Positions 1-64,000 of a DNA stretch of 64,000 nt are shown piece by piece; within the stretch, counting starts at the first letter, position 1, and each line of letters opens with the position of its first letter. The position numbers and the translations under genes were made by a program. This stretch comes from Lacrimispora amygdalina (GTDB taxonomy: Bacteria; Bacillota; Clostridia; Lachnospirales; Lachnospiraceae). The notes below the pieces were generated by a model. The model was not told the origin of the DNA and searched no databases. It saw nothing but the letters and a program-made list of their open reading frames with translations. Location: positions 1-64,000 of the forward strand of contig NZ_QOHO01000045.1 in the NCBI RefSeq assembly GCF_003432035.1, in the 5' to 3' direction.

Positions 1-121
1 TAGAGACCGATTTTAATACCTTTTCTTTTATAAAACATGACATACAGCTGTCTTTCTTTCTGTGATATGATCATTCTGCGCCTGATGAATTCTGCGCAGA
101 CTAAGTTTGGAGGATTGAAAT

Positions 122-496
122 ATGGTTGAAAGAGACAGAATGAATCTCTACTGGAAGTATGTGGCGGAACAAAATGCAGATCAGCTTTTGACTTTTTTTC
201 ACGAGAATGGGGTGATTCGCTGGCATTGTACAAATGAACAGTTTACTGTTCCTGAATTCATAAAAGCGAACTGTGAATATCCGGGAAAATGGAACGGAAA
301 GATGGAACGAATGGAGCAGACTGGTAATCAGATTATTACTGTCGCCCATATCTGGTCGGATGAGGTATCCTGTCATGTTGTTTCTTTTTTTCATATGGAA
401 CAAGGCAAGATTAAACAGCTGGATGAGTATTGGGGCGATGACGGGGAAATTCCTGAATGGCGTCTTAATATGAAGACAGGCAGGCCGATTCTATGA
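122..496 (+). CDS. NTF2/SnoaL-like small protein
   Basis: A 124-residue soluble protein with the look of the nuclear transport factor 2 / SnoaL-like fold: an N-terminal helix, a Trp/Phe-rich middle (FFHENGVIRWHCTNEQFT) and a closing strand that ends in LDEYWGDDG, typical of NTF2-like proteins where the pocket is lined by a Trp and Asp. There is no signal peptide or membrane segment. The start follows a GGAGG site at about 111-115. It overlaps the next gene by four bases (ATGA), so the two are translationally coupled. Members of this fold can be enzymes or ligand-binding proteins, so no substrate can be named. The fold call is moderately sure. Confidence 0.7.
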   Translation: MVERDRMNLYWKYVAEQNADQLLTFFHENGVIRWHCTNEQFTVPEFIKANCEYPGKWNGKMERMEQTGNQIITVAHIWSDEVSCHVVSFFHMEQGKIKQLDEYWGDDGEIPEWRLNMKTGRPIL

Positions 497-849
497 GGTG
501 TAATTTAAACTCTTTATATTTATGCGTTCATGATATGAAACGTGCCATTGATTTTTATGAAGTATTTTTAGAGCAGCCAGTCACTGTCAGAGATGAGATA
601 TACAGCGTTTTCGATATAAATGGATTCCGGTTTGGACTATTTGCTTATGAGAGAAAGGGAGAGCATCATACATTCGGCAGCAACTGCCTCCCAAGTCTTG
701 AGGTTGCCGGCAAGGATATTTTAGAACAGAAACTGAATGGACTGCAGGTGGTCTTTCCGGTTAGTAAAATTGGTGCAAACTGGGTCTGTGAATTTAAGGA
801 CAGCGAAGGCAATCATATTGAGATGACTGCTCCGGTCCGGTCTTCTTGA
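493..849 (+). CDS. VOC/glyoxalase-family protein
   Basis: A 118-residue protein of the vicinal oxygen chelate superfamily (glyoxalase/bleomycin-resistance type). It begins with the characteristic SLYLCVHDMKRAIDFYEVF segment, in which the first strand is followed by the helix holding a conserved FY, and it ends with the matching strand FKDSEGNHIEMT, where the Glu is a usual metal ligand. The length matches a single VOC module with two beta-alpha-beta-beta-beta repeats. It starts inside the stop codon of the NTF2-like gene, so the two are one operon. Such small VOC proteins serve as lyases, dioxygenases or drug-binding proteins; which one is not visible here. Confidence 0.8.
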   Translation: MRCNLNSLYLCVHDMKRAIDFYEVFLEQPVTVRDEIYSVFDINGFRFGLFAYERKGEHHTFGSNCLPSLEVAGKDILEQKLNGLQVVFPVSKIGANWVCEFKDSEGNHIEMTAPVRSS

Positions 850-871
850 CTGTGGGAGGTGTTTCTTATGA

Positions 872-1063
872 GTGAAGACGTTTGTCCGTCTTACCCCGTT
901 TAAAGATCATATCAATATTGAGGATGCCGCATTATTGTCCCATAAGGCCGAACTGGAGCAATATAAAATGACGCCCAGAGGGATGCTTCAAATCTATTTG
1001 AATCAGGAAATACCTGCTTCTTTGTTTCAGACAGTTTTTCAGAAAACGCTTATGGGAGAATAA
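872..1063 (+). CDS. small hypothetical protein, possibly frameshifted
   Basis: A 63-codon open frame beginning with GTG that I do not recognise. The ribosome binding site GGGAGGTG at 854-861 is best placed for an ATG at 868, but that frame reads only eleven codons (MSEDVCPSYPV) before a stop. The longer frame is entered only from GTG 872, eleven bases downstream of the site. Either GTG is the true start, or one base has been lost or gained near 870-900 in a gene that began at 868. The product is charged and soluble, with no motif that I can name. Confidence 0.35.
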   Translation: MKTFVRLTPFKDHINIEDAALLSHKAELEQYKMTPRGMLQIYLNQEIPASLFQTVFQKTLMGE

Positions 1064-1078
1064 CTCTGATTCTATGTA

Positions 1079-1249
1079 TTACAGCTTTTTTCTGAAAAAA
1101 CCATTTTGAAATAACATACCAAAGACGATCCCCATTGCTAATCCGATTCCAAGATTATTAATTACTGATGCACAGATTAAACCAATGCTGATGCCCAGTG
1201 CTAAGCCATTCTGGCAAGAGTCATTTTTGTTAAAATATGAATTTGGCAT
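1079..1249 (-). CDS. 56-residue glycine-zipper-like membrane peptide
   Basis: A minus-strand frame of 57 codons starting at the ATG complementary to 1247-1249 and ending in TAA at 1079-1081. An AAGGGG sequence lies about nine bases upstream of the ATG. The N-terminus is polar (MPNSYFNKNDSCQNG); the rest is a glycine-spaced hydrophobic stretch with the repeated pattern GxxxGxxxG (GLALGISIGLICAS, then GLAMGIVFGMLF), ending in a short basic tail. This fits a small membrane peptide of glycine-zipper type. It fills most of the gap between 1064 and 1364. Function is unknown. Confidence 0.55.
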   Translation of the reverse strand: MPNSYFNKNDSCQNGLALGISIGLICASVINNLGIGLAMGIVFGMLFQNGFFRKKL

Positions 1250-1364
1250 TATGTATTACCCCTTATGTTTTTTTTAATATATTACATCAGTAATTACATT
1301 AAGTACACTGGTATTTTCTGAGAGTAATACATATTTCAGGGACATTTGCAAAGAGAGGGAAGAG

Positions 1365-2564
1365 ATGGAAATGATATCTTTTACAAAGAGACAGGCATGC
1401 CGTTTTCTGCTTCGGAAGCATGGACTGCTTGGAGACTATCGGTTTGAGGGAAAGCAGGGGATCATGGACTTTATCCGTCAGGCTGGCTGTATTCAGTTTG
1501 ACCCGGTGGATGTGTGCGGAAAAAATGCTGAGTTGGTTTTGCAGTCACGGATAAAAAACTTTTCAAAACAGATGCTCTATGATCTTTTATATCAGGACCG
1601 TGTACTGGTAGATTATTTTGATAAAAACCTTTCTGTTTTTCCTGTCGGTGACTGGCCTTATTTTGAACGTTACCGAAAGCAGCACCGGCAGTGGGAGCGA
1701 AGTCATGAGGCGGTTCATGGGGCACAGTGTCAGGTGAAGCGATATATCGCAGATCTCGGTCCGGTGTGTTCCGGGGACCTGGATATGCCGGATAAGGTGG
1801 ACTGGTACTGGAGCCGTACCAAACTGTCCAGAGCAGTGCTTGAGCATATGTATTTTACCGGCGAGCTGGCGGTTCATCATAAAACGGGATCGGTCAAGTA
1901 CTATGATCTCATTGAAACCTGCATTCCTGAGACGATTTTGTCAAGTCCTGATCCGTATCCGGATGAGTATGACCATCAGACATGGCGCATTTTACGCAGA
2001 ATCGGCGCCGTGGGCCTTATGTGGAACCGGGCTTCTGACGCCTGGCTGAATATCAGCGGCCTGAAATCAGCGGAGAGAAGTGCTGCTTTTGCCCGGCTCT
2101 TTGATGAAGAAAAAATCACGAAAGTCCAGGTAGAAGGGGTCAAAGAAGAGTTGTATATGCTGATGGAGGATGTTTCATTAGCCAGACAATGTAAAGATCA
2201 TACAAACTGGAAAAAAAGATGTGAATTTATTGCCCCGTTAGATAACTTAATGTGGGACCGAAAGTTAATCCAGGCACTTTTTGGCTTTGATTACAAATGG
2301 GAGATTTACACTCCCCCGGAAAAACGCAGATACGGACATTACGTGCTGCCAGTGATTTATGGTGATCGTTTTATCGGCAGAATTGAGGCATCTGCCGATA
2401 CGAAAAAACAGATATTATTGGTAAAAAATATCTGGTTCGAACCAGGCATTAAGCGGTCAAAGGCAATGGATGAAGCCATTGATGCTGCAATCAGACGGTT
2501 TTCAATATTTAATCAGTGCAGGGAAATTGCAGTGGAAGATTCATATCAGAATGGAGAAATATAA
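1365..2564 (+). CDS. YcaQ/AlkX-like winged-helix DNA glycosylase family protein
   Basis: A 399-residue protein of the HTH_42 winged-helix family, whose characterised members (E. coli YcaQ/AlkX, Streptomyces AlkZ) unhook DNA crosslinks by excising alkylated bases. Family features are the N-terminal helix followed by IMDFIRQAGCIQFDPVDVC, in which an IQxDP-type segment carries the residues seen in this family, a central winged-helix region, and the C-terminal FIAPLDNLMWDRKLI. The length is typical. The cupin gene follows two bases after its stop, so they are probably co-transcribed. Catalytic activity is inferred from the family; the QxD motif of AlkZ is represented by IQFDP. Confidence 0.78.
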   Translation: MEMISFTKRQACRFLLRKHGLLGDYRFEGKQGIMDFIRQAGCIQFDPVDVCGKNAELVLQSRIKNFSKQMLYDLLYQDRVLVDYFDKNLSVFPVGDWPYFERYRKQHRQWERSHEAVHGAQCQVKRYIADLGPVCSGDLDMPDKVDWYWSRTKLSRAVLEHMYFTGELAVHHKTGSVKYYDLIETCIPETILSSPDPYPDEYDHQTWRILRRIGAVGLMWNRASDAWLNISGLKSAERSAAFARLFDEEKITKVQVEGVKEELYMLMEDVSLARQCKDHTNWKKRCEFIAPLDNLMWDRKLIQALFGFDYKWEIYTPPEKRRYGHYVLPVIYGDRFIGRIEASADTKKQILLVKNIWFEPGIKRSKAMDEAIDAAIRRFSIFNQCREIAVEDSYQNGEI

Positions 2565-2565
2565 A

Positions 2566-3048
2566 ATGAATATAGAAAATATAGAAAAACTCTCAAAGCA
2601 GTTTATCTGGAGTGATGAAGCGGGGCTGGTTACGAAATCATTAGGGGAATCGGCAGGAAGCCAGAAGCTGTATGTAAATATTGATTATGTTCCTCCCGGA
2701 GCATTCAGCACGAAATACCACAGCCATTCACAGCAGGAGGAATTTTTCCTGATTCTGTCTGGAAAAGGGACTTTGCGGTTAAACGGGCAGGAAATGGAAG
2801 TGGGAAAAGATGATTTTATCGCAAAACCGGCCGGGAAAGACATTGCTCATACATTCTTTAATTCCGGCAATGAGGTTCTGGTGATTCTTGACGTGGGAAC
2901 AAAGGAGAATGAGGATACCTGTTATTATCCCGATGAGGATGTTTATATGCAAAAGTCCAATGGGGTAAGACGTATATTCTCCGGTAAACAGACAGACGAA
3001 TCCTGGTCATCTGATCCTAATTCCGTAAAAAATAATTTAACAGAATAA
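2566..3048 (+). CDS. cupin-domain protein
   Basis: A 160-residue single-domain cupin. Cupin motif 1 is seen as YHSHSQQEEFFLILSGKGT, giving two His and one Glu as likely metal ligands. Motif 2 is IAKPAGKDIAHTFFNSG with the fourth His. The start ATG 2566 lies two bases after the upstream stop and about eight bases after GGAGAA. A longer frame starting at 2470 would run inside the preceding gene and is not credible. Cupins of this size are metal-dependent isomerases, dioxygenases or small-molecule binding proteins. The pairing with a DNA repair-like protein gives no clear functional hint. Confidence 0.82.
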   Translation: MNIENIEKLSKQFIWSDEAGLVTKSLGESAGSQKLYVNIDYVPPGAFSTKYHSHSQQEEFFLILSGKGTLRLNGQEMEVGKDDFIAKPAGKDIAHTFFNSGNEVLVILDVGTKENEDTCYYPDEDVYMQKSNGVRRIFSGKQTDESWSSDPNSVKNNLTE

Positions 3049-3152
3049 CTGGAAATAATTACCAATTCCATATTTTGGAAATATTATTGATTTTTAGTCT
3101 AATTATTGCTAATATATGGTCAGAATACCAGAATCAGCAAGGAGACTTAAAT

Positions 3153-3383
3153 ATGGCAAGAGGAGTAAGAAAATCATCGCTTGAAAAGCTTCAGAAGGAA
3201 TTGGCAGATGTACAGGAATCCATTCAGCAGCACAAGAATTCAATTGCTGAATTAATAGAAAAAGAAAAGGAAATCCAGGAAAAGATCAGTCTGGAACAGT
3301 TTAAGGAAGTATCTTCCATTCTGGATCAGCAGAAAATGTCAATTACCGAGTTAAAAGAACTCCTGATTTCCAGAACAAAATAA
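3153..3383 (+). CDS. small coiled-coil protein
   Basis: A 76-residue protein that is almost all predicted coiled coil: Leu/Ile spaced in heptads within a run of Lys, Glu and Gln from residue 10 to the end. I chose ATG 3153 because AAGGAG lies about eight bases upstream (3139-3144); an upstream in-frame start at 3075 would add an unlikely hydrophobic N-terminus with no ribosome binding site. The short basic N-terminus (ARGVRKSS) could contact nucleic acid. It has its own terminator. Function unknown. Confidence 0.6.
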   Translation: MARGVRKSSLEKLQKELADVQESIQQHKNSIAELIEKEKEIQEKISLEQFKEVSSILDQQKMSITELKELLISRTK

Positions 3384-3397
3384 ACAAAATTTTTTAT

Positions 3398-3427
3398 GAG
3401 AGGTACCGTTTGGGTATCTCTTTTTTT
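3398..3427 (+). terminator. rho-independent terminator
   Basis: An imperfect stem, GAGAGGTACC pairing with GGGTATCTC, with a four-base loop, is followed directly by seven T. It closes the coiled-coil gene. Confidence 0.8.
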
Positions 3428-3521
3428 GATGAGAATCCAAATCCAATCATCTTGCCAGCTGGAAAATTTTGGTGTATCCTTAAGTAAGATGTAACGATTA
3501 ATCGCACCGGAGGAGAGAGTT

Positions 3522-4232
3522 ATGATTCGTATTGCAGTAGTGGATGATGATGCAGGGAGTGTTTCGCAGATAAAGGAATATTTACTCCGGTATCAGAACG
3601 AACGGAATGAGCTGTTTCACATTCTCACTTTTTCTGACGGAGATGAAATTGTTGAAAACTATAAGGCGGAGTACGATATTATTTTACTGGATATAGAAAT
3701 GAGATTTATGGACGGAATGACGGCGGCCCAGCTGATCAGGGAAAAGGATCCGGAGGTCGTTATTATTTTCATCACCAATATGGCCCAGTATGCCATTAAA
3801 GGCTATACCGTCCGTGCAACGGATTATGTGTTAAAACCGGTTTCCTATTTTTCTTTTTCCCAGAGGCTTGATAAGGTGGTCGGGCGCATGAACCGGAATG
3901 TTAAAAAGTTTATGGCGGTTAATATAAAGGGGGGGACGGTGAAGCTCTACCTCCCGGATATCTGTTATGTGGAAAGTCTTGGGCATCGGCTTATTTTTCA
4001 TACCCTCACCGGTGAGTATGTGACCTTTGGAGCGATGAAGGATGCCCAGGAAAAACTGAAAAATTCAAATTTTTTCCGGTGCAGTAAGGGATATCTTCTG
4101 AATCTGGAGCATGTGGAAGGTGTGCAGGATGGGTGCGTGCTTATGAAAGGAGCCCGGCTGCCCATCAGCAGGACCAGAAAAAAGGAGTTTATGGAAGAAC
4201 TGACCAATTATCTTGGAGGGGTTTTATCATGA
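3522..4232 (+). CDS. LytTR-family response regulator
   Basis: A 236-residue response regulator. The receiver domain occupies about residues 1-120, with the acidic cluster D8-D10, phosphoacceptor D57 (LLDIE) and the conserved K105 (VLKP). A LytTR DNA-binding domain follows at about 135-235, seen in the strand pattern around CYVESLGHRLIFHT and the FFRCSKGYLLNL segment typical of AgrA/LytR proteins. Start: ATG 3522 after GGAGGAGAG. It overlaps the kinase gene by four bases. By family, phosphorylation by the neighbouring kinase lets it bind pairs of short direct repeats. A natural guess for its target is the membrane GH3 operon immediately downstream. Confidence 0.93.
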   Translation: MIRIAVVDDDAGSVSQIKEYLLRYQNERNELFHILTFSDGDEIVENYKAEYDIILLDIEMRFMDGMTAAQLIREKDPEVVIIFITNMAQYAIKGYTVRATDYVLKPVSYFSFSQRLDKVVGRMNRNVKKFMAVNIKGGTVKLYLPDICYVESLGHRLIFHTLTGEYVTFGAMKDAQEKLKNSNFFRCSKGYLLNLEHVEGVQDGCVLMKGARLPISRTRKKEFMEELTNYLGGVLS

Positions 4233-5539
4233 ACCATATTACACTGACAGAGATTCCAAGGCTTTACACCGGGATTGCGGAGTGGGCCGCATGCAGCATC
4301 TACGTCTTGAATCTGAAAAGAAAATTCAAGGGACTTTCCCTGGCGGCCGTCATGGGCATTGCATGCCTTCTCCAATGCGGCATACAGCTGGCAGCAGGAA
4401 CGTTTCCAAAATCATTGTGGATTCCAGGAATGCTTCTGGCAATCGGCCTGATGCAGGCATATTTCATGTTTACCTGTGAGGTTACGGCTGGCAGCGCAGC
4501 ATATTATTGTGTACGGTCGTTTATTCTGGCAGAATTTACGGCATCTTTGGAGTGGCAGCTTTATTATAATGCGGTACTCAATACCCAGATCTCGGCGGTG
4601 TGGCTGGATATTCTTGTTTTTTTCATCGTCTTCGCGGCTGTTTTCGGAGGCGCTTATTTTTTGGAGAGAAAGCACATCCGTAAGGAAAATATTACACTGA
4701 AAGAACTGCTGTTTGTGACAGCAACCGGAGTGACTGTATTTTTTGTCAGCAACTTAAGCTTTGTATATTCCAATTCTCCCTTCAGCAGTCAGATTACAAA
4801 GGAGATCTTTAACATCAGGACACTTGTGGATCTAAGCGGCCTTGTAATCCTTTTTGCTTATCACATATTAAGGCAGGAGATGCAGGTAAAATATGATTTG
4901 GAAGCTATGCGCAACATCCTCCAGAGCCAGTATTCCCAGTACCGGAAATCAGGGGAAAGCATAGAGATGATTAACCGGAAATATCATGACTTAAAACACC
5001 AGATCGCTGTTTTGAGAGCAGAACAGGACGCTGCAAAACGGCTGGCATTTTTAGATGAGATGGAAAGTGAGATCCGCACCTATGAAACTCAGAACAAAAC
5101 AGGCAATTCCGTAGTGGATACCATACTCACCGGGAAAAGTATGACCTGCCAGAGGCATGAGATTGAACTGACTTCCGTGGTCGATGGAAAGCTGTTGAAT
5201 TTTATCCATGTCATGGACATCTGTACGATTCTTGGAAATGCTTTGGATAATGCCATTGAATGTGCAATACAAATCGAAGACAAGGAGAAACGGCTGATCC
5301 ACGCAGAGGTCCTTTCCAAAAAAGAATTTGTTGTCATGCGGTTTGAAAATTATTTTGAAGGAAATATCCGGTTTGAGAACAATCAGCCCGCAACCACAAA
5401 GGCAAATAAGGAGTATCATGGATATGGCATCAAAAGTATTAAATACACCGTTAAAAAATACAATGGCTGGGTAACCATTGATACGAAAGATAACTGGTTT
5501 AAACTGAATGTGGTCATCCCCCTTCCCAGGGAGGAATAA
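4229..5539 (+). CDS. AgrC-like GHKL sensor histidine kinase
   Basis: A 436-residue membrane kinase. The N-terminal half (about 1-215) holds five to six hydrophobic segments. A linker follows with the H-box YHDLKHQ (phosphoacceptor H253), and then an HATPase_c_5/GHKL ATPase domain with the N-box NALDNAIECA and the G-box HGYGIKS. This layout is that of AgrC/BlpH/VirS quorum-type kinases, which pair with LytTR regulators. The start at 4229 overlaps the regulator stop (ATGA). I see no AgrB or AgrD peptide gene beside it, so the ligand may be something other than an autoinducing peptide. Confidence 0.9.
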   Translation: MNHITLTEIPRLYTGIAEWAACSIYVLNLKRKFKGLSLAAVMGIACLLQCGIQLAAGTFPKSLWIPGMLLAIGLMQAYFMFTCEVTAGSAAYYCVRSFILAEFTASLEWQLYYNAVLNTQISAVWLDILVFFIVFAAVFGGAYFLERKHIRKENITLKELLFVTATGVTVFFVSNLSFVYSNSPFSSQITKEIFNIRTLVDLSGLVILFAYHILRQEMQVKYDLEAMRNILQSQYSQYRKSGESIEMINRKYHDLKHQIAVLRAEQDAAKRLAFLDEMESEIRTYETQNKTGNSVVDTILTGKSMTCQRHEIELTSVVDGKLLNFIHVMDICTILGNALDNAIECAIQIEDKEKRLIHAEVLSKKEFVVMRFENYFEGNIRFENNQPATTKANKEYHGYGIKSIKYTVKKYNGWVTIDTKDNWFKLNVVIPLPREE

Positions 5540-5550
5540 GTTAAAATCCG

Positions 5551-5592
5551 GCAGCGCTAACCTCCCTAACCGGACAGGCAGCGCTGCTTTTT
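5551..5592 (+). terminator. terminator after the two-component pair
   Basis: GCAGCGCT at 5551-5558 can pair with AGCGCTGC at 5580-5587, followed by five T. The loop is long (about 21 bases) and both arms are partly self-complementary. It separates the regulatory pair from the GH3 genes. Confidence 0.65.
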
Positions 5593-5703
5593 ATGCAGAA
5601 AAACCGACCGGTTATGCAATTGACGGTCCGGTAAACCATAACTGTGTTAAAGTAAAAAGACAAAACCAGTTTCTGGTATTATGCATGGAGGAGGATGAAA
5701 GAA

Positions 5704-8568
5704 ATGTTACAGATTAACATTGATGATGTATTAAAAATCGTCAAACTGTGTGTACCATATCTCATCGGCTTTGCCGTAGTTGTTGCAGCTGCAGCCGTAG
5801 TTATGGTGGTATGCCGAAAGAGGAAGGGGTCCACGAAGTATCTGATCCGCAAAAACAGCCTTATGGCTATGCTTCTGGCTTTTGTTGTGGTTGTAAACTT
5901 AATCTGCTGGGGGCCTATGTCCAATCTGATATCACTGGCTACCGGCAGCGGAACCATTTCACAGGAGACATCTGATGAGGCAACAGATCTTTGTACTGAG
6001 ATTGCGAAGGAAGGGATTGTTCTTCTGAAAAATAATGAAGACCTTCTTCCGTTAAAGAATAATTCCAATTTAAATGTATTTGGCTGGGCTTCCACAAACC
6101 CATGCTATGGAGGAACCGGATCCGGATCTCTGTCAAAGGCATATGAGACGGTATCGCTGCTTCAGGGCCTCACGGATGCAGGGTTTAAGCTTAATACCAG
6201 CCTGACTGATTTTTATACGGCTTACCGTACAGACCGCCCGAGCGTCGGCATGTGGGATCAGGACTGGACGCTGCCGGAGCCGGCAGCAGACACTTACAGC
6301 AGTAAACTCATAGAAGATGCCAAAGCTTTTTCTGATACGGCTATGGTAGTCATTACCCGGGTAGGAGGAGAGGGAGCAGATCTTCCCACCGATGTAAGTA
6401 AGGTTACATATACTGATAATTCCAAGGATTATAAGGATTTTGAGCCGGGAGAGCATTATCTGCAGTTAAGCCGGACAGAAAAAAATCTGATGGATCTGGT
6501 ATGTTCCAGTTTTGATCATGTCATTGTGGTATACAACGGTGCCAATGCCATGGAGCTTGGCTTTGTCAATGATTACAGCCAGATTAAAAGCGCCATCTGG
6601 TGCCCTGGCACCGGTCAGTCCGGTTTTAAAGGACTGGGTGAAATTATAAGCGGAGCAGTTAATCCATCGGGAAAAACCAGTGATACATTTGTGACGGATT
6701 TAACCAAAGCGCCCAATTATAAGAACTTTGGCAGCTTTACCTACGATAACATGAATGAATTCAAAGGCAAGGCATTTAAGGGAGCAGATACTTATCCAAG
6801 CTTTGTAAACTACACAGAAGGCATTTATACAGGCTATCGTTTTTATGAGACAGCGGCTGCAGAGGGACTGATTGATTATAAGAAAGAGGTGCTCTATCCA
6901 TTCGGTTATGGATTATCCTATACTACTTTTCAGCAGGAGATGGGACAATTAACGGAAAAAGACGGAACAATCTCATTTGATGTGACCGTGACCAATACAG
7001 GTAATAACGCGGGTAAGGACGTAGTGGAGGTTTATTACAATCCCCCCTATACCAACAAAGGAATTGAAAAAGCTTCTGCAAACCTGATCGCATTTGATAA
7101 AACCGGTACTTTAAAACCAGGGGAGTCCCAGACTGTCAAGATGTCCATTCAGGCAGAAGATATGGCCTCTTTTGATGAGGCCGGCAACGGCTGCTATGTG
7201 CTGGAATCCGGCGATTATGGCATATCCATACGGTCCGATTCCCACACCATCATTGCAGAACAGAATTATCACGTACCATCCACTGTGGTGTATAATGAGT
7301 CGAAACCACGTACCTCAGATCAAACAGCAGCAGTGAACCGGTTTGCAGATGCCGGCGGGGAGCTGACTTATCTTTCCCGCGCAGATGGATTTGCCAACTA
7401 TGAGAAAGCCACAGCAGCACCGAAAAGTATGAGCATGCCGGAAAAATACAGGAAAACCTTTGTAAACAACAGCAATTACGATCCCGCCGCCCATAACAAT
7501 GACAGCGATCAGATGCCGGTGACAGGAGCCAGAAACGGGCTGAAGCTTGCTGATATGCGGGGACTGTCTTTTGATGATCCCAAGTGGGAGAAGCTGCTTG
7601 ACCAGCTGACTGTAAGCGATATGGATACGATGACTGCAATCGGAGGATATCAGACCTCAGAGGCAAAAAGTGTGAATAAAGTCGGAACAGTGGACTGCGA
7701 TGGTCCTGCTTCCATCAATAACAACTTTACAGGGACCGGCTCCATCGGTTTTCCGTCTGCCGTCATGATTGCAAGTACCTGGAACCGTGATATTGCAGAA
7801 GCATTTGGAGAAAAAATCGGCAGGATGGCAGACGAGATGAAGGTATCCGGCTGGTATGCACCGGCTATGAATATCCACCGCTGTGCATTTGCAGGCCGTA
7901 ACTTTGAGTATTATTCCGAGGATGGCGTACTTTCGGGACATATGGCAGCCAGTGCGGTTACAGGAGCAGAAAAGCATGGAGTTTATGCATATATCAAGCA
8001 TTTTGCATTAAATGACCAGGAAACAAACCGCTTAAGCATGCTTTGTACATGGTCCAGCGAGCAGGCAATCCGCGAGATTTATTTAAAACCCTTTGAAATT
8101 GCAGTAAAAGAGGGGCACGCAAAGGCAGTCATGTCTTCCTTTAACTATATAGGAACCGTGTACTCCGGCGCCAATGATACACTGCTTAACAAGGTTCTTC
8201 GTGACGAATGGGGATTCCGGGGATTTGTTCTCACCGATTATTTTGGAGGCTATGGATACCAGAATGCAGATCAGGAGATCCGCAACGGGAATGATGCCAT
8301 GCTGGTTGCCTATGATACGGAGACAAATCATGTAAAAGACAAGACCAGCGCCACCAGCTTAAATGCCATGCGCAAATCCTGCAAAAATATCATGTACACA
8401 GTGGTAAACAGCCGTGCCTATGAAGGGGATAATGCAAACGTAAGTCTGCTCATGTGGCAGATCGCTGCGATCATAATCGACGTGGTTCTGGCAGCAGGGT
8501 TTATCCTTTTGGAAGTGAGAATTATAAAAAGCTACAAAAAACGGATGGAAGAGGAAGGAATGGCATAA
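5704..8568 (+). CDS. membrane-anchored GH3 glycosidase with swapped domain order
   Basis: A 954-residue glycoside hydrolase family 3 protein with reversed domains. Two hydrophobic segments lie at about 10-35 and 45-70. Then comes the GH3 C-terminal alpha/beta sandwich (EGIVLLKNNEDLLPL, GGTGSGS), a fibronectin-III-like part (YPFGYGLSYTTF), and only after about residue 620 the catalytic TIM barrel, with YIKHFALND and nucleophile D845 in VLTDYFGG. A third hydrophobic segment lies near the C-terminus, followed by a basic tail. Swapped GH3 enzymes are known from Butyrivibrio and Ruminococcus albus. ATG 5704 is preferred over 5695, which sits too close to GGAGGAG at 5687-5693. The substrate is probably a beta-glucoside but is not determined. 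Confidence 0.9.
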   Translation: MLQINIDDVLKIVKLCVPYLIGFAVVVAAAAVVMVVCRKRKGSTKYLIRKNSLMAMLLAFVVVVNLICWGPMSNLISLATGSGTISQETSDEATDLCTEIAKEGIVLLKNNEDLLPLKNNSNLNVFGWASTNPCYGGTGSGSLSKAYETVSLLQGLTDAGFKLNTSLTDFYTAYRTDRPSVGMWDQDWTLPEPAADTYSSKLIEDAKAFSDTAMVVITRVGGEGADLPTDVSKVTYTDNSKDYKDFEPGEHYLQLSRTEKNLMDLVCSSFDHVIVVYNGANAMELGFVNDYSQIKSAIWCPGTGQSGFKGLGEIISGAVNPSGKTSDTFVTDLTKAPNYKNFGSFTYDNMNEFKGKAFKGADTYPSFVNYTEGIYTGYRFYETAAAEGLIDYKKEVLYPFGYGLSYTTFQQEMGQLTEKDGTISFDVTVTNTGNNAGKDVVEVYYNPPYTNKGIEKASANLIAFDKTGTLKPGESQTVKMSIQAEDMASFDEAGNGCYVLESGDYGISIRSDSHTIIAEQNYHVPSTVVYNESKPRTSDQTAAVNRFADAGGELTYLSRADGFANYEKATAAPKSMSMPEKYRKTFVNNSNYDPAAHNNDSDQMPVTGARNGLKLADMRGLSFDDPKWEKLLDQLTVSDMDTMTAIGGYQTSEAKSVNKVGTVDCDGPASINNNFTGTGSIGFPSAVMIASTWNRDIAEAFGEKIGRMADEMKVSGWYAPAMNIHRCAFAGRNFEYYSEDGVLSGHMAASAVTGAEKHGVYAYIKHFALNDQETNRLSMLCTWSSEQAIREIYLKPFEIAVKEGHAKAVMSSFNYIGTVYSGANDTLLNKVLRDEWGFRGFVLTDYFGGYGYQNADQEIRNGNDAMLVAYDTETNHVKDKTSATSLNAMRKSCKNIMYTVVNSRAYEGDNANVSLLMWQIAAIIIDVVLAAGFILLEVRIIKSYKKRMEEEGMA

Positions 8569-10991
8569 TGAAGCATGAGGATATCATTCGAAAAATGACT
8601 ATGGAAGAAAAGGCGGCCTTTTTAAGCGGAAAGAACGTCTGGCAGTCCAGGAATATCGACCGGCTGGGGATTGCTTCCATATTTTGCGCGGATGGTCCCC
8701 ATGGAGTCCGTAAACAGGCCGGTGCAGGGGATCATTTAGGACTCAATGCGTCTCTGCCGGCTACCTGCTTTCCCACGGCTGCGGCCGTGGCGAACAGCTG
8801 GGATGAGAATCTTGCAGAGGAAATCGGAAAGGCCCTGGGAGAAGAGGCTTCCAGCCAGGAAGTAAATGTTTTGCTGGGACCGGGACTTAATATCAAACGA
8901 AGTCCTCTCTGCGGAAGGAATTTTGAATATTTTTCAGAAGATCCTCTTTTGTCCGGAAAGATGGCGGCGGCCTATATAAGGGGAATCCAGAGCCAGGGAG
9001 TCTATGCCTGCCCGAAACATTTCGCAGTCAACAGCCAGGAACGGCTCCGGATGTCGGTTGATTCCATTCTCGATGAACGGACACTCAGGGAGATCTATCT
9101 GGAAGGCTTTGAAATTGCAGTAAAAGAGGGCGGCGCAAAATCCATTATGACCAGCTACAATGCGGTAAATGGGGTTTATGCCAATGAAAACAAGCATCTT
9201 CTGAAGGATATTCTTCGCGGTGACTGGAAGTTTGACGGAATTGTCATCACAGACTGGGGCGGTTCCAATAGTCATGTGGAAGGCGTTGCTGCAGGATCTG
9301 ATTTAGAGATGCCGGCGCCGGGACTGGGTTCTGCAAGGGAATTAATAGCGGCAGTGGAAAATGGCACGCTCACCATGGAGGAACTGGATGCCTGTGTGGA
9401 TGACTTATTAGATGCTGTACTGAGTCTTACAGCTGCTCAAAAGAGCGGAAAAAAATCCTTTGACTTACAGGCACATCATGAACTGGCCCGGAAAGCATCT
9501 CTGGAGAGCATTGTTCTGCTTAAAAATGAAGATGGGCTGCTTCCCCTGGATTCCGGCTGTAAAGTCGCGGTAATCGGAGATTTTGCATTTACCCCCCGTT
9601 ATCAGGGGGCAGGATCTTCCATTGTAAATCCTCTGTCCCTGGAGACGATTGAGTCGGTTATACAGAGTGCCGACTTAAACCTGGTGGGATGTTCCAAAGG
9701 GTATCAGAGAAATGGAAAAGAAGACGAAACGCTTAAAAAAGAGGCTCTTGAACTGGCTGCAAAAGCCGATGCAGTTCTTTACTGCTTCGGGCTTGACGAA
9801 CTGAGTGAATCAGAGGGGCAGGACCGGACCCATCTGGAAATACCAGGCAGCCAGATCAGTCTGCTGAAAGCTCTGGCCAAAGTAAATCCCAATATTGTGG
9901 GAATTTTAAGTGCCGGCTCTGTCATTGAACTTCCGTGGCAGTCCTGCTGCAAATCCATTCTTCATGGTTACTTAGGAGGCCAGGCAGGTGCGGGGGCCAT
10001 GGTACGGGTGATAACCGGCGAGGTCAATCCCTCCGGCCGCTTAGCCGAGAGTTATCCCGTAAAGCTTGGGGATACCCCGGCATATCATTATTTTCCGGGA
10101 AAAGAACGCTGCGCAGAATACAGGGAAGGGCTCTTCGTGGGATACCGGTATTACGACACGGCAGGAATTCCCGTCTGTTATCCTTTCGGTTTTGGATTGT
10201 CTTACACAACATTTGTGTATTCCGATCTGCAGTTATCCGAAAGCGGTGTGCGTTTTACGATTACCAACAAGGGGGACCGGGATGGAAAAGAGGTGGCCCA
10301 GCTCTATGTGGGCGGACCCAGAGAAAGAATTTTCCGTCCGGTTAAAGAATTGAAAGGCTTTGCAAAGGTTTATTTAAAAGCGGGGGAGAGTAAGACCGTG
10401 GAGATCCCCTTTGACGATAAGACTTTTCGGTACTGGAATGTGGCGACGAACCGCTTTGAAGTGGAAAAGGGAGATTATACCATATACATTGGAGCCAGTG
10501 TAAAAGATTTAAGATTAAGAACAACTTTTGCACTTGAAGGTACCACGAATATACTGCCTTACACACCGGAAAAAATGAAATCCTATTATACGGGTTTTAT
10601 CACCGATGTATCCGCTGAAGAATTTGAAGCGCTGCTGGGACACCCCATTCCCGACGGAAAATGGAGCGGGGAGCTGGGAATTAACGATGCATTCTGCCAG
10701 ATGTACTATGCAAAGAGCAGGCTGGCAAGGCTGGTCTATGGCATCCTGACAGGTTTGAAAAACAAAAGTGAAGCAAAAGGAAAACCGGATTTAAACCTTC
10801 TTTTTATTTACAGCATGCCGTTTCGGGGAATTGCCAAAATGACAAATGGAGTTGTCAGCATGGAAATGGCAGAAGGAATGGTTTTGGCCGTTAACGGACA
10901 TTTCCTGAAAGGAATGAAAAAGGTGATAGGGGGCTTTTTTTCCAATGCAAAAGCGAACAGGACTTATGAAAAAAAACTATCCGGGAAATAG
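8568..10991 (+). CDS. GH3 beta-glucosidase-type enzyme, conventional order
   Basis: An 807-residue soluble GH3 protein in the usual order: the TIM barrel first (ADGPHGVRK; CPKHFAVNSQE; nucleophile D229 in VITDWGG), then the C-terminal sandwich (ESIVLLKNEDGLLPL; GAGSS) and a fibronectin-III-like domain (YPFGFGLSYTTF). An extra tail of about 130 residues follows that I do not recognise. No signal peptide is seen, so it is likely cytoplasmic. Its ATG overlaps the last base of the preceding stop (TAATG), so the swapped and normal GH3 enzymes are translated together. By family it releases glucose or a related sugar from beta-linked glycosides. Confidence 0.92.
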   Translation: MKHEDIIRKMTMEEKAAFLSGKNVWQSRNIDRLGIASIFCADGPHGVRKQAGAGDHLGLNASLPATCFPTAAAVANSWDENLAEEIGKALGEEASSQEVNVLLGPGLNIKRSPLCGRNFEYFSEDPLLSGKMAAAYIRGIQSQGVYACPKHFAVNSQERLRMSVDSILDERTLREIYLEGFEIAVKEGGAKSIMTSYNAVNGVYANENKHLLKDILRGDWKFDGIVITDWGGSNSHVEGVAAGSDLEMPAPGLGSARELIAAVENGTLTMEELDACVDDLLDAVLSLTAAQKSGKKSFDLQAHHELARKASLESIVLLKNEDGLLPLDSGCKVAVIGDFAFTPRYQGAGSSIVNPLSLETIESVIQSADLNLVGCSKGYQRNGKEDETLKKEALELAAKADAVLYCFGLDELSESEGQDRTHLEIPGSQISLLKALAKVNPNIVGILSAGSVIELPWQSCCKSILHGYLGGQAGAGAMVRVITGEVNPSGRLAESYPVKLGDTPAYHYFPGKERCAEYREGLFVGYRYYDTAGIPVCYPFGFGLSYTTFVYSDLQLSESGVRFTITNKGDRDGKEVAQLYVGGPRERIFRPVKELKGFAKVYLKAGESKTVEIPFDDKTFRYWNVATNRFEVEKGDYTIYIGASVKDLRLRTTFALEGTTNILPYTPEKMKSYYTGFITDVSAEEFEALLGHPIPDGKWSGELGINDAFCQMYYAKSRLARLVYGILTGLKNKSEAKGKPDLNLLFIYSMPFRGIAKMTNGVVSMEMAEGMVLAVNGHFLKGMKKVIGGFFSNAKANRTYEKKLSGK

Positions 10992-11005
10992 ATTGGAGTG
11001 ATGGA

Positions 11006-11599
11006 ATGCTGGCAGGTTTGAAAAAGGGATGGAAGTCGTTTAACGGCAAACATCCTGCAATGGCGCAATTTATAATATTTTTTATCGTATCCAACGGAGT
11101 AACGCTTCTGCAGATGGTTTTAATGCCGGTTTTCCGGAATGTGTTTGAAATGACCGCTCTTGCAGACACGAATTTCCAGATCGGACACATCGGCTCCAAT
11201 CTGGATGGCTCTCCGTATTATATTTTTAATTATGCAGCAGGAACGCTTTCAGATGGGGGAGGCGGAGGACTTGCTTATTTTCTGGCAGTGGAGATTACCA
11301 TGGCCATTGCGCAGGTAATTAATTTCTTCCTCCAGAGGAATGTGACATTTAAAGCCAGTAACAGTGCTCTTAAGGCTGCCATGTGGTATGTGATTGCCTA
11401 CGTGATTATTACCATCGGTGCAGCCGCTTTACAGGGACTTTATAAGGCACCGGTCTATGATCTGTTTATGAACAGGCTCAATCTGGGAAGAGGCGGAGAG
11501 ACGATGGCAGATGTGATTACCATGCTGATTAATTCGGCTGTCTCATTCTGGGTATTTTTCCCCATCTTCCGGGTTATTTTTAAAAACAAGGAAGCTTAA
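11006..11599 (+). CDS. GtrA-like membrane protein
   Basis: A 197-residue protein with four hydrophobic segments (about 21-42, 88-112, 125-147 and 170-193). The segment INFFLQRNVTFKA at the end of the second resembles the conserved NFxxxRxxTF of GtrA-like proteins, which are thought to flip or carry lipid-linked sugars. A long hydrophilic loop with a run of five Gly lies between segments one and two. It lies 14 bases after the second GH3 gene and before a terminator, so it is the last gene of the GH3 operon. A role in handling a membrane-linked sugar substrate is inference. Confidence 0.62.
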   Translation: MLAGLKKGWKSFNGKHPAMAQFIIFFIVSNGVTLLQMVLMPVFRNVFEMTALADTNFQIGHIGSNLDGSPYYIFNYAAGTLSDGGGGGLAYFLAVEITMAIAQVINFFLQRNVTFKASNSALKAAMWYVIAYVIITIGAAALQGLYKAPVYDLFMNRLNLGRGGETMADVITMLINSAVSFWVFFPIFRVIFKNKEA

Positions 11600-11615
11600 A
11601 GAAGCAGTTAAAATG

Positions 11616-11648
11616 AGCGGAGGTCCGGTTGTATGGACTTCCGCTTTT
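11616..11648 (+). terminator. terminator of the GH3 operon
   Basis: AGCGGAGGTCC pairs with GGACTTCCGCT (one G-T pair) around an eight-base loop and is followed by four T. Confidence 0.8.
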
Positions 11649-11736
11649 CACATGGAAAAAATAAAACAGACACAAATGAAGGGCGGGCAGCATATTCTGA
11701 ATGGTACTATAAAAATATAAAAGGAAATTCAGAACC

Positions 11737-12396
11737 ATGCAAAGGGGGAAATACTACCGGGATTGTCTTCCGGTGAGGAAACCATATTGCTGTCTCAAAG
11801 CAGTCCGCAGAGAGAGAAACGCATTAAGAGCGTGGATCAAAGGCATACTCTGGTACAAACAGGCGCTGAAGCGGGAACCCTTCATCACAGCAAAAGTAAA
11901 GAGCGTGGCAGAACAGACTGATGTGGAGATGGCCGGCACCGAATACCGGATTAAGACAGTCAGCTCTTATTTAAAAAAATTCTGCAGGAAATACAGCCAG
12001 ACAGGGCAGGCATGTGAAATAAAAGATATCCTGCGCTACACCTATACGGTTTCTCCGGAGCTGCTTTCAGAAAAAGTAATAAAAATCATTGAGATCTATC
12101 AGGATTCAGGTTATAATACGGTTGAAATTAAGAATTACTGGCTTGACAGTCAAAATCCCTATAATGGAATCAATACCATTCTGCGTTCCCCCCAGGGGCA
12201 GGCATTTGAGCTCCAGTATCATACACCGGAGAGCTTCGGAGTAAAGAGCGGGAAGATACATGAACTGTATGAGAAACAGAGGCTGATAAGGGATGTGAGC
12301 AGCAGGGAATACATAGAACTGGGTGATCAGATGTTTGAACTTTCTGATTCTATGGAGATTCCAAAGGGTATAGAAAAGGTGAAATGTCATGGATGA
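11737..12396 (+). CDS. RelA/SpoT-fold nucleotidyltransferase-like protein
   Basis: A 219-residue protein whose middle (about 50-185) resembles the RelA/SpoT synthetase fold as found in toxin-type RSH proteins. Visible positions are YRIKTVSSYLKK (R71, K73), KDILRYT (D97, R100) in place of the usual DxxGxR, PYNGINT (Y142) in place of GYxSxH, and FELQYHT (E158, H162) in place of ExQxRT, then HELYEKQR. These match the pattern seen in polymorphic-toxin RelA/SpoT domains better than housekeeping RelP/RelQ. The first 48 residues are very basic and there is no signal peptide. It overlaps the next small gene by eight bases. It might make or transfer (p)ppGpp-like nucleotides, or be a toxin; activity is inference. 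Confidence 0.6.
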   Translation: MQRGKYYRDCLPVRKPYCCLKAVRRERNALRAWIKGILWYKQALKREPFITAKVKSVAEQTDVEMAGTEYRIKTVSSYLKKFCRKYSQTGQACEIKDILRYTYTVSPELLSEKVIKIIEIYQDSGYNTVEIKNYWLDSQNPYNGINTILRSPQGQAFELQYHTPESFGVKSGKIHELYEKQRLIRDVSSREYIELGDQMFELSDSMEIPKGIEKVKCHG

Positions 12397-12598
12397 GATC
12401 AGGTTTCTTAAATTAACCGATTATGAAAACAAAGGGACTGTGATTAAGCAGGCAGGAAGGCAGTTCTTTGGCTATGAAAACGGAGAATGGGTGAGGCGGG
12501 GACTGTCGCTGGGATATTTTTATCCCGATGCTCCGGAATTTGAATGCTATGAAGTGATTACCGAAACAGAGGCGAAGCGGCTTTTGAATGAAAAATGA
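12389..12598 (+). CDS. 69-residue partner of the RelA/SpoT-like protein
   Basis: A small acidic protein (many Glu/Asp, aromatic FFGYENGEW and GYFYP segments) that I do not recognise. Its ATG lies inside the end of the RelA/SpoT-like gene, giving tight translational coupling, and a terminator follows at once, so the two form a closed two-gene unit. Size, acidity and coupling would suit an antitoxin or immunity protein, but in most toxin-antitoxin pairs the antitoxin comes first; here it is second. This role is inference only. Confidence 0.55.
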   Translation: MDEIRFLKLTDYENKGTVIKQAGRQFFGYENGEWVRRGLSLGYFYPDAPEFECYEVITETEAKRLLNEK

Positions 12599-12600
12599 GA

Positions 12601-12631
12601 GGATGTATTCCCATAAGAAATACATCCTTTT
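12601..12631 (+). terminator. terminator
   Basis: GGATGTATT (12601-12609) pairs perfectly with AATACATCC (12619-12627) around a nine-base loop, followed by TTTTATTT. It separates the two-gene unit from the SOS operon. Confidence 0.88.
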
Positions 12632-12646
12632 ATTTCCACTATTAAT

Positions 12647-12660
12647 CGAACATACATTCG
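12647..12660. promoter_or_regulatory. LexA (SOS) box
   Basis: CGAACATACATTCG fits the Gram-positive LexA consensus CGAACRNRYGTTYG at 13 of 14 positions (A instead of G at position 10). It lies 27 bases before the Y-family polymerase start, where a bound repressor would cover the promoter. The gene content downstream (lesion-bypass polymerase, SRAP) agrees with SOS control. Confidence 0.85.
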
Positions 12661-12686
12661 GTTATCATATACTCAGAGGTGAGCAT

Positions 12687-13967
12687 ATGAATCGGGTTAT
12701 TTTTCATATTGATGTAAATTCTGCGTTTTTAAGCTGGGAAGCGGTCTACCGGCTGAAGCATCTTTCCGGGAATCTGGACCTGCGGCTGGTGCCTTCCGCA
12801 GTGGGGGGAGATGTTACCATGCGTCATGGCATCATTCTGGCAAAGAGCATCCCGGCAAAGAAGTATGGCATTCACACAGGACAGTCTGTTACGGAGGCGC
12901 TGCAGAAATGTCCCGGGCTTTTACTGGTTCCGCCTAATTATAATTTGTACCAGCGGTCTTCCGATGCTTTTATCCGCATTCTGAAGGAGTATTCTCCCAC
13001 AGTGGAACAGTATTCCATTGATGAGGCATACATGGATATGACGGGGATGGAGGCGCTTTTTGGGGAACCCGGGGACGCCGCTCTGGAAATCGGAAAGAGA
13101 ATCAGGGAGGAACTGGGATTTACCGTTAATATCGGTATTGCGGATAATAAGGTTTTAGCGAAGATGGCATCGGATTTTAAAAAGCCGGACCGGGTTCATA
13201 CGCTTTGGACCGGGGAAATCCGGGAAAAGCTGTGGCCTTTGCCGGTCAGTGACCTGTTTTTTGTAGGCAGGGCTACATTCCGAAAGCTTGGCCAGCTTGG
13301 GATAAAGACCATCGGAGATCTGGCAGGAACCGATCCTGGCCTGGTAAAAAGCCATTTCGGCAAAATGGGAGAGGTGATCTGGGGATTTGCCCACGGACTG
13401 GATTTTTCAGCGGTAGAACCGGTGCCGCCGCCCAATAAAGGATATGGAAACAGTACTACCATTGCCTTTGATGTAACGGAGAGGGAACATGCCCATCTGG
13501 TGCTTTTATCCCTTGCCGAGACACTGGCAGCAAGACTGCGGTCCGATAAAGTCCGTGCCGGAGTTCTGTCTGTGGGAATCAAAGACTGGGATTTTCATTA
13601 TTACAGCCATCAGGCCCCTCTTTCTTCGCCTACCAATATAACCGAAGAGATTTTTAAGACAGCGTGCCGGGTATTCGATGAGGCCTGGGATAAATTGCCG
13701 GTCCGCCATCTTGGTATCCACACGAGTCAGATCACTAAGGGGAGTGAAAGGCAGCTTGGCCTGTTTGATACAGGGGACTATGAGCGGCTGGAACGCCTTG
13801 ACCGGACCGTGGATGAGATCAGAAAGCGGTTTGGCAATGATTCCATTATAAGAGCCTCGTTCTTAACATCACCCCAGAACGGACCTGCCTGGTGTCTGGA
13901 CCATATGGGAGGGGGAATCAGCAGGGAGAAAAGGACCGTGGATTACAGCAGGCAGACTATTTTATAA
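12687..13967 (+). CDS. dinB: Y-family DNA polymerase (Pol IV / ImpB-MucB-SamB type)
   Basis: A 426-residue translesion polymerase. The catalytic acidic residues are seen as D9 in FHIDVNSAF and D112-E113 in YSIDEAYMD. The palm is followed by thumb (helix-hairpin-helix around FRKLGQLGIKTIGDLA) and a C-terminal little-finger domain. The start is ATG 12687 after AGAGGTGAG; an upstream in-frame ATG at 12588 would cross the terminator and the LexA box and is rejected. The protein lacks an obvious sliding-clamp motif beyond the C-terminal QLGLF segment (QxxLF-like), which may serve as one. It heads a three-gene SOS operon. Confidence 0.93.
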   Translation: MNRVIFHIDVNSAFLSWEAVYRLKHLSGNLDLRLVPSAVGGDVTMRHGIILAKSIPAKKYGIHTGQSVTEALQKCPGLLLVPPNYNLYQRSSDAFIRILKEYSPTVEQYSIDEAYMDMTGMEALFGEPGDAALEIGKRIREELGFTVNIGIADNKVLAKMASDFKKPDRVHTLWTGEIREKLWPLPVSDLFFVGRATFRKLGQLGIKTIGDLAGTDPGLVKSHFGKMGEVIWGFAHGLDFSAVEPVPPPNKGYGNSTTIAFDVTEREHAHLVLLSLAETLAARLRSDKVRAGVLSVGIKDWDFHYYSHQAPLSSPTNITEEIFKTACRVFDEAWDKLPVRHLGIHTSQITKGSERQLGLFDTGDYERLERLDRTVDEIRKRFGNDSIIRASFLTSPQNGPAWCLDHMGGGISREKRTVDYSRQTIL

Positions 13968-13985
13968 AAACAGGAAGTGAGAAGG

Positions 13986-14303
13986 ATGTCCTCTTTTGGA
14001 ATCGGAATCAATGCAGAGGCGATTGACAGCGGAGAATTAAAAGGTAAAATGTATCATATAGCGTGTAAGGCGTGGTTTACGGCCAGCTGTAATTTAAGGC
14101 CCTTAAGCTTTAAGTTTGAGGGCGATGACGGAGAAATCCGGACTGTGAGAGAGATTACGGTAAAGCATAGTGAGAATAAAAATTATTCGGGAATTCCCTC
14201 AAAAGAATATGCATGCGAAGCCATAATCGGAGGAATACGCCATGAATTTAAGCTGATATTTTACATGGAAGCCTGTAAATGGGTTATGATATTACCAAAA
14301 TAA
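13986..14303 (+). CDS. unknown SOS-operon protein
   Basis: A 105-residue soluble protein between the Y-family polymerase and the SRAP peptidase. I recognise no domain. It reads as mixed strand and helix, with conserved-looking aromatic and Cys residues (KAWFTASCNLRPLSFKFEGDD, then KEYACEAIIGG). ATG 13986 is preferred over GTG 13977, since AGGAAGTGAG is then spaced about seven bases away. Gaps to its neighbours are short (18 and 23 bases), so it is in the same LexA-controlled transcript. Context suggests an accessory to damage tolerance; that is inference. Confidence 0.65.
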   Translation: MSSFGIGINAEAIDSGELKGKMYHIACKAWFTASCNLRPLSFKFEGDDGEIRTVREITVKHSENKNYSGIPSKEYACEAIIGGIRHEFKLIFYMEACKWVMILPK

Positions 14304-14326
14304 AAGCGAAGGGAAGGGAGTAAAGC

Positions 14327-14914
14327 GTGTGCGGAAGGTATTATGTGGATGATGAGACAGCACGGGAGATTGAAAAGCTGGTAAAGGAAATTGATCATAA
14401 AATAAACAGGGAGAGGCTTACAGGAGACGTTCATCCGGCTGATCAGGCCATGGTCCTTATAAACAGGGACTGCAAGGTAATGCCTGCCCTGCAGCGCTGG
14501 GGATTACCCGGCTTTCAGAAAAAAGGTGTGATCTTTAATGCCAGATCAGAAACAGTGCTTGAAAAGCCCATGTTCCGTGAAAGCATCCTGCGGCGCAGGG
14601 CAGTCATTCCCTGCAGCGGATTTTATGAATGGAGCAAAAACAGGGAGAAAGCAGCATTTTACCGGGAAGGTGCTCCCATCATGTTTCTGGCAGGTTTTTA
14701 CAATCATGGAGAGGAAGACCGGTTTGTCATTCTCACTACCAATGCCAATCCTTTTGTTGCGCCTGTCCATGACCGGATGCCGCTGATTCTGGAAAAGAGT
14801 GAGATCGAAGACTGGCTTTCCCATGAAGAAGCGTTCCGCAGTATGCTGGCGGAGAGGCAGATCCCTCTGAAACGGCGTCAGGAGTATGAACAGCAGGAAC
14901 TAAGGCTGTTCTAG
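14327..14914 (+). CDS. SOS response-associated peptidase (SRAP, HMCES/YedK family)
   Basis: A 195-residue SRAP protein. Family members crosslink covalently to abasic sites in single-stranded DNA through the N-terminal Cys left after removal of the initiator Met. All expected residues are visible: C2 (CGRYY), N71 in FNARSET, E101 in GFYEWS and H148 in PVHDRMP. The start is GTG at 14327, directly followed by TGC for C2, and preceded by AGGGAGT. Length is slightly under the E. coli YedK value. Third gene of the LexA-headed operon, which fits abasic site protection next to a bypass polymerase. Confidence 0.95.
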   Translation: MCGRYYVDDETAREIEKLVKEIDHKINRERLTGDVHPADQAMVLINRDCKVMPALQRWGLPGFQKKGVIFNARSETVLEKPMFRESILRRRAVIPCSGFYEWSKNREKAAFYREGAPIMFLAGFYNHGEEDRFVILTTNANPFVAPVHDRMPLILEKSEIEDWLSHEEAFRSMLAERQIPLKRRQEYEQQELRLF

Positions 14915-14991
14915 CTGCATAATTGAGATTTTATATCAAAAACATACAAAAAAACAGGAAACCAGCCGCCTGAATTCCATGAATTATATGA

Positions 14992-15020
14992 TTGCAAACG
15001 GAACCAGGCGGTGTTATAAT
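14992..15020 (+). promoter_or_regulatory. promoter of the marR-ABC operon
   Basis: TTGCAA (14992-14997) and TATAAT (15015-15020) with a 17-base spacer. Initiation would fall at about 15027, just before the palindrome that probably binds the MarR protein. Confidence 0.8.
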
Positions 15021-15030
15021 TCCATATAGT

Positions 15031-15044
15031 TAATTAGCTAATTA
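15031..15044. promoter_or_regulatory. probable MarR operator palindrome
   Basis: TAATTAGCTAATTA is a perfect 14-base palindrome located just downstream of the -10 box and about 30 bases before the marR start; MarR-family operators are commonly such AT-rich palindromes at the transcription start, giving autoregulation. A related half, TTAACAGGCTAAC, follows at about 15045-15057. Confidence 0.7.
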
Positions 15045-15073
15045 TTAACAGGCTAACAAAAGGAGGCGTAAGA

Positions 15074-15577
15074 ATGAAACCGATGTGCCATTTCAGAGCG
15101 GAAGGATCAATGGAGATGAGTTCGCCGATGCACAGCGTAATGACAAAATATATGAAAATCATGAAGATGCACCGGTGCCTTTTGGATGAGCAGGGGAAGC
15201 AGACCGGGGTGTACCGCAGCCAGCATCAGATCTTAATGATGCTTTCAGAGCATTCCAATGTATCTCAGAAGGAGATTGCAAAACGACTTTATGTTTCTAC
15301 TGCGACCATTGCGGTATCAGTAAAGAAGCTGGAAAAAGGAGGTTACATTACCCGGATCGTGGACAAAGAGGATAATCGGATGAATCAGCTGTGTCTGACA
15401 GAGAAAGGGAAGGATATGGTAGGCAAAAGCCGGGAATATTTCCGTAATGTAGAAATCAAGATGTTTCAGGGCTTTTCCGATGAAGATTTAATTTACATGG
15501 GTCAGGTGCTGGACCGCATTTATGATAATTTATCCCAGATACCTGTAGAAAAGGACATGGCAGAAAGAGAGGAATAA
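15074..15577 (+). CDS. MarR-family transcriptional regulator
   Basis: A 167-residue winged-helix regulator. The recognition region is SQKEIAKRLYVSTATIAVSVKKLEKGGYI (about residues 70-98, shown here in outline by its LYVSTATIAV core), followed by the wing RIVDKEDNRMNQ with the usual acidic-basic pattern. The N-terminal 25 residues are Met/His-rich (six Met, with Cys5 and His6), which is unusual and could bind a metal or be a poorly defined start. It starts after AGGAGGCG and lies four bases before the ABC exporter genes. By context it represses them and itself until a toxic ligand binds. Confidence 0.9.
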   Translation: MKPMCHFRAEGSMEMSSPMHSVMTKYMKIMKMHRCLLDEQGKQTGVYRSQHQILMMLSEHSNVSQKEIAKRLYVSTATIAVSVKKLEKGGYITRIVDKEDNRMNQLCLTEKGKDMVGKSREYFRNVEIKMFQGFSDEDLIYMGQVLDRIYDNLSQIPVEKDMAEREE

Positions 15578-15581
15578 CAAC

Positions 15582-17321
15582 TTGAAACGATACTGGAAAT
15601 ATATAAGACCCTATCTGGGTGCTTTTATTCTGGCTCCCATTCTCATGCTCACGGAAGTTTTTGGAGAGATATTGCTGCCCAGGCTGACTTCCATGATTAT
15701 CAATAACGGAGTGTTGGAAAGAAATGAAGCCTATATTGTAAAAATGGGTATTATCATGGTTTTGATAGCTGTCATTATGGCAATTGGGGGAATCGGAGCC
15801 GCCTTTTATTCGGCAAAGGCCTCCATCAGCTTCAGCACAGATTTAAGAAAAGATGTTTTCCATAAAGTACAGGATTTTTCTTTTAAAAATATTGATGATT
15901 TCAGTACAGGATCACTGGTGACCAGACTGACCAATGATATCCAGCAGATTCAAAACGTAGTGATGTTAACCCTTCGTATGATGTTTCGGGCTCCGGGTAT
16001 GCTCATAGGAGGGCTGATTATGGCATATTTAATGAACAGGCAGCTGGTCAGCATTCTTCTGGTGGTCATTCCGGTTCTGGTCATCCTGATCGCAATTATA
16101 CTCGTTGTAGCGTTTCCACGGTTTGAGGTCATGCAGAAGAAAATCGACCGGTTAAACTCCGGCGTGCAGGAAGCGTTAACCAATGTCAGGGTTATTAAAT
16201 CCTTTGTCAGGGAAACCCATGAGGAAGAAAAGTTTAAAACGACCAACCGGGATTTAAAAGAAGGCAGCTTAAACGCGATGAAGGTAGTGATTACTGCCAT
16301 GCCGTTGATGATGCTGATGATGAACATCACTACCATTGCCGTCGTATGGTATGGAGGAAATTTAATTATCGCAGGCAGAATGCCTGTGGGGGATTTAACT
16401 GCATTTACCATATATATTGTTCAGATTCTGATGTCTTTGATGATGCTTTCCATGGTCTTTTTACAGGCCTCCCGTGCAATGGCCTCTTTAAAGAGAGTAA
16501 AAGAGGTCTTGGATACGGAAATTGACTTAACCGATGAACAGGCTTCAGAAAAATCGGCACAGATCGCTGCTGGAAAAGTTGAGTTTAAGAATGTGTGTTT
16601 TCAGTATACAAAGGGAACAGAGGATCTGGTCCTGGATCATATAAACTTCACTGCAAATCCTGGTGAGACCATCGGTATAATCGGTGCGACCGGAAGCGGT
16701 AAAACCTCTCTGGTTCAGCTGATTCCCCGTCTTTACGATGCAGATGAGGGAGAAGTGCTGGTGGACGGAATCAATGTAAAAGACTATTCCATCCGGAATT
16801 TAAGAGAAGGAGTTGGAATGGTGCTGCAGAAAAATGTTCTTTTTTCCGGAACCATTGAAGAAAATTTAAGATGGGGAAATGAAACAGCCGGTATGGATGA
16901 AATAATCCTCATGTCGGAAAGTGCCCAGGCCCATGGATTCATTACCAGCTTTAAAGACGGGTATGATACAGACTTGGGACAGGGCGGATCCAACGTTTCC
17001 GGAGGACAAAAGCAAAGGCTTTGTATCGCAAGAACCCTTTTAAAGAAGCCTAAAATCCTGATTCTCGATGACAGCACGTCTGCAGTGGATACGGCGACAG
17101 AAGCAAAAATCAGACAGAGCTTTACAACCACCCTTAAGAATACTACTAAATTCATCATTGCCCAGAGAATCGGGTCAGTGGAATATGCGGATAAAATAAT
17201 TGTTCTGGATGAAGGAAAAATAGCCGGAATCGGAACCCACCAGGAACTTATGGAAACCTGCGAGGCTTATCAGGAGATTTATTATTCACAGAAAGACCGG
17301 GAAAAGGAGGCAGGTGCATAA
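15582..17321 (+). CDS. ABC exporter half-transporter, degenerate-site subunit
   Basis: A 579-residue half-transporter: six membrane helices (about 1-310) and a nucleotide-binding domain with Walker A GATGSGKTS, signature VSGGQKQRL and Walker B ILILDDSTSAVD. The catalytic Glu after Walker B is replaced by Asp (LDDS), as in the non-catalytic half of heterodimeric exporters of the LmrCD/BmrCD type. The start codon is TTG 15582, four bases after the MarR stop. Its partner is the next gene, with which it overlaps by one base. Likely role: efflux of drugs or lipophilic compounds. Confidence 0.93.
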   Translation: MKRYWKYIRPYLGAFILAPILMLTEVFGEILLPRLTSMIINNGVLERNEAYIVKMGIIMVLIAVIMAIGGIGAAFYSAKASISFSTDLRKDVFHKVQDFSFKNIDDFSTGSLVTRLTNDIQQIQNVVMLTLRMMFRAPGMLIGGLIMAYLMNRQLVSILLVVIPVLVILIAIILVVAFPRFEVMQKKIDRLNSGVQEALTNVRVIKSFVRETHEEEKFKTTNRDLKEGSLNAMKVVITAMPLMMLMMNITTIAVVWYGGNLIIAGRMPVGDLTAFTIYIVQILMSLMMLSMVFLQASRAMASLKRVKEVLDTEIDLTDEQASEKSAQIAAGKVEFKNVCFQYTKGTEDLVLDHINFTANPGETIGIIGATGSGKTSLVQLIPRLYDADEGEVLVDGINVKDYSIRNLREGVGMVLQKNVLFSGTIEENLRWGNETAGMDEIILMSESAQAHGFITSFKDGYDTDLGQGGSNVSGGQKQRLCIARTLLKKPKILILDDSTSAVDTATEAKIRQSFTTTLKNTTKFIIAQRIGSVEYADKIIVLDEGKIAGIGTHQELMETCEAYQEIYYSQKDREKEAGA

Positions 17322-19192
17322 TGGATGAACAAAAGAAGATCGAAAGCTTAAAAAGGCGTTACGGCCGGTCTGCCCCGATTCCAAAGGGCGCAAGAGGCAT
17401 GGGAGGGCCTGGACATGGAAGGCAAATGAAAAAAGGCGCTCCAAAGAATGCCAATGTCACCGCCAGACGTTTGCTGGCTTATTTAAAAGAATACAGAGCA
17501 CAGATGGCAATTGCATTCCTCTGTGTAATAATCGGAACTCTTTCCAATTTGGGCGGCGCTTATATGCTGCGCCCCATAATGAATCGGTTCATTGCTCCGT
17601 TAGACGGAAGCAGGGGAGATGCGGCCGGTCTTGCAAAAGGTCTTGCTGTCATGGCGGCGGTTTTCCTGGTGGGAGTGCTGGCTAACTATGTCCAGTCTAA
17701 AATCATGATCACAGTTGCCCAGAATGCCCTCCAGAAGATAAGAGATGATCTGTTTAAAAAGATGCAGACTCTTCCGGTGCGGTTTTATGATACCAACAAT
17801 ACCGGTGATTTGATGAGCCGGTTCAGCAATGACGTGGATACCATCGGCCAGATGCTGAGCAATACCTTAATCCAGCTATTCTCAGGAGCATTAAGTATTG
17901 TGGGAACCCTGTTTCTTATGATCTATACAAATATCTGGCTGACCCTGGTGACTCTGGTGCTCATACCGGTTATGATGAAATCGGCAGGGATGATTGCTGC
18001 AAGAAGCCAGAAATACTTTTCCGCCCAGCAAAGTTCCCTGGGAGCAGTCAACGGATATATTGAAGAGACCATCAGCGGGCAAAAGGTGGTAAAGGTATTC
18101 TGCCACGAGCAGGATGCGGAAGAGGAATTTGGTATTCTTAATGAGGATTTAAAAAATAACATGATACATGCCCAGTTTTTTGGCGGTGTCATGATGCCGG
18201 TTATGTTTAACTTAAGCCAGTTAAATTATATTTTAACTGCCTGTATCGGTGCTCTTTTGTGTGTGATCAGAGGATTCGATGTAGGCGGACTGACTGTATT
18301 TTTAAACTTTTCCAGACAGTTCAGCCGGCCGATCAATGAAATCTCCATGCAGATCAGCAACGTTTTCTCCGCACTTGCAGGCGCAGAACGGGTATTTGCA
18401 ATTATGGATGAAAGTCCGGAGCCTGCAGATGGGGAAGATGCAAAAGAGTTAGAACCAATGAATGGATTTGTGGAATTAAGGAACGTAACCTTTGGTTATA
18501 GTCCGGAAAAAGTGATCTTAAAAGATATCAGCCTTTATGCAAAGCCGGGTCAGAAAATTGCTTTTGTAGGCTCAACCGGAGCTGGTAAAACCACAATCAC
18601 CAATTTGCTCAACCGTTTTTACGACATTCAGGGCGGAGAAATCACCATTGACGGCGTAAATATCCGAAACATAAAACGGGAAAACCTTCGCAGAAACATC
18701 GCCATGGTGCTCCAGGATACCCATTTGTTTACAGGAACCGTAATGGAGAATATCCGCTATGGGCGGCTTGATGCAACCGATGAAGAGGTCATTGAGGCAG
18801 CAAAAACAGCTTCTGCCTATTCCTTCATCATGAGGCTGCACGACGGGTTTCAAACGGTTCTGGAAGGAGACGGAGCCAATTTAAGCCAGGGTCAGAGACA
18901 GCTTCTCAATATAGCAAGAGCAGCCATCTCCAAAGCTCCCATTTTAATTCTTGACGAAGCGACGAGCTCCGTGGATACAAGAACGGAAAAGCACATTGAG
19001 CTGGGAATGGACCGCCTTATGACCAACCGGACCACCTTTGTTATTGCACACCGTCTGTCCACGGTAAGAAATGCCAATGCCATTATGGTACTGGAAAACG
19101 GTGAGATTATTGAGCGGGGCGATCACGAAGATCTGTTAAAACAGAGGGGACGGTATTATCAGCTTCATACCGGAGCAGCAGAACTGGATTAA
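17321..19192 (+). CDS. ABC exporter half-transporter, catalytic subunit
   Basis: A 623-residue half-transporter with a 45-residue Gly/Lys/Arg-rich cytoplasmic extension (GARGMGGPGHGRQMKKG), six membrane helices and a nucleotide-binding domain: Walker A GSTGAGKTT, signature LSQGQRQLL and Walker B LILDEATSSVD with the catalytic Glu present. Together with the upstream subunit it would form a heterodimer with one consensus and one degenerate ATP site. The start overlaps the previous stop by one base (TAATG). The basic extension is common in Firmicute members of this subfamily; its role is not known. Confidence 0.94.
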   Translation: MDEQKKIESLKRRYGRSAPIPKGARGMGGPGHGRQMKKGAPKNANVTARRLLAYLKEYRAQMAIAFLCVIIGTLSNLGGAYMLRPIMNRFIAPLDGSRGDAAGLAKGLAVMAAVFLVGVLANYVQSKIMITVAQNALQKIRDDLFKKMQTLPVRFYDTNNTGDLMSRFSNDVDTIGQMLSNTLIQLFSGALSIVGTLFLMIYTNIWLTLVTLVLIPVMMKSAGMIAARSQKYFSAQQSSLGAVNGYIEETISGQKVVKVFCHEQDAEEEFGILNEDLKNNMIHAQFFGGVMMPVMFNLSQLNYILTACIGALLCVIRGFDVGGLTVFLNFSRQFSRPINEISMQISNVFSALAGAERVFAIMDESPEPADGEDAKELEPMNGFVELRNVTFGYSPEKVILKDISLYAKPGQKIAFVGSTGAGKTTITNLLNRFYDIQGGEITIDGVNIRNIKRENLRRNIAMVLQDTHLFTGTVMENIRYGRLDATDEEVIEAAKTASAYSFIMRLHDGFQTVLEGDGANLSQGQRQLLNIARAAISKAPILILDEATSSVDTRTEKHIELGMDRLMTNRTTFVIAHRLSTVRNANAIMVLENGEIIERGDHEDLLKQRGRYYQLHTGAAELD

Positions 19193-19222
19193 TCTATCGT
19201 TTTTACCAGTTGTATCAGTCTG

Positions 19223-19289
19223 GGAGCATTGGACAAAGCTATGAACAGGAAAAAATTTCCTGTTCTGGCATGTCGGATGCTCCTGTTTT
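19223..19289 (+). terminator. terminator of the marR-ABC operon
   Basis: A nested structure: GGAGCAT pairs with ATGCTCC and encloses a second perfect hairpin, AACAGGAAA / TTTCCTGTT; GTTTTGTT follows. Confidence 0.75.
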
Positions 19290-19513
19290 GTTATTATTTT
19301 TTTTAATAAATAAATGGGCTTATTAATGAAAAATATTTATGAATATGATAGTTAACTTTCTAACAATGAGTTAAATTTAATAAAAATTTAACAAGACAAA
19401 ATGTATAAAAATAAAAACAATAGTTCTAAATCTTATTTATTTTGTTTTTAAATGTGTGCAAAAAGAAATGATTGTTTTTTTGAGAAAACATAAACGATTG
19501 TTATAACGCATAA

Positions 19514-19531
19514 TTGTTTAACATTTAACAA
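19514..19531. promoter_or_regulatory. Rex-like redox operator upstream of rnf
   Basis: TTGTTTAACATTTAACAA matches the Rex consensus TTGTTAANNNNTTAACAA at all fixed positions but one (T for A at position 6). Rex senses the NADH/NAD+ ratio and controls fermentation and NADH-linked genes in Firmicutes. The site lies about 180 bases before rnfC, in a 520-base AT-rich gap that otherwise holds no gene (19193-19714). Confidence 0.65.
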
Positions 19532-19615
19532 TAAATTCTGACTTTCAAGTGCTGTTTTGTTCCACGAATGGAAAGATCTGCATTTGGAACACAGTATACA
19601 ATATGTAATTTCGGA

Positions 19616-19644
19616 TTGTTTCACATTCCGGATTGTGTTATACT
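19616..19644 (+). promoter_or_regulatory. putative rnf promoter
   Basis: TTGTTT (19616-19621) and TATACT (19639-19644) with a 17-base spacer. A direct repeat CGGATTGT lies at about 19612 and again within the spacer, which could be a site for another regulator. A leader of about 65 bases runs to the rnfC start. Confidence 0.6.
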
Positions 19645-19714
19645 TATTTCGGTGACAAAATGAGAAAAATTTGTCGGGAGAGATAAAGAATTGTAGAGAA
19701 AGAGGGTTAGTCTA

Positions 19715-21037
19715 ATGGGTTTGGCTACATTTAAAGGCGGCATTCACACCTATGAGGGAAAAGAACTGTCGGAAAATAAACCAGTGCAGGTACTGCAGCC
19801 AAAAGGCGAGATGGTGTTCCCGCTGTCCCAGCATATCGGCGCGCCTGCAAAGCCTCTGGTGGCAGCAGGTGACCAGGTATTAGTTGGTCAGAAGATCGGA
19901 GAGGCAGGAGGTTTTATTTCTGCCTGTGTAATCAGTTCCGTTTCAGGAACAGTAAAAACCATTGAACCAAGAATGGTCGCAAACGGCTCCATGGTAATGT
20001 CAATCATCGTTGAGAATGACGGAAAATATCAGGAGACGGAAGGATTTGGAAAAGAGAGGGATCCCAAAGCCCTGTCAAAAGAAGAGATACGTGATATTGT
20101 AAAGGAGGCCGGTATCGTAGGTCTTGGCGGAGCAGGATTCCCCACACACGTAAAGCTGACACCAAAAGATGAAACAAAAATTGATACCATCATCGTAAAC
20201 GGAGCAGAATGCGAACCATATCTGACATCCGATTACCGGATGATGCTCGAAGAGCCGGACAGCATTGTGAAAGGTCTGAATATCATTCTTCAGCTGTTTG
20301 ACAATGCAAAGGGCGTAATCGGTATAGAAGACAATAAGCCGGAAGCAATCAGACTGATGACAGAGCTTGTAAAAGATGAACCGAGAATCACGGTTTGTCC
20401 GTTAAAGACAAAATATCCACAGGGCGGAGAGCGCTCCCTGATCTATGCGGTTACAGGAAGAAAGATCAATTCTTCCATGCTTCCGGCTGACGCAGGCTGT
20501 ATCGTGGATAACGTGGATACGGTTATTTCCATCTACAATGCCGTAGCAAAGTCCACCCCGTTAATCAGAAGAATTATTACGGTTACCGGCGATGCCATAA
20601 CAAATCCACAGAATTACAATGTGAGGACAGGAACAAATTACGCTGAGCTGTTAGAGGCTTCCGGCGGATTTAAGACAGAACCGGAAAAAGTGATTTCCGG
20701 AGGACCGATGATGGGGCAGGCGCTGTTCAACATGAATATACCTGTTACAAAAACCTCCTCTGCGCTTACCTGTATGTCAAAGGATGAGGTTGCACTGAAT
20801 GCGCCGACAGCCTGTATCCGCTGCGGCAGATGTGTAAACGTATGCCCCAGCCGCGTGGTTCCACAGATGATGATGCAGGCGGCTGTAAGATCTGACATAG
20901 ATGCATTTGTAAAATTAGATGGTATGGAATGCTGCGAATGCGGCTGCTGTGCGTATGCCTGTCCGGCAAAACTGCCTTTAACCCAGGCATTTAAAGAGAT
21001 GCGCAAAACAGTGATTGCAAGCAGAAAGAAAGCGTAG
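19715..21037 (+). CDS. rnfC: Rnf complex subunit C
   Basis: A 440-residue peripheral subunit of the Rnf ferredoxin:NAD+ oxidoreductase. The glycine-rich stretch VGLGGAGFPTHVKL and the following INGAECEP are the nucleotide/flavin-binding region shared with NuoF-type proteins; this is where NAD+ is reduced. The C-terminal part holds two [4Fe-4S] motifs, CIRCGRCVNVCP and CCECGCCAYACP. The length is that of the short clostridial form, without the long repetitive C-terminal tail of proteobacterial RnfC. First gene of rnfCDGEAB, starting at ATG 19715. Confidence 0.96.
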   Translation: MGLATFKGGIHTYEGKELSENKPVQVLQPKGEMVFPLSQHIGAPAKPLVAAGDQVLVGQKIGEAGGFISACVISSVSGTVKTIEPRMVANGSMVMSIIVENDGKYQETEGFGKERDPKALSKEEIRDIVKEAGIVGLGGAGFPTHVKLTPKDETKIDTIIVNGAECEPYLTSDYRMMLEEPDSIVKGLNIILQLFDNAKGVIGIEDNKPEAIRLMTELVKDEPRITVCPLKTKYPQGGERSLIYAVTGRKINSSMLPADAGCIVDNVDTVISIYNAVAKSTPLIRRIITVTGDAITNPQNYNVRTGTNYAELLEASGGFKTEPEKVISGGPMMGQALFNMNIPVTKTSSALTCMSKDEVALNAPTACIRCGRCVNVCPSRVVPQMMMQAAVRSDIDAFVKLDGMECCECGCCAYACPAKLPLTQAFKEMRKTVIASRKKA

Positions 21038-21048
21038 GAGGGTGAAGT

Positions 21049-21972
21049 ATGAGTAAATTATTAAACGTATCATCATCACCTCATGTCAGAGATCAGGTAA
21101 CATCACAAAATTTAATGCTGGATGTAGCAATTGCCATGATCCCGGCTACTGCGTATGGTGTATATCAGTTTGGAGTAAAGGCTGCACTGGTTCTGCTTGT
21201 CAGCATTTTATCCTGTGTATTAAGTGAATATGTATTTGAAACCCTGATGGGTAAGCCGGTGACTGTCAGTGACGGAAGTGCACTTGTAACCGGAATGATT
21301 CTTGGACTTAACATGCCTCCGGCAATTCCGTTATGGATGCCATTTTTAGGCGGTGTATTTGCGATCATCGTTGTAAAACAGCTTTACGGCGGTCTGGGAC
21401 AGAACTTTATGAACCCGGCTCTTGCAGCAAGATGCTTTCTTTTGATCTCCTTTGCAGGTCCCATGACCACGTTTACATATAATGACGCGGTCGTAAGCCC
21501 TACACCTCTTGCAGCATTTAAAGCAGGGCAGTCTGTTGATGTGGCTTCCATGTTTATCGGAAGAATTCCAGGTACCATTGGAGAAGTTTCCGTTATCGCG
21601 CTGCTCATTGGTGCAGCATATTTAATCGCCAGAAAAGTTATATCAATCCGGATTCCGGCAGCCTATTTAATAACATTTTCCCTGTTCGTTTTTATCTTCG
21701 GACAGCATGACCTGATGTATGTGCTGACTCATTTGTGCGGCGGCGGTATTATTTTTGGTGCATTCTTCATGGCAACTGATTATGTAACCAGTCCGGTTAC
21801 CCCAAAGGGACAGATTTACTTTGGTATTCTTTTAGGTGTACTTACCGGTCTGTTCCGGCTTTTCGGAGGGTCTGCAGAGGGAGTATCCTATGCGATCATC
21901 ATCAGCAATATTCTTGTGCCGCTGATTGAGAAGATATCTCTTCCAAAAGCATTTGGAAAGGAGGGCAAATAA
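21049..21972 (+). CDS. rnfD: Rnf complex subunit D
   Basis: A 307-residue integral membrane subunit with about nine to ten hydrophobic segments, related to NqrB. The covalent FMN attachment motif is visible as SPTPLAAFK, with the Thr in the S(T)AT-like position. It opens with the family SSPHVR motif. RnfD carries electrons across the membrane and helps pump Na+ or H+. It starts 11 bases after rnfC behind GGAGGGTG and is followed two bases later by rnfG. Confidence 0.96.
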   Translation: MSKLLNVSSSPHVRDQVTSQNLMLDVAIAMIPATAYGVYQFGVKAALVLLVSILSCVLSEYVFETLMGKPVTVSDGSALVTGMILGLNMPPAIPLWMPFLGGVFAIIVVKQLYGGLGQNFMNPALAARCFLLISFAGPMTTFTYNDAVVSPTPLAAFKAGQSVDVASMFIGRIPGTIGEVSVIALLIGAAYLIARKVISIRIPAAYLITFSLFVFIFGQHDLMYVLTHLCGGGIIFGAFFMATDYVTSPVTPKGQIYFGILLGVLTGLFRLFGGSAEGVSYAIIISNILVPLIEKISLPKAFGKEGK

Positions 21973-21973
21973 G

Positions 21974-22588
21974 ATGAAGAGTGGCGGATTTATGAAAGAC
22001 GCGTTAATTTTATTTGTCATTACTCTGGCTTCCGGCTTTCTGTTAGGCGGTGCTTATCAGATTACGAAGGCACCGATTGAAAAAGCAACTCTTGCAGCCA
22101 ATATTGAGGCATATAAAGCAGTGTTTCCGGAAGCGGCGGATTTTAAGTCTGATGATAAGATGAAGGCAGCCATTGAAACCTGCAATACAGAACTGCTGAC
22201 ACAGAACTTTGGCAATGTAGGCGTAAACAATGCACTTCAGGCGGTAGATGGAAGCGGTACGCTCCTTGGTTATGTTATCACGTCCCATTCGGATGACAGC
22301 TATGGCGGTACAGTAGAACTTTCTGTGGGAATTAAAGCTGACGGAAGTATAAGCGGAATTGAATTCCTGGCAATCAGTGATACTCCGGGCCTGGGACTTA
22401 AGGCAAAGGAACCGGCATTTAAAGACCAGTATAATGGTAAGAGTGCAGAATCACTCACTGTTACCAAGTCCGGCAATGCAGGCGATGCTGAGATCAATGC
22501 CATCAGCGGTGCTACCATTACATCAAGTGCAACTACCAATGCTGTCAATGCGGCATTGTATTATGTGCATCACTATATGAATCAGTAG
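21974..22588 (+). CDS. rnfG: Rnf complex subunit G
   Basis: A 204-residue subunit with one N-terminal membrane helix (ALILFVITLASGFLLGGAY) and an external FMN-binding domain. The covalent flavin site is SGATITSSATTNAV, where the S-G-A-T-x-T/S motif gives the attachment Thr. ATG 21974 is preferred: AAGGAGGG lies about nine bases upstream, while the in-frame start at 21926 lies inside rnfD. Confidence 0.95.
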   Translation: MKSGGFMKDALILFVITLASGFLLGGAYQITKAPIEKATLAANIEAYKAVFPEAADFKSDDKMKAAIETCNTELLTQNFGNVGVNNALQAVDGSGTLLGYVITSHSDDSYGGTVELSVGIKADGSISGIEFLAISDTPGLGLKAKEPAFKDQYNGKSAESLTVTKSGNAGDAEINAISGATITSSATTNAVNAALYYVHHYMNQ

Positions 22589-22599
22589 GAGGTGGGAAG

Positions 22600-23394
22600 A
22601 TGAACAACAAATGTACAGAACGTTTATTTAACGGTATCGTAAAAGAGAACCCGACCTTCGTGCTGATGCTCGGTATGTGTCCGACTCTGGCTGTTACCAC
22701 ATCTGCGATAAACGGAGCAGGTATGGGACTTTCCACGACTGTGGTACTGTTATTTTCCAATTTGATTATTTCTGCTATGCGTAAGATTATTCCGGACCGT
22801 GTCAGAATTCCGGCTTACATTGTTATTGTAGCGACTCTTGTTACGATTGTGCAGCTGCTTTTACAGGCCTATGTACCAAGCCTGTATTCCGCTCTTGGAA
22901 TCTATATTCCGCTGATCGTTGTTAACTGTATTATCTTAGGACGTGCGGAATCCTATGCTTCCAAGAACGGGGTGGTGGCCTCCACCTTTGACGGACTTGG
23001 TATGGGACTTGGCTTTACTATCGCCTTAACCTGTATCGGACTTGTTCGTGAGATTTTAGGTTCAGGTGCAGTATTCGGTCATACCTTTATTCCGGAGAAC
23101 TACCATATCGCTATTTTTGTTCTGGCTCCGGGGGCATTCTTTGTACTTTCAATTTTAACTGCCCTGCAGAACAAATTCAAAGCGCCGTCTGCAACCAATG
23201 GTTCAGTTCCTCCATCCAAGTTAGCCTGCGGAGGCAACTGTATGTCCTGTTCCGGTTCTTCCTGTATGTCAAACCATGAGGTTTTGGAAACCAGAAAAAG
23301 ACAGGCAGAAGAAGAAGCGCTTGCAGCTAAGAAAGCAGAAGTAGCCAGAAAAGAAGCAGAATTGAAAGCTGCAACTTCCAAGAAAGACGAATAG
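22600..23394 (+). CDS. rnfE: Rnf complex subunit E with Cys-rich C-terminal extension
   Basis: A 264-residue membrane subunit, homologous to RnfA, with six hydrophobic segments ending near residue 195; the conserved NPTFVLMLGMCPTLAVT and PLIVVNCIILGRAE carry the two Cys that hold the intramembrane iron-sulfur centre with RnfA. After the usual end there is a 60-residue extension: Cys210, 214, 217 and 222 in a CX3CX2CX4C array, then a charged Ala/Glu/Lys helix. That tail is not part of the core family and could bind a metal or another iron-sulfur cluster. Confidence 0.94.
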   Translation: MNNKCTERLFNGIVKENPTFVLMLGMCPTLAVTTSAINGAGMGLSTTVVLLFSNLIISAMRKIIPDRVRIPAYIVIVATLVTIVQLLLQAYVPSLYSALGIYIPLIVVNCIILGRAESYASKNGVVASTFDGLGMGLGFTIALTCIGLVREILGSGAVFGHTFIPENYHIAIFVLAPGAFFVLSILTALQNKFKAPSATNGSVPPSKLACGGNCMSCSGSSCMSNHEVLETRKRQAEEEALAAKKAEVARKEAELKAATSKKDE

Positions 23395-23406
23395 GAGAGT
23401 GGATCG

Positions 23407-23982
23407 ATGAAAGAATTATTATTAATTGCCATTGGCTCTGCGCTGGTCAACAACGTAGTGCTCAGTCAGTTTCTCGGCCTTTGTCCGTTCCTTGGAGTTT
23501 CCAAAAATGTGAAAACTTCTGCCGGCATGGGCGCGGCTGTTATCTTTGTTATTACCATCGCATCATTTGTTACCAGTGTCATTTATAAGAGTGTATTAGT
23601 GGGACTTCATCTGGAATTTTTACAGACCATCGTATTTATTCTTGTAATTGCGGCCCTGGTACAGTTTGTAGAAATGTTTTTAAAGAAATCCATGCCTGCA
23701 CTTTATGAGGCACTGGGTGTGTATCTGCCTCTGATTACAACCAACTGTGCTGTTTTAGGTGTGGCACTGACCAATGTGCAGAAGGATTATAATATTCTGG
23801 AGAGTGTTGTAAACGGTGTGGGTATTTCCGTTGGTTTCACCATTGCCATTATCATGCTGGCTGGTGTCCGTGAAAGAATCGAATATAATGACGTTCCTCA
23901 TTCCTTTAAGGGATCACCGATTGTTCTGATTACCTCTGGCCTGATGGCGATTGCATTTTTCGGATTTTCCGGATTAATTTAA
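23407..23982 (+). CDS. rnfA: Rnf complex subunit A
   Basis: A 191-residue membrane subunit of normal length with six hydrophobic segments in the inverted topology to RnfE. The Cys-containing motifs QFLGLCPFLGVS and PLITTNCAVLGVAL match the intramembrane [2Fe-2S]-type centre seen in Rnf and Nqr structures. It starts 12 bases after rnfE behind GGAGAGTGG. Confidence 0.96.
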   Translation: MKELLLIAIGSALVNNVVLSQFLGLCPFLGVSKNVKTSAGMGAAVIFVITIASFVTSVIYKSVLVGLHLEFLQTIVFILVIAALVQFVEMFLKKSMPALYEALGVYLPLITTNCAVLGVALTNVQKDYNILESVVNGVGISVGFTIAIIMLAGVRERIEYNDVPHSFKGSPIVLITSGLMAIAFFGFSGLI

Positions 23983-24000
23983 GGGGGGAGACGAAAGAAT

Positions 24001-24789
24001 ATGATAACAGGAATTATTTTTGCGGCAGCCGTTGTAGGCATTATCGGTATTCTGATTGGCGTATTCCTCGGCATTGCCAGCGAGAAATTTAAAGTTGAAG
24101 TTGATGAAAAAGAAATCCTGGTCAGAAATGAACTGCCGGGAAACAACTGCGGCGGCTGCGGCTATGCGGGCTGTGATGCTCTTGCAAAAGCCATTGCTGC
24201 AGGCCAGGCTGATGTTGGTGCCTGCCCTGTAGGCGGTGCCTCCGTAACAGAAAAGATCAGTCAGATCATGGGTGTATCTGCTGGTGCAGCTGAGAAAAAG
24301 GTTGCATTTGTTAAATGTAAAGGTACCTGTGATAAGACAAAAGTTCAGTATAATTATTACGGAATTGATGACTGCCGGAAGATCTCAGTCGTACCAGGTG
24401 CTGGTGAGAAGGCATGTGTTTATGGCTGTATGGGATACGGATCATGTGTGAAAGCATGTGAATTTGATGCAATCCATGTTGTGGACGGCATTGCAGTCGT
24501 TGATAAGGAGAAGTGCGTTGCCTGCGGCAAATGCGTGGCTTCCTGTCCAAACAACTTAATTGATCTGGTTCCTTATAAGGCAGAGTACTTAGTTCAGTGT
24601 AACTCCCACGACAAAGGAAAAGATGTTAAGGCTAAATGCGATGTCGGCTGTATTGGCTGTACCATGTGCATCAAGCAGTGCGAATTTGATGCCATTCATA
24701 TGGACAATAACGTTGCAGTTATTGATTATGAGAAATGCACCAACTGCGGTAAATGTGCTGCTAAGTGTCCGGTTAAGGTAATTATATAG
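24001..24789 (+). CDS. rnfB: Rnf complex subunit B
   Basis: A 262-residue ferredoxin-like subunit and the entry point for electrons from reduced ferredoxin. An N-terminal membrane helix (about 2-24) is followed by the Fe4 domain NNCGGCGYAGC with a distal Cys in GACPVGG, then by Cys-rich ferredoxin motifs: CVYGCMGYGSCVKAC, CVACGKCVASCP, CIGCTMCIKQC and CTNCGKCAAKCP. So it carries several [4Fe-4S] clusters, as in other clostridial RnfB. Last gene of the operon; a terminator follows. Confidence 0.96.
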   Translation: MITGIIFAAAVVGIIGILIGVFLGIASEKFKVEVDEKEILVRNELPGNNCGGCGYAGCDALAKAIAAGQADVGACPVGGASVTEKISQIMGVSAGAAEKKVAFVKCKGTCDKTKVQYNYYGIDDCRKISVVPGAGEKACVYGCMGYGSCVKACEFDAIHVVDGIAVVDKEKCVACGKCVASCPNNLIDLVPYKAEYLVQCNSHDKGKDVKAKCDVGCIGCTMCIKQCEFDAIHMDNNVAVIDYEKCTNCGKCAAKCPVKVII

Positions 24790-24800
24790 TATAAGAAAAG

Positions 24801-24853
24801 AGTGCTGTAATATTGATTGTTTTATAATAATCTTTTATTGCAGCACTTATTTT
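24801..24853 (+). terminator. terminator of the rnf operon
   Basis: AGTGCTGTAAT (24801-24811) pairs with ATTGCAGCACT (24837-24847) with one G-T pair; TTATTTTATA follows. Confidence 0.75.
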
Positions 24854-24873
24854 ATACATATTTTTAAACGGAT

Positions 24874-24901
24874 TTGACAGAAAAAAACAAATAATTATAA
24901 T
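24874..24901 (+). promoter_or_regulatory. consensus promoter of an orphan transcript
   Basis: TTGACA (24874-24879) and TATAAT (24896-24901), both perfect, with a 16-base spacer. It faces a 110-base stretch with no gene that ends in a strong terminator. Confidence 0.82.
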
Positions 24902-24907
24902 ACGATA

Positions 24908-25020
24908 TTACTGACAGTAAGCAGTGGAAGGAAGGAGAACACAACGGATATACGGCAGGAAAAGGTTCGATACTGAATGTTGGGCGAGTGCCTGAAAAGC
25001 ACACTCTCAACATTCTTTTT
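24908..25020 (+). ncRNA. putative orphan small RNA (about 110 nt)
   Basis: Between a perfect promoter and an intrinsic terminator lies a segment with no start codon that could serve the AAGGAGAAC at about 24933. It can form a small 5' hairpin (TTACT / AGTAA, 24908-24920), a middle part that is purine-rich (GGAAGGAAGGAG), in which CAGT near 24922 could pair with ACTG near 24974 and GAAC with GTTC, and the terminator stem. It does not match the SRP RNA, 6S, tmRNA or RNase P signatures I know. It could be a stand-alone regulatory RNA with a ribosome-binding-site-like loop, or an attenuated leader. Confidence 0.55.
24975..25020 (+). terminator. terminator of the orphan RNA
   Basis: GAATGTTG (24975-24982) pairs with CAACATTC (25008-25015); inside, GAGTGC pairs with GCACACTC with a small bulge around the loop CTGAAAA. 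Six T follow. Confidence 0.88.
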
Positions 25021-25114
25021 ATTGTAATAAAATACATCCACCCCAGAAAGGCGCATTTTACTACATATAAACTGCTATTTTCAACATCATCCCGTTTTTT
25101 GTAGAATTTTGTTG

Positions 25115-25305
25115 TATACTGAATTTGTGATTCATTCACTTGCAACTGCAGTTGGAACCGGTTTCTTAAAAGGTGTAAGTTTAGGAGGTGAGTCCAAAAA
25201 GTTTATACATCAGCTTTTCGCATTAAGTGTATTTCACGAAGATTAACCGGTTATCCGGCAATAGTAAACGGAAGTACCAACAAAAGAAAATGGAGGGTAA
25301 TCAAT
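25115..25305 (+). promoter_or_regulatory. promoter and long leader of the C39-like peptidase gene
   Basis: A TATACT -10 box (25115-25120) with only a T-rich -35 region implies a leader of about 180 bases. The leader holds a palindrome CAACTGCAGTTG (about 25143) and two ACCGG/CCGGT segments that could pair (about 25157 and 25244-25257). A GGAGGTG at about 25182 leads only to a 12-codon frame. I could not fit it to a known riboswitch class. Confidence 0.4.
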
Positions 25306-26070
25306 ATGAAAAAGTTACTTTTAATGTTTTTGACTTTAACGATGGCGGTGTCCGCCAACTGCATTTCCTTTGCAGCCCAGGGAGACTCAGCAAAGGAATA
25401 TATAGAAGCGAAAACGGTATCTGTAAACGGGGAAAGCAGACCTGCAGGCGGAGATATTGTAAAAGCTCCAAAAGGTGCACGTTCAGCAAGACCACAGGAT
25501 AAATCAGGTTTTAAAAAGGATGATCTGCTGAGCGAAAGTCTTTCACGCCAGGCATCAACTTCCTGGAAGTATTTAAACGGATATACCGTATACAGCCAGA
25601 TCACTAATTATAATTGTGGTCCGGCGTGTGTTCAGGCAGCATTAAATTATCTTGGCGTTTCCCGCAACCAGTCGGACATTGCAAGAGGCTGCAGGACAAC
25701 CACCAACGGTTCTTATATTGCTGATATGGTAACATATATTAATGGGCAGCAGACCAGGAACAAATATGTTGGAAAATATAACCAGTCCTCATCTGAGATG
25801 AGCAGATTACTGTACAGTGGAGTATCCACATCAAACGCAGCACCTATCATTGGACTGACCTTTTCAACCAGTGACGGATGGCTCTATTCAACAAATGGCC
25901 ATTTTATGTCCGTGTACGGAGCAAAAAGTGATAAGTCCGCATTTGCTCTGGGCGATCCATGGATCGGGTATTCCGGTTCAGGGTTAGGCGGAGAATCCTG
26001 GACATATACCAAGTCCGCTGCTACTCTTTATAAGGCATATAATAAAGTAAATATTGGATTAATGTATTAA
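25306..26070 (+). CDS. secreted C39-like cysteine peptidase
   Basis: A 254-residue protein with a Sec signal peptide (basic KK, hydrophobic core, cleavage near FAA-QG at 22-25), a pro-like linker of about 60 residues, and a papain-fold domain of the peptidase C39 type. The triad is visible: C104 in YNCGPACVQ, H199 in NGHFMSVYG and D217 in ALGDPW. It lacks an ABC transporter part, so it is not a bacteriocin processing exporter; stand-alone secreted members are found in many clostridia with unknown substrates. Start after GGAGGG. Its own terminator follows, and a lipoprotein gene comes next. Confidence 0.82.
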   Translation: MKKLLLMFLTLTMAVSANCISFAAQGDSAKEYIEAKTVSVNGESRPAGGDIVKAPKGARSARPQDKSGFKKDDLLSESLSRQASTSWKYLNGYTVYSQITNYNCGPACVQAALNYLGVSRNQSDIARGCRTTTNGSYIADMVTYINGQQTRNKYVGKYNQSSSEMSRLLYSGVSTSNAAPIIGLTFSTSDGWLYSTNGHFMSVYGAKSDKSAFALGDPWIGYSGSGLGGESWTYTKSAATLYKAYNKVNIGLMY

Positions 26071-26090
26071 ATTTATTAATATCAGGATCT

Positions 26091-26128
26091 GGAAAAGACT
26101 GAGGGGATATTTCCCTTTCGTCTTTTCC
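26091..26128. terminator. terminator hairpin between peptidase and lipoprotein genes
   Basis: GGAAAAGAC pairs perfectly with GTCTTTTCC, with an inner GGGG/CCCT pairing. The 3' arm supplies the T run; it may only partly stop transcription into the lipoprotein gene. Confidence 0.6.
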
Positions 26129-26154
26129 TGTGTAGAGAGGGAGTTTTTGAATAT

Positions 26155-27294
26155 ATGAACAGGAAAATCAAAGGTTTTATCGTGCCGTTAATCATGCTAT
26201 GCATCCTATTCCTGTCAGGCTGTCAGATCCGTTCTGACCAGGGAAGCACCGGTGAATACTCATCAAGTAAAGTCCAGGCATACAATGCGACCTTTGATAA
26301 CTCTGCTTTAAGGACGTATATTGATATTTATGAAACCAAATTATTGTATATGGAGATGAATGGACCGGCTGCGGATTTTTTTATTTATAATTTTCAGGAC
26401 GGAAGCAACAAAAAAATTTTAACCGTAGATAATTTTGCTTTAAAAGGGATAAGCAATGCATTAATAAAGAATACTCTCTATTTTTATGTTAGTTTATATA
26501 ATGGGGATGAATTAGAGAATAGCTTGTATGCCGTGGATTTTTCAACAGATAAAATGGTTCCAGAATCAAAAAACATGTATTCCCAGAAGCTGATTCCATT
26601 AACAAACCTGGATAATAAACTGGTATCTCTGCAAGGGGATTACTCAGAAACTGGGGGAGTAAAATCTTTTATGGAGACCCTGGACAGCAGCAAAAACATG
26701 GTACAGGTCAGGCCGCATACAAAAGCTGAGATGCAGGATTCCAACAAAGATAATAGATCACGACAGATTTTATATATTACAAGTGATGAGAAATATTTAT
26801 ATACTATAGAAAAAAGTAATTCCGGTTCAGATATGAATTGCTTTATTGCAAAATATGATACGGATTTTTCCTTTATCAGTGAAACAGACATAACAGATGT
26901 CTTGAAGAAGTATGAAATAACCAGTGGGATAGGTTCCTTTTTCGTGTTTCACAATTATTTTTCCATTACGGATTATTCCAATAATACGATTGTCTGTAAG
27001 TTTGGTGAAGGTGATAACCAGGTTCTTTTATATGAGAATGATGTTGAGTGTGTCCGTGATTATTCCCAACCCAGTCCATATCAATTTCTATATAAAAGAA
27101 ATACCAACGAAATCTATAAGCTGGATACAGGAACAGGAAAAATTGAGATGCAGAATTTTAGTCTGGAAAATGACACATCCAGCATCCGCGACATGCTTTC
27201 CTATGGGGAGAAACTCCTGATTGTAAAGCAGCCGGATTCAGACAGCGGGAAAGAAAGTGTATATTTAATTCCGCAGAATTATGAAAAGCAGTAA
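26155..27294 (+). CDS. lipoprotein of unknown function
   Basis: A 379-residue protein with a lipoprotein signal: basic NRKIKG, a hydrophobic core and the lipobox LSGC with C23. The mature part has repeated strand-like units (LYSVD/YLYTIE-type segments such as SLYAVDFSTDKM and YLYTIEKSN), suggesting a beta-propeller like DUF5050-type cell surface proteins. I do not recognise the family firmly. It lies 84 bases after the secreted C39-like peptidase, so the two may act together at the cell surface. Confidence 0.7.
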   Translation: MNRKIKGFIVPLIMLCILFLSGCQIRSDQGSTGEYSSSKVQAYNATFDNSALRTYIDIYETKLLYMEMNGPAADFFIYNFQDGSNKKILTVDNFALKGISNALIKNTLYFYVSLYNGDELENSLYAVDFSTDKMVPESKNMYSQKLIPLTNLDNKLVSLQGDYSETGGVKSFMETLDSSKNMVQVRPHTKAEMQDSNKDNRSRQILYITSDEKYLYTIEKSNSGSDMNCFIAKYDTDFSFISETDITDVLKKYEITSGIGSFFVFHNYFSITDYSNNTIVCKFGEGDNQVLLYENDVECVRDYSQPSPYQFLYKRNTNEIYKLDTGTGKIEMQNFSLENDTSSIRDMLSYGEKLLIVKQPDSDSGKESVYLIPQNYEKQ

Positions 27295-27314
27295 TAGTAC
27301 AGATAAAAGAAAAG

Positions 27315-27364
27315 GTGCCGCAAAGTCGCTGTAAATCAGCAATTTTTTGCGGCACACTGCTTTT
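27315..27364. terminator. bidirectional terminator
   Basis: GTGCCGCAAA (27315-27324) pairs with TTTGCGGCAC (27346-27355). It lies between the converging lipoprotein gene and uxaC and has an A-rich left and T-containing right flank. Confidence 0.75.
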
Positions 27365-27375
27365 CTGAAAATAAT

Positions 27376-28773
27376 TTAGAAGCCAAAATATTTTACAGCA
27401 TTGTTATAGGAAATGCCTTCGATAATCTCTTTTAATGCTTTCTGATCATCCGGATATTCTCCGTTATCTACCCAGCCGCCTACCAGCTCACAAAGAATTC
27501 TGCGGAAATATTCATGTCTGGTATAAGATAAAAAGCTTCTGGAATCGGTGAGCATACCGATGAAGTTTCCAAGGCAGCCTAAATTAGCAAGAGAGGTCAT
27601 CTGCTCTGTCATTCCGGTTTTGTGATCATTAAACCACCATGCAGAACCCTGCTGGATCTTGCCTGGGAACTGGCTCTGGAAGCAGCCTAGGATTGTTCCG
27701 ATGGAAGCGTTATCATTGGGGTTTAAGGAATAGATGATTGTCTTTGGTACCTCATCTGTAGCGCTTAAAGCGTTGAGATAATCAGCCATCTGTGCAGAAG
27801 GAGCGTAGTTGTTGATGCAGTCAAATCCGGTATCAGGTCCTAACTTCTCAAACATAAGGGCGTTATTGTCTCTCTTGCAGCCGTAATGAAGCTGCATGAT
27901 CCATCCCATGCGGTTGTATTCTTTTGCCGCAAATACCATAAATGCAGTTTTGTATTTCAGTTCTTCTTCCTTTGTTACAGCTTTTCCGGAGATGCTCTTT
28001 GCAAAGATTGCATCAAGCTCTGCATCGTCGGCAGGTACATACATCACGTACTCAAGAGCATGGTCAGAAACGCAGCAGCCCTGGCTGGCGAAGAATTCCA
28101 TACGGTTCTTCAAAGCGGCCTTTAAAGAAGCAAAATCCTTGATTTCCATGCTGCTTGCGGCAGACAGTTTTGCAATATAAGCTGCAAAATCAGGCTTCTC
28201 CACATTCATAGCCTTGTCCGGTCTCCATGCCGGAAGAACCTTTACCTCAAATGTGGAATCTGCAGCGATTTTCTGGTGCCATTCCAAGGTATCGGCAGGA
28301 TCATCCGTGGTACAGATTAATGTTACATTGGACTGTCTGATTAAATTGCGGACACTCATGGAGTCCTGATGAAGCTTTTCATTGCATAAGTTCCAGACTT
28401 CTTCCGCTGTATCTCCATTTAAATAGCCGGTATAGCCAAAATATCTCTGAAGCTCTAAATGACTCCAGTGATAAAGCGGGTTCCCGATCAGTTTTGGCAT
28501 GGTTTCTGCCCATTTCTGAAATTTTTCCCTGTCAGTGGCATTTCCCGTGATGAATTTTTCTTCTACACCATTAGAACGCATCTGACGCCATTTATAATGA
28601 TCGCCGCCCAGCCATACCTGAGTGATGGTATCGAATTTGCGGTCTTCATAAATTTCCTGTGGATTAATGTGGCAGTGATAGTCTACGATAGGCATCTTTG
28701 CCGCATAATTGTGATAAAGATCTTTTGCAGACTGGGTAGACAGTAAAAAGTCCTTGTCCATAAACTGTTTCAT
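27376..28773 (-). CDS. uxaC: glucuronate isomerase
   Basis: A 465-residue uronate isomerase of the amidohydrolase-like family, converting D-glucuronate to D-fructuronate and D-galacturonate to D-tagaturonate. It shows the N-terminal metal motif YHCHINP, the WLGGDHYKWRQMR block, LHYGCKRDNN and the C-terminal RHEYFRRILCELVG. Length is normal. It lies 29 bases downstream of the LacI-type regulator on the same strand, so they are one transcript. Its product is processed to 2-keto-3-deoxygluconate, the substrate of the divergent kinase/aldolase genes; the reductase and dehydratase steps are not in this window. Confidence 0.97.
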   Translation of the reverse strand: MKQFMDKDFLLSTQSAKDLYHNYAAKMPIVDYHCHINPQEIYEDRKFDTITQVWLGGDHYKWRQMRSNGVEEKFITGNATDREKFQKWAETMPKLIGNPLYHWSHLELQRYFGYTGYLNGDTAEEVWNLCNEKLHQDSMSVRNLIRQSNVTLICTTDDPADTLEWHQKIAADSTFEVKVLPAWRPDKAMNVEKPDFAAYIAKLSAASSMEIKDFASLKAALKNRMEFFASQGCCVSDHALEYVMYVPADDAELDAIFAKSISGKAVTKEEELKYKTAFMVFAAKEYNRMGWIMQLHYGCKRDNNALMFEKLGPDTGFDCINNYAPSAQMADYLNALSATDEVPKTIIYSLNPNDNASIGTILGCFQSQFPGKIQQGSAWWFNDHKTGMTEQMTSLANLGCLGNFIGMLTDSRSFLSYTRHEYFRRILCELVGGWVDNGEYPDDQKALKEIIEGISYNNAVKYFGF

Positions 28774-28802
28774 GTTAGAGAGTCCTCCTTAAATATATGT
28801 GA

Positions 28803-29804
28803 TTAGAAATTAGTAGTACCTCGTTTAATCAGCTCTGGAGTAATGGTAGTCTTAGCAGGCACATTGCCTCCTTCTAACACCCTCATCAACGTATTGACGG
28901 TAGTGGTGCAGAGAGCCTCAACCTTGTTGTCCACGGAAGTAATTTCGGGTGTGGTGCACCGGGACAATATGGAATTATTATATCCGATGATGCTTAAACC
29001 CTCAGGGATGGATATTCCGGTCTGATTTGCATATTTTACCGCACCAACTGCCAAAATATCCTCAGCAGCAAGAACGGAGTCAAATTTTATTCCGGAAGCG
29101 GACAGTTCCTTAAGCTGTTCCATGGCAAGATCGGGATCTTTTGAGCAGAGAACCATAAGTTCATCCCGCACCGGTAAATTGGCGGAGACTGTAGCCTGGC
29201 GATAGCCTGAGAGCTTACGCAGATTGCTGTAAGAGGTGCCGGAATAAAGATATAAAAGCGCTGACCGGCCTGACTCATAAAGCTTTGTTGCAGCAGAATA
29301 AACAGCAGCCTGATCGTCACAGACCGTACTGTAAATCTGTCCCCCTTCCAGACAGCCGTTGACCAGCATAATGGGAATGTCTTTGGCGGCTTCCATGAGA
29401 TATGCATTGTCTCTGTCTTTCGCCTCCACATAATGGGAACCGGTAAGAATAATGGCATCCACACGCTTGGAACGCAGCAGTTCCAGATACTTCTTTTTGG
29501 TTTCGGGAAGATAGCCGCTGCAGCATAAGATGGAATCATATCCGCTGCTTCTCAGCTGCTTTTCCAGATAATAGACAGCCTCTGCAAGCCATGGGTCAGA
29601 GGAATCCGCACACATGATTCCAATGGTCTTCATGGTGTTAAGCCCCAGGCTTCTGGCGAACACATTCGGTGTATAGCCAAGCTCGTCCATGACAGCGAGA
29701 ACCCGTTTCCTGGTCTTTTCACTGACATTGGGATTCCCGTTAATCACGCGGGAGACGGTGGCGATTGAAACATGAGCATGTTCGGAAACATCGTAAATAT
29801 TCAA
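28803..29804 (-). CDS. LacI-family regulator of uronate genes
   Basis: A 333-residue LacI/GalR regulator: N-terminal helix-turn-helix (IYDVSEHAHVSIATVSRVI), hinge, and a periplasmic-binding-protein-like sensor domain with FDSVLAAEDILAVGAV. I place the start at TTG 29804, giving MNIYDVSE as in most family members; ATG 29810 is only two bases from GGAGGG, too close for initiation. Downstream on the same strand is uxaC. TGTAA-N4-TTACA palindromes stand before its gene and in the divergent region, and are the likely operators. Confidence 0.92.
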   Translation of the reverse strand: MNIYDVSEHAHVSIATVSRVINGNPNVSEKTRKRVLAVMDELGYTPNVFARSLGLNTMKTIGIMCADSSDPWLAEAVYYLEKQLRSSGYDSILCCSGYLPETKKKYLELLRSKRVDAIILTGSHYVEAKDRDNAYLMEAAKDIPIMLVNGCLEGGQIYSTVCDDQAAVYSAATKLYESGRSALLYLYSGTSYSNLRKLSGYRQATVSANLPVRDELMVLCSKDPDLAMEQLKELSASGIKFDSVLAAEDILAVGAVKYANQTGISIPEGLSIIGYNNSILSRCTTPEITSVDNKVEALCTTTVNTLMRVLEGGNVPAKTTITPELIKRGTTNF

Positions 29805-29822
29805 AAGCATTCCCTCCGTAAT

Positions 29823-29836
29823 TGTAAGTATTTACA
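29823..29836. promoter_or_regulatory. LacI-type operator O1
   Basis: TGTAAGTATTTACA, a perfect TGTAA-N4-TTACA palindrome, 19 bases upstream of the lacI start. It has the same outer arms as the copy at 29925. Confidence 0.75.
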
Positions 29837-29893
29837 TTCCTAGGTTATTATACATAATTATGGTATATATTACAATCCCTCATTTATTTTTTT

Positions 29894-29907
29894 TGTAAAT
29901 TAATACA
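29894..29907. promoter_or_regulatory. LacI-type operator-like site
   Basis: TGTAAATTAATACA, a one-mismatch version of TGTAA-N4-TTACA, lying between the two perfect copies. Confidence 0.45.
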
Positions 29908-29924
29908 GAAAATCCGTATAATCC

Positions 29925-29938
29925 TGTAAACACTTACA
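29925..29938. promoter_or_regulatory. LacI-type operator O2
   Basis: TGTAAACACTTACA, a second perfect TGTAA-N4-TTACA palindrome, 102 bases from the first. The pair could support looping across the divergent promoters. Confidence 0.75.
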
Positions 29939-29943
29939 AATAC

Positions 29944-29957
29944 TTCGTATATGCGAA
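29944..29957. promoter_or_regulatory. IclR/KdgR operator copy 1
   Basis: TTCGTATATGCGAA, a near-palindrome, 63 bases before the iclR-type gene. The identical 14-mer recurs at 30853, before the aldolase gene, pointing to a regulator-specific site. Confidence 0.75.
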
Positions 29958-30019
29958 AATAATCTTGCTTTTTTATAGATCCCGGGAGTATACTAGATTC
30001 TGGAAATGGAGGCTATACC

Positions 30020-30781
30020 ATGAAACTTAACAGAACCACACAGCGTACAGTAGAAATCCTGAAGCTTATTTCGAAAACACCGGAAGGCGCGACGTTGGAT
30101 GATATCTGCCAGAAACTGGACCTCCCCAAGACCAGCGCCTACGATATCGTAACCACTCTGGGAGAGATGGGCATGGTTAATGTGACCCGGGGGCAGAAGC
30201 AGAACTATACCATTGGTTTAATGGCATACCGGATCGGTGTGAATTATACCAATAATCTAAACTTTATCGGAACCATTGAGCCGGTACTGAAGGCATTTTC
30301 AAAGGAAGTAGGCAAAACCGTTTTTTTCGGAGTTCCATCGGATCATCATGTTGTATACATATGTAAGTTCGAACCGGAGAATCCTATCATTACAACAGCT
30401 ACGGTTGGATCGAAAAATCCAATGTACTGTACTTCCTTGGGGAAGGTGATTCTGGCTTACAGTGATGAGGAGAACAGAGATCAGATCATCAGCCGCATCC
30501 GATTTACCCGGCATACAGAACGAACCATTGAAAACAGAGAAGGCCTTCTTGCTGAACTGGAAAAGGTCAGAGAAAGAGGGTACGCTTTTGATGCAAGAGA
30601 GATGGAAGAGCATATGCAGTGCGTGGGTGCTCCGGTTTTTGACCGGGATGGCAACGTACTGGGAGCAATCAGCATATCCAGCTTATATAAGCCGGCAGAG
30701 GATTACGAGGCTCTTGGAAAGCTGGTCTCCAGGAAGGGAATGGAGGTTTCCAGGTTATTAGGCTTTCTTGGAAAAATATGA
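30020..30781 (+). CDS. kdgR: IclR-family regulator (KdgR-like)
   Basis: A 253-residue IclR regulator with an N-terminal winged helix (TLDDICQKLDLPKTSAYDIV) and a C-terminal GAF-like ligand domain containing CTSLGKVILAY and the closing LGAISISSL. By context and family it senses 2-keto-3-deoxygluconate or a relative and controls the downstream aldolase and kinase genes. Identical 14-base sites stand before this gene and before eda, which fits autoregulation. Start: ATG 30020 behind GGAGGC. Confidence 0.88.
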   Translation: MKLNRTTQRTVEILKLISKTPEGATLDDICQKLDLPKTSAYDIVTTLGEMGMVNVTRGQKQNYTIGLMAYRIGVNYTNNLNFIGTIEPVLKAFSKEVGKTVFFGVPSDHHVVYICKFEPENPIITTATVGSKNPMYCTSLGKVILAYSDEENRDQIISRIRFTRHTERTIENREGLLAELEKVRERGYAFDAREMEEHMQCVGAPVFDRDGNVLGAISISSLYKPAEDYEALGKLVSRKGMEVSRLLGFLGKI

Positions 30782-30852
30782 GGAATACTTATTGACAAAA
30801 TGCCTGGAAGCGATTAATATTTCAAGTATAAGAATCGTAAATATGAAGTTGA

Positions 30853-30866
30853 TTCGTATATGCGAA
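30853..30866. promoter_or_regulatory. IclR/KdgR operator copy 2
   Basis: TTCGTATATGCGAA, identical to the site at 29944, 26 bases before the eda start in the 110-base gap after kdgR. It extends to ATTCG...CGAAT here. Confidence 0.78.
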
Positions 30867-30891
30867 TTTAAAAAAGGAGAGAAGAACAATC

Positions 30892-31542
30892 ATGAAAAAA
30901 GAACAAGTTTTATCAAAGATGAAAAAAGACTGTCTGGTTGCTGTTGTTCGTGCGAAAAGCCTGGAACAGGGCGAGAAGGTCGTTGATGCAATTATTGCAG
31001 GCGGAATTAATTTTATTGAAATCACTATGACTATGGATGAAGGAAACCCAATTGAATTCATCGCCAGAATGTCTGAAAAATATAGCGCCAATGATGATGT
31101 TGTAATCGGAGCAGGTACTGTTCTTGATCCTGAAACTGCAAGAGCAGCAATCCTTGCAGGCGCAAACTATGTGGTAAGCCCAGGCTTAAACGTAGAGACA
31201 ATCAAGCTTTGCAACCGTTACAGAGTACCGATGCTTCCAGGCGTTATGACTCCTACCGAAGCAATCACTGCACTGGAGTGCGGATGTGATGTAATCAAGA
31301 TCTTCCCGGGCAACATCATGGGACCGGCAGCGATCAGCTCCTTTAAAGGACCCCTTCCACAGGGTGACTTCATGCCATCCGGCGGTGTTGACGTTGATAA
31401 CGTTGACAAGTGGATCAAGGCAGGCGCATATGCCGTTGGTACAGGCAGCAGCCTGACAAAGGGCGCAAATACAGGCGATTTTGCAGCAGTTACCGCAAAA
31501 GCAAGAGAATTTGTTGAGGCAGTGGCAGCAGCTCGCAAATAA
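30892..31542 (+). CDS. eda: KDPG/KHG aldolase
   Basis: A 216-residue class I aldolase cleaving 2-keto-3-deoxy-6-phosphogluconate to pyruvate and glyceraldehyde 3-phosphate (some members also split 4-hydroxy-2-oxoglutarate). Visible residues are the Glu and Thr of GGINFIEITMTM, the VIGAGTVLD phosphate-binding loop and the Schiff-base Lys in CDVIKIFPGN. Normal length. It stands behind AAAGGAG and just after the KdgR-type operator, and is followed by the kinase gene. Confidence 0.95.
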   Translation: MKKEQVLSKMKKDCLVAVVRAKSLEQGEKVVDAIIAGGINFIEITMTMDEGNPIEFIARMSEKYSANDDVVIGAGTVLDPETARAAILAGANYVVSPGLNVETIKLCNRYRVPMLPGVMTPTEAITALECGCDVIKIFPGNIMGPAAISSFKGPLPQGDFMPSGGVDVDNVDKWIKAGAYAVGTGSSLTKGANTGDFAAVTAKAREFVEAVAAARK

Positions 31543-31576
31543 TAGAAAACAACTTAAGAATTAAGGAGAATACAAA

Positions 31577-32608
31577 ATGGCAAAGATCGTAACCATGGGC
31601 GAGATCATGTTAAGATTATCTACCCCGAACAATGAAAAATTTATTCAGGCGGATGAATTTGATGTAAACTACGGCGGCGGCGAAGCAAACGTAGCCGTTT
31701 CACTTGCAAATTACGGACACGAGGCTGAATTCGTTTCAGCAGTTCCGAAGAACCCGATCGGAGAGTGCGCAGTAGCGGCATTAAGAAAATATAATGTTGG
31801 AACAAAGCACATTGCAAAGACCGGAGAAAGACTTGGTATTTACTTCTTAGAGACAGGCTCCGCCATGAGAGCTTCTACCGTTGTATACGACAGAGCGCAT
31901 TCCTCTATCTCTACAGCAACAGCAGCAGACTTTAACTTTGATGAGATCTTTGAGGGCGCAGACTGGTTCCACTTTACAGGAATCACTCCTGCTGTCAGCG
32001 ACAGTGCAGCAGAACTGACTGAGGCAGCTTTAAAGGCAGCTAAGGCACACGGCGTGACTGTATCCGTTGACTTAAACTTCCGTAAGAAATTATGGTCTTC
32101 TGAGAAAGCTCAGAAGGTTATGACAAACTTAATGCAGTATGTTGATGTATGTATTGGTAACGAAGAAGATGCAGAGAAAGTACTTGGCTTCAAGCCAGGC
32201 AACACAGATGTAACTTCCGGAGAACTGGAATTACAGGGATATGTAGATATCTTCAATCAGATGGTTGACAAGTTCAACTTCAAGTATGTAATCAGCTCTT
32301 TACGTGAAAGCCATTCTGCTTCCGATAACGGCTGGTCTGCATGCATTATGGATGGTACAACCCGCGAATTCTATCATTCAAGAAAGTATCACATCACACC
32401 AATCGTAGACCGTGTAGGCGGCGGAGATTCCTTCGCAGCAGGCGTAATCTGCGGTATGGCTGATAAGAAAGATTTCAAGGCTGCTCTGGAATATGCAGTA
32501 GCTGCTTCCGCATTAAAACATACCATTCCTGGCGACTTCAACCTTGTATCCAGAGAAGATGTTGACAGCCTGGCTGGCGGTGACGGATCAGGACGTGTTC
32601 AGAGATAA
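31577..32608 (+). CDS. kdgK: 2-keto-3-deoxygluconate kinase (PfkB family)
   Basis: A 343-residue ribokinase-family enzyme. It shows the N-terminal YGGGEANVAVSLA signature and the C-terminal catalytic DRVGGGDSFAAG, where the Asp is the general base. Standing 34 bases after the KDPG aldolase gene, it most likely phosphorylates 2-keto-3-deoxygluconate to KDPG. GGGD in place of the common GAGD occurs in this subfamily. A strong terminator follows. Confidence 0.9.
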   Translation: MAKIVTMGEIMLRLSTPNNEKFIQADEFDVNYGGGEANVAVSLANYGHEAEFVSAVPKNPIGECAVAALRKYNVGTKHIAKTGERLGIYFLETGSAMRASTVVYDRAHSSISTATAADFNFDEIFEGADWFHFTGITPAVSDSAAELTEAALKAAKAHGVTVSVDLNFRKKLWSSEKAQKVMTNLMQYVDVCIGNEEDAEKVLGFKPGNTDVTSGELELQGYVDIFNQMVDKFNFKYVISSLRESHSASDNGWSACIMDGTTREFYHSRKYHITPIVDRVGGGDSFAAGVICGMADKKDFKAALEYAVAASALKHTIPGDFNLVSREDVDSLAGGDGSGRVQR

Positions 32609-32669
32609 TTTAACTGGACTGATTTTGGCAGAAGATATGACTGCCTCTAACTGAACGGAGAAAGACATC

Positions 32670-32700
32670 GGGGGTCATTATGCAATGACCCCCTTTTTTT
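32670..32700 (+). terminator. terminator of the kdgR-eda-kdgK operon
   Basis: GGGGGTCATT pairs with AATGACCCCC around a short loop; seven T follow. Confidence 0.92.
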
Positions 32701-32724
32701 AAAATCTATGGAGGAACGATCAAG

Positions 32725-33750
32725 ATGAGTGACAGACCATTTGATTTATTAAGCCTGGGAGAACTGCTTTTACGTCTGTCTCCGGATGGAGTGGAAAGGC
32801 TGGTCCGGGGAGATTCCTTTCAAAAACAGGTTGGCGGAGCAGAGTTAAACGTTGCGGTAGGTGCGGCTCTTTTAGGGCTTCATACCGGTGTGGTAACACA
32901 GCTTCCAGCCAATGACATGGGAAATTTTATAAAGAATAAAGTGCGTTCTTATGGAATCAGTGATGATTATTTCGTGTATGATCAAAGTTCCAATGCCAGA
33001 CTTGGTCTTTATTATTATGAATATGGTGCATATCCCAGAAAACCCAAGGTGATCTACGACAGAAAGAACAGCTCTTTCTATAATATCAGTGAAGCCTCTT
33101 TTCCGGATGATATGTATAAAGCAACTACCTGCTTTCATACCACCGGCATTACCCTCGCTTTATGTGAGAATACAAGAAAAACCGCCATTGATATGATACG
33201 CAAATTCAAAGAAAGCGGCACTATCATTTCTTTTGATGTAAATTTCCGTGGAAATTTATGGACAGGAGAGGAAGCAAGGGCCTGCATCGAGCAGATACTT
33301 CCTTATGTGGATATTTTCTTCTGTTCAGAAGATACGGCAAGACTGACCTTTAAGAAAGAAGGAACAGCCAAAGAGATGATGAAGAGCTTTACTAAAGATT
33401 ACCCCATCTCCATCGTGGCATCTACGCAGAGAATCGTACATAGTCCGAAGAGCCATACATTCGGTTCTATTATTTACGATGCTGCGAGAAACGAATATTA
33501 TGAGGAAGAACCTTACCATAATATTGATGTAGTGGATCGGATCGGAAGCGGAGATGCCTATATAGCAGGTGCGCTTTATGGTCTTTTAAGCACTGGCGGG
33601 GACTGCATGAAGGCGGTTCAGTACGGCAATGCCACTGCAGCTTTAAAAAACACCATACCAGGTGATCTTCCTACCTCTGACTTAAGTGAGGTTAATACCG
33701 TAATTCGGGAACACAATGATAAGGGACCTCAAAGTGAGATGAGCAGATAG
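32725..33750 (+). CDS. second PfkB-family sugar kinase
   Basis: A 341-residue ribokinase-family protein, clearly related to the preceding KdgK (same start, SLGELLLRLSPDG, and VGGAELNVAVGAA) but diverged. The catalytic region reads DRIGSGDAYIAG. It lies beyond the kdgK terminator, behind its own GGAGG, so it may be expressed by read-through or from a weak promoter. Its substrate may be a different keto-deoxy sugar acid; a pure KdgK duplicate is the alternative. Confidence 0.85.
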   Translation: MSDRPFDLLSLGELLLRLSPDGVERLVRGDSFQKQVGGAELNVAVGAALLGLHTGVVTQLPANDMGNFIKNKVRSYGISDDYFVYDQSSNARLGLYYYEYGAYPRKPKVIYDRKNSSFYNISEASFPDDMYKATTCFHTTGITLALCENTRKTAIDMIRKFKESGTIISFDVNFRGNLWTGEEARACIEQILPYVDIFFCSEDTARLTFKKEGTAKEMMKSFTKDYPISIVASTQRIVHSPKSHTFGSIIYDAARNEYYEEEPYHNIDVVDRIGSGDAYIAGALYGLLSTGGDCMKAVQYGNATAALKNTIPGDLPTSDLSEVNTVIREHNDKGPQSEMSR

Positions 33751-33774
33751 CGCTGCAGGTTTATGAAAAGACAG

Positions 33775-33810
33775 GCGGAGCAGGATATTTATAATCCTGT
33801 TTCGCTTTTT
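33775..33810 (+). terminator. terminator
   Basis: GCGGAGCAGGAT pairs with ATCCTGTTTCGC (one bulge/mismatch) around ATTTATA; five T follow. Confidence 0.85.
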
Positions 33811-33889
33811 GTGTTATAGAAGCTCGCTGCAGTATCGTACCCTCCTTACAGCAGAGGAGCAGTGCTGAAAATCAATGGGAGAGAAGGAT

Positions 33890-33928
33890 TAGAAAAAGGC
33901 CTGGATCCATGAAAAACTGATCCAGGCT
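33890..33928 (-). terminator. terminator of the trp transporter operon
   Basis: On the minus strand GCCTGGATC pairs with GATCCAGGC and is followed by a CTTTTTC tract. It lies just beyond the stop of trpZ. Confidence 0.8.
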
Positions 33929-33937
33929 TTGCCTTTG

Positions 33938-34711
33938 TTAATTTCCGCATTCTACACTGATTTCGTTGAACTTCTCAAGAATAAAGTTGATATCCAGTCC
34001 GTCTTTATCCTGATCTGCGCAGTCCACAACTGCATTTCCCTGATGCATCATCAGAAGCCTGTTTCCATAGTCCACTGCATAACGGAGGTTATGAGTCACC
34101 ATGATGGTAGTCAGCTGTTTTTCTTTCACGATCTTGTCTGTCAGCTGCATGATGATCTCAGCCGTTTTGGGATCAAGGGCTGCTGTATGTTCATCAAGAA
34201 TCAGGAATTCGATCGGTGTCATGGTTGACATTAAAAGTGCCATGGCCTGTCTCTGGCCTCCGGACAAGACACCTACCTTTACGTGAAGTTTGTCTTCCAG
34301 ACCGAGACCTAGGGTGTGAAGCTGTTCTTTGTAATAACCAATCCGCTGCTTATTGGTTCCGGGAAGCAAGTTAAAGGGCTTTCCTTTCGTGTCAGCCAGT
34401 GCCATGTTTTCCAGAATGGTCATGTTAGGGCAGGTTCCCATGGCCGGATTCTGATAGACACGTCCGATGCGCCGCTGGCGGCGGTATTCCGGCATGTTGG
34501 TGATATCGGTTCCGTTAATGAGTATGGCTCCGCTGTCTAAAGGAATGCTGCCGCAGATCAGGTTTAAAAGGGAAGTTTTTCCCGATCCGTTGCTTCCCAC
34601 AACCGATACAAACTGCTGGTCCTTTATAATTAAATCAAAATTGCGGAACAGGCACATTTCATTGACAGTCCCGTGGTTGTAATATTTATGAATGTTTTTC
34701 AGTTCAATCAT
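33938..34711 (-). CDS. trpZ: tryptophan ABC transporter ATP-binding protein
   Basis: A 257-residue ATPase with Walker A VGSNGSGKTS, Q-loop, signature VLSGGQRQA and Walker B FLILDEHTAALD. It overlaps the permease stop by four bases. It belongs to the TrpXYZ type of uptake system (ABC_sub_bind binding protein, single permease, ATPase). The tryptophan T-box at the head of the operon is the main reason to assign tryptophan as substrate. Confidence 0.88.
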   Translation of the reverse strand: MIELKNIHKYYNHGTVNEMCLFRNFDLIIKDQQFVSVVGSNGSGKTSLLNLICGSIPLDSGAILINGTDITNMPEYRRQRRIGRVYQNPAMGTCPNMTILENMALADTKGKPFNLLPGTNKQRIGYYKEQLHTLGLGLEDKLHVKVGVLSGGQRQAMALLMSTMTPIEFLILDEHTAALDPKTAEIIMQLTDKIVKEKQLTTIMVTHNLRYAVDYGNRLLMMHQGNAVVDCADQDKDGLDINFILEKFNEISVECGN

Positions 34712-35586
34712 GCTTTCACCTTCTTTTCCCTGCCGTTGCTCAGTACCAGAATGGCTAAGAACAGAACCGATGTAATCAGTTTTAAATCAGAAGCTTCCAT
34801 TCCTAAGTAAATTGCGAAAGATACGCAGGCTTTGTAAATAATAGAGCCTATAATGACAGCAGTGGTTGATTTAACAAATCCGATCCGCTTAAAAAGCTTT
34901 GTTCCGATAATTACATTGGCAAGTCCTATGACAATGGTTCCTGTTCCCATGCTGATTTCGAAAAATCCTTTTTGCTGGCAGTATACGGAACCAGCCAGTG
35001 CAGCAAGACCGTTTGCGATGGCAAGACCAACGATTTTAACCATTCCACGGTCCTTTGCAAGGGAGGTGACAAGTGTTTCATTATCGCCCACCGCTCTTAA
35101 CAGATAACCGGAACGGGTTTTTAAGTACTGGTCTAAAATGAATTTAACAACAAATACAATGACTGCCAGAATAATAACCATGGTAACAGAGCTCAGAGAC
35201 GCCGGAAACAGCCTGTTAACCAGGCTGTTTTCAAAAATAGTGGTGGCATTGAAAAATGGAACATTGGCTTTTCCGGCAACTCTTAAATTAACGGAGTACA
35301 AAGCAGTCATGACGATTATACCGGACAGAAGATCCCGCACCTTTAATTTTACATGGATAAAACCGGTGATGCATCCGGCCAGAGCTCCTATGGCAAATGC
35401 GATAAACAGAGTTGCCAGTGGATTGAATCCGGCTAAAATCAGTGTAACGGTAACAGCGCCTCCAAGGGGAAAAGTACCATCCACAGACAGATCCGGAAAA
35501 TCCAGAATCTTATAGGTGATATATACTCCCAGCGCCATAATGGCATAAACCAGACCTTCTTCCAAAACGCCAAGTATAATTGACAT
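34708..35586 (-). CDS. trpY: tryptophan ABC transporter permease
   Basis: A 292-residue permease with eight to nine hydrophobic segments, of the branched-chain amino acid/ribose permease type (BPD_transp_2). It has the conserved DFPDLSVDGTFPLGGAV near the start and a central EAA-like loop region (IGLANVIIGTKLF). It starts behind GGAGGAAG, 28 bases after trpX. Function follows from the T-box-controlled operon. Confidence 0.88.
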   Translation of the reverse strand: MSIILGVLEEGLVYAIMALGVYITYKILDFPDLSVDGTFPLGGAVTVTLILAGFNPLATLFIAFAIGALAGCITGFIHVKLKVRDLLSGIIVMTALYSVNLRVAGKANVPFFNATTIFENSLVNRLFPASLSSVTMVIILAVIVFVVKFILDQYLKTRSGYLLRAVGDNETLVTSLAKDRGMVKIVGLAIANGLAALAGSVYCQQKGFFEISMGTGTIVIGLANVIIGTKLFKRIGFVKSTTAVIIGSIIYKACVSFAIYLGMEASDLKLITSVLFLAILVLSNGREKKVKA

Positions 35587-35614
35587 GATTAAACTTCCTC
35601 CAGTATGTTTCTTC

Positions 35615-36667
35615 TTATTTTGTTCCTTTTGAAATATCAGTAAAGATCTCAGCTGCAGAATCGGTCAGATCTTTTGGTAATGTGATGCCCAGTGTTTCAG
35701 CAACCTTGGAATTTCCGTAAAAGGCAGCATCTTTGATTACTTCAAAGTTTAATTCGCTTGCTTTGGCTTCTCCCTTTAATACCTTGGCAGCCATGACGCC
35801 GGTCTGTTTTCCTAAATCCACATAATCAAGCCCCATTGCTGCAAGACAGCCGATCTTTACCTGTTCCACTTCGCTTCCGAAAACCGGAATGTTTTTCTTG
35901 CCGGCTTTATCGAGGATAAGCGGAAGAGAGCTGACTACTGTATTATCGGTTAAATTGTTAAGACAGTCAACCTTTTCTAAAATACTGTCAGTTGCCAGGG
36001 AGATATCAGCGGTGGAGGTAACTGGTCCTTCCACGATTTCAAATCCGTAATTTGCGGCAGCCGCTTTGTATTCTTTAATGGCAGTTTCTGAGTTTACTTC
36101 GCTTGTGCTGTAAAGAATTCCGATTTTCTTTGCATCAGGAAGTATCTTGCGGATCATCTCCAGCTGCTTTTCAACAGGAAGCTTGTCACTGGTACCGGTT
36201 ATTTCACCTACCGGGGTACCGTCTTCTTTGGCAAGGGCAGCAGCTACCGGATCTGTAACAGCTGTGAAAATAACAGGAATATTGTCTTTTTTTGCTCCGC
36301 CGTAGGCTGCCTGTGCCATGGGAGTTGCAATGGCGCAGATCAGATTGGTCTTCTTGGCAAGAAAGTTGTTTACGATCTGGCTTGCAGTACCGCCGTCTGC
36401 CTGTGCATTTTCATAAAGGACTGTCAGGTTCTTTCCTTCCTCCAGACCTTCCTCGGCAAGTCCCTTTAAAAAACCTTCCCTGCAGTTATCCAGAGAACCA
36501 TGCTCTGCAAACTGGGCGATTCCGATGGTATAGGCTGATGTTCCTTCACTTTTTGCAGAAGCTGCAGAAGTGGACTCCGGTGTCTTTTCCGGCGTTTTAC
36601 CGGAAGCACATCCGGTGAGAGCAGCAGCAAGTGCTGCCAGTAACATGATTTTTACAGATTTTTTCAT
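35615..36667 (-). CDS. trpX: tryptophan ABC transporter substrate-binding lipoprotein
   Basis: A 350-residue lipoprotein (lipobox LTGC, C20) of the ABC_sub_bind family (Pfam PF04392), with a two-lobed binding fold: YTIGIAQFAEHGSLDNCREGF at the start of the mature domain and NIPVFGSEVEQVKIGCLAAMG near the end. Streptococcal TrpX is the characterised relative. First gene after the T-box leader. The linker after C20 is Thr/Ser/Ala-rich. Confidence 0.9.
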   Translation of the reverse strand: MKKSVKIMLLAALAAALTGCASGKTPEKTPESTSAASAKSEGTSAYTIGIAQFAEHGSLDNCREGFLKGLAEEGLEEGKNLTVLYENAQADGGTASQIVNNFLAKKTNLICAIATPMAQAAYGGAKKDNIPVIFTAVTDPVAAALAKEDGTPVGEITGTSDKLPVEKQLEMIRKILPDAKKIGILYSTSEVNSETAIKEYKAAAANYGFEIVEGPVTSTADISLATDSILEKVDCLNNLTDNTVVSSLPLILDKAGKKNIPVFGSEVEQVKIGCLAAMGLDYVDLGKQTGVMAAKVLKGEAKASELNFEVIKDAAFYGNSKVAETLGITLPKDLTDSAAEIFTDISKGTK

Positions 36668-36721
36668 AAATAATTCCTCCTAAAATTTATTTTTATTGAT
36701 AGAAAAGCTTTCATTGCATAA

Positions 36722-36985
36722 AAAAAGTCTCAAGTATGTTATTCACATACTTGAGACGAATCATACAATCCGTGGTGCCACTCAAATTGACTTAATATAA
36801 GCCCTCTTTTCATATACTAACATATATGCCACGTCATATAACGGTTGTGGATTCCGTCAGCCCCTACTGCCAGTCGGTTCAAGGCTGCCCTCAAAAGTCC
36901 ATTCAGCTATCTGCACTATACCGCACTCACACCACCGGCGGCTCTCTGAAATACTGCTGGGAAAGCTTACTCTTCTTTTTCAACG
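36722..36985 (-). promoter_or_regulatory. tryptophan T-box leader
   Basis: A T-box riboswitch read on the minus strand. Elements in order: stem I with AGTA and AGAGAGCC; the specifier region GAA-TGG-A-CTTTTGAG, giving codon UGG (Trp) at complement of 36899-36901; the T-box/antiterminator core TGGCACCACGG at 36770-36780; and a perfect 13-base terminator stem (36727-36757) followed by T. The variable base of TGGC pairs with discriminator G73, which is that of tRNA-Trp. So uncharged tRNA-Trp would permit transcription of trpXYZ. Confidence 0.94.
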
Positions 36986-37004
36986 GTTTCTTTTATTAAT
37001 CAAT

Positions 37005-37033
37005 ATATTAATGCGTGAAAGGAATTTTGTCAA
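37005..37033 (-). promoter_or_regulatory. promoter of the T-box/trpXYZ operon
   Basis: On the minus strand, TTGACA (complement of 37028-37033) and TAATAT (complement of 37005-37010) with a 17-base spacer. Confidence 0.85.
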
Positions 37034-37112
37034 CAGGTAATTGAAAAAACTTTATTTATTTCCCGGAATCTGTGATAGAATAGGAAAAAGACATGCGAAG
37101 GAAGGAGAACTT

Positions 37113-37625
37113 ATGAACAGACTGTTAGTTGTGGTGGATATGCAGAAGGATTTTATAGACGGTTCATTAGGAACCGGAGAAGCGGAAGCGATCGTTAATA
37201 ATGTAAAAAAGAAAATTGAAGAGTATCAGGCAGCAGGAGACGATGTGATATTTACTCTGGATACCCACGGAAATGATTATATGGATACCCAGGAGGGAAA
37301 GAATCTTCCGGTCCTTCACTGTGTGAAGGGGACTGCCGGCTGGGAACTGGCTGATGCTTTAAAAGAGATTCCGGGCAGGCGGTTTGAGAAGAATACCTTT
37401 GCCAGTAAAGAAGTGGGGGAATACGCGGCGTCAGGCGGTTATAAATCCATAGAGCTCATTGGTCTGTGCACCGATATCTGCGTCATATCCAACGCACTGT
37501 TAATCAAGGCATTTCTTCCGGAGATTCCGATTCTGGTTGATTCTTCCTGCTGTGCAGGAGTTACACCAAAAAGCCACGAGAATGCATTAAATGCCATGAA
37601 GATGTGCCAGATCACCATACTATAA
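37113..37625 (+). CDS. isochorismatase-like cysteine hydrolase
   Basis: A 170-residue protein of the isochorismatase/nicotinamidase superfamily. The triad is visible: Asp in VVDMQKDFIDG, Lys/Glu region around HCVKGTAGWEL, and the nucleophile Cys in LIGLCTDICVISNAL. Nicotinamidases are somewhat longer, but cis-peptide and Cys motifs agree; PncA-type deamidation of nicotinamide is the best single guess. ATG 37113 is used since GGAAGGAG lies just upstream; an upstream frame from 37041 would cross the promoter region. It is transcribed divergently from the T-box operon. Confidence 0.82.
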   Translation: MNRLLVVVDMQKDFIDGSLGTGEAEAIVNNVKKKIEEYQAAGDDVIFTLDTHGNDYMDTQEGKNLPVLHCVKGTAGWELADALKEIPGRRFEKNTFASKEVGEYAASGGYKSIELIGLCTDICVISNALLIKAFLPEIPILVDSSCCAGVTPKSHENALNAMKMCQITIL

Positions 37626-37634
37626 TCAAAACAT

Positions 37635-37679
37635 AAAAAAGCAAAAAAACATGTGATGGAGCTGTTTTTTTGCTTTTTT
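37635..37679. terminator. bidirectional terminator
   Basis: AAAAAAGCAAAAAAAC pairs with GTTTTTTTGCTTTTTT. Placed between the converging hydrolase gene and aroA, it can end transcription from both sides. Confidence 0.88.
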
Positions 37680-37690
37680 GCATTTAACTG

Positions 37691-38968
37691 TTATTTGCCC
37701 AGACGTTCTAAATCCTGGTAGAAACCGGGGTAAGAGATATTTACGCATTCAGCTCCCTTAATTTCCGTTTCCCCATCTGCACATAATCCCGCGACAGCAA
37801 AGGTCATGGCGATCCGGTGGTCCAGCCTGCTGTCAATAACCGCTCCGTGAAGTGGCTTTCCTCCCCGAATGATCATTCCGTCCTCTGTTTCTGTTACATC
37901 AGCTCCCATTGCGGAAAGATTTTGTACCATTACCTCAATCCGGTTGGATTCCTTTACCTTTAATTCCCCTGCATCCTTTATTATGGTTTCACCTTCTGCA
38001 AAGCATGCCATGGCTGCTATTATGGGAAGTTCATCAATTAAAGTGGGGATAATGGCACCGCCGATTTCTGTTCCGCGAAGACAACTGGATTTTACAAGGA
38101 TGTCCGCAGTTGGTTCTCCGGAATCCGTATTTTTGTTGAGCAGGGTAATATCTGCCCCCATATCCCGGCATACAGAAAGAATTCCGTCTCTGGTCGGATT
38201 AATACCCACATGTTTCATCAGAATTTCAGAACCTGGTACCAGAAGACCTGCTGCGATGAAAAAAGCCGCAGAGGAAATATCTCCAGGAACGATGATTCTG
38301 CTGCCATACAGTTCCCTGGCAGGCCGTATGGAGGCAGTTGTGCCTTCCGTGGTTACATCGGCGCCAAAGTGTTTCAGCATGATTTCAGAATGATTTCTTG
38401 AAACATAAGGTTCTGTCACCTTCGTCTCACCCTCTGCATAAAGACCTGCCAGAAGAATGGCAGACTTCACCTGGGCAGAAGCTACCCTGCTGGTGTAATG
38501 AATGCCATAAAGCTTCTTTCCTGTAATGGCAAGAGGCGCACAGCCATTGCCTTCCAGGCTTCTTATGTCCGCACCCATGTGGGAAAGCGGATCCATAATC
38601 CTCTTCATCGGGCGCTTTTTAATGGAATCATCGCCGGTAAGGGTGACGTCAAAGTTCTGGGCAGATAAGAGACCGGATATGAGCCGGGTTGTGGTTCCGC
38701 TGTTTCCACAGTCCAGGATTGTCTCCGGTTTTTTCAGCCCGAAAAGGCCGTTTCCGTGAACAATCACAGAGTCTTTGTTATTTTCAATATCGATTCCCAT
38801 CTTATGAAAGCAGGCAATGGTGGACAGGCAGTCAGCACCCTGAAGAAAATTGGTGATCTCCGTTGTACCTTTTGCCAGAGAGCCGAACATAATACTGCGG
38901 TGGGAAATGGACTTATCCCCGGGTATGGACAGTTCTCCCCTGAGAGGGGAGGCTTTTGTAAATTTCAT
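37691..38968 (-). CDS. aroA: 3-phosphoshikimate 1-carboxyvinyltransferase (EPSP synthase)
   Basis: A 425-residue EPSP synthase joining shikimate 3-phosphate and phosphoenolpyruvate. Signatures: PGDKSISHRSIMFGSLA at the N-terminus, LDCGNSGTTTRL, and RVASAQVKSAILLAGL. The active-site loop around NSGT has the sequence expected for the class II (Gram-positive) enzymes. Last gene of the aroF-tyrA-aroA operon; it starts 12 bases after tyrA. Confidence 0.97.
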   Translation of the reverse strand: MKFTKASPLRGELSIPGDKSISHRSIMFGSLAKGTTEITNFLQGADCLSTIACFHKMGIDIENNKDSVIVHGNGLFGLKKPETILDCGNSGTTTRLISGLLSAQNFDVTLTGDDSIKKRPMKRIMDPLSHMGADIRSLEGNGCAPLAITGKKLYGIHYTSRVASAQVKSAILLAGLYAEGETKVTEPYVSRNHSEIMLKHFGADVTTEGTTASIRPARELYGSRIIVPGDISSAAFFIAAGLLVPGSEILMKHVGINPTRDGILSVCRDMGADITLLNKNTDSGEPTADILVKSSCLRGTEIGGAIIPTLIDELPIIAAMACFAEGETIIKDAGELKVKESNRIEVMVQNLSAMGADVTETEDGMIIRGGKPLHGAVIDSRLDHRIAMTFAVAGLCADGETEIKGAECVNISYPGFYQDLERLGK

Positions 38969-38980
38969 AGGATACCTCTC

Positions 38981-40078
38981 TTAATTGGATATTAAATCAT
39001 AATGATAGCGTTCCAGCTGTTTCCAGGCTTCATCCATGGATTCCCTGTCGTAAAATGCAATTCGAAGGGTTCCTTCACCGTGTTCCCGGTTGTGATTGAT
39101 TCCGATGTTGCGGATGCTGATTCCTTTGGCAGCCAGGATGACGGAAAGGGTTGATATGGCACCCACTTCATCCGCCATATCAACGGTAAAGGAGTATTCA
39201 GGCGCAATCGGTCCGGTTGCTTTTTCTGAAAAAGAATTCCGGTAATCCCTGGAGGTTTCAAACAGCTGGTTGATGTAGCTGCCGTTTTTCTTATTTAACT
39301 GATCCAGAATCTGATTTAATGAAGCGATATACCGCTCCAGTATCAGGGAAAGATTCTGGTGGTTTGTCATACAGATCTGTTCCCACATTTCCGGTGAGGA
39401 GGAGGCGATTCGTGTTATATCCTTAAAGCCTCCGGCAGCGAGCCTTTTCATAAGCCCCTGCTGGTTGTCAGAGTCCTTTACCAGGTTAACCAGACTGGAG
39501 GCAACAATGTGGGGCAGATGGCTGATGGCAGCTGTTACAAAATCGTGTTCATGAAAATCCAGAACGATTGGAATGGAACCGATCATTTCTGCTATATGGA
39601 CGAGACGTTCCGTCTGTTCCTCCGTGGTTTTGGCCGTGGGAGTAATAATATAGTAGGCATTTTCCAGCAGATGATCCGTGGAATTTTCATAGCCCGTTTT
39701 CTCGGAACCTGCCATGGGGTGGCCGCCGACAAACCAGGATTCCATACCAAGGCGGATCACGGCTTCATGAATGTCGGTTTTGGTGCTTCCCACATCGGTA
39801 ACAATGGCTCCAGGCTTTAAAAAGGGCCGGATCTTACTTAAATAGTCAGCATTATATTCTACTGGCGTACAAAGGAATATAAAATCACATTCTGACAGCT
39901 CTTCTCCAATTCCGTCAAGAATTACATCAACAATGCCATCCTCTCTGGCTTTCATCAGCCTGGAACGTGTCCGCATATAAGCCATTATTTTTGTCCCCGG
40001 TGCTTCGCGCTTGATCCCACGGGCGATGGACCCCCCGATCAGACCAAGCCCGATAAAGGCAATGACTTCATCATTCAT
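38981..40078 (-). CDS. tyrA: prephenate dehydrogenase with ACT domain
   Basis: A 365-residue enzyme oxidising prephenate to 4-hydroxyphenylpyruvate for tyrosine. Domains: Rossmann NAD(P) domain (IGLGLIGGSIARG), prephenate-binding helical domain (GGHPMAGSEKTG; HLPHIVASSLV), and a C-terminal ACT domain (from about 295, SFTVDMADEVGAISTLSVIL) that normally mediates feedback inhibition by tyrosine. It overlaps the end of aroF by eight bases. Confidence 0.96.
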   Translation of the reverse strand: MNDEVIAFIGLGLIGGSIARGIKREAPGTKIMAYMRTRSRLMKAREDGIVDVILDGIGEELSECDFIFLCTPVEYNADYLSKIRPFLKPGAIVTDVGSTKTDIHEAVIRLGMESWFVGGHPMAGSEKTGYENSTDHLLENAYYIITPTAKTTEEQTERLVHIAEMIGSIPIVLDFHEHDFVTAAISHLPHIVASSLVNLVKDSDNQQGLMKRLAAGGFKDITRIASSSPEMWEQICMTNHQNLSLILERYIASLNQILDQLNKKNGSYINQLFETSRDYRNSFSEKATGPIAPEYSFTVDMADEVGAISTLSVILAAKGISIRNIGINHNREHGEGTLRIAFYDRESMDEAWKQLERYHYDLISN

Positions 40079-41090
40079 TAAAAACCCTCCCTGATAGTTT
40101 TGCGTAAGGCTGTAACTGCTCTGTTAAGTGTTCAAATTGTTCAAAGGTGAGAGACTGGGGCCCATCCGATAATGCGCAGGAAGGACAGGGATGAACTTCC
40201 ACAATTAAGCCGTCTGCCCCAACTGCAAGAGCTGCCTTTGAAATTGGTTCTATGTAAGCCCGTACACCGGTGGCGTGACTGGGATCTACGATAACCGGAA
40301 GGTGGCTCTTGGCGCGGATAACCGGAATTGCGCTGATATCCAGAGTGTTTCTGGTGGCAGTTTCATATGTGCGGATTCCTCTTTCACAAAGAACAATATT
40401 GGGATTGCCTTCGGAAGCGATGTATTCTGCTGCATTTAACCATTCATCAATGGTAGCGCAGAGACCTCTTTTTAAGAGAACAGGGATACCTGCCTTACCT
40501 GCTTCTTTTAAAAGTTCAAAATTCTGCATGTTTCTTGCACCGATCTGAATCATATCAACGTACTTTACTGCTGTTTCCAGTGCGCGCAGACTGGTTACCT
40601 CACAGATTACATTCAGTCCGGTTGCTTCTCTGGCTTCTTTCATGTATTGCAATCCTTCTTCCTCCAGACCCTGAAATGCGTAGGGGGAAGTCCTTGGTTT
40701 GTAAGCACCGCCTCTTAAAAACTGGGCACCGGCTTTTTTTACTGCACAGGCAGTTTCTAAAAGCATGTCATGGTTTTCTATGGCACAGGGGCCAGCCATC
40801 ATGGCAAGGTGGCCGGGACCAATTTTTGCATTGCCTACAGTGATTACAGAATCTTCCGGATGAAACTTCTTATTAACCACCTTATAGCTTTCTGTAACTG
40901 CAACAATTTTATCCACACCATCCATCATCTCAATATTCGCACCCTGAATTTTCGTCTTATCTCCTACAACACCGACTATGGTTACTTCCGTTCCCTCTGA
41001 TAAATGAGCGGTCAGGCCGTTGGATTCAATGAAGTTCTTTACTTTACTCACAGCCTCTGCAGAAGCGTTTGGTTTCATAATAATAATCAT
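40071..41090 (-). CDS. aroF: DAHP synthase (type I beta)
   Basis: A 339-residue 3-deoxy-7-phosphoheptulonate synthase, the first step of the shikimate pathway. An N-terminal ferredoxin-like regulatory domain (about 1-70) is followed by the catalytic barrel with MAGPCAIEN, FLRGGAYKPRTSPYAFQG and the metal-binding DPSHATG. The start is uncertain between ATG 41090 and the in-frame ATG 41078; the AAGGG lies nearer the first. Head of the operon. Confidence 0.95.
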   Translation of the reverse strand: MIIIMKPNASAEAVSKVKNFIESNGLTAHLSEGTEVTIVGVVGDKTKIQGANIEMMDGVDKIVAVTESYKVVNKKFHPEDSVITVGNAKIGPGHLAMMAGPCAIENHDMLLETACAVKKAGAQFLRGGAYKPRTSPYAFQGLEEEGLQYMKEAREATGLNVICEVTSLRALETAVKYVDMIQIGARNMQNFELLKEAGKAGIPVLLKRGLCATIDEWLNAAEYIASEGNPNIVLCERGIRTYETATRNTLDISAIPVIRAKSHLPVIVDPSHATGVRAYIEPISKAALAVGADGLIVEVHPCPSCALSDGPQSLTFEQFEHLTEQLQPYAKLSGRVFNE

Positions 41091-41128
41091 ATCCCTTTTT
41101 CCTCTTTTCTTACAAATGATTAATCCCC

Positions 41129-41157
41129 ATTGTAATAGATAGCAGGGAAGTTGTCAA
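41129..41157 (-). promoter_or_regulatory. promoter of aroF-tyrA-aroA
   Basis: On the minus strand TTGACA (complement of 41152-41157) and TACAAT (complement of 41129-41134), spacer 17. The leader is only about 35 bases long, too short for a T-box, unlike the neighbouring trpXYZ operon. The region 41158-41443 holds no gene that I can see, only AT-rich sequence and the inverted CATG...CATG around 41307-41330. Confidence 0.8.
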
Positions 41158-41443
41158 CGCTTTTATACGTTAAACTTTTACACTTTAAAGCAAAATGTTA
41201 TTTAAGACCTGATGATCGGATAATTTAAACTGAAAAAAGCGGCCTGGTATGCAGCATTTTTGTTTAAAAAAGCAGTCATATCCATGAGATGTTAAAAAAA
41301 GTTACATGAAACGTTGAAAATGCCATGTGATTTTTTCGTGAAATCATTTAATATAGCTATATACCATATAAAAAAATATTTATATATGCACCAGACGTCA
41401 TCTTATCACAGACCGACTGATGGCGCAGCAAAAGGATAAGACA

Positions 41444-43882
41444 ATGGAAAAATTACAATTGAACAGAACCGGGTTTCTTACCAATTATCTGCTATCCGGT
41501 CCAAAAGAAACGGATTTTATCAATCACGAAACAGATGACAACCAGCTGCGTTATGAACAGCATTTAAGATCCATTGTAGCGGATTTAAACAGATCCTGCC
41601 CGGATGGCCCTGTTATCCTTGGGGAAAGCAGCAGGCTTCAGATGCCGTGGAAGTATTATTATCACTATGGAAACTGGTTTGTAGACGAAAGCACATTTTA
41701 TTCCACATTGCAGAAGGTGGAACTTGATGCAGTGACGGGAATCGAGGTAAAAGAGGATGTAACAGTGAATGCAGTCGTATGGTCCTATGCAGCTGTAGAT
41801 GTCTGGTGCAACAAGGAACTGGTGTGCCGTATGGATACGCCGGTTTATAAACCGATTAAAAAGAAACATATGGAGCTACGGCTGAAAAAAGGAATCAATG
41901 AAATCTATGTCAGTCTTCAGACGCTGGGTGTCAGGGATACAAGAACGTTATTCGGTATTCAGATTTTGGATCATAGGGAAGCTCTCTTTGTTGTACTGCC
42001 TGATGAGAAGCACACCGATGAAATGGTCAGGATTGAAAACTGGCTTGGCTCCATCTCCATTAAGAATTCTCTCATGACGTTCCGGGAAAATGCTCCGGCA
42101 GGAACTTATCTGGCCTATGACAGCCAGAGCCCTGATTTTGCCAAAGTGAAAAGCCGTAAGCAATGGCAGGAGATCAGCAGAAAGAATCAGGTAAAGCTTG
42201 ATGAAGAAAAGCCGGGTGTGATTATAGTTAGCGTTAAAAATGAACATGGAATTCTCACAAGAAAAGTGGAGAATATTCTGGCACAAAGACCGGAGTATTC
42301 CAAAGACAAAGGCTTTGAGGAAAATAAAAAAGCCATTTTTAACAGAATTGCAGAAGCAGAAAGCTTATCCAGAGGGGATAAGTTCGGCTTTTCCATTTCC
42401 AATATCCTTGCAAGGAAAGCCCTTGGCATAGACCGGGATCGGGATATAGAGCTTCTTTATGAAACACTGGACCAGATTGAAAGCAGATATGACTGTTCCG
42501 ATTTTCTGGTATGCGGTCTTGTCCGTTATTTAAAGAATTATCCGGTCAATGAGGATCTGGCCAAACGGGTGAAAGAGGTTCTGTTGAACTGGCGCTACTG
42601 GATGGACCAGAATGGGTCTGATGCCATGTGCTTCTGGAGTGAAAATCATTCTCTTATGTTCTATACCTGTGCCATGAATGCAGGAGAAATGTATCCGGAT
42701 GAGTATTTCCCCCGGGCTGACATGACCGGCAGAGAACTTTTTAAAACAGGCAGAGCCAAGGTGGAAGCGTGGCTGGCCGATGTGGAGGAGCATGGATTTG
42801 AAGAATTTTTAAGTACAGTCTATATGTGTGTTACCTTTGCGGCGCTGTTAAATGTAATTGATTTTTCTGAGGAAGCCATTTCTGCGCGGGCAGTTAAGAT
42901 TACGGATAAGCTTCTCGAAATGCTCTGCCGCCACACCTATGACGGTGTTGTCATTGCTCCTATGGGACGTGTTTACAGAGAAGTTGTCCATCCCTTTGAG
43001 CAGGGAGCCCAGGCGCTGATGAATTTAATCAATCCTGACGTCCCTTTTTCATACGGAGAGGGCTGGCTGGGCTTTTATTCATGCAGCAGTTATCAGCTTC
43101 CGGAAGGCTTAAAGGAACTCATGGAGCACCAGACAGATATCGCTTATTCCACAGGAAATGCTCTCATAAGGCTGAAGAAAACGCCGGAGTACTGTATGAC
43201 TTCCGTTCAGTCCCCCAGACCGGACCCGGAATTTAAACGCTGGAGGAACCTCACCCTGGATCCGGATTCAGATACAACCACCTGTGAATACACCAAGTCA
43301 CTGAACGAGCGGTTTCATGGAACCACCTGCTTTGAGCCTGGAGTATATGGATATCAGCAGCACATGTGGTATGCTGCCCTTGATAAGGAAACGGATATCT
43401 TTACGAACCACCCGGGCGGAACCTGTGATTCCAGTTCCATGAGGCCGGGGTATTGGTACGGAAATGGGGTAATGCCTGCGCTGGTTCAGGAAGGGAATTT
43501 ACTGGGAGCTGTTTATCATATACCGGAGGAACACCCGATTCATTTTACACATGCTTATTTTCCAGCACCGAAGTTTTTGGAAACGAAGATCTCCGGCAAT
43601 TGGCTTTTCGGCAGTAAGGCAGGAGGTTTTGCGGCACTCTGGTGCAGCAGTGCTTTGGAGCCCGTCGATGACCAGCTGTTTGAATGCGAATACCGGACCT
43701 ATGGGGATGATATTGCATATTTCTGTGTATGCGGCAGCAATCAGGATTTTAAATCCCTGGCTGAATTTTCGGCCTATGCAGAGAATCTCCGACCGGTATT
43801 TGATGGGAAAGAACGTATTTTAACAGCAGGACCGTTAAAAGTGGGATTTACAGATAACAATGACAAAACACAATATATTTAA
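41444..43882 (+). CDS. large unrecognised protein, possible carbohydrate-active enzyme
   Basis: An 812-residue protein without signal peptide. I do not recognise a named family. The N-terminal 270 residues look beta-rich (a jelly-roll-like adaptor); the middle holds helical repeats with FWSENHSLMFYTCAMNAGE, reminiscent of alpha/alpha-toroid enzymes such as lyases and glycosidases; the last 300 are again beta-rich with GTTCFEPGVYGYQQHMWYA. ATG 41444 is chosen because AAGGATAAG precedes it by seven bases; an ATG at 41420 has no such site. It overlaps the next gene by 23 bases and a sugar kinase-like gene follows. Confidence 0.65.
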   Translation: MEKLQLNRTGFLTNYLLSGPKETDFINHETDDNQLRYEQHLRSIVADLNRSCPDGPVILGESSRLQMPWKYYYHYGNWFVDESTFYSTLQKVELDAVTGIEVKEDVTVNAVVWSYAAVDVWCNKELVCRMDTPVYKPIKKKHMELRLKKGINEIYVSLQTLGVRDTRTLFGIQILDHREALFVVLPDEKHTDEMVRIENWLGSISIKNSLMTFRENAPAGTYLAYDSQSPDFAKVKSRKQWQEISRKNQVKLDEEKPGVIIVSVKNEHGILTRKVENILAQRPEYSKDKGFEENKKAIFNRIAEAESLSRGDKFGFSISNILARKALGIDRDRDIELLYETLDQIESRYDCSDFLVCGLVRYLKNYPVNEDLAKRVKEVLLNWRYWMDQNGSDAMCFWSENHSLMFYTCAMNAGEMYPDEYFPRADMTGRELFKTGRAKVEAWLADVEEHGFEEFLSTVYMCVTFAALLNVIDFSEEAISARAVKITDKLLEMLCRHTYDGVVIAPMGRVYREVVHPFEQGAQALMNLINPDVPFSYGEGWLGFYSCSSYQLPEGLKELMEHQTDIAYSTGNALIRLKKTPEYCMTSVQSPRPDPEFKRWRNLTLDPDSDTTTCEYTKSLNERFHGTTCFEPGVYGYQQHMWYAALDKETDIFTNHPGGTCDSSSMRPGYWYGNGVMPALVQEGNLLGAVYHIPEEHPIHFTHAYFPAPKFLETKISGNWLFGSKAGGFAALWCSSALEPVDDQLFECEYRTYGDDIAYFCVCGSNQDFKSLAEFSAYAENLRPVFDGKERILTAGPLKVGFTDNNDKTQYI

Positions 43883-44924
43883 TGAAGATACTCAGGCGGC
43901 GGTGGATTTTTCCTCCGCTGCCTATGAAAGTAACGATTATTTTATGAGAAATTACAGCAGATGCCGTGAGCTTCTGCTGGTGGAAAAAGATCCTGAGAAA
44001 GCAGCAGAAGCCGTGATGTTTGGAATCAGGCATGCCAGGCTCCTTCATTTGGATGATTTTTTGCTGCCGGTTGTTTACATTGACTGGATGCTGCCGGAGC
44101 TGGAAGAAGAATTGAAAAAACAGGGCATTCCGGAATTTGTTGTCTGGGAGTCCTTAAAGGACGTTGAAATCTGGATTCAGTCATACCGCAAATATCACCA
44201 GGGACAGGCCGGGCTTGACCGGATTGAGTGGGTGTTCCGTTCGCTGGCCGGAAAAGTACGAAGATACGGCAGCCTGCAGTTCGAGGAAGTGACTTATGAA
44301 TTTCCCTTTCTGGTCTTTGAAAACAGACAATCCGGAGCGTTTATGGCACTGGCCTGCCCGGAGGTTCTGATTGATCAGGACGGATATATTTCCGGTACAA
44401 ACGGAAGAAGCATGATAAGAGAAATAAGAACTTATCTGGATTTTAAAGACAGGACTGTAACCGGATACTCTGCGGATTTAAAAAGGGGAACTGTAAGCGT
44501 GAATACACCTGTCTCATTAAATTTGGATGAGTGGGAGATTAAGCTTGCTCCGGGAGAGAAGGCGGTTGCTGTTCATATTCCGGAAGGTTCTGATTTGTCT
44601 CCGGGCAGTGTTGATTCTTCTTTAAAGACTGCAAAGAACTATTATGAGAATGATATTCTTGTCTGCGAAAGCTGGATGCTGGATGCGCATCTGGAGCAAA
44701 TCCTGCCTCAAACAGGGAGGCTCATCAGCTTTATGAAGAGATTTTATAAAATGCCCGTGATGACAGAGCGTCCACAGATACTGGAACGGGTCATGGGGTT
44801 TGATTTTTCCATGGAAGCGCTGGAGGATTTTTCCTGTACCACATCCTTGCAGACCTCATTAAAGAAGTATCTTCTGGACGGAAATGAGATGTTTACCACA
44901 GCGGGTTTTATGCCATGGAAATGA
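43860..44924 (+). CDS. unrecognised protein coupled to the large enzyme-like protein
   Basis: A 354-residue soluble protein with no family that I can name. It has a helical first third (WMLPELEEELKKQGI) and a beta-rich middle (FPFLVFENRQSGAFMALACPEV; FKDRTVTGYSADLKRGTVSV). The ribosome binding site is weak and the gene begins 23 bases before the upstream stop, so it probably depends on translational coupling, which suggests a fixed ratio or complex with the upstream product. Confidence 0.6.
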   Translation: MTKHNIFNEDTQAAVDFSSAAYESNDYFMRNYSRCRELLLVEKDPEKAAEAVMFGIRHARLLHLDDFLLPVVYIDWMLPELEEELKKQGIPEFVVWESLKDVEIWIQSYRKYHQGQAGLDRIEWVFRSLAGKVRRYGSLQFEEVTYEFPFLVFENRQSGAFMALACPEVLIDQDGYISGTNGRSMIREIRTYLDFKDRTVTGYSADLKRGTVSVNTPVSLNLDEWEIKLAPGEKAVAVHIPEGSDLSPGSVDSSLKTAKNYYENDILVCESWMLDAHLEQILPQTGRLISFMKRFYKMPVMTERPQILERVMGFDFSMEALEDFSCTTSLQTSLKKYLLDGNEMFTTAGFMPWK

Positions 44925-44946
44925 CAACTGGGAGGAATACTTGAAT

Positions 44947-45867
44947 ATGACAGGATATTATGCCGGACTGGATGTGGGGGGAACCAACGGACGACTAAAG
45001 GTCTGCGGTCCCACAGGAAACGTACTGGGCGAATTTACGGCTCCTGGCTGCAGCCTTAATACAGACGGAGCGGAAAAAAGCAGGCTGCGTTACCGCGAAC
45101 TGGTGATGCCCGCCCTTAAGGAACTGAAACTTTCTCCTGGCTGCTGTCTGGGAATCTGCGTGGCAGCAAGTGGGATTGATTCCCCGTTTCATGAGCAGGA
45201 ATGCAGATCCTTTTTTGAAGAGATGGGATTCTTGCCAGATAAGCTGATGGTAATGAATGACTGTGAAGTATTTCTTTATCTGACGGAATTGCCGGCTCTT
45301 GTAATCGTATCCGGTACAGGCTCTGTCTGCTTTGGCAGAGATCAGAATGGGTCCATATACCGGACAGGCGGTTTTAATCATATTATAAGTGACGAGGGAA
45401 GCGGCTTTGATCTGGGACTGAAGGTGTTAAAGGCAGTTGCAAATGATTTATCCGGACGGGGTAAGAGTCCCATTCTCACGCCGCTTTTTATAAAGTCAGC
45501 CGGGCTTGATACATTGGGGAAAATCGATGACTATATCAATGCCAATCTGATGGAAAAGTCCCAGATAGCCAGATTTTCCCTTCTTGCATATCAGGCGGCA
45601 GCATCAGGAGATGAGACAGCCATGGGCATTCACCGGGAGTGTGCAGATGCTTTATGGGGGCTGATCCGCGATACAGCAGCTAAGATGAAAACGGACGGAC
45701 TTAACCTCTGGTTATGGGGAAGTCTTCTGGTGAAAAACGATATTCTCCGTGGTATGGTGGAAGAAAAAGCCCGAAACGGGCTGCATCAGGTGAGAATTGC
45801 CATACCCCGTATCACGGCCCTTGATGCTGCACTTCAGGCTGCAGAGAAAAGCAGTCTTACGCGCTGA
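44947..45867 (+). CDS. BadF/BadG-type ATPase, GlcNAc kinase-like
   Basis: A 306-residue ASKHA-fold kinase of the BadF/BadG/BcrA/BcrD family that includes N-acetylglucosamine kinases. Phosphate-1 loop GLDVGGTNGRLKV, the phosphate-2 region LVIVSGTGSVCFG, and IISDEGSGFDLGLK are visible; the last matches the SGxxLG segment of the sugar kinases. Start uncertain: ATG 44947 (11 bases from GGAGG) or TTG 44941 (5 bases). Third gene of the operon; it implies that an amino sugar or other monosaccharide is released by the upstream proteins. Confidence 0.8.
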   Translation: MTGYYAGLDVGGTNGRLKVCGPTGNVLGEFTAPGCSLNTDGAEKSRLRYRELVMPALKELKLSPGCCLGICVAASGIDSPFHEQECRSFFEEMGFLPDKLMVMNDCEVFLYLTELPALVIVSGTGSVCFGRDQNGSIYRTGGFNHIISDEGSGFDLGLKVLKAVANDLSGRGKSPILTPLFIKSAGLDTLGKIDDYINANLMEKSQIARFSLLAYQAAASGDETAMGIHRECADALWGLIRDTAAKMKTDGLNLWLWGSLLVKNDILRGMVEEKARNGLHQVRIAIPRITALDAALQAAEKSSLTR

Positions 45868-45912
45868 AAAGTCGGATTTAGGGAAAAAGATAATATTGTT
45901 AGGCAAAAATGA

Positions 45913-45944
45913 GAGAGAGGGAGAGGTGAACCCTCTTTTCTTTT
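45913..45944 (+). terminator. terminator
   Basis: GAGAGGG pairs with CCCTCTTTTC around a nine-base loop with a T-rich tail (TTTTCTTTT). Confidence 0.7.
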
Positions 45945-45996
45945 ATCTAAAAATAGAAAAATGTCGAAAAATATTTGTGCAAATTGTACCTTTTGC

Positions 45997-46025
45997 TTGC
46001 AATTATAAGACATTTTTAGTAAAAT
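45997..46025 (+). promoter_or_regulatory. promoter of the EF-G-like gene
   Basis: TTGCAA (45997-46002) and TAAAAT (46020-46025) with a 17-base spacer, 39 bases before the start codon. Confidence 0.7.
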
Positions 46026-46063
46026 ATTGTTATAGACTTAAATACCGAACAGGAGGAATGTTT

Positions 46064-48166
46064 ATGAACGTGTATGGAACCAAACAGATCCGTAACGTCG
46101 CCTTACTTGGGCACGGGGGCGCCGGTAAAACTACCCTTGCTGAAGCTATGGCGTTAGTGACCGGAGCCATCAGCAGAATGGGAAAAATTTCCGATGGCAA
46201 TACCATCAGCGATTATGACAAAGAAGAGATTAAGAGACAGTTCTCCATCTCCACTTCCCTGATTCCGTTGGAATATGAAGGAGAGGATGGACCGATCAAG
46301 ATTAACTTACTTGATACTCCCGGTTATTTTGATTTTGTTGGTGAAGTTGAAGAGGCAATCAGCGTAGCAGATGCTGCTGTAATCGTAGTAAACTGCAAGG
46401 CAGGAATTGAAGTTGGTACGTTAAAGGCATGGGAGCTTTGCGAAAAGTACAAGCTTCCCAGACTGTTTTTTGTAACCAATATGGATGATGATCAGGCCAG
46501 CTTTCGTGAGCTGCTTTTAAAGCTGGAAAAAGAGTTCGGAAGAAAAATAGCACCGTTCCACCTTCCTATCAGAGAGAATGAAAAGTTCGTAGGATTTGTG
46601 AATGTGGTGAAAATGGCTGGGCGGCGCTTTACCGTTAACAGCGATTATGTTGAATGTGAGATTCCTGATTACAGCCAGAAGAATTTAGGAATAGCCAGAG
46701 AAGCTCTGATGGAGGCAGTTGCTGAGATCAGCGAGGAATACATGGAACGGTATTTCTCAGGAGATGAGTTTACCCTGGAAGAGATTTCTTCTGCACTGCG
46801 GGAACATGTAATACAGGGCAATATAGTTCCGGTTATGCTGGGCTCCGGAATTAATGCCCAGGGTGTCAAGATGGTTTTACAGGCGATTGACAAGTATTTC
46901 CCTTCACCGGAGCGCTATGAATGTATTGGTGTGGACGTTTCCACCGGAGAACGGTTTACTGCCAGATACAACGACAATGTGTCTCTGTCAGCCCGTGTAT
47001 TTAAGACAATCTTGGATCCGTTTATCGGAAAGTATTCCCTGTTAAAGATCTGTACGGGAACACTGAAATCGGATTCCGCGATCTATAATGTAAATAAGGA
47101 CACGGAAGAAAAGATTGGAAAACTCTATCTGCTGAGAGGAAAGGATGCCATAGAGGTGCCGGAATTAAAGGCTGGGGATATCGGTGCCGTATCTAAATTA
47201 AACGTGACACAGACCGGTGATACCATAGCGCTTCGATCCGCACCCATCGTATATCATAAGCCTGAGATTTCCACCCCGTATACCTATATGAGATATAAAA
47301 CGAAGACAAAGGGTGACGATGATAAGGTTTCCAACGCACTGGCGAAACTGACGGAAGAGGATTGGACCTTAAAAGCAGTGAATGATACGGAGAACCGGCA
47401 GTCTCTTCTGTATGCAATCGGTGACCAGCAGCTGGAGGTAGTGGTCAGCAAGCTGTTAAACCGCTATAAAGTTGAGATTGAATTAAGCAAGCCTAAGTTT
47501 GCCTTCCGCGAGACAATCCGTAAAAAAGTGGAGGTCCAGGGAAGATATAAGAAGCAGTCAGGCGGTCATGGCCAGTTCGGTGATGTAAAGATGACCTTTG
47601 AGCCTTCCGGGGATTTGGAAACTCCCTATGTATTTGAAGAATGTGTCTTTGGAGGAGCTGTTCCCAAGAATTATTTCCCTGCTGTGGAGAAGGGGATTGC
47701 GGAGTGCGTTTTAAAAGGCCCTCTTGCTGCATATCCCGTTGTGGGTATCAAAGCGACTCTGACTGATGGCTCCTATCATCCGGTGGATTCCTCAGAGCTT
47801 GCCTTTAAGATGGCTGCAACGCTTGCCTTTAAAAAAGGCTTTATGGACGCCAATCCGGTGCTCTTAGAACCAATCGCATCCTTAAAAGTCACAGTGCCGG
47901 ATAAGTTTACCGGAGATGTTATGGGAGATTTAAACCGGAGAAGAGGACGGGTTCTGGGAATGAACTCCAATCACCATGGAAAGCAGGTCATTGAGGCTGA
48001 TATACCCGTATCCGAGCTGTTTGGCTATAACACAGACCTTCGTTCCATGACAGGGGGTATCGGTACTTTTGAATATGAGTTCAGCCGCTATGAACTGGCT
48101 CCGGGAGATGTACAAAAGAAAGAGGTAGAGGAACGGGCAGCCAAGGTTGACCGTATGGATGTTTAA
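46064..48166 (+). CDS. elongation factor G-like GTPase (FusA2-type)
   Basis: A 700-residue translational GTPase with the full domain set of EF-G (G domain, then the beta-barrel II, III, IV and V). The P-loop GHGGAGKTT (16-24) is intact. G3 reads DTPGYFDF (84-91), so the catalytic His of DxPGH is Tyr88, and G4 reads TNMD (138-141) instead of NKxD. These changes set it apart from canonical EF-G; EF-G2/EF-G-like paralogues of unclear function are the nearest family. ATG 46064 follows AGGAGG by seven bases; the ATG at 46058 is too close. Confidence 0.88.
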   Translation: MNVYGTKQIRNVALLGHGGAGKTTLAEAMALVTGAISRMGKISDGNTISDYDKEEIKRQFSISTSLIPLEYEGEDGPIKINLLDTPGYFDFVGEVEEAISVADAAVIVVNCKAGIEVGTLKAWELCEKYKLPRLFFVTNMDDDQASFRELLLKLEKEFGRKIAPFHLPIRENEKFVGFVNVVKMAGRRFTVNSDYVECEIPDYSQKNLGIAREALMEAVAEISEEYMERYFSGDEFTLEEISSALREHVIQGNIVPVMLGSGINAQGVKMVLQAIDKYFPSPERYECIGVDVSTGERFTARYNDNVSLSARVFKTILDPFIGKYSLLKICTGTLKSDSAIYNVNKDTEEKIGKLYLLRGKDAIEVPELKAGDIGAVSKLNVTQTGDTIALRSAPIVYHKPEISTPYTYMRYKTKTKGDDDKVSNALAKLTEEDWTLKAVNDTENRQSLLYAIGDQQLEVVVSKLLNRYKVEIELSKPKFAFRETIRKKVEVQGRYKKQSGGHGQFGDVKMTFEPSGDLETPYVFEECVFGGAVPKNYFPAVEKGIAECVLKGPLAAYPVVGIKATLTDGSYHPVDSSELAFKMAATLAFKKGFMDANPVLLEPIASLKVTVPDKFTGDVMGDLNRRRGRVLGMNSNHHGKQVIEADIPVSELFGYNTDLRSMTGGIGTFEYEFSRYELAPGDVQKKEVEERAAKVDRMDV

Positions 48167-48181
48167 ATGAAGTGATAATCC

Positions 48182-48216
48182 TGGCGGATCCAAAGAATAA
48201 ATGGATCCGCCATTTT
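48182..48216 (+). terminator. terminator
   Basis: TGGCGGATCCA pairs perfectly with TGGATCCGCCA around a nine-base loop; TTTT follows. Confidence 0.85.
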
Positions 48217-48304
48217 CTGAATCAGGCTGCGGCTGCCGGATGAATTGCGTAATTGATGAATCTGTGTTAAACTGGTATCAGTTCAGCAGGAGGTAAGGTT
48301 TTAA

Positions 48305-49219
48305 GTGGAAGAGACGAGGACCGCAGGAAAAGTTTTTGGAAGAATAGGGATCGGATATACCGGTTTTCTTAGTGCATCAATTGTTTTACAGATAATTTTA
48401 AAGGTTATGGTTCATGTGTTAGATCAGGAAGGAATTTTGAATTTGTCACGGGGCTGGTATCTGTTTGCTGCTTCTCTGGCAAATTATGCAGCAGGAGGGC
48501 TGGTTTTATTTTTGATTATAAAGAATATGCCTGTTACCCATAAACCGGTAAGCCGGAGAGCGGAAAAAAAGCTGTTAATCTGTTCTTTTTTTATCTGCAT
48601 CAGCGCATTGATAGCCGGAAATTTATTGGGACGGCTTCTCATGACCGTAATCAGTGCTCTGGAAGGAAAGCCCATGATCAATCCGGTTGAGGAAGTGCTT
48701 AAGGGGCTGAATACAGGAACTATCATTGCAATTATGGTGGTTATGGCGCCGGTCTGTGAAGAATATCTCTTTCGCAGACTCTTAATTGACCGGATACGAA
48801 GATATGGAGATAAAGCTGCTATTTTGGTATCTGCAGTAATTTTCGGACTCTGCCATGGGAACTTTTATCAGTTCTTCTACGCGTTCGGAATTGGTCTTGT
48901 GTTTGGTTACATTTATACCAGAACAGGCAGGCTTCGCTATACCATTTTATTTCATATGATCATTAACTTTCTGGGATCGGCCGCAGCGATTTATATTCAG
49001 AATAACTTAGTGCTTGCAGGCATCTATGCTATGCTTCTGTACGGGTCCATGATTGCAGGGATCGTGTTGTTTTTTATCACGAAGGGAGATTGGATTTTCT
49101 GGCAGGGCGACGAAGCAGTATGGGGCAGAGGAACGGGTAAAGTACTATTTTTGAATGCTGGAATGATATTATTTTTTGTATTGTCTGCCATTTCCTTTGT
49201 TATCGCAGAGTTTTCATAA
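48305..49219 (+). CDS. CPBP-family intramembrane metalloprotease
   Basis: A 304-residue protein with about seven to eight hydrophobic segments. The Abi/CPBP motifs are visible: EEYLFRRLL (motif 1, the paired Glu and Arg), FGLCHGNFYQF (motif 2, His) and a third motif HMIINFLGS (His, Asn). Relatives are type II CAAX prenyl endopeptidases and bacteriocin self-immunity proteins; there is no bacteriocin gene nearby. The start is GTG 48305 behind AGGAGGT. Confidence 0.88.
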   Translation: MEETRTAGKVFGRIGIGYTGFLSASIVLQIILKVMVHVLDQEGILNLSRGWYLFAASLANYAAGGLVLFLIIKNMPVTHKPVSRRAEKKLLICSFFICISALIAGNLLGRLLMTVISALEGKPMINPVEEVLKGLNTGTIIAIMVVMAPVCEEYLFRRLLIDRIRRYGDKAAILVSAVIFGLCHGNFYQFFYAFGIGLVFGYIYTRTGRLRYTILFHMIINFLGSAAAIYIQNNLVLAGIYAMLLYGSMIAGIVLFFITKGDWIFWQGDEAVWGRGTGKVLFLNAGMILFFVLSAISFVIAEFS

Positions 49220-49226
49220 AATCGGG

Positions 49227-49255
49227 TTGACACATTCGGCCGATTATGTTACATT
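49227..49255 (+). promoter_or_regulatory. promoter of leuS
   Basis: TTGACA (49227-49232), 17-base spacer, TACATT (49250-49255). It stands just upstream of the T-box leader and overlaps the end of the CPBP gene region by a few bases only. Confidence 0.82.
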
Positions 49256-49274
49256 TACAGTTAGCAAAAATACT

Positions 49275-49547
49275 GTGATTAGGAGTAGTAAGCAGTCTGA
49301 ATCATTCAGAGAGCCGGCGGCTGGTGAGAGCCGGTTGGGGAAGACAGCTGAACTGGCCTTTGAGTAGCATACTGAAGAAAGCCATGGCTTTTGTGTAGGT
49401 ATAGCCGGAATCCCGACCGTTACAGCGGGCGGACAGGAGAGTCTGTCCGGTTGAGCGCATACAGTTTGTATGAAATAGAGTGGTACCACGCGGTAGATTC
49501 TGCGTCTCTATAGCCGTTTTATTACGGTTGGAGGCGCTTTTTTTTAT
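49275..49547 (+). promoter_or_regulatory. leucine T-box leader of leuS
   Basis: Stem I carries AGTA and AGAGAGCC; the specifier region GAA-CTG-G-CCTTTGAG gives codon CUG (Leu) at 49353-49355; the T-box core is TGGTACCACGCGG (49481-49493), whose variable U pairs with A73 as in tRNA-Leu; the terminator (49501-49545) ends in eight T. Uncharged tRNA-Leu would permit leuS transcription. Confidence 0.95.
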
Positions 49548-49620
49548 GCAGTCAGAATTGATTTACCCGTGAATGTTAAAAAATAGGGGCAATCCCTTTC
49601 ACAAAAGGAGGAATATTGTT

Positions 49621-52035
49621 ATGGCATCATCTTATAACCACAGTGCCATTGAAAAAAAATGGCGTGAGAATTGGGCGAAGAACCCGATCAATGTTGACGA
49701 TGGAAAAAAACCTAAATATTATTGTCTGGATATGTTTCCTTATCCGTCCGGCAGCGGTCTTCATGTAGGACATTGGAGAGGTTATGTAATCTCTGACGTA
49801 TGGAGCCGCTATCAGATTTTAAAGGGCCATTATGTGATCCACCCCATGGGCTGGGATGCATTTGGCCTTCCTGCAGAAAATTATGCAATTAAAATGGGTG
49901 TTCATCCAGCTAAATCCACAGCTGAGAATGTGAGCAATATTAAAAGGCAGATTAATGAGATTGCTGCTGTTTATGACTGGGATATGGAAGTCAATACGAC
50001 TGATCCTGCATTCTATAAGTGGACTCAGTGGATTTTTGTCCAGATGTTTAAGAAGGGTCTGGCTTATGAAAAGGAATTCCCCATTAACTGGTGTCCTTCC
50101 TGTAAAACAGGCCTTGCCAATGAGGAAGTGGTAAACGGCTGCTGCGAGCGCTGCGGAACTACAGTAACAAAGAAGAACTTAAGACAGTGGATGTTAAAAA
50201 TCACTGCGTATGCAGACCGTCTTTTAAATGATTTAGATAAGCTTGACTGGCCGGAAAAGGTTAAGAAGATGCAGACGGACTGGATTGGAAAATCCTACGG
50301 TGCAGAAGTGGACTTTAAAGTAGAGGGACGAAAAGAGGCCATAACGGTTTATACCACAAGACCTGATACGTTATACGGAGCAACCTTTATGGTGCTTGCA
50401 CCGGAGCATGCGCTTGCGTCTTCTCTTGCAGTACCGGAGACAAAAGCGGCAGTGGACCAGTATATCTATGATGCCTCCATGAAATCCAATGTTGACCGTC
50501 TGCAGGATAAGGAAAAAACCGGTGTATTTACGGGTACTTATGCTATTAATCCTTTAAGCGGTGCAAAGGTTCCGATCTGGATTTCCGATTACGTACTGGG
50601 TGACTACGGTACGGGCGCAATCATGTGCGTTCCGGCTCATGATGACAGAGACTTTGAATTTGCAACCAAATTCAATATCCCCATCATTCAGGTAATTGCA
50701 AAAGACGGCAAAGAAATTGAGAACATGACAGAGGCTTATACAGAGGCAAACGGAACCATGATCAATTCCGGCGAATGGAACGGCATGGAATCAGCAGTTC
50801 TTAAAAAGGAAGCACCTGCCATGATCGAAGCAAGAGGTCTTGGTAAGAAAACGGTGAACTTCAAGCTTCGTGACTGGGTATTTTCCAGACAGCGTTACTG
50901 GGGAGAGCCGATTCCGATCATTCACTGTCCTCACTGCGGCAATGTTCCGGTACCGGAAGACCAGCTTCCTCTTACCCTTCCGGAAGTGGAAAGCTACCAG
51001 CCCACTGGTACAGGAGAATCCCCTCTTGCAGATATTGACGAGTGGGTAAACACCACCTGTCCGGTATGCGGAGCAGCTGCAAAGAGAGAGACAAATACCA
51101 TGCCTCAGTGGGCGGGATCTTCCTGGTATTTCCTCCGTTATGTAGACAGCCACAATGATAAGGAACTGGTATCCAGAGAAAAGGCAGATAAATATCTTCC
51201 TGTTGATATGTATATCGGCGGTGTGGAGCATGCGGTTCTCCATCTTCTGTATTCCCGTTTCTACACCAAGTTTTTATCTGACATCGGTGTGGTGGATTTT
51301 GATGAGCCATTTACCAAACTGTTTAACCAGGGAATGATTACCGGTAAAAACGGAATTAAGATGAGTAAATCAAAGGGCAATGTGGTATCTCCCGACGAGC
51401 TTGTTCAGGATTATGGATGTGATTCTCTCCGTATGTATGAGCTCTTTGTAGGACCGCCGGAGTTAGATGCAGAGTGGGATGACAGAGGAATTGAAGGCGT
51501 CAGCCGTTTCTTAAACCGTTTCTATAATCTGGTATCAGATAACTGCGGTCAGGACGTGGCAGCGACAAAGGAAATGATCCGTCTTCGCAACAAACTGGTA
51601 TTTGACATTGAACAGCGTTTCAACCAGTTTAACTTAAATACGGTTATTTCCGGTTTTATGGAATATAACAACAAGCTGATCGAGCTTGCCAAAACAGCCG
51701 GCGGCATTGATAAAGAGACGTTAAAAACCTTTGTAATTCTTCTCGCACCATTTGCTCCTCATATCGGAGAGGAACTGTGGCAGCAGCTTGGCGGCACAGA
51801 CTCTGTATTCCATGCTACATGGCCGGAGTGGAGTGAAGAGGCCATGAAAGAGGATGAAATCGAAGTGGCCGTTCAGGTGAATGGAAAAACAAGAGCTGTG
51901 GTAAAACTTCCGGCGGATGTTTCAAAGGAAGATGCAATTGAAGCAGGCAAAGCACTGATTCCGGATAAGATTACCGGAACCATTGTGAAGGAAATTTATG
52001 TTCCTGGAAGGATTATTAATATTGTCTGCAAATAG
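49621..52035 (+). CDS. leuS: leucyl-tRNA synthetase
   Basis: An 804-residue class I aminoacyl-tRNA synthetase. HIGH motif: PYPSGSGLHVGHWRGY; zinc/Cys region CPSCKTGLANEEV; the editing (CP1) domain with TTRPDTLYGATFMVLAPEH; KMSKS motif KMSKSKGNV; C-terminal anticodon-binding and LeuS-specific domains. The start ATG 49621 follows AAAGGAGGAA; the earlier in-frame ATG at 49573 lies right after the terminator T-run and has no ribosome binding site. Confidence 0.98.
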   Translation: MASSYNHSAIEKKWRENWAKNPINVDDGKKPKYYCLDMFPYPSGSGLHVGHWRGYVISDVWSRYQILKGHYVIHPMGWDAFGLPAENYAIKMGVHPAKSTAENVSNIKRQINEIAAVYDWDMEVNTTDPAFYKWTQWIFVQMFKKGLAYEKEFPINWCPSCKTGLANEEVVNGCCERCGTTVTKKNLRQWMLKITAYADRLLNDLDKLDWPEKVKKMQTDWIGKSYGAEVDFKVEGRKEAITVYTTRPDTLYGATFMVLAPEHALASSLAVPETKAAVDQYIYDASMKSNVDRLQDKEKTGVFTGTYAINPLSGAKVPIWISDYVLGDYGTGAIMCVPAHDDRDFEFATKFNIPIIQVIAKDGKEIENMTEAYTEANGTMINSGEWNGMESAVLKKEAPAMIEARGLGKKTVNFKLRDWVFSRQRYWGEPIPIIHCPHCGNVPVPEDQLPLTLPEVESYQPTGTGESPLADIDEWVNTTCPVCGAAAKRETNTMPQWAGSSWYFLRYVDSHNDKELVSREKADKYLPVDMYIGGVEHAVLHLLYSRFYTKFLSDIGVVDFDEPFTKLFNQGMITGKNGIKMSKSKGNVVSPDELVQDYGCDSLRMYELFVGPPELDAEWDDRGIEGVSRFLNRFYNLVSDNCGQDVAATKEMIRLRNKLVFDIEQRFNQFNLNTVISGFMEYNNKLIELAKTAGGIDKETLKTFVILLAPFAPHIGEELWQQLGGTDSVFHATWPEWSEEAMKEDEIEVAVQVNGKTRAVVKLPADVSKEDAIEAGKALIPDKITGTIVKEIYVPGRIINIVCK

Positions 52036-52078
52036 TTTATGATGCATTGGAGTAAGAAAAAATAATGAGCATTAAGGT

Positions 52079-52123
52079 AAGGACACTATGACTGTAGAAG
52101 TACAGTTGTAGTGTCCTTATTTT
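52079..52123 (+). terminator. terminator of leuS
   Basis: GGACACTA pairs with TAGTGTCC and, further in, ACTGTA with TACAGT; TTATTTT follows. The remaining 52124-52240 holds only AT-rich sequence with a repeated TTTTGGCA-type segment. Confidence 0.82.
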
Positions 52124-52261
52124 GGTTCAATGCCTGATTCGGGGGTAAATGCTGATTTTGGCACTCAATGTATATAATTTTGGCATTTGGGTTGATAACT
52201 CTTCGCATTGGGTATATGCTGAGTGATAGAATTCAATAAAAGCGAAGGAGGATTGATTCCA

Positions 52262-53095
52262 GTGTTTGAGAGACAGAAAAACAAATGTAAAATAGTATAT
52301 AATAATTATCAGTTTTATGAGAATACCGCTTTGTCTGAATTGATAGAAAAGCAGATGAACGAAGGATATTATCTTTGTGGCATAATAGGTGAATCCAGCA
52401 ATATATTAAAATTTTGTTATGATAAAACTAAAAAACCAGAGTCATGCATAATTTATCACAAACATTTAGATGAAAAGATAGATGCAGAAATTGAAAAAAT
52501 GAAAGCTGAAAAAATGGAAATGCTATGCCAGAATAATCATTATATCATATTTGGAATCCCCTCCAGTGAAGCTGATGGATCAAAATCAGATATTGTAAAA
52601 AAACAAAATAAATTACTTGGCATTCCCTTGAAAAAATCTGCAGCTCTTATTTTAATATTACTCATACTTTCTATAATCAGTCTGGTGCTGAAAATATTAT
52701 TGATAGACAAAGGAAATTTATATTTCAATCAGATGAGTTTAGTGCTTTACCTGGCATTGAATATTGTTTTTCTGTTATATTTTGCAGGTGACATTTACGA
52801 TATTATACAAGGTAAAGGAATATGCTCAGATGGTATTATGTATTTTTCCAGTCGTACAAAATTCAAAGATATATTGTTCCGGATGGGGGATATACTTAGG
52901 CTGGTAATATTGCTTGGAAGCATTTGTATCAGTGCTGCGATTCTGATATTTGTTAAGGATGGAGTAATAGCAATTAATGTTCTGAAAATGTGGCTGATAT
53001 ATTGTACCATTGGATATATATACAGACTGCGTATTCGAAGTTCTTATTTATCAGTGTTACTGATTCAAGTTTTTCTGGCAGCACTAAGTTTTTAG
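52262..53095 (+). CDS. DUF2812-like membrane protein
   Basis: A 277-residue protein. The first 100 residues are soluble: a segment ALSELIEKQMNEGYYLCG that resembles the DUF2812 pattern of an aromatic residue in a short helix followed by GY(Y/H)L. Four to five hydrophobic segments follow (about 128-150, 160-185, 210-235, 240-277). GTG 52262 is chosen, ten bases after AAGGAGG; TTG 52253 is too close and GTG 52223 lacks a site. Codon use is more AT-rich than in the neighbours (many AAA, ATA, TTA), a possible sign of transfer. No function known; DUF2812 proteins often sit beside PadR regulators, but none is seen here. Confidence 0.55.
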   Translation: MFERQKNKCKIVYNNYQFYENTALSELIEKQMNEGYYLCGIIGESSNILKFCYDKTKKPESCIIYHKHLDEKIDAEIEKMKAEKMEMLCQNNHYIIFGIPSSEADGSKSDIVKKQNKLLGIPLKKSAALILILLILSIISLVLKILLIDKGNLYFNQMSLVLYLALNIVFLLYFAGDIYDIIQGKGICSDGIMYFSSRTKFKDILFRMGDILRLVILLGSICISAAILIFVKDGVIAINVLKMWLIYCTIGYIYRLRIRSSYLSVLLIQVFLAALSF

Positions 53096-53118
53096 TAAAA
53101 TACTATATTTGTATAAAA

Positions 53119-53156
53119 AGCCGGTGCCAGGGCTTGTGATCCTGGCACCGGTTCTT
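53119..53156. terminator. bidirectional terminator
   Basis: GCCGGTGCCAGG pairs with CCTGGCACCGGT around nine bases; A-rich on the left and TTCTTTATTT on the right. It lies between converging genes. Confidence 0.9.
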
Positions 53157-53446
53157 TATTTCTTTCCATTTCGTTTCATCATATTTTTCGAAAGCATGCG
53201 AATGGTTTCCACCCGCTGCCGTTCACTTGGATTCATATTGGCGCTGATAATAGAAATAAGAAGATCCGTTTCCTCATCGCTGAACTGGATGCCCTTTTGA
53301 CTGGCCTCCGCACTCAGGCTCATAAGAGTCGGGAACAGCTGGTCTTTTGGAGCGGACTCTGCCCGCTTTGCGAATTCGGTCAGCATGGATAGCTTCTGGG
53401 GATTCATATTTTTTAACCGTGGGTCCTGTTTCCAGTTGGTATTCAT
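53156..53446 (-). CDS. unknown soluble protein, paired with the upstream gene
   Basis: A 96-residue helical protein with no family that I can name. ATG at the complement of 53446 is preferred, behind AAAGGAAG; the longer frame opens with TTG and a hydrophobic start without a ribosome binding site. Its C-terminal NPSERQRVETIRMLSKNM resembles PPEQQSRLETMQLMMSAM at the end of the upstream gene, so the two share a motif and probably an origin. Its central segment (FPTLMSLSAEASQ) has a small-helix character. Confidence 0.6.
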   Translation of the reverse strand: MNTNWKQDPRLKNMNPQKLSMLTEFAKRAESAPKDQLFPTLMSLSAEASQKGIQFSDEETDLLISIISANMNPSERQRVETIRMLSKNMMKRNGKK

Positions 53447-53506
53447 AAGTTGATACGCTTCCTTTCCTGTGAATATGTAAAAAAACGGGTTGGGGACAGC
53501 CAAACG

Positions 53507-54076
53507 TTAATTCATCTGCTGCATGGCGGACATCATAAGCTGCATGGTTTCCAGGCGTGACTGCTGTTCCGGCGGCATGAAGTTTTTTAGTTGCTCTAAG
53601 GGCATCTTTCCAAACGGATTGTTCTGGCGGCGGGTATTATTGGGACGTTTTTGTCCGTCACAATGAGTCTGGTTTTGTGACTGGGATTGCGGCTGTTCCT
53701 GTGTCTGCAGCGGAATCGTAGAACTGGGTACAACTTCTGAGTAGGCGTTTGCCAGGTTAAATCCCTGGAAAATGTTGATAAATAAATCAATTAAATCCTG
53801 CTCGGAAGGATTGGCATAAGGCTTGATGGTGTTTAACATTTCGATAGGGGAGTCAGACCGCTCCTTTTCACCTACAGAGCAGATTCCCATGGCTGCCACT
53901 TCATCATCCTCAAATAAGTTTATGGTACGCTGCAGTTCCCTGAATTTGACAAAGGTGGAGATAAAACGCTGCTGGGGAACATTCATATAAGGCAGGGCAG
54001 CCTTCATCATATCAAGATGATTATCGCCGATACGGGAGTCTAATTCATTTGCATGCAAATTTTGTTCATTATTCAT
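53507..54076 (-). CDS. unknown protein with Gln-rich linker
   Basis: A 189-residue protein. Two helical parts (about 15-60 and 80-112, with KAALPYMN and FINIFQGFNLAN) are followed by a low-complexity Gln/Ser/Pro linker (QTQEQPQSQSQNQT) and a C-terminal helix ending in RLETMQLMMSAMQQ. The same C-terminal motif closes the next gene downstream. It starts with ATG at the complement of 54076, behind AAAGGGAT. No signal peptide and no recognised domain. Confidence 0.6.
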   Translation of the reverse strand: MNNEQNLHANELDSRIGDNHLDMMKAALPYMNVPQQRFISTFVKFRELQRTINLFEDDEVAAMGICSVGEKERSDSPIEMLNTIKPYANPSEQDLIDLFINIFQGFNLANAYSEVVPSSTIPLQTQEQPQSQSQNQTHCDGQKRPNNTRRQNNPFGKMPLEQLKNFMPPEQQSRLETMQLMMSAMQQMN

Positions 54077-54101
54077 TACAAAGGGATCCTTACTTTTCTT
54101 G

Positions 54102-54130
54102 TTGACAATATATGCAGCCGCATATATTAG
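54102..54130 (+). promoter_or_regulatory. promoter of the 50-residue peptide gene
   Basis: TTGACA (54102-54107), 17-base spacer, TATTAG (54125-54130). The spacer is occupied by the inverted repeat listed next. Confidence 0.75.
54107..54128. promoter_or_regulatory. inverted repeat inside the promoter (operator)
   Basis: AATATATGC-AGCC-GCATATATT, a perfect inverted repeat with nine-base arms lying between the -35 and -10 boxes and also 31 bases upstream of the minus-strand gene that starts at 54076. A protein bound here would block the plus-strand promoter. Confidence 0.65.
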
Positions 54131-54151
54131 TATTACAGGAGAGTGATATAT

Positions 54152-54304
54152 ATGAGAAACCGATTAATCATAGATGGAAATGCAGTTTACGAAATTGATG
54201 ATGAATGCATGAAACAGAAACAAAACAGAAATACACAGGAAGGCACAATGAATCAGGCTTCTTTTACGAGACCGGGGCAGGAGAAGGGACAGAGCCGGGG
54301 GTAA
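54152..54304 (+). CDS. 50-residue basic/polar peptide
   Basis: A 51-codon frame starting at ATG 54152 behind GGAGAGTG, with its own promoter and terminator, so a real gene despite its size. The first half, MRNRLIIDGNAVYEIDDE, is ordered-looking; the second half is Gln/Arg/Gly-rich (NQASFTRPGQEKGQSRG) and probably disordered. I recognise no family. Confidence 0.7.
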   Translation: MRNRLIIDGNAVYEIDDECMKQKQNRNTQEGTMNQASFTRPGQEKGQSRG

Positions 54305-54312
54305 ACGTAAAC

Positions 54313-54348
54313 AGGACCCGAACCAAAAGTGGTTCGGGTCCTGCTTTA
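54313..54348 (+). terminator. terminator of the small peptide gene
   Basis: AGGACCCGAACC pairs perfectly with GGTTCGGGTCCT around AAAAGT; TGCTTT follows. It also lies beside the end of the converging Cys/Gly-rich gene. Confidence 0.85.
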
Positions 54349-54356
54349 TGTTTTGT

Positions 54357-54617
54357 TTAGCAGCAGAAGTTATTGCCGCCACATCCGCCGCCCCAGCCGC
54401 CGCAGCAGAACAGAAGAATGATGATCCAAATCCAACTGCCACAACCATCATTTCCGCAACCGCCACAACCGTTGCCGCATCCGCCGCCGCCGAAGCCATT
54501 ACCGCCGCAGCAGCACAGAAGAAGGATAATCCAGATAATATTACAACCGTTGTTACCGCATCCTCCGTTGTTGCAATCGCATCCGCATCCACAGTTAGTT
54601 GCTGCCAGATCACTCAT
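54357..54617 (-). CDS. Cys/Gly-rich protein with a duplicated hydrophobic module
   Basis: An 86-residue protein of very skewed composition: about 20 Cys, over 25 Gly and many Asn. Two copies of a module follow each other: GCNIIWIILLLCCCGG (about 24-39) and GCGSWIWIIILLFCCGG (about 58-74), each a short Trp/Ile/Leu stretch ending in paired Cys and Gly. The hydrophobic stretches are too short for certain membrane spanning (about 9-10 residues). A strong GGAGG site precedes the ATG. It might be a spore-coat or surface protein or a metal-binding protein; that is inference. The GC-rich triplet use comes from Gly/Cys codons. Confidence 0.7.
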   Translation of the reverse strand: MSDLAATNCGCGCDCNNGGCGNNGCNIIWIILLLCCCGGNGFGGGGCGNGCGGCGNDGCGSWIWIIILLFCCGGWGGGCGGNNFCC

Positions 54618-54771
54618 ATTGGTTCCTCCAAATAATTTGTTTACACTGTAAGTGTATGAAAGTCAGCTTGCCACTGTTTCCATTTTTTCTGAAAAATTTT
54701 AGATTTGATATGATTGAACTTAAAGAAATGTTGTGTATAATTAGTAGCAACAGGATTAAAAGGAGCAAAAG

Positions 54772-55926
54772 ATGGAAAAATTATATTATGAGAGACCCTA
54801 CGTGAAGAAATTTGAAGCAGAGGTAGTTGAGTGCAGACCTGATAAAGATGGAAACTATCTGGTTCGGTTAAACAGGACAGCCTTTTACCCTGAGGGAGGA
54901 GGGCAGCCTGCGGATACAGGAACGTTGGGAGAAGCCCTTGTCTGCGATGTCAGGGAGCGTCCGGAGGGGATCGTTCATATTACGGACAGGCCCATTCCGG
55001 AAAAGACGCTGGTAACTGGAATCCTGGATTGGGAGAGAAGATTCAGCCATATGCAGAATCATTCCGGAGAGCATTTGCTTTCAGGCGTGGTACATAAGCA
55101 TTACGGTTACGATAATATAGGATTTCATATGGGCAAAGATGAAGTGACGGTGGATTTTAACGGAACTTTGACCATGGAACAGTTAGAAGAAGTGGAAGCA
55201 GAGGTCAATGAACTGATCTGGCAGAATATACCGGTTCTGGAGACTTATCCTTCAAAAGAAGAACTGGATGCTCTGGATTACAGAAGCAAGAAGGAATTAA
55301 GCGGACAGGTCCGGATTATCGAATTTCCGGGAGCGGATGTATGTGCCTGCTGCGGAACCCACGTAATGACTGCAGGAGAGATTGGCATCTTAAAAGTTAC
55401 AGGGCTGGCACGTTATAAAGGCGGGGTGAGAGTGTCACTGCTGTGCGGCAGGGAGGCACTGCTTGATTACCGGAAAAAATTAAAGGCTGTCCAGAACATT
55501 TCCGTATTATTATCGGCAAAGCCGGACAGTGTGTCCGATGCGGTTTCAAAGCTAAAAGAGGAAGGAATCAGGAAGGACAGTGATCGAAACCGCCTTACCA
55601 GAGAGCTGCTCGTGCGAAAGGCAGCAGAATATCCGGAATCTGACGCCCCTGTGCTGGTGCTAGAAGAGAATCTTCTGCCGGCGCAGCTAAGACAGTTCTG
55701 CACGATGCTGTACGAAGAAAAAAAGGGCAGCATCGTATTGGTATGTTCCGGGGAAGAAGGTCTGTATCAATATGCAGCAGGAAGCAGCACGGCAGACATG
55801 CGGGCACTCAGCCGTCAGTTAAATGAAAGATTAAATGGACGCGGAGGCGGTAACACCCTGTTGGCGCAGGGAACCTTCCAGACATCGTTTCAGGAAATTC
55901 AGAAAGTGTTTAAAGAAGAGCTTTAA
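54772..55926 (+). CDS. alanyl-tRNA editing protein, AlaX-like
   Basis: A 384-residue homologue of the editing and C-terminal parts of alanyl-tRNA synthetase (AlaX-L type), which hydrolyses Ser/Gly mischarged on tRNA-Ala. The metal site is visible: HMQNHSGEHLL (the two His of HxxxH) and CACCGTHV (Cys and His). The second half holds a coiled linker (QNISVLLSAKPDSVSDAVSKL) and a DHHA1 domain with GRGGGNTLLAQGTF. Start behind AAGGAGC. It is followed 13 bases later by the AI-2E-type permease gene. Confidence 0.93.
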   Translation: MEKLYYERPYVKKFEAEVVECRPDKDGNYLVRLNRTAFYPEGGGQPADTGTLGEALVCDVRERPEGIVHITDRPIPEKTLVTGILDWERRFSHMQNHSGEHLLSGVVHKHYGYDNIGFHMGKDEVTVDFNGTLTMEQLEEVEAEVNELIWQNIPVLETYPSKEELDALDYRSKKELSGQVRIIEFPGADVCACCGTHVMTAGEIGILKVTGLARYKGGVRVSLLCGREALLDYRKKLKAVQNISVLLSAKPDSVSDAVSKLKEEGIRKDSDRNRLTRELLVRKAAEYPESDAPVLVLEENLLPAQLRQFCTMLYEEKKGSIVLVCSGEEGLYQYAAGSSTADMRALSRQLNERLNGRGGGNTLLAQGTFQTSFQEIQKVFKEEL

Positions 55927-55938
55927 GAGGAGGATTGA

Positions 55939-57087
55939 ATGGAATTAAATGACAGCACAATTAAAAAAATACGCTGGCTGATTGTATTTACTGTGGTTGC
56001 CGTAGTAGCAGGTATTAATTATAGAAGTTTATTTGCCCTTCTTGTACGGGCAGTTGCGATTCTTACTCCTTTTTTGTTAGGAGGTGTCATGGCATTTGTT
56101 TTAAATGTTCCAATGCGCGCTATAGAAGGGATTCTGCCGGTAAAAAAAGAGAGTCAGTTTCGCCGTCCCTTAAGCCTGTGCCTGACTTTTTTGTTTGTAA
56201 TTGGAATTTTACTTCTGGTTATTTTTGTAGTCATGCCCCAGTTATTTGATACAGTCTTAAGCCTGCAGTACAGTTTACCTGTTTTTTGGAACGGAGTAAA
56301 GGCAGAGGCAGAAAAGCTGTTTTTCCAATATCCGGAAATAGCAGATTATATTAACAACATCCATATTGACTGGAAATCTTATCTTGAGAAGATTGTGCAA
56401 TTTTTATCTGTTGGCGCCGGTACTGTATTATCCTCCACTATATCTGCAGCTTTAAGCATAATAAGCGGAGTAACCACCTTTGCAATTGGTCTTGTGTTTG
56501 CAGTTTATATTCTTTTGCAGAAGGAAAATTTATCCAGGCAGATGAAAAAACTTATGAAAGCATTTCTTCCTGACCATGCATCTGAGAGAATTTTGGAAAT
56601 ATTAAGTCTCGCCAGCCGTACCTTTTCCAATTTCCTTGCAGGACAGTGTGTGGAGGCAGTTATACTTGGAAGTATGTTCTTTATCACTTTATCCATATTG
56701 CGTCTTCCGTATGCACTTCTCATTGGAGTGCTGATCGCGTTTACCGCGCTGGTTCCAATGTTCGGGGCATTCATCGGCTGTGCAATCGGAGCCTTTTTAA
56801 TGCTGATGGTAAAACCCTTTGATGCTGCCCTGTTTCTCATCATCTTTTTCGTTCTGCAGCAGATTGAAGGTAATTTAATCTATCCTCATGTGGTGGGGAA
56901 TTCGGTTGGTCTTCCTGCTATCTGGGTTCTGGTAGCGGTAACCATAGGCGGCAGTGCCATGGGAATTGTGGGGATGCTGATTTTTATCCCGCTTTGCTCC
57001 GTCTTCTATGCTGTTTTAAGAGAAACCGTGAATAAAAGAATTTGGGCGAAAGAACGCTTAAAACGCAGAAAAACAGTGAAACAGTAA
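55939..57087 (+). CDS. AI-2E family transporter (UPF0118 permease)
   Basis: A 382-residue membrane protein of the PerM/YtvI/TqsA family with about eight hydrophobic segments and a basic C-terminus (KERLKRRKTVKQ). It shows the long extracytoplasmic loop after segment three and the family motif near the end: QQIEGNLIYPHVVGNSVGLP. Members include autoinducer-2 exporters and Na+/H+ antiporter-like proteins, so the substrate is open. In the same transcript as the AlaX-like gene. Confidence 0.92.
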   Translation: MELNDSTIKKIRWLIVFTVVAVVAGINYRSLFALLVRAVAILTPFLLGGVMAFVLNVPMRAIEGILPVKKESQFRRPLSLCLTFLFVIGILLLVIFVVMPQLFDTVLSLQYSLPVFWNGVKAEAEKLFFQYPEIADYINNIHIDWKSYLEKIVQFLSVGAGTVLSSTISAALSIISGVTTFAIGLVFAVYILLQKENLSRQMKKLMKAFLPDHASERILEILSLASRTFSNFLAGQCVEAVILGSMFFITLSILRLPYALLIGVLIAFTALVPMFGAFIGCAIGAFLMLMVKPFDAALFLIIFFVLQQIEGNLIYPHVVGNSVGLPAIWVLVAVTIGGSAMGIVGMLIFIPLCSVFYAVLRETVNKRIWAKERLKRRKTVKQ

Positions 57088-57088
57088 G

Positions 57089-57136
57089 AAAAAAGGATAT
57101 CCGGAAGATGAACACAGTCTTTCGGATATCCTTTTT
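57089..57136. terminator. bidirectional terminator
   Basis: AAAAAGGATATCCGGAAGA pairs with TCTTTCGGATATCCTTTTT. It serves the permease gene and the converging small gene. Confidence 0.9.
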
Positions 57137-57140
57137 CCGG

Positions 57141-57395
57141 TTAATCAAGGTCTGCGTGGTAAACCTTATCCGGGGAGTGAATGTCAATGGCACTTAAATT
57201 AAACTGATCTTCAAAGATCTGAATCTTGTACTCAAAGAAAATTTCCTCCGTTTTTTTAGACATGAACACATAAGCTCCCGGTTCCCTGTCTTCAATTTCA
57301 TCACAGATCTCATCGTAGATTTCCTGTCCGTTCGCCGGCCCGTTATATCCGGTATTACGTATGGCTTCTTCGATTGCCTGATAGAATTCTTCCAT
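57141..57395 (-). CDS. small acidic unknown protein
   Basis: An 84-residue acidic protein (many Glu/Asp) with mixed helix and strand (EEFYQAIEEAIRNTGYNG; EEIFFEYKIQIFEDQFNL). ATG at the complement of 57395 follows GAGGTAC; a longer frame would start further upstream at 57464 without a good site. No recognised family. A standalone gene beside hemB. Confidence 0.55.
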   Translation of the reverse strand: MEEFYQAIEEAIRNTGYNGPANGQEIYDEICDEIEDREPGAYVFMSKKTEEIFFEYKIQIFEDQFNLSAIDIHSPDKVYHADLD

Positions 57396-57471
57396 AATAA
57401 AGTACCTCATTTCTGGTTCGTATTGTACATCTGCTATTATAAGCAATCTTTTCCAATGCCGCAAGAATTAC

Positions 57472-57499
57472 TTGAATCTTATTTGAGAGGGTGTATAAT
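57472..57499 (+). promoter_or_regulatory. promoter of hemB
   Basis: TTGAAT (57472-57477), 16-base spacer, TATAAT (57494-57499), 29 bases before the hemB start. Confidence 0.75.
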
Positions 57500-57528
57500 A
57501 GGACAGGAATAAAAGGGAGGTAATGGAA

Positions 57529-58512
57529 ATGGATTTATTATTCAGACCTAGAAGACTCAGAACATCTGAATCCTTAAGAAAGATGGTCAGGGAGACCAGA
57601 GTATCCAGGCAGTCCCTTGTTTATCCGCTGTTTGCGGTGGATGGAGAAGGCATAGTAGAAGAGATTCCTTCTATGGAAGGACAGTACCGGTATAGTGTGG
57701 ACCGGCTTTCTGTTATTCTCGATCAGCTTATGTCTGCTGGAATTAACAAGGTGATTGTGTTTGGAATACCGGCTTTAAAGGACAGCTGCGGCAGCCAGGC
57801 ATTTGATGATAATGGGATTGTGCAGCGCACCATCCGATACATCAGGGAATTCTATCCCTCTGTTTATATCATAACTGACGTGTGTATGTGCGAATATACA
57901 TCTCACGGACATTGTGGGATTTTAGATGGAAAGTATGTGGATAATGACCAGACTCTGGAATACTTAAACCGCATTGCAGTCTCTCATGCAAAAGCGGGTG
58001 CTCATATGGTGGCTCCGTCTGATATGATGGATGGAAGGGTCAGCTCCATAAGGCGGGCTCTTGATGAAGCCGGGTTTGTCAATGTTCCGATTATGGCTTA
58101 TTCTGCAAAATATGCTTCTGCTTTTTACGGACCTTTCAGGGAGGCCGCCGGGTCGGCACCTGCCTTCGGGGACCGCAGGAGTTATCAGATGGATTACCAT
58201 AACAGGAAGGAAGCGTTAAAGGAAGTGGAGCTTGACGTGGCCGAAGGTGCGGATATCGTAATGGTGAAACCGGCACTTTCCTATCTGGATATCATTCGTG
58301 AGGTAGCAGACCGTACAGATGTGCCTGTGGCAGCTTACAGTGTAAGCGGAGAGTATTCCATGATCAAGGCTGCTGCCAAAGCCGGTTATATGGATGAAGA
58401 AAAAACAGTGTGTGAGTCAGCAGTGAGCATCTTTCGTGCAGGGGCAGACATCCTAATTACGTACTTTGCCATAGATCTTGCCCGTTATATGGATGAAGGA
58501 AAAATCGGATAA
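57529..58512 (+). CDS. hemB: delta-aminolevulinic acid dehydratase (porphobilinogen synthase)
   Basis: A 327-residue enzyme condensing two 5-aminolevulinate molecules to porphobilinogen. Visible: YPLFAVDG, the zinc-binding Cys region [17 protein letters not shown] (three Cys), the active-site Lys in [19 protein letters not shown] and [13 protein letters not shown] with the second Lys. ATG 57529 is eight bases from GGGAGG; ATG 57523 is two bases away. No other tetrapyrrole gene is nearby, so the pathway (probably for cobamide or siroheme) is encoded elsewhere. Confidence 0.97.
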
Positions 58513-58535
58513 TATATGATATGGGCAGGATGAGG

Positions 58536-59390
58536 TTACAGCCCCTTCTCCTGCCGTATTCTTTTGATATCATCAAGAAGCAGGGCTGAGACACGAAGAC
58601 CGCCTCTTCCTGTACCCAAATCAATGTCGGGCTTGTTAGTCCCGTGAAAGTCAGAGCCGCCGGTAGGAAAGAGCTGGTATTTTTTTGCGAGTTTTTTCAG
58701 CTTGCCGCTTTCATATTGATTATTGGAGGAGTGGTATACCTCCAGACCGTGAAGCCCCAGTTGTTTTAAATAAGAGACCAGTTCTTCCGTTTTTTTGTCT
58801 CCCAGGTGATACTGGTAAGGGTGGGCGAGAACGGGTGAAGCGTTGCAGTCTCCCAGCAGTTTCATGGCGTGTTCCGGTGTGATTTTTTCTTTCCTGGGGC
58901 AGTAAGGGCCATGATAGCTTAGATATTTTTTAAACGCCTGGTCCATGCTTGTAACATAACCTTTTTCCAGGAGGATACGGGCAAAATGGGCGCGGGTAAT
59001 GACGGTATCAGGATTTCCGGCCTGTACTTCCATGAGCGTGATATCAATACCGGCATTTTGAAACCGGTTTATTATTTCCAGGTTCCTTTTTATGCGGATG
59101 TCTTTTAACTTGTCAGTCTCAGCGAGAAACTTTTTATCAGACAGATCGACATAAAGCCCTAAAATGTGAATTTCCTCATTCAGATAAACGCAGGAGAGCT
59201 CAATGCCGGGAATGACTTCCAGAGGCAGATTTTCTGCTGCTTTCTGTGCTTCGGGGATGCCTTCTATTGTATCGTGGTCTGTAAGCGCAATTGCCGAGAG
59301 TCCCTTTTGTGCTGCCAGTTCTACGACTTTGGCGGGTGAAAAGGTGCCGTCTGAAGCATTTGAATGAACGTGAAGATCGACAAAATTCAT
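58536..59390 (-). CDS. PHP-domain phosphoesterase
   Basis: A 284-residue PHP protein of the RNase AM/YciV type (3',5'-nucleoside bisphosphate phosphatase). Metal-binding motifs: HVHSNASDGTFSP (HxH), ALTDHDTIEG, GIELSC, and the C-terminal SDFHGTNKP with Asp and His. The length agrees. It acts on nucleoside bisphosphates and oligonucleotide ends in characterised relatives. Single gene on the minus strand, starting behind GGAGGTTACT. Confidence 0.9.
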   Translation of the reverse strand: MNFVDLHVHSNASDGTFSPAKVVELAAQKGLSAIALTDHDTIEGIPEAQKAAENLPLEVIPGIELSCVYLNEEIHILGLYVDLSDKKFLAETDKLKDIRIKRNLEIINRFQNAGIDITLMEVQAGNPDTVITRAHFARILLEKGYVTSMDQAFKKYLSYHGPYCPRKEKITPEHAMKLLGDCNASPVLAHPYQYHLGDKKTEELVSYLKQLGLHGLEVYHSSNNQYESGKLKKLAKKYQLFPTGGSDFHGTNKPDIDLGTGRGGLRVSALLLDDIKRIRQEKGL

Positions 59391-59571
59391 AGTAACCTCC
59401 GAAATGAAATAGTTTATTAATACTATAGTAACATGTTTTTTTAGTTCTGTAAAATGTAGAATTTACGCGAAAAATAATTAAGAAAATTCATAAAAACGTA
59501 ATAGCATTTCCCACAAAGTATGGTATACTACTCAGTGTAATGCTACATAATCATGTAAAAAGGTGAAGTAA

Positions 59572-61278
59572 ATGAGTCAGGATGATAACAGACAAAGAAG
59601 CGGAGGAAGAACCTATTCTTCCCAGAACGGAAGCAAAAGAAATACGCCGAATTCAGGCAGAAGGACAAGCCAGTCTTACAGAGGGGGCAGCACCTATCAG
59701 CAAAGGCGTGGGAAAAAGAGAAGAAGAGGGCCGCAGTATGGAATTACGAAGATTCTGCTGGCTGCTGTTTTCGCTGTTGCCTCCGTTATCAGTGTTATGG
59801 CTGCTGTTAAGTATATTGGGGGTCATAAGACGAAGGAGACAGATGTGAATTCCACGACAGTCTCTGAGACCCAGCTGAAAAAAGAGGTACATGTAGAAGG
59901 AATTTCAATTACAGGTTTATCAAGGGCTGAGGCTAAAAAAACCATAGATCAGTCACTTGGCTGGGGGATGAAAGTTATCTACCAGGACGAAACCTATGAA
60001 CTGAAGAATTTTCTGGACAGTAGAATTGATGCTCTGCTGGAGGAGATTTACAGCAAAGATGCGAAAGAAGAGTATACCATTGATACCGACGGTCTCGAGG
60101 ATGACGTAAAGGCTGAGGTAAAAGCTATTGCAGCAAAGTGGGATGTACCCGCTAAGAATGGTTCTATTTCCGGATTTGATAAAAGCACCGGGAAGTTTGT
60201 TTATTCCGGGGAAGAAAAGGGAATTGCCGTTGACCAGGACAAGCTGACAGCCGATATTCTTGCGCAGATTAAGGCGAAAAATTATAAGGCTTCTGTAACT
60301 GCACAGGTGAATGAAACTGCTCCTAAAATTACGGAAGAGCAGGCAAAGGCACTGTATAAAGTGATCGGAACCTATACGACTACCACCACCACAAACAGTG
60401 ACAGGAATAAGAACATCGAGTTAGCTTCCACTGCACTGAATGGCCTGATTCTGCAGCCGGGAGAAGAATTCTCTTTTAATAAGACAACCGGTGAGCGTTC
60501 CTCTGCAAAGGGTTACCGCCCGGCGGGAGCTTATTTAAACGGAGTGCTGATTGAAGAACCGGGAGGCGGTGTATGCCAGGTTTCTTCTACACTGTATAAT
60601 GCAGTTGTTTTTGCAGGACTGACAACCACTGAGCGCCATGCGCACAGTTATGAACCTTCCTATGTTACTCCTGGTGAGGATGCCATGGTAAGCTTTGGCG
60701 GACCGGATATGAAGTTTATCAATAATTCTTCCAGCGCCATTGCGATCAGAACCAGTTTTGCTGACCGCAAGCTTAAGATTTCCATTGTAGGTATCCCGAT
60801 ACTGGAAGATGGTGTGACATTGTCAATGACCTCCCAGAAGACAGCGGAGTTAGATGCTCCGGCGCCAATTTATGAAGAGGATCAGACCATGCAGCCGGGA
60901 GAGGAAAAAGTCATTAAGCAGGAAACCAAGGGAAGCCGCTGGGTGACCAATCTGGTGACGAAGAAGAACGGCACTGTGGTAAGCGATGAATTCTTCCATA
61001 ACAGTACGTACCGCGGCAAGCCGGCCACAATCAAGCGCAATACATCCGGTGTTGTGGTACCTGCCACAGATCCGTCCGCATCCGTACCGGAGAACAATCA
61101 GGGCAATACCCAGACTACGGCGGCAACCGGTAATGGTCCGGGAGTGAATGCAGGGGAGACACCCCCCCAGGCACCGGCACAGGAAACCCAGAACACTGCG
61201 GCAACCCAGGCGGAGACGGAAGGAACCACAGCTGACAATACTCAGACTGTGATCCAGCCCAATCCCATGAACCAGTAG
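59572..61278 (+). CDS. VanW-family cell-envelope protein
   Basis: A 568-residue envelope protein: a 60-residue cytoplasmic Arg/Ser/Gln-rich part, one membrane helix (ILLAAVFAVASVISVMAAV), two peptidoglycan-binding-4-like modules (about 95-240, with EGISITGLSRAEAKKTI at the first), a VanW domain (GEEFSFNKTTGERSSAKGY; PGGGVCQVSSTLYNAV) and a Thr/Pro/Gln-rich tail of about 80 residues. Members are thought to work on or bind peptidoglycan; the function of VanW is not settled. Start: ATG 59572 behind AGGTGAAG. Confidence 0.9.
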   Translation: MSQDDNRQRSGGRTYSSQNGSKRNTPNSGRRTSQSYRGGSTYQQRRGKKRRRGPQYGITKILLAAVFAVASVISVMAAVKYIGGHKTKETDVNSTTVSETQLKKEVHVEGISITGLSRAEAKKTIDQSLGWGMKVIYQDETYELKNFLDSRIDALLEEIYSKDAKEEYTIDTDGLEDDVKAEVKAIAAKWDVPAKNGSISGFDKSTGKFVYSGEEKGIAVDQDKLTADILAQIKAKNYKASVTAQVNETAPKITEEQAKALYKVIGTYTTTTTTNSDRNKNIELASTALNGLILQPGEEFSFNKTTGERSSAKGYRPAGAYLNGVLIEEPGGGVCQVSSTLYNAVVFAGLTTTERHAHSYEPSYVTPGEDAMVSFGGPDMKFINNSSSAIAIRTSFADRKLKISIVGIPILEDGVTLSMTSQKTAELDAPAPIYEEDQTMQPGEEKVIKQETKGSRWVTNLVTKKNGTVVSDEFFHNSTYRGKPATIKRNTSGVVVPATDPSASVPENNQGNTQTTAATGNGPGVNAGETPPQAPAQETQNTAATQAETEGTTADNTQTVIQPNPMNQ

Positions 61279-61289
61279 AATAAGCGTGC

Positions 61290-61340
61290 AAAAAAGACAG
61301 TACCAGACGTGTTTTTCCAATCTGATACTGTCTTTTTTTA
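61290..61340 (+). terminator. terminator of the VanW gene
   Basis: AAAAAAGACAGTA pairs with TACTGTCTTTTTTT, with further pairing CCAGA/TCTG inside; seven T on the right. Confidence 0.88.
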
Positions 61341-61381
61341 AATTGTTTTGAAAATAATACTTTATTTTCCAGTTTTAATAT

Positions 61382-61409
61382 TTGCTTTTTGTTGAATAAT
61401 TGTTATAAT
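61382..61409 (+). promoter_or_regulatory. promoter of the PFOR gene
   Basis: TTGCTT (61382-61387), 16-base spacer, TATAAT (61404-61409). An imperfect inverted repeat TTCCC-TTAGG-GGGAA follows at about 61424-61438 in the leader and may be a regulatory site or hairpin. Confidence 0.7.
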
Positions 61410-61480
61410 AATGTCAGGTCACTTTCCCTTAGGGGGAACCAAATTATACAAATATTCACATTTGCAGGAGGAAATCAAGA

Positions 61481-64000
61481 ATGGCAAGAAAAATGAAAAC
61501 CATGGATGGAAACCATGCAGCAGCACATGCATCTTATGCATTTACTGATGTAGCGGCAATCTATCCTATCACCCCGTCTTCACCTATGGCAGAAGCTACA
61601 GATGAATGGTCTACAGACGGAAGAACCAATATTTTTGGCCAGACAGTGCACATTACAGAGATGCAGTCTGAGGCAGGTGCCGCAGGTGCGGTTCACGGAT
61701 CCTTGGCAGCAGGTGCTCTGACTACCACCTATACAGCTTCCCAGGGTCTGTTACTTATGATCCCTAATCTTTATAAAATTGCCGGCGAGCAGTTACCTGG
61801 CGTAATCAATGTATCTGCACGTGCTGTTGCAAGCCATGCCTTATCAATCTTTGGTGACCACTCTGATGTATATGCCTGCCGCCAGACCGGCTGTGCAATG
61901 TTATGCGAATCCAGCGTACAGGAAGTTATGGACTTAACTCCGGTTGCTCATATGGCAGCTCTTGAGGGTAAAGTACCATTTATTAACTTCTTCGATGGTT
62001 TCCGTACTTCCCACGAGATTCAGAAGATTGAAACATGGGATTATGAAGACTTAAAAGAAATGGTAAATATGGATGCAGTTGATGAGTTCCGCAGTCATGC
62101 ATTAAATCCAAACCATCCATGTCTGCGAGGTTCTGCTCAGAACCCTGACATCTTCTTCCAGGCAAGAGAAGCATGCAATCCGTATTATGATGCACTGCCT
62201 GCAATTGTTCAGAAATATATGGACAAGGTGAATGCAAAGATCGGTACTGATTACAAACTTTTCAATTACTACGGCGCTGCCGATGCAGATCATGTAATTA
62301 TTTCCATGGGTTCTGTTAATGATACAATTGAAGAAACCCTTGACTATTTAGTTGCAGCAGGCCACAAGGTTGGTGTGGTAAAAGTACGTCTTTACAGACC
62401 ATTCAGCGCACAGGCTCTGATCGATGCAATTCCTGATACAGTTAAAACTATTTCTGTTTTAGACAGAACAAAAGAACCAGGCTCTTTAGGCGAACCATTA
62501 TACTTGGATGTTGTTGCGGCTTTAAAGGGAACAAAGTTTGATCAGGTTAAGATCCTTACCGGACGTTATGGTCTTGGTTCCAAAGATACGACTCCGACTC
62601 AGATCGTAGCTGTTTACGAGAACAAGACAAAGACTCCGTTTACCATCGGTATTGTGGATGACGTGACTCATCTTTCTCTTGAGACAGGTGATGAGATTAT
62701 CACTACTCCGGAAGGCACATCCAACTGTAAGTTCTGGGGTCTTGGAGCTGACGGTACAGTAGGTGCTAATAAGAACTCCATTAAGATTATCGGCGATAAT
62801 ACTGATATGTACGCACAGGCTTACTTCGATTATGATTCCAAGAAGTCCGGCGGTATTACGATGTCTCACTTACGTTTCGGACATAAGCCGATTAAATCAA
62901 CCTATTTAATCCGCAGAGCTAATTTCGTAGCATGCCACAATCCTTCCTATATCCGTAAGTACAATATGGTTCAGGAACTGGTTGACGGCGGTATATTCTT
63001 ATTAAACTGCCCATGGGATCAGGAAGGTCTTGAAAAGCACCTACCTGGACAGGTTAAGAAGTATATTGCTGATCACAACATCAAGTTCTACACCATTGAC
63101 GGTGTTAAGATCGGTATCGAGACTGGTATGGGTGCAACCCGTATCAACACCATTCTTCAGTCTGCATTCTTTGAACTGACAGGAATCATTCCTGCAGCAA
63201 AAGCAAACGAGCTTATGAAAGCTGCTGCAAAGGCAACTTACGGCCGTAAGGGTGAAGAGATCGTTCAGAAGAACTGGGCAGCAATTGATGCCGGTGCAAA
63301 GGGCGTTGTTAAAATCGAAGTTCCGGAGAGCTGGAAGAACTGCGAAGACGAAGGCCTTGATTATAAGAAGATCACAGATGGAAGACAGGATGTTGTTGAT
63401 TTTGTTAACAACGTTCAGACAAAAGTCAACGCTCAGGACGGTAATTCCTTACCAGTATCTGCATTTGTTGATTATGTTGACGGATCCACACCTTCCGGAT
63501 CTGCTGCTTACGAGAAACGTGGTATTGCAGTAACCATTCCTCAGTGGAAACCGGAGAACTGTATTCAGTGTAACTTCTGTTCTTATGTATGTCCTCATGC
63601 TGTTATCCGTCCAATCGCTTTAACAGAGGAAGAGGCTGCTAAGAAACCTGAGAACATGAAAGTTCTTCCAATGACCGGTATGCCAGGATATCAGTTCGCA
63701 ATCACTGTATCTGCATTTGACTGTACCGGCTGCGGTTCCTGTGCTAATGTTTGTCCTGGAAAGAAGGGCGAGAAGGCTCTTACCATGGTTAATATGGAAG
63801 CAAACTGTGACGTAACACAGGAAACATTTGAATATGGTCAGACTCTGCCAATCAAGCAGGAAGTTATTGATAAATTCAAAGAAGCTACTGTTAAGGGCAG
63901 CCAGTTCAAACAGCCTCTTCTTGAGTACTCAGGAGCATGTGCAGGCTGCGGCGAGACACCTTATGCAAAATTAATCACACAGTTATTCGGTGATAGAATG
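61481..64000 (+). CDS. nifJ: pyruvate:ferredoxin (flavodoxin) oxidoreductase, 5' part
   Basis: The first 840 codons of a single-chain PFOR, cut by the window edge; the full family is about 1,170-1,180 residues. It decarboxylates pyruvate to acetyl-CoA and CO2 and reduces ferredoxin. Domain I (TPSSPMAEATDEW; GSLAAGALTTTYTASQG) and domain III (RFGHKPIKSTYLI) are seen. The two [4Fe-4S] motifs of domain V read CIQCNFCSYVCPH and CTGCGSCANVCPG. The beginning of the thiamine diphosphate domain is CAGCGETPYAKL near the edge. Start behind AGGAGGAA. The reduced ferredoxin is the substrate for the Rnf complex at 19.7-24.8 kb. Confidence 0.97.
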   Translation, partial: MARKMKTMDGNHAAAHASYAFTDVAAIYPITPSSPMAEATDEWSTDGRTNIFGQTVHITEMQSEAGAAGAVHGSLAAGALTTTYTASQGLLLMIPNLYKIAGEQLPGVINVSARAVASHALSIFGDHSDVYACRQTGCAMLCESSVQEVMDLTPVAHMAALEGKVPFINFFDGFRTSHEIQKIETWDYEDLKEMVNMDAVDEFRSHALNPNHPCLRGSAQNPDIFFQAREACNPYYDALPAIVQKYMDKVNAKIGTDYKLFNYYGAADADHVIISMGSVNDTIEETLDYLVAAGHKVGVVKVRLYRPFSAQALIDAIPDTVKTISVLDRTKEPGSLGEPLYLDVVAALKGTKFDQVKILTGRYGLGSKDTTPTQIVAVYENKTKTPFTIGIVDDVTHLSLETGDEIITTPEGTSNCKFWGLGADGTVGANKNSIKIIGDNTDMYAQAYFDYDSKKSGGITMSHLRFGHKPIKSTYLIRRANFVACHNPSYIRKYNMVQELVDGGIFLLNCPWDQEGLEKHLPGQVKKYIADHNIKFYTIDGVKIGIETGMGATRINTILQSAFFELTGIIPAAKANELMKAAAKATYGRKGEEIVQKNWAAIDAGAKGVVKIEVPESWKNCEDEGLDYKKITDGRQDVVDFVNNVQTKVNAQDGNSLPVSAFVDYVDGSTPSGSAAYEKRGIAVTIPQWKPENCIQCNFCSYVCPHAVIRPIALTEEEAAKKPENMKVLPMTGMPGYQFAITVSAFDCTGCGSCANVCPGKKGEKALTMVNMEANCDVTQETFEYGQTLPIKQEVIDKFKEATVKGSQFKQPLLEYSGACAGCGETPYAKLITQLFGDRM

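What the first reader, a model, noticed from the sequence alone, without database searches (positions are those of the whole stretch)
11737..12598. RelA/SpoT-fold protein with a coupled small acidic partner: possible toxSAS-like or nucleotide-signalling module
The 219-residue protein keeps R71/K73, D97, Y142 and E158 in the order of an alarmone synthetase, but its motifs (DILRYT, PYNGINT, FELQYHT) are those seen in toxin-type RelA/SpoT domains. An overlapping 69-residue gene and a terminator make it a self-contained unit. This could be a toxin-immunity pair or a new class of small nucleotide pyrophosphokinase.
Basis: partly seen in the sequence, partly recalled or inferred. Interest (0 to 1): 0.68.

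Follow-up and report, generated by a model that had tools for sequence, protein, structure and literature searches.

The report
Phage toxin-immunity pair captured by chromosome
A nucleotide-modifying enzyme that phages carry as a toxin fused to a capsid protein has, in one genus of anaerobic bacteria, lost its phage part and become a resident chromosomal gene, and many species have since lost its protective partner, so how the cell tolerates or uses the enzyme can now be tested.

Summary
The two genes are real: a 219-residue synthetase (11737-12396) overlapped by a 69-residue gene (12389-12598). They are not an ordinary small alarmone synthetase. The closest relatives are toxin domains of MuF phage capsid proteins (the Apk2 type); the solved structure nearest to the model is the exported synthetase SaEAS. 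The small gene matches IapK-like small ORFs that follow those phage toxins. The genes of 24 of 25 genomes of the host genus (Lacrimispora, by named relatives) form one clade, placed among the phage toxins by the rootings tried, sit at one syntenic place, lack MuF, and in the window's subclade keep a MuF-linker remnant just upstream of the start codon. The immunity gene is intact or probably intact in 10 of 24, fused in frame in 3, truncated in 1 and gone in 10, while the synthetase keeps its catalytic residues and is under purifying selection (dN/dS 0.11-0.33 in 19 pairs). Best reading: a captured Apk2-IapK cassette turned into a resident cytosolic synthetase, IapK-restrained where IapK survives. 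The phage system is known; chromosomal fixation with repeated immunity loss is a new variant. Activity, nucleotide specificity and toxicity are untested.

The parts
11737..12396 (+). Apk2tox-like nucleotide 3'-pyrophosphokinase (SYNTH domain), 219 aa, without MuF domain or obvious signal peptide; syn signatures R100-Y101-T102, G144-x-N146, Y161-H162
   Evidence: XopAD C-terminal part E 1e-26; 8vx3 E 7e-10; phrog_7625 head morphogenesis E 2e-31
12389..12598 (+). IapK-like small immunity protein, 69 aa, overlapping the synthetase stop by 8 nt
   Evidence: (68-70% and 58-59% identity to phage small ORFs of L082 and L055)
11663..11734 (+). Remnant of the MuF C-terminal linker (KTDTNEGRAAYSEWYYKNIKGNSE, 12 of 24 identical to a genus prophage MuF protein) in another frame than the synthetase, ending just before its start codon; now 5' leader and possible promoter/RBS
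   Evidence: best hit of the upstream frames against 55 whole MuF parts, at the place just before the toxin domain; 0 of 150 shuffles reach it; 0 of 1000 with a profile chosen after the motif had been seen; conserved DNA block
12130..12132 (+). Codon of K132, basic in 41 of 42 phage rows and replaced by E in 8 of 24 chromosomal orthologues
12600..12628 (.). Inverted repeat (13 pairs) between the pair and dinB, possible bidirectional terminator
   Evidence: not above shuffle expectation by count

Best explanation
The pair is a polymorphic-toxin cassette of the Apk2-IapK kind, captured from a MuF-carrying (pro)phage by an ancestor of most of the genus and cut free of its capsid domain. SHOWN BY SEQUENCE: the synthetase domain is homologous to, and groups with, phage MuF toxin domains; the small gene is homologous to phage small ORFs in the IapK position; a MuF-linker remnant lies upstream in the window's subclade; the locus is syntenic; the synthetase is under purifying selection with its catalytic residues kept. 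INFERRED: it transfers pyrophosphate from ATP to the 3'-OH of a purine nucleotide (most likely ATP/ADP, giving (p)ppApp; GTP/GDP not excluded) in the producing cell's own cytoplasm; the 69-residue protein, made by overlapping translation, binds the enzyme at its active site and restrains it. In 14 of 24 genomes the small gene is fused, truncated or lost while the synthetase stays, so the enzyme there has presumably been tamed (weaker, tightly regulated, or its product removed by an alarmone hydrolase of the genus) and kept as a resident alarmone synthetase rather than as a weapon.
For: Homology to MuF toxin C-termini: phages 37-39% identity in the 20 listed of 42 records, phrog_7625 E 2e-31, viral contigs up to 56% over residues 30-216, and 62% over a 98-residue part. 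Tree: 24 chromosomal rows are one side of a branch (100/99), nearest phage row L055 (90/95); also among phage rows in a quick tree with distant outgroup rows. Apk signatures RYT/GxN/YH (as given in PMC12226406) in 24 of 24. Structure: 8vx3 (SaEAS) Z 20.9, Tas1 6ox6_A Z 12.8. Small gene: 58-70% identity to phage small ORFs L055/L082; profile match to the V22/L025-type small proteins probability 82.8, E 9e-6; top second-look structure hit is the Tas1 immunity protein 6ox6_B, Z 4.5. MuF-linker remnant: 0 of 150 shuffles for the window and for L003 and L005, 1 of 150 for L011. Restricted and vertical: 24 of 25 genus genomes; in 295 genomes drawn from the order the only full-length hit outside the genus is a 584-aa MuF ORF (MuF by profile as L170); the same MarR gene lies downstream in 22 of 22 resolvable loci. 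Selection: dN/dS 0.11-0.33 in 19 chosen pairs. Immunity status.
Against: No activity, toxicity or binding was measured. The link to the experimentally studied pneumococcal IapK rests on a weak profile match and on position: BLASTP of the window protein against the V22 protein gave nothing, and the Tis1 structural match (Z 4.5) is tied with SH3-containing chains (Z 4.4). Nesting inside the phage toxins depends on the root: one search is midpoint-rooted, and the 12 outgroup rows do not form one group and several sit on very long branches. The MuF remnant is not significant in two other subclades (L012: 88 of 150, L018: 14 of 150; 182 and 131 of 1000), and a first profile of the whole linker did not find it in the window. 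K132 is E in 8 of 24, so some orthologues may have reduced or no activity. [quoted passage not shown] The highest dN/dS (up to 0.33) occurs in the subclade with fused or lost small gene; several pairs have saturated dS.
Confidence: 0.7

Rival explanations
1. It still works as a chromosomal toxin-antitoxin or abortive-infection module: the synthetase kills or arrests the cell when the antitoxin is lost or a phage is sensed.
For: Two overlapping genes, toxin-type motifs; two of three Apk2 domains tested are bactericidal in E. coli (PMC12226406); small gene under strong selection where present (dN/dS 0.09-0.14 in 9 of 10 pairs of five sequences, one undefined).
Against: 14 of 24 loci have a fused, truncated or missing small gene with an intact synthetase; vertical, syntenic inheritance instead of patchy spread; no PADLOC match; no added sensor domain in the model.
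Confidence: 0.17
2. It is a decaying prophage remnant with no present function, or a relic kept only because its small gene gives immunity against incoming MuF-Apk2 phages.
For: MuF remnant upstream; repeated loss of the small gene; K132E in 8 of 24; 5 of 25 genus genomes carry a second homologue in a 566-584 aa ORF of MuF-toxin size, MuF confirmed by profile in two (L154, L155).
Against: Synthetase dN/dS 0.11-0.33 and no internal stop in 24 of 24; catalytic residues invariant; it is the immunity gene and not the toxin that is lost, the opposite of orphan immunity.
Confidence: 0.1
3. It is an exported effector (EAS) delivered to other cells.
For: Best structural and PDB sequence match is the exported SaEAS.
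Against: The N-terminus MQRGKYYRDCLPVRKPYCC... shows no hydrophobic signal stretch by eye (no predictor run); no delivery domain found in Pfam or NCBIfam scans; neighbours are GtrA, dinB, SRAP, MarR and ABC genes (MarR and ABC named by eye from the translations).
Confidence: 0.03

Closest known systems
Apk2-IapK-Aph1 of temperate phages (MuF polymorphic toxins; PMC12226406)
   Same: Synthetase domain with RYT/GxN/YH signatures; followed at once by a small immunity-type gene; phage relatives in Firmicutes
   Different: No MuF domain, no phage head genes around it, no adjacent Aph1; fixed in the chromosome; small gene fused, truncated or lost in 14 of 24 loci
SaEAS and the exported alarmone synthetases (PMC12691689; PDB 8vx3)
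   Same: Closest solved fold (VIA Z 20.9, 190 aligned residues, 23% identity)
   Different: No visible signal peptide; has an immunity-type partner, which SaEAS lacks
Apk1/Tas1-Tis1 of a type VI secretion system (PDB 6ox6)
   Same: Synthetase fold (Z 12.8); the small protein's best second-look match is Tis1 (Z 4.5, tied with SH3 folds)
   Different: No PAAR or secretion context
C-terminal domain of XopAD/skwp type III effectors
   Same: Domain homology, NCBIfam NF041399 E 1e-26 over residues 40-216
   Different: Not part of a large repeat protein; no secretion context
RelP/RelQ small alarmone synthetases
   Same: Overall SYNTH fold (best chains Z 12-13.5)
   Different: No Pfam RelA_SpoT match; Apk-type syn motifs; the genome has five other PF04607 places

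Membership tests
Apk2 (MuF adenosine 3'-pyrophosphokinase toxin) | SYNTH domain with Apk signatures RYT, GxN, YH | tested here: met
   24 of 24 chromosomal rows; 42 of 42 phage rows have RYT, GxN and H162, with Y161 in 23 and F in 19; signatures as stated in PMC12226406
Apk2 (MuF adenosine 3'-pyrophosphokinase toxin) | N-terminal MuF domain in the same protein | tested here: not met
   219-aa ORF without PF04233; own MuF profile finds nothing at E <= 1e-3 in the 16 genus loci L135-L149 and L151; only a linker remnant upstream
Apk2 (MuF adenosine 3'-pyrophosphokinase toxin) | Gene lies in a phage head cluster | tested here: not met
   Neighbours are GtrA, dinB, an orphan gene and SRAP by Pfam, then MarR- and ABC-like ORFs by eye
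Apk2 (MuF adenosine 3'-pyrophosphokinase toxin) | Adjacent Aph1 (p)ppApp hydrolase | tested here: not met
   Next genes are dinB, an orphan and SRAP; HD hydrolases related to Aph1 occur elsewhere in 25 of 25 genus genomes, one of them Rel itself
Apk2 (MuF adenosine 3'-pyrophosphokinase toxin) | Makes (p)ppApp and is toxic | not testable with these tools
   -
IapK/Tis1-type active-site-blocking immunity protein | Small gene directly after the synthetase gene | tested here: met
   8-nt overlap in the window; intact or probably intact in 10 of 24 orthologous loci
IapK/Tis1-type active-site-blocking immunity protein | Sequence or fold homology to a characterised member | tested here: inconclusive
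   Clear homology to phage small ORFs, weak profile match to the V22 type, Tis1 Z 4.5 tied with SH3; V22 protein taken as IapK by position and host species, not by accession
IapK/Tis1-type active-site-blocking immunity protein | Binds and blocks the enzyme | not testable with these tools
   No complex was predicted
toxSAS toxin-antitoxin module | Bicistronic toxin with neutralising antitoxin | tested here: inconclusive
   Layout met in the window, but the small gene is fused, truncated or lost in 14 of 24 orthologues; neutralisation not testable
RelP/RelQ small alarmone synthetase | Pfam RelA_SpoT (PF04607) match | tested here: not met
   No match up to E 1; the genome scan with PF04607 finds five other places but not this one
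Exported alarmone synthetase | Signal peptide or export domain | tested here: inconclusive
   None seen by eye or in Pfam/NCBIfam scans; no signal-peptide predictor available

The most novel reading that the evidence does not exclude
A phage capsid-borne (p)ppApp toxin has been domesticated as a resident cytosolic alarmone synthetase of a whole bacterial genus: first kept with its inhibitor, then freed from it at least twice (once through in-frame fusion and stepwise erosion of the inhibitor), giving bacteria that make (p)ppApp for their own physiology with a former toxin.
Probability: 0.33. Interest if true: 0.78.

Novelty: new variant of a known kind. Interest (0 to 1): 0.52.

Why it matters
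[quoted passage not shown] Whether cells keep a toxin-type enzyme for themselves is, as far as I saw, open. Here one is inherited vertically, conserved and often without its inhibitor, in a genus with named isolates, so the question becomes testable by deletion and nucleotide profiling. The graded series (separate gene, in-frame fusion, truncated fusion, loss) is a natural record of how a cell may come to live with a toxin domain.

Tried and rejected
E130 as a chromosome-specific attenuating change: position 130 aligns in phmmer with the SaEAS lysine that I take to be K154, an ATP-binding residue in PMC12691689, and is E in 24 of 24 chromosomal rows; but 8 of 42 phage rows also have E, so I dropped it. 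K132 is the better candidate, and one genome (G011) breaks its link with immunity loss because it has E132 and an intact small gene.

Direct BLASTP of the small protein to the V22 small protein: nothing at E <= 100. Foldseek on the small protein: no hit at E <= 0.001. Rfam: none in 10500-15000. PADLOC: none.

MuF remnant: a profile of the whole linker found no remnant in the window, though it aligned one in L011. The profile was built around a motif I had already seen, so its shuffle count is favourable; one search repeats the test without choosing a motif (all frames of 240 upstream bases against 55 whole MuF parts; 6 loci, 150 shuffles each): 0, 0, 0, 1, 88 and 14 shuffles reach the real score for L001 (window), L005, L003, L011, L012 and L018. 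Related loci are not independent.

SOS link: a LexA-like box CGAACATACATTCG (12647-12660) precedes dinB, but 31 of 100 shuffles contain a match at the 2-mismatch setting, and dinB is not next to the synthetase in the other subclades read (L012, L015, L018, L024). Rejected as part of the module.

Aph1 in trans: HD proteins in open frames of 128-216 aa, and Rel, match the V22 Aph1-like protein in 25 of 25 genomes, but the window genome's stand-alone HD is nearer to small alarmone hydrolases (7qoc, E 2e-28) than to the solved (p)ppApp hydrolase 7smg (E 1.5e-6). A possible detoxifier, not shown.

Rows dropped: the viral scan kept 80 of 102 relatives and the genome scan 79 distinct loci of 98 relatives. 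For the residue table I gave 57 of 80 viral loci, and 36 remained after removing duplicates, short rows and rows with a stop in the read frame; plus 6 prophage rows. The dN/dS pairs are 19 chosen pairs, counted by a simple method, some with saturated dS. The trees are quick ones; one search lacks 5 viral rows and 14 of 24 chromosomal rows, and its outgroup is poor.

Full report
What is there. The window carries a 219-residue ORF (11737-12396) and an 8-nt overlapping 69-residue ORF (12389-12598). Pfam gives the larger protein no RelA_SpoT match up to E 1; NCBIfam matches its residues 40-216 to the C-terminal part of XopAD/skwp type III effectors (E 1e-26), PHROGs to the end of a phage head-morphogenesis family (phrog_7625, E 2e-31), and the PDB to the exported Streptomyces synthetase 8vx3 (E 7e-10). 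An AF2 model from 34 sequences is confident (pLDDT 90.1, pTM 0.81); Foldseek and VIA-align place it with 8vx3 (Z 20.9), then RelP/RelQ-type enzymes (best chains Z 12-13.5), Tas1 (12.8), CapRel (11.7) and FaRel2 (7.7).

Relatives. A tblastn of phage records finds 42 records, all under 60% identity; of the 20 listed, 15 are annotated as head morphogenesis or minor head proteins and 5 as hypothetical. Plasmid records give 56, among them minor capsid and XopAD annotations. A scan of viral contigs kept 80 of 102 relatives; the complete ORFs read are mostly 500-620 aa, and 78 of 80 loci have a small ORF of 55-90 aa starting within -48..+25 nt of the toxin stop, against 23 of 163 other long frames in the same loci. 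In 26 of 80 an HD-hydrolase motif follows within 900 nt. This is the layout of the published Apk2-IapK-Aph1 system (PMC12226406, whole text read in four parts): MuF toxin making (p)ppApp and no pppGpp in the domains tested, small inhibitor occluding the active site, hydrolase of the product. The exported synthetases are described in PMC12691689 (abstract, three sections and passages read); passages of PMC11699363 were seen.

The small gene. The window protein is 68-70% and 58-59% identical to the phage small ORFs of L082 and L055 and 35-39% to those in genus prophages. A profile of this type matches 18 of the 78 phage small ORFs at E <= 1e-3; 7 of these 18 are rows of the profile itself, and the other 60 are not matched. 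The match to the V22/L025 type is weak but positive (hhalign probability 82.8, E 9e-6, 55 columns); a prophage member hits the V22 family phrog_3514 at E 0.018; plain BLASTP finds nothing. The AF2 model (pLDDT 85.0, pTM 0.67) has the Tas1 immunity protein 6ox6_B as best second-look match (Z 4.5, rmsd 3.4, 60 aligned), tied with an SH3-containing chain (Z 4.4). I therefore call it IapK-like.

Distribution and descent. 24 of 25 genomes of the genus have the gene. In 295 genomes drawn from the order, 11 had a match at E <= 0.001: 4 in the genus, one full-length 584-aa ORF outside it (G037; the same contig is L170, MuF by profile), and six weak or broken hits. The 24 chromosomal rows are one side of a branch with 100/99 support, nearest phage row L055 (90/95), and lie among the phage rows under midpoint rooting. 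A quick tree with 12 distant homologues keeps them among the phage rows with L055, but the outgroup rows do not form one group and several sit on very long branches, so the root is not secure; the direction phage to chromosome rests more on the MuF remnant and on the narrow distribution. The same MarR gene lies downstream on the same strand within 0.2-4 kb in 22 of 22 loci where the contig allows it (G005 and G020 are broken by contig ends). G001, the one genome without the gene, has the dinB-orphan-SRAP-MarR-ABC order but no trace of the pair.

The remnant. Just upstream of the start codon, in another frame, the window encodes KTDTNEGRAAYSEWYYKNIKGNSE (11663-11734), 12 of 24 identical to the linker that precedes the toxin domain in a genus prophage MuF protein. 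In a search without a chosen motif (all frames of 240 upstream bases against 55 whole MuF parts) this is the best hit, and 0 of 150 shuffles reach it for the window, L005 and L003, 1 of 150 for L011, but 88 for L012 (whose best hit is nevertheless the same linker) and 14 for L018 (another place). A profile built after seeing the motif gives 0 of 1000 for the window and 1, 182 and 131 of 1000 for L011, L012 and L018; a whole-linker profile missed it in the window. So the gene most likely was cut out of a MuF toxin and the linker DNA became its leader. Three other short ORFs with linker remnants and a small downstream gene (L150, L157, L158) lie on separate branches of a quick tree, so capture may have happened more than once; each is a single genome.

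Fate of the pair. Status of the small gene at the chromosomal locus, 24 genomes: intact in 9 and split over two contigs but probably intact in 1 (G005); fused in frame to the synthetase without about its first 24 codons in 3 (G004, G016, G019); fused and truncated in 1 (G018); absent in 10 (ORF lists read for many of them; for G002, G006, G014 and G015 absence rests only on no match at E <= 0.1; G003 and G023 have a small gene only beside their prophage copies). On the tree these fall into two groups, implying at least two losses. Throughout, R71, K73, D97, R100, Y142, G144, N146, E158 and Q160 stay invariant in 24 of 24, and synthetase dN/dS is 0.11-0.33 in 19 chosen pairs, being 0.12-0.21 within the clade that wholly lacks the small gene (simple counting method); small-gene dN/dS is 0.09-0.14 in 9 of 10 pairs, one undefined. 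The first 38 residues vary more than the rest. K132, basic in 41 of 42 phage rows, is E in 8 of 24 chromosomal rows: the 7 genomes with fused, truncated or deleted small gene in the window's subclade, plus G011, which has an intact one. This could mean attenuation in that subclade, but it is a correlation of one or two events.

How it most likely works. The enzyme has the residues and fold to move pyrophosphate from ATP to a nucleotide 3'-OH, with the syn motifs that the Apk authors associate with adenosine acceptors; this is inference from family, and SaEAS, with RYT and GxN, uses both purines. It has no delivery domain that I could find and no visible signal peptide, so it presumably acts in the cell that makes it. 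The IapK-like protein, translated with overlap, would hold it in check; where that gene is gone, weaker activity, tight expression or a hydrolase must serve. The genome also has five PF04607 places, Rel and four shorter ones, so this is an additional, different synthetase.

What is known and what is new. Apk2, IapK and Aph1 are known; MuF toxins with RelA-like domains were reported in 2017 (PMC5576092, passages). Among the papers listed I saw none on a chromosomal, MuF-free form (searches, of which only the top 10-20 were listed), and none in the library holds both 'Lacrimispora' and 'alarmone'. Subscription papers are mostly not covered, and the 1,369-sequence survey in PMC12691689 may include such proteins without comment. 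Novelty is therefore a new variant of a known kind.

Noticed in passing
L163, L164, L173, L179: An IapK-like N-terminus and an Aph1-like HD domain appear, by eye, to be fused in one ORF (213-382 aa) after a synthetase domain: a single protein with both kinds of immunity.
   Followed up: no
L010 2342-3563 (G023): Transposase-like ORFs (IS110 type by eye) lie between the synthetase gene and dinB.
   Followed up: no
window 12647-12660: LexA-like palindrome before dinB; dinB, a 108-aa orphan (13977-14303) and SRAP (14327-14914) form an SOS-type trio that is also present in G001.
   Followed up: partly
L229 542-1084 (G000:C99): Stand-alone small alarmone hydrolase-like HD protein; each of 25 genus genomes has an HD match besides Rel.
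   Followed up: partly
L050-L054: Five genus genomes (G003, G005, G016, G022, G023) carry a second homologue in ORFs of 566-584 aa; MuF was confirmed by profile for two of them (L154, L155).
   Followed up: partly
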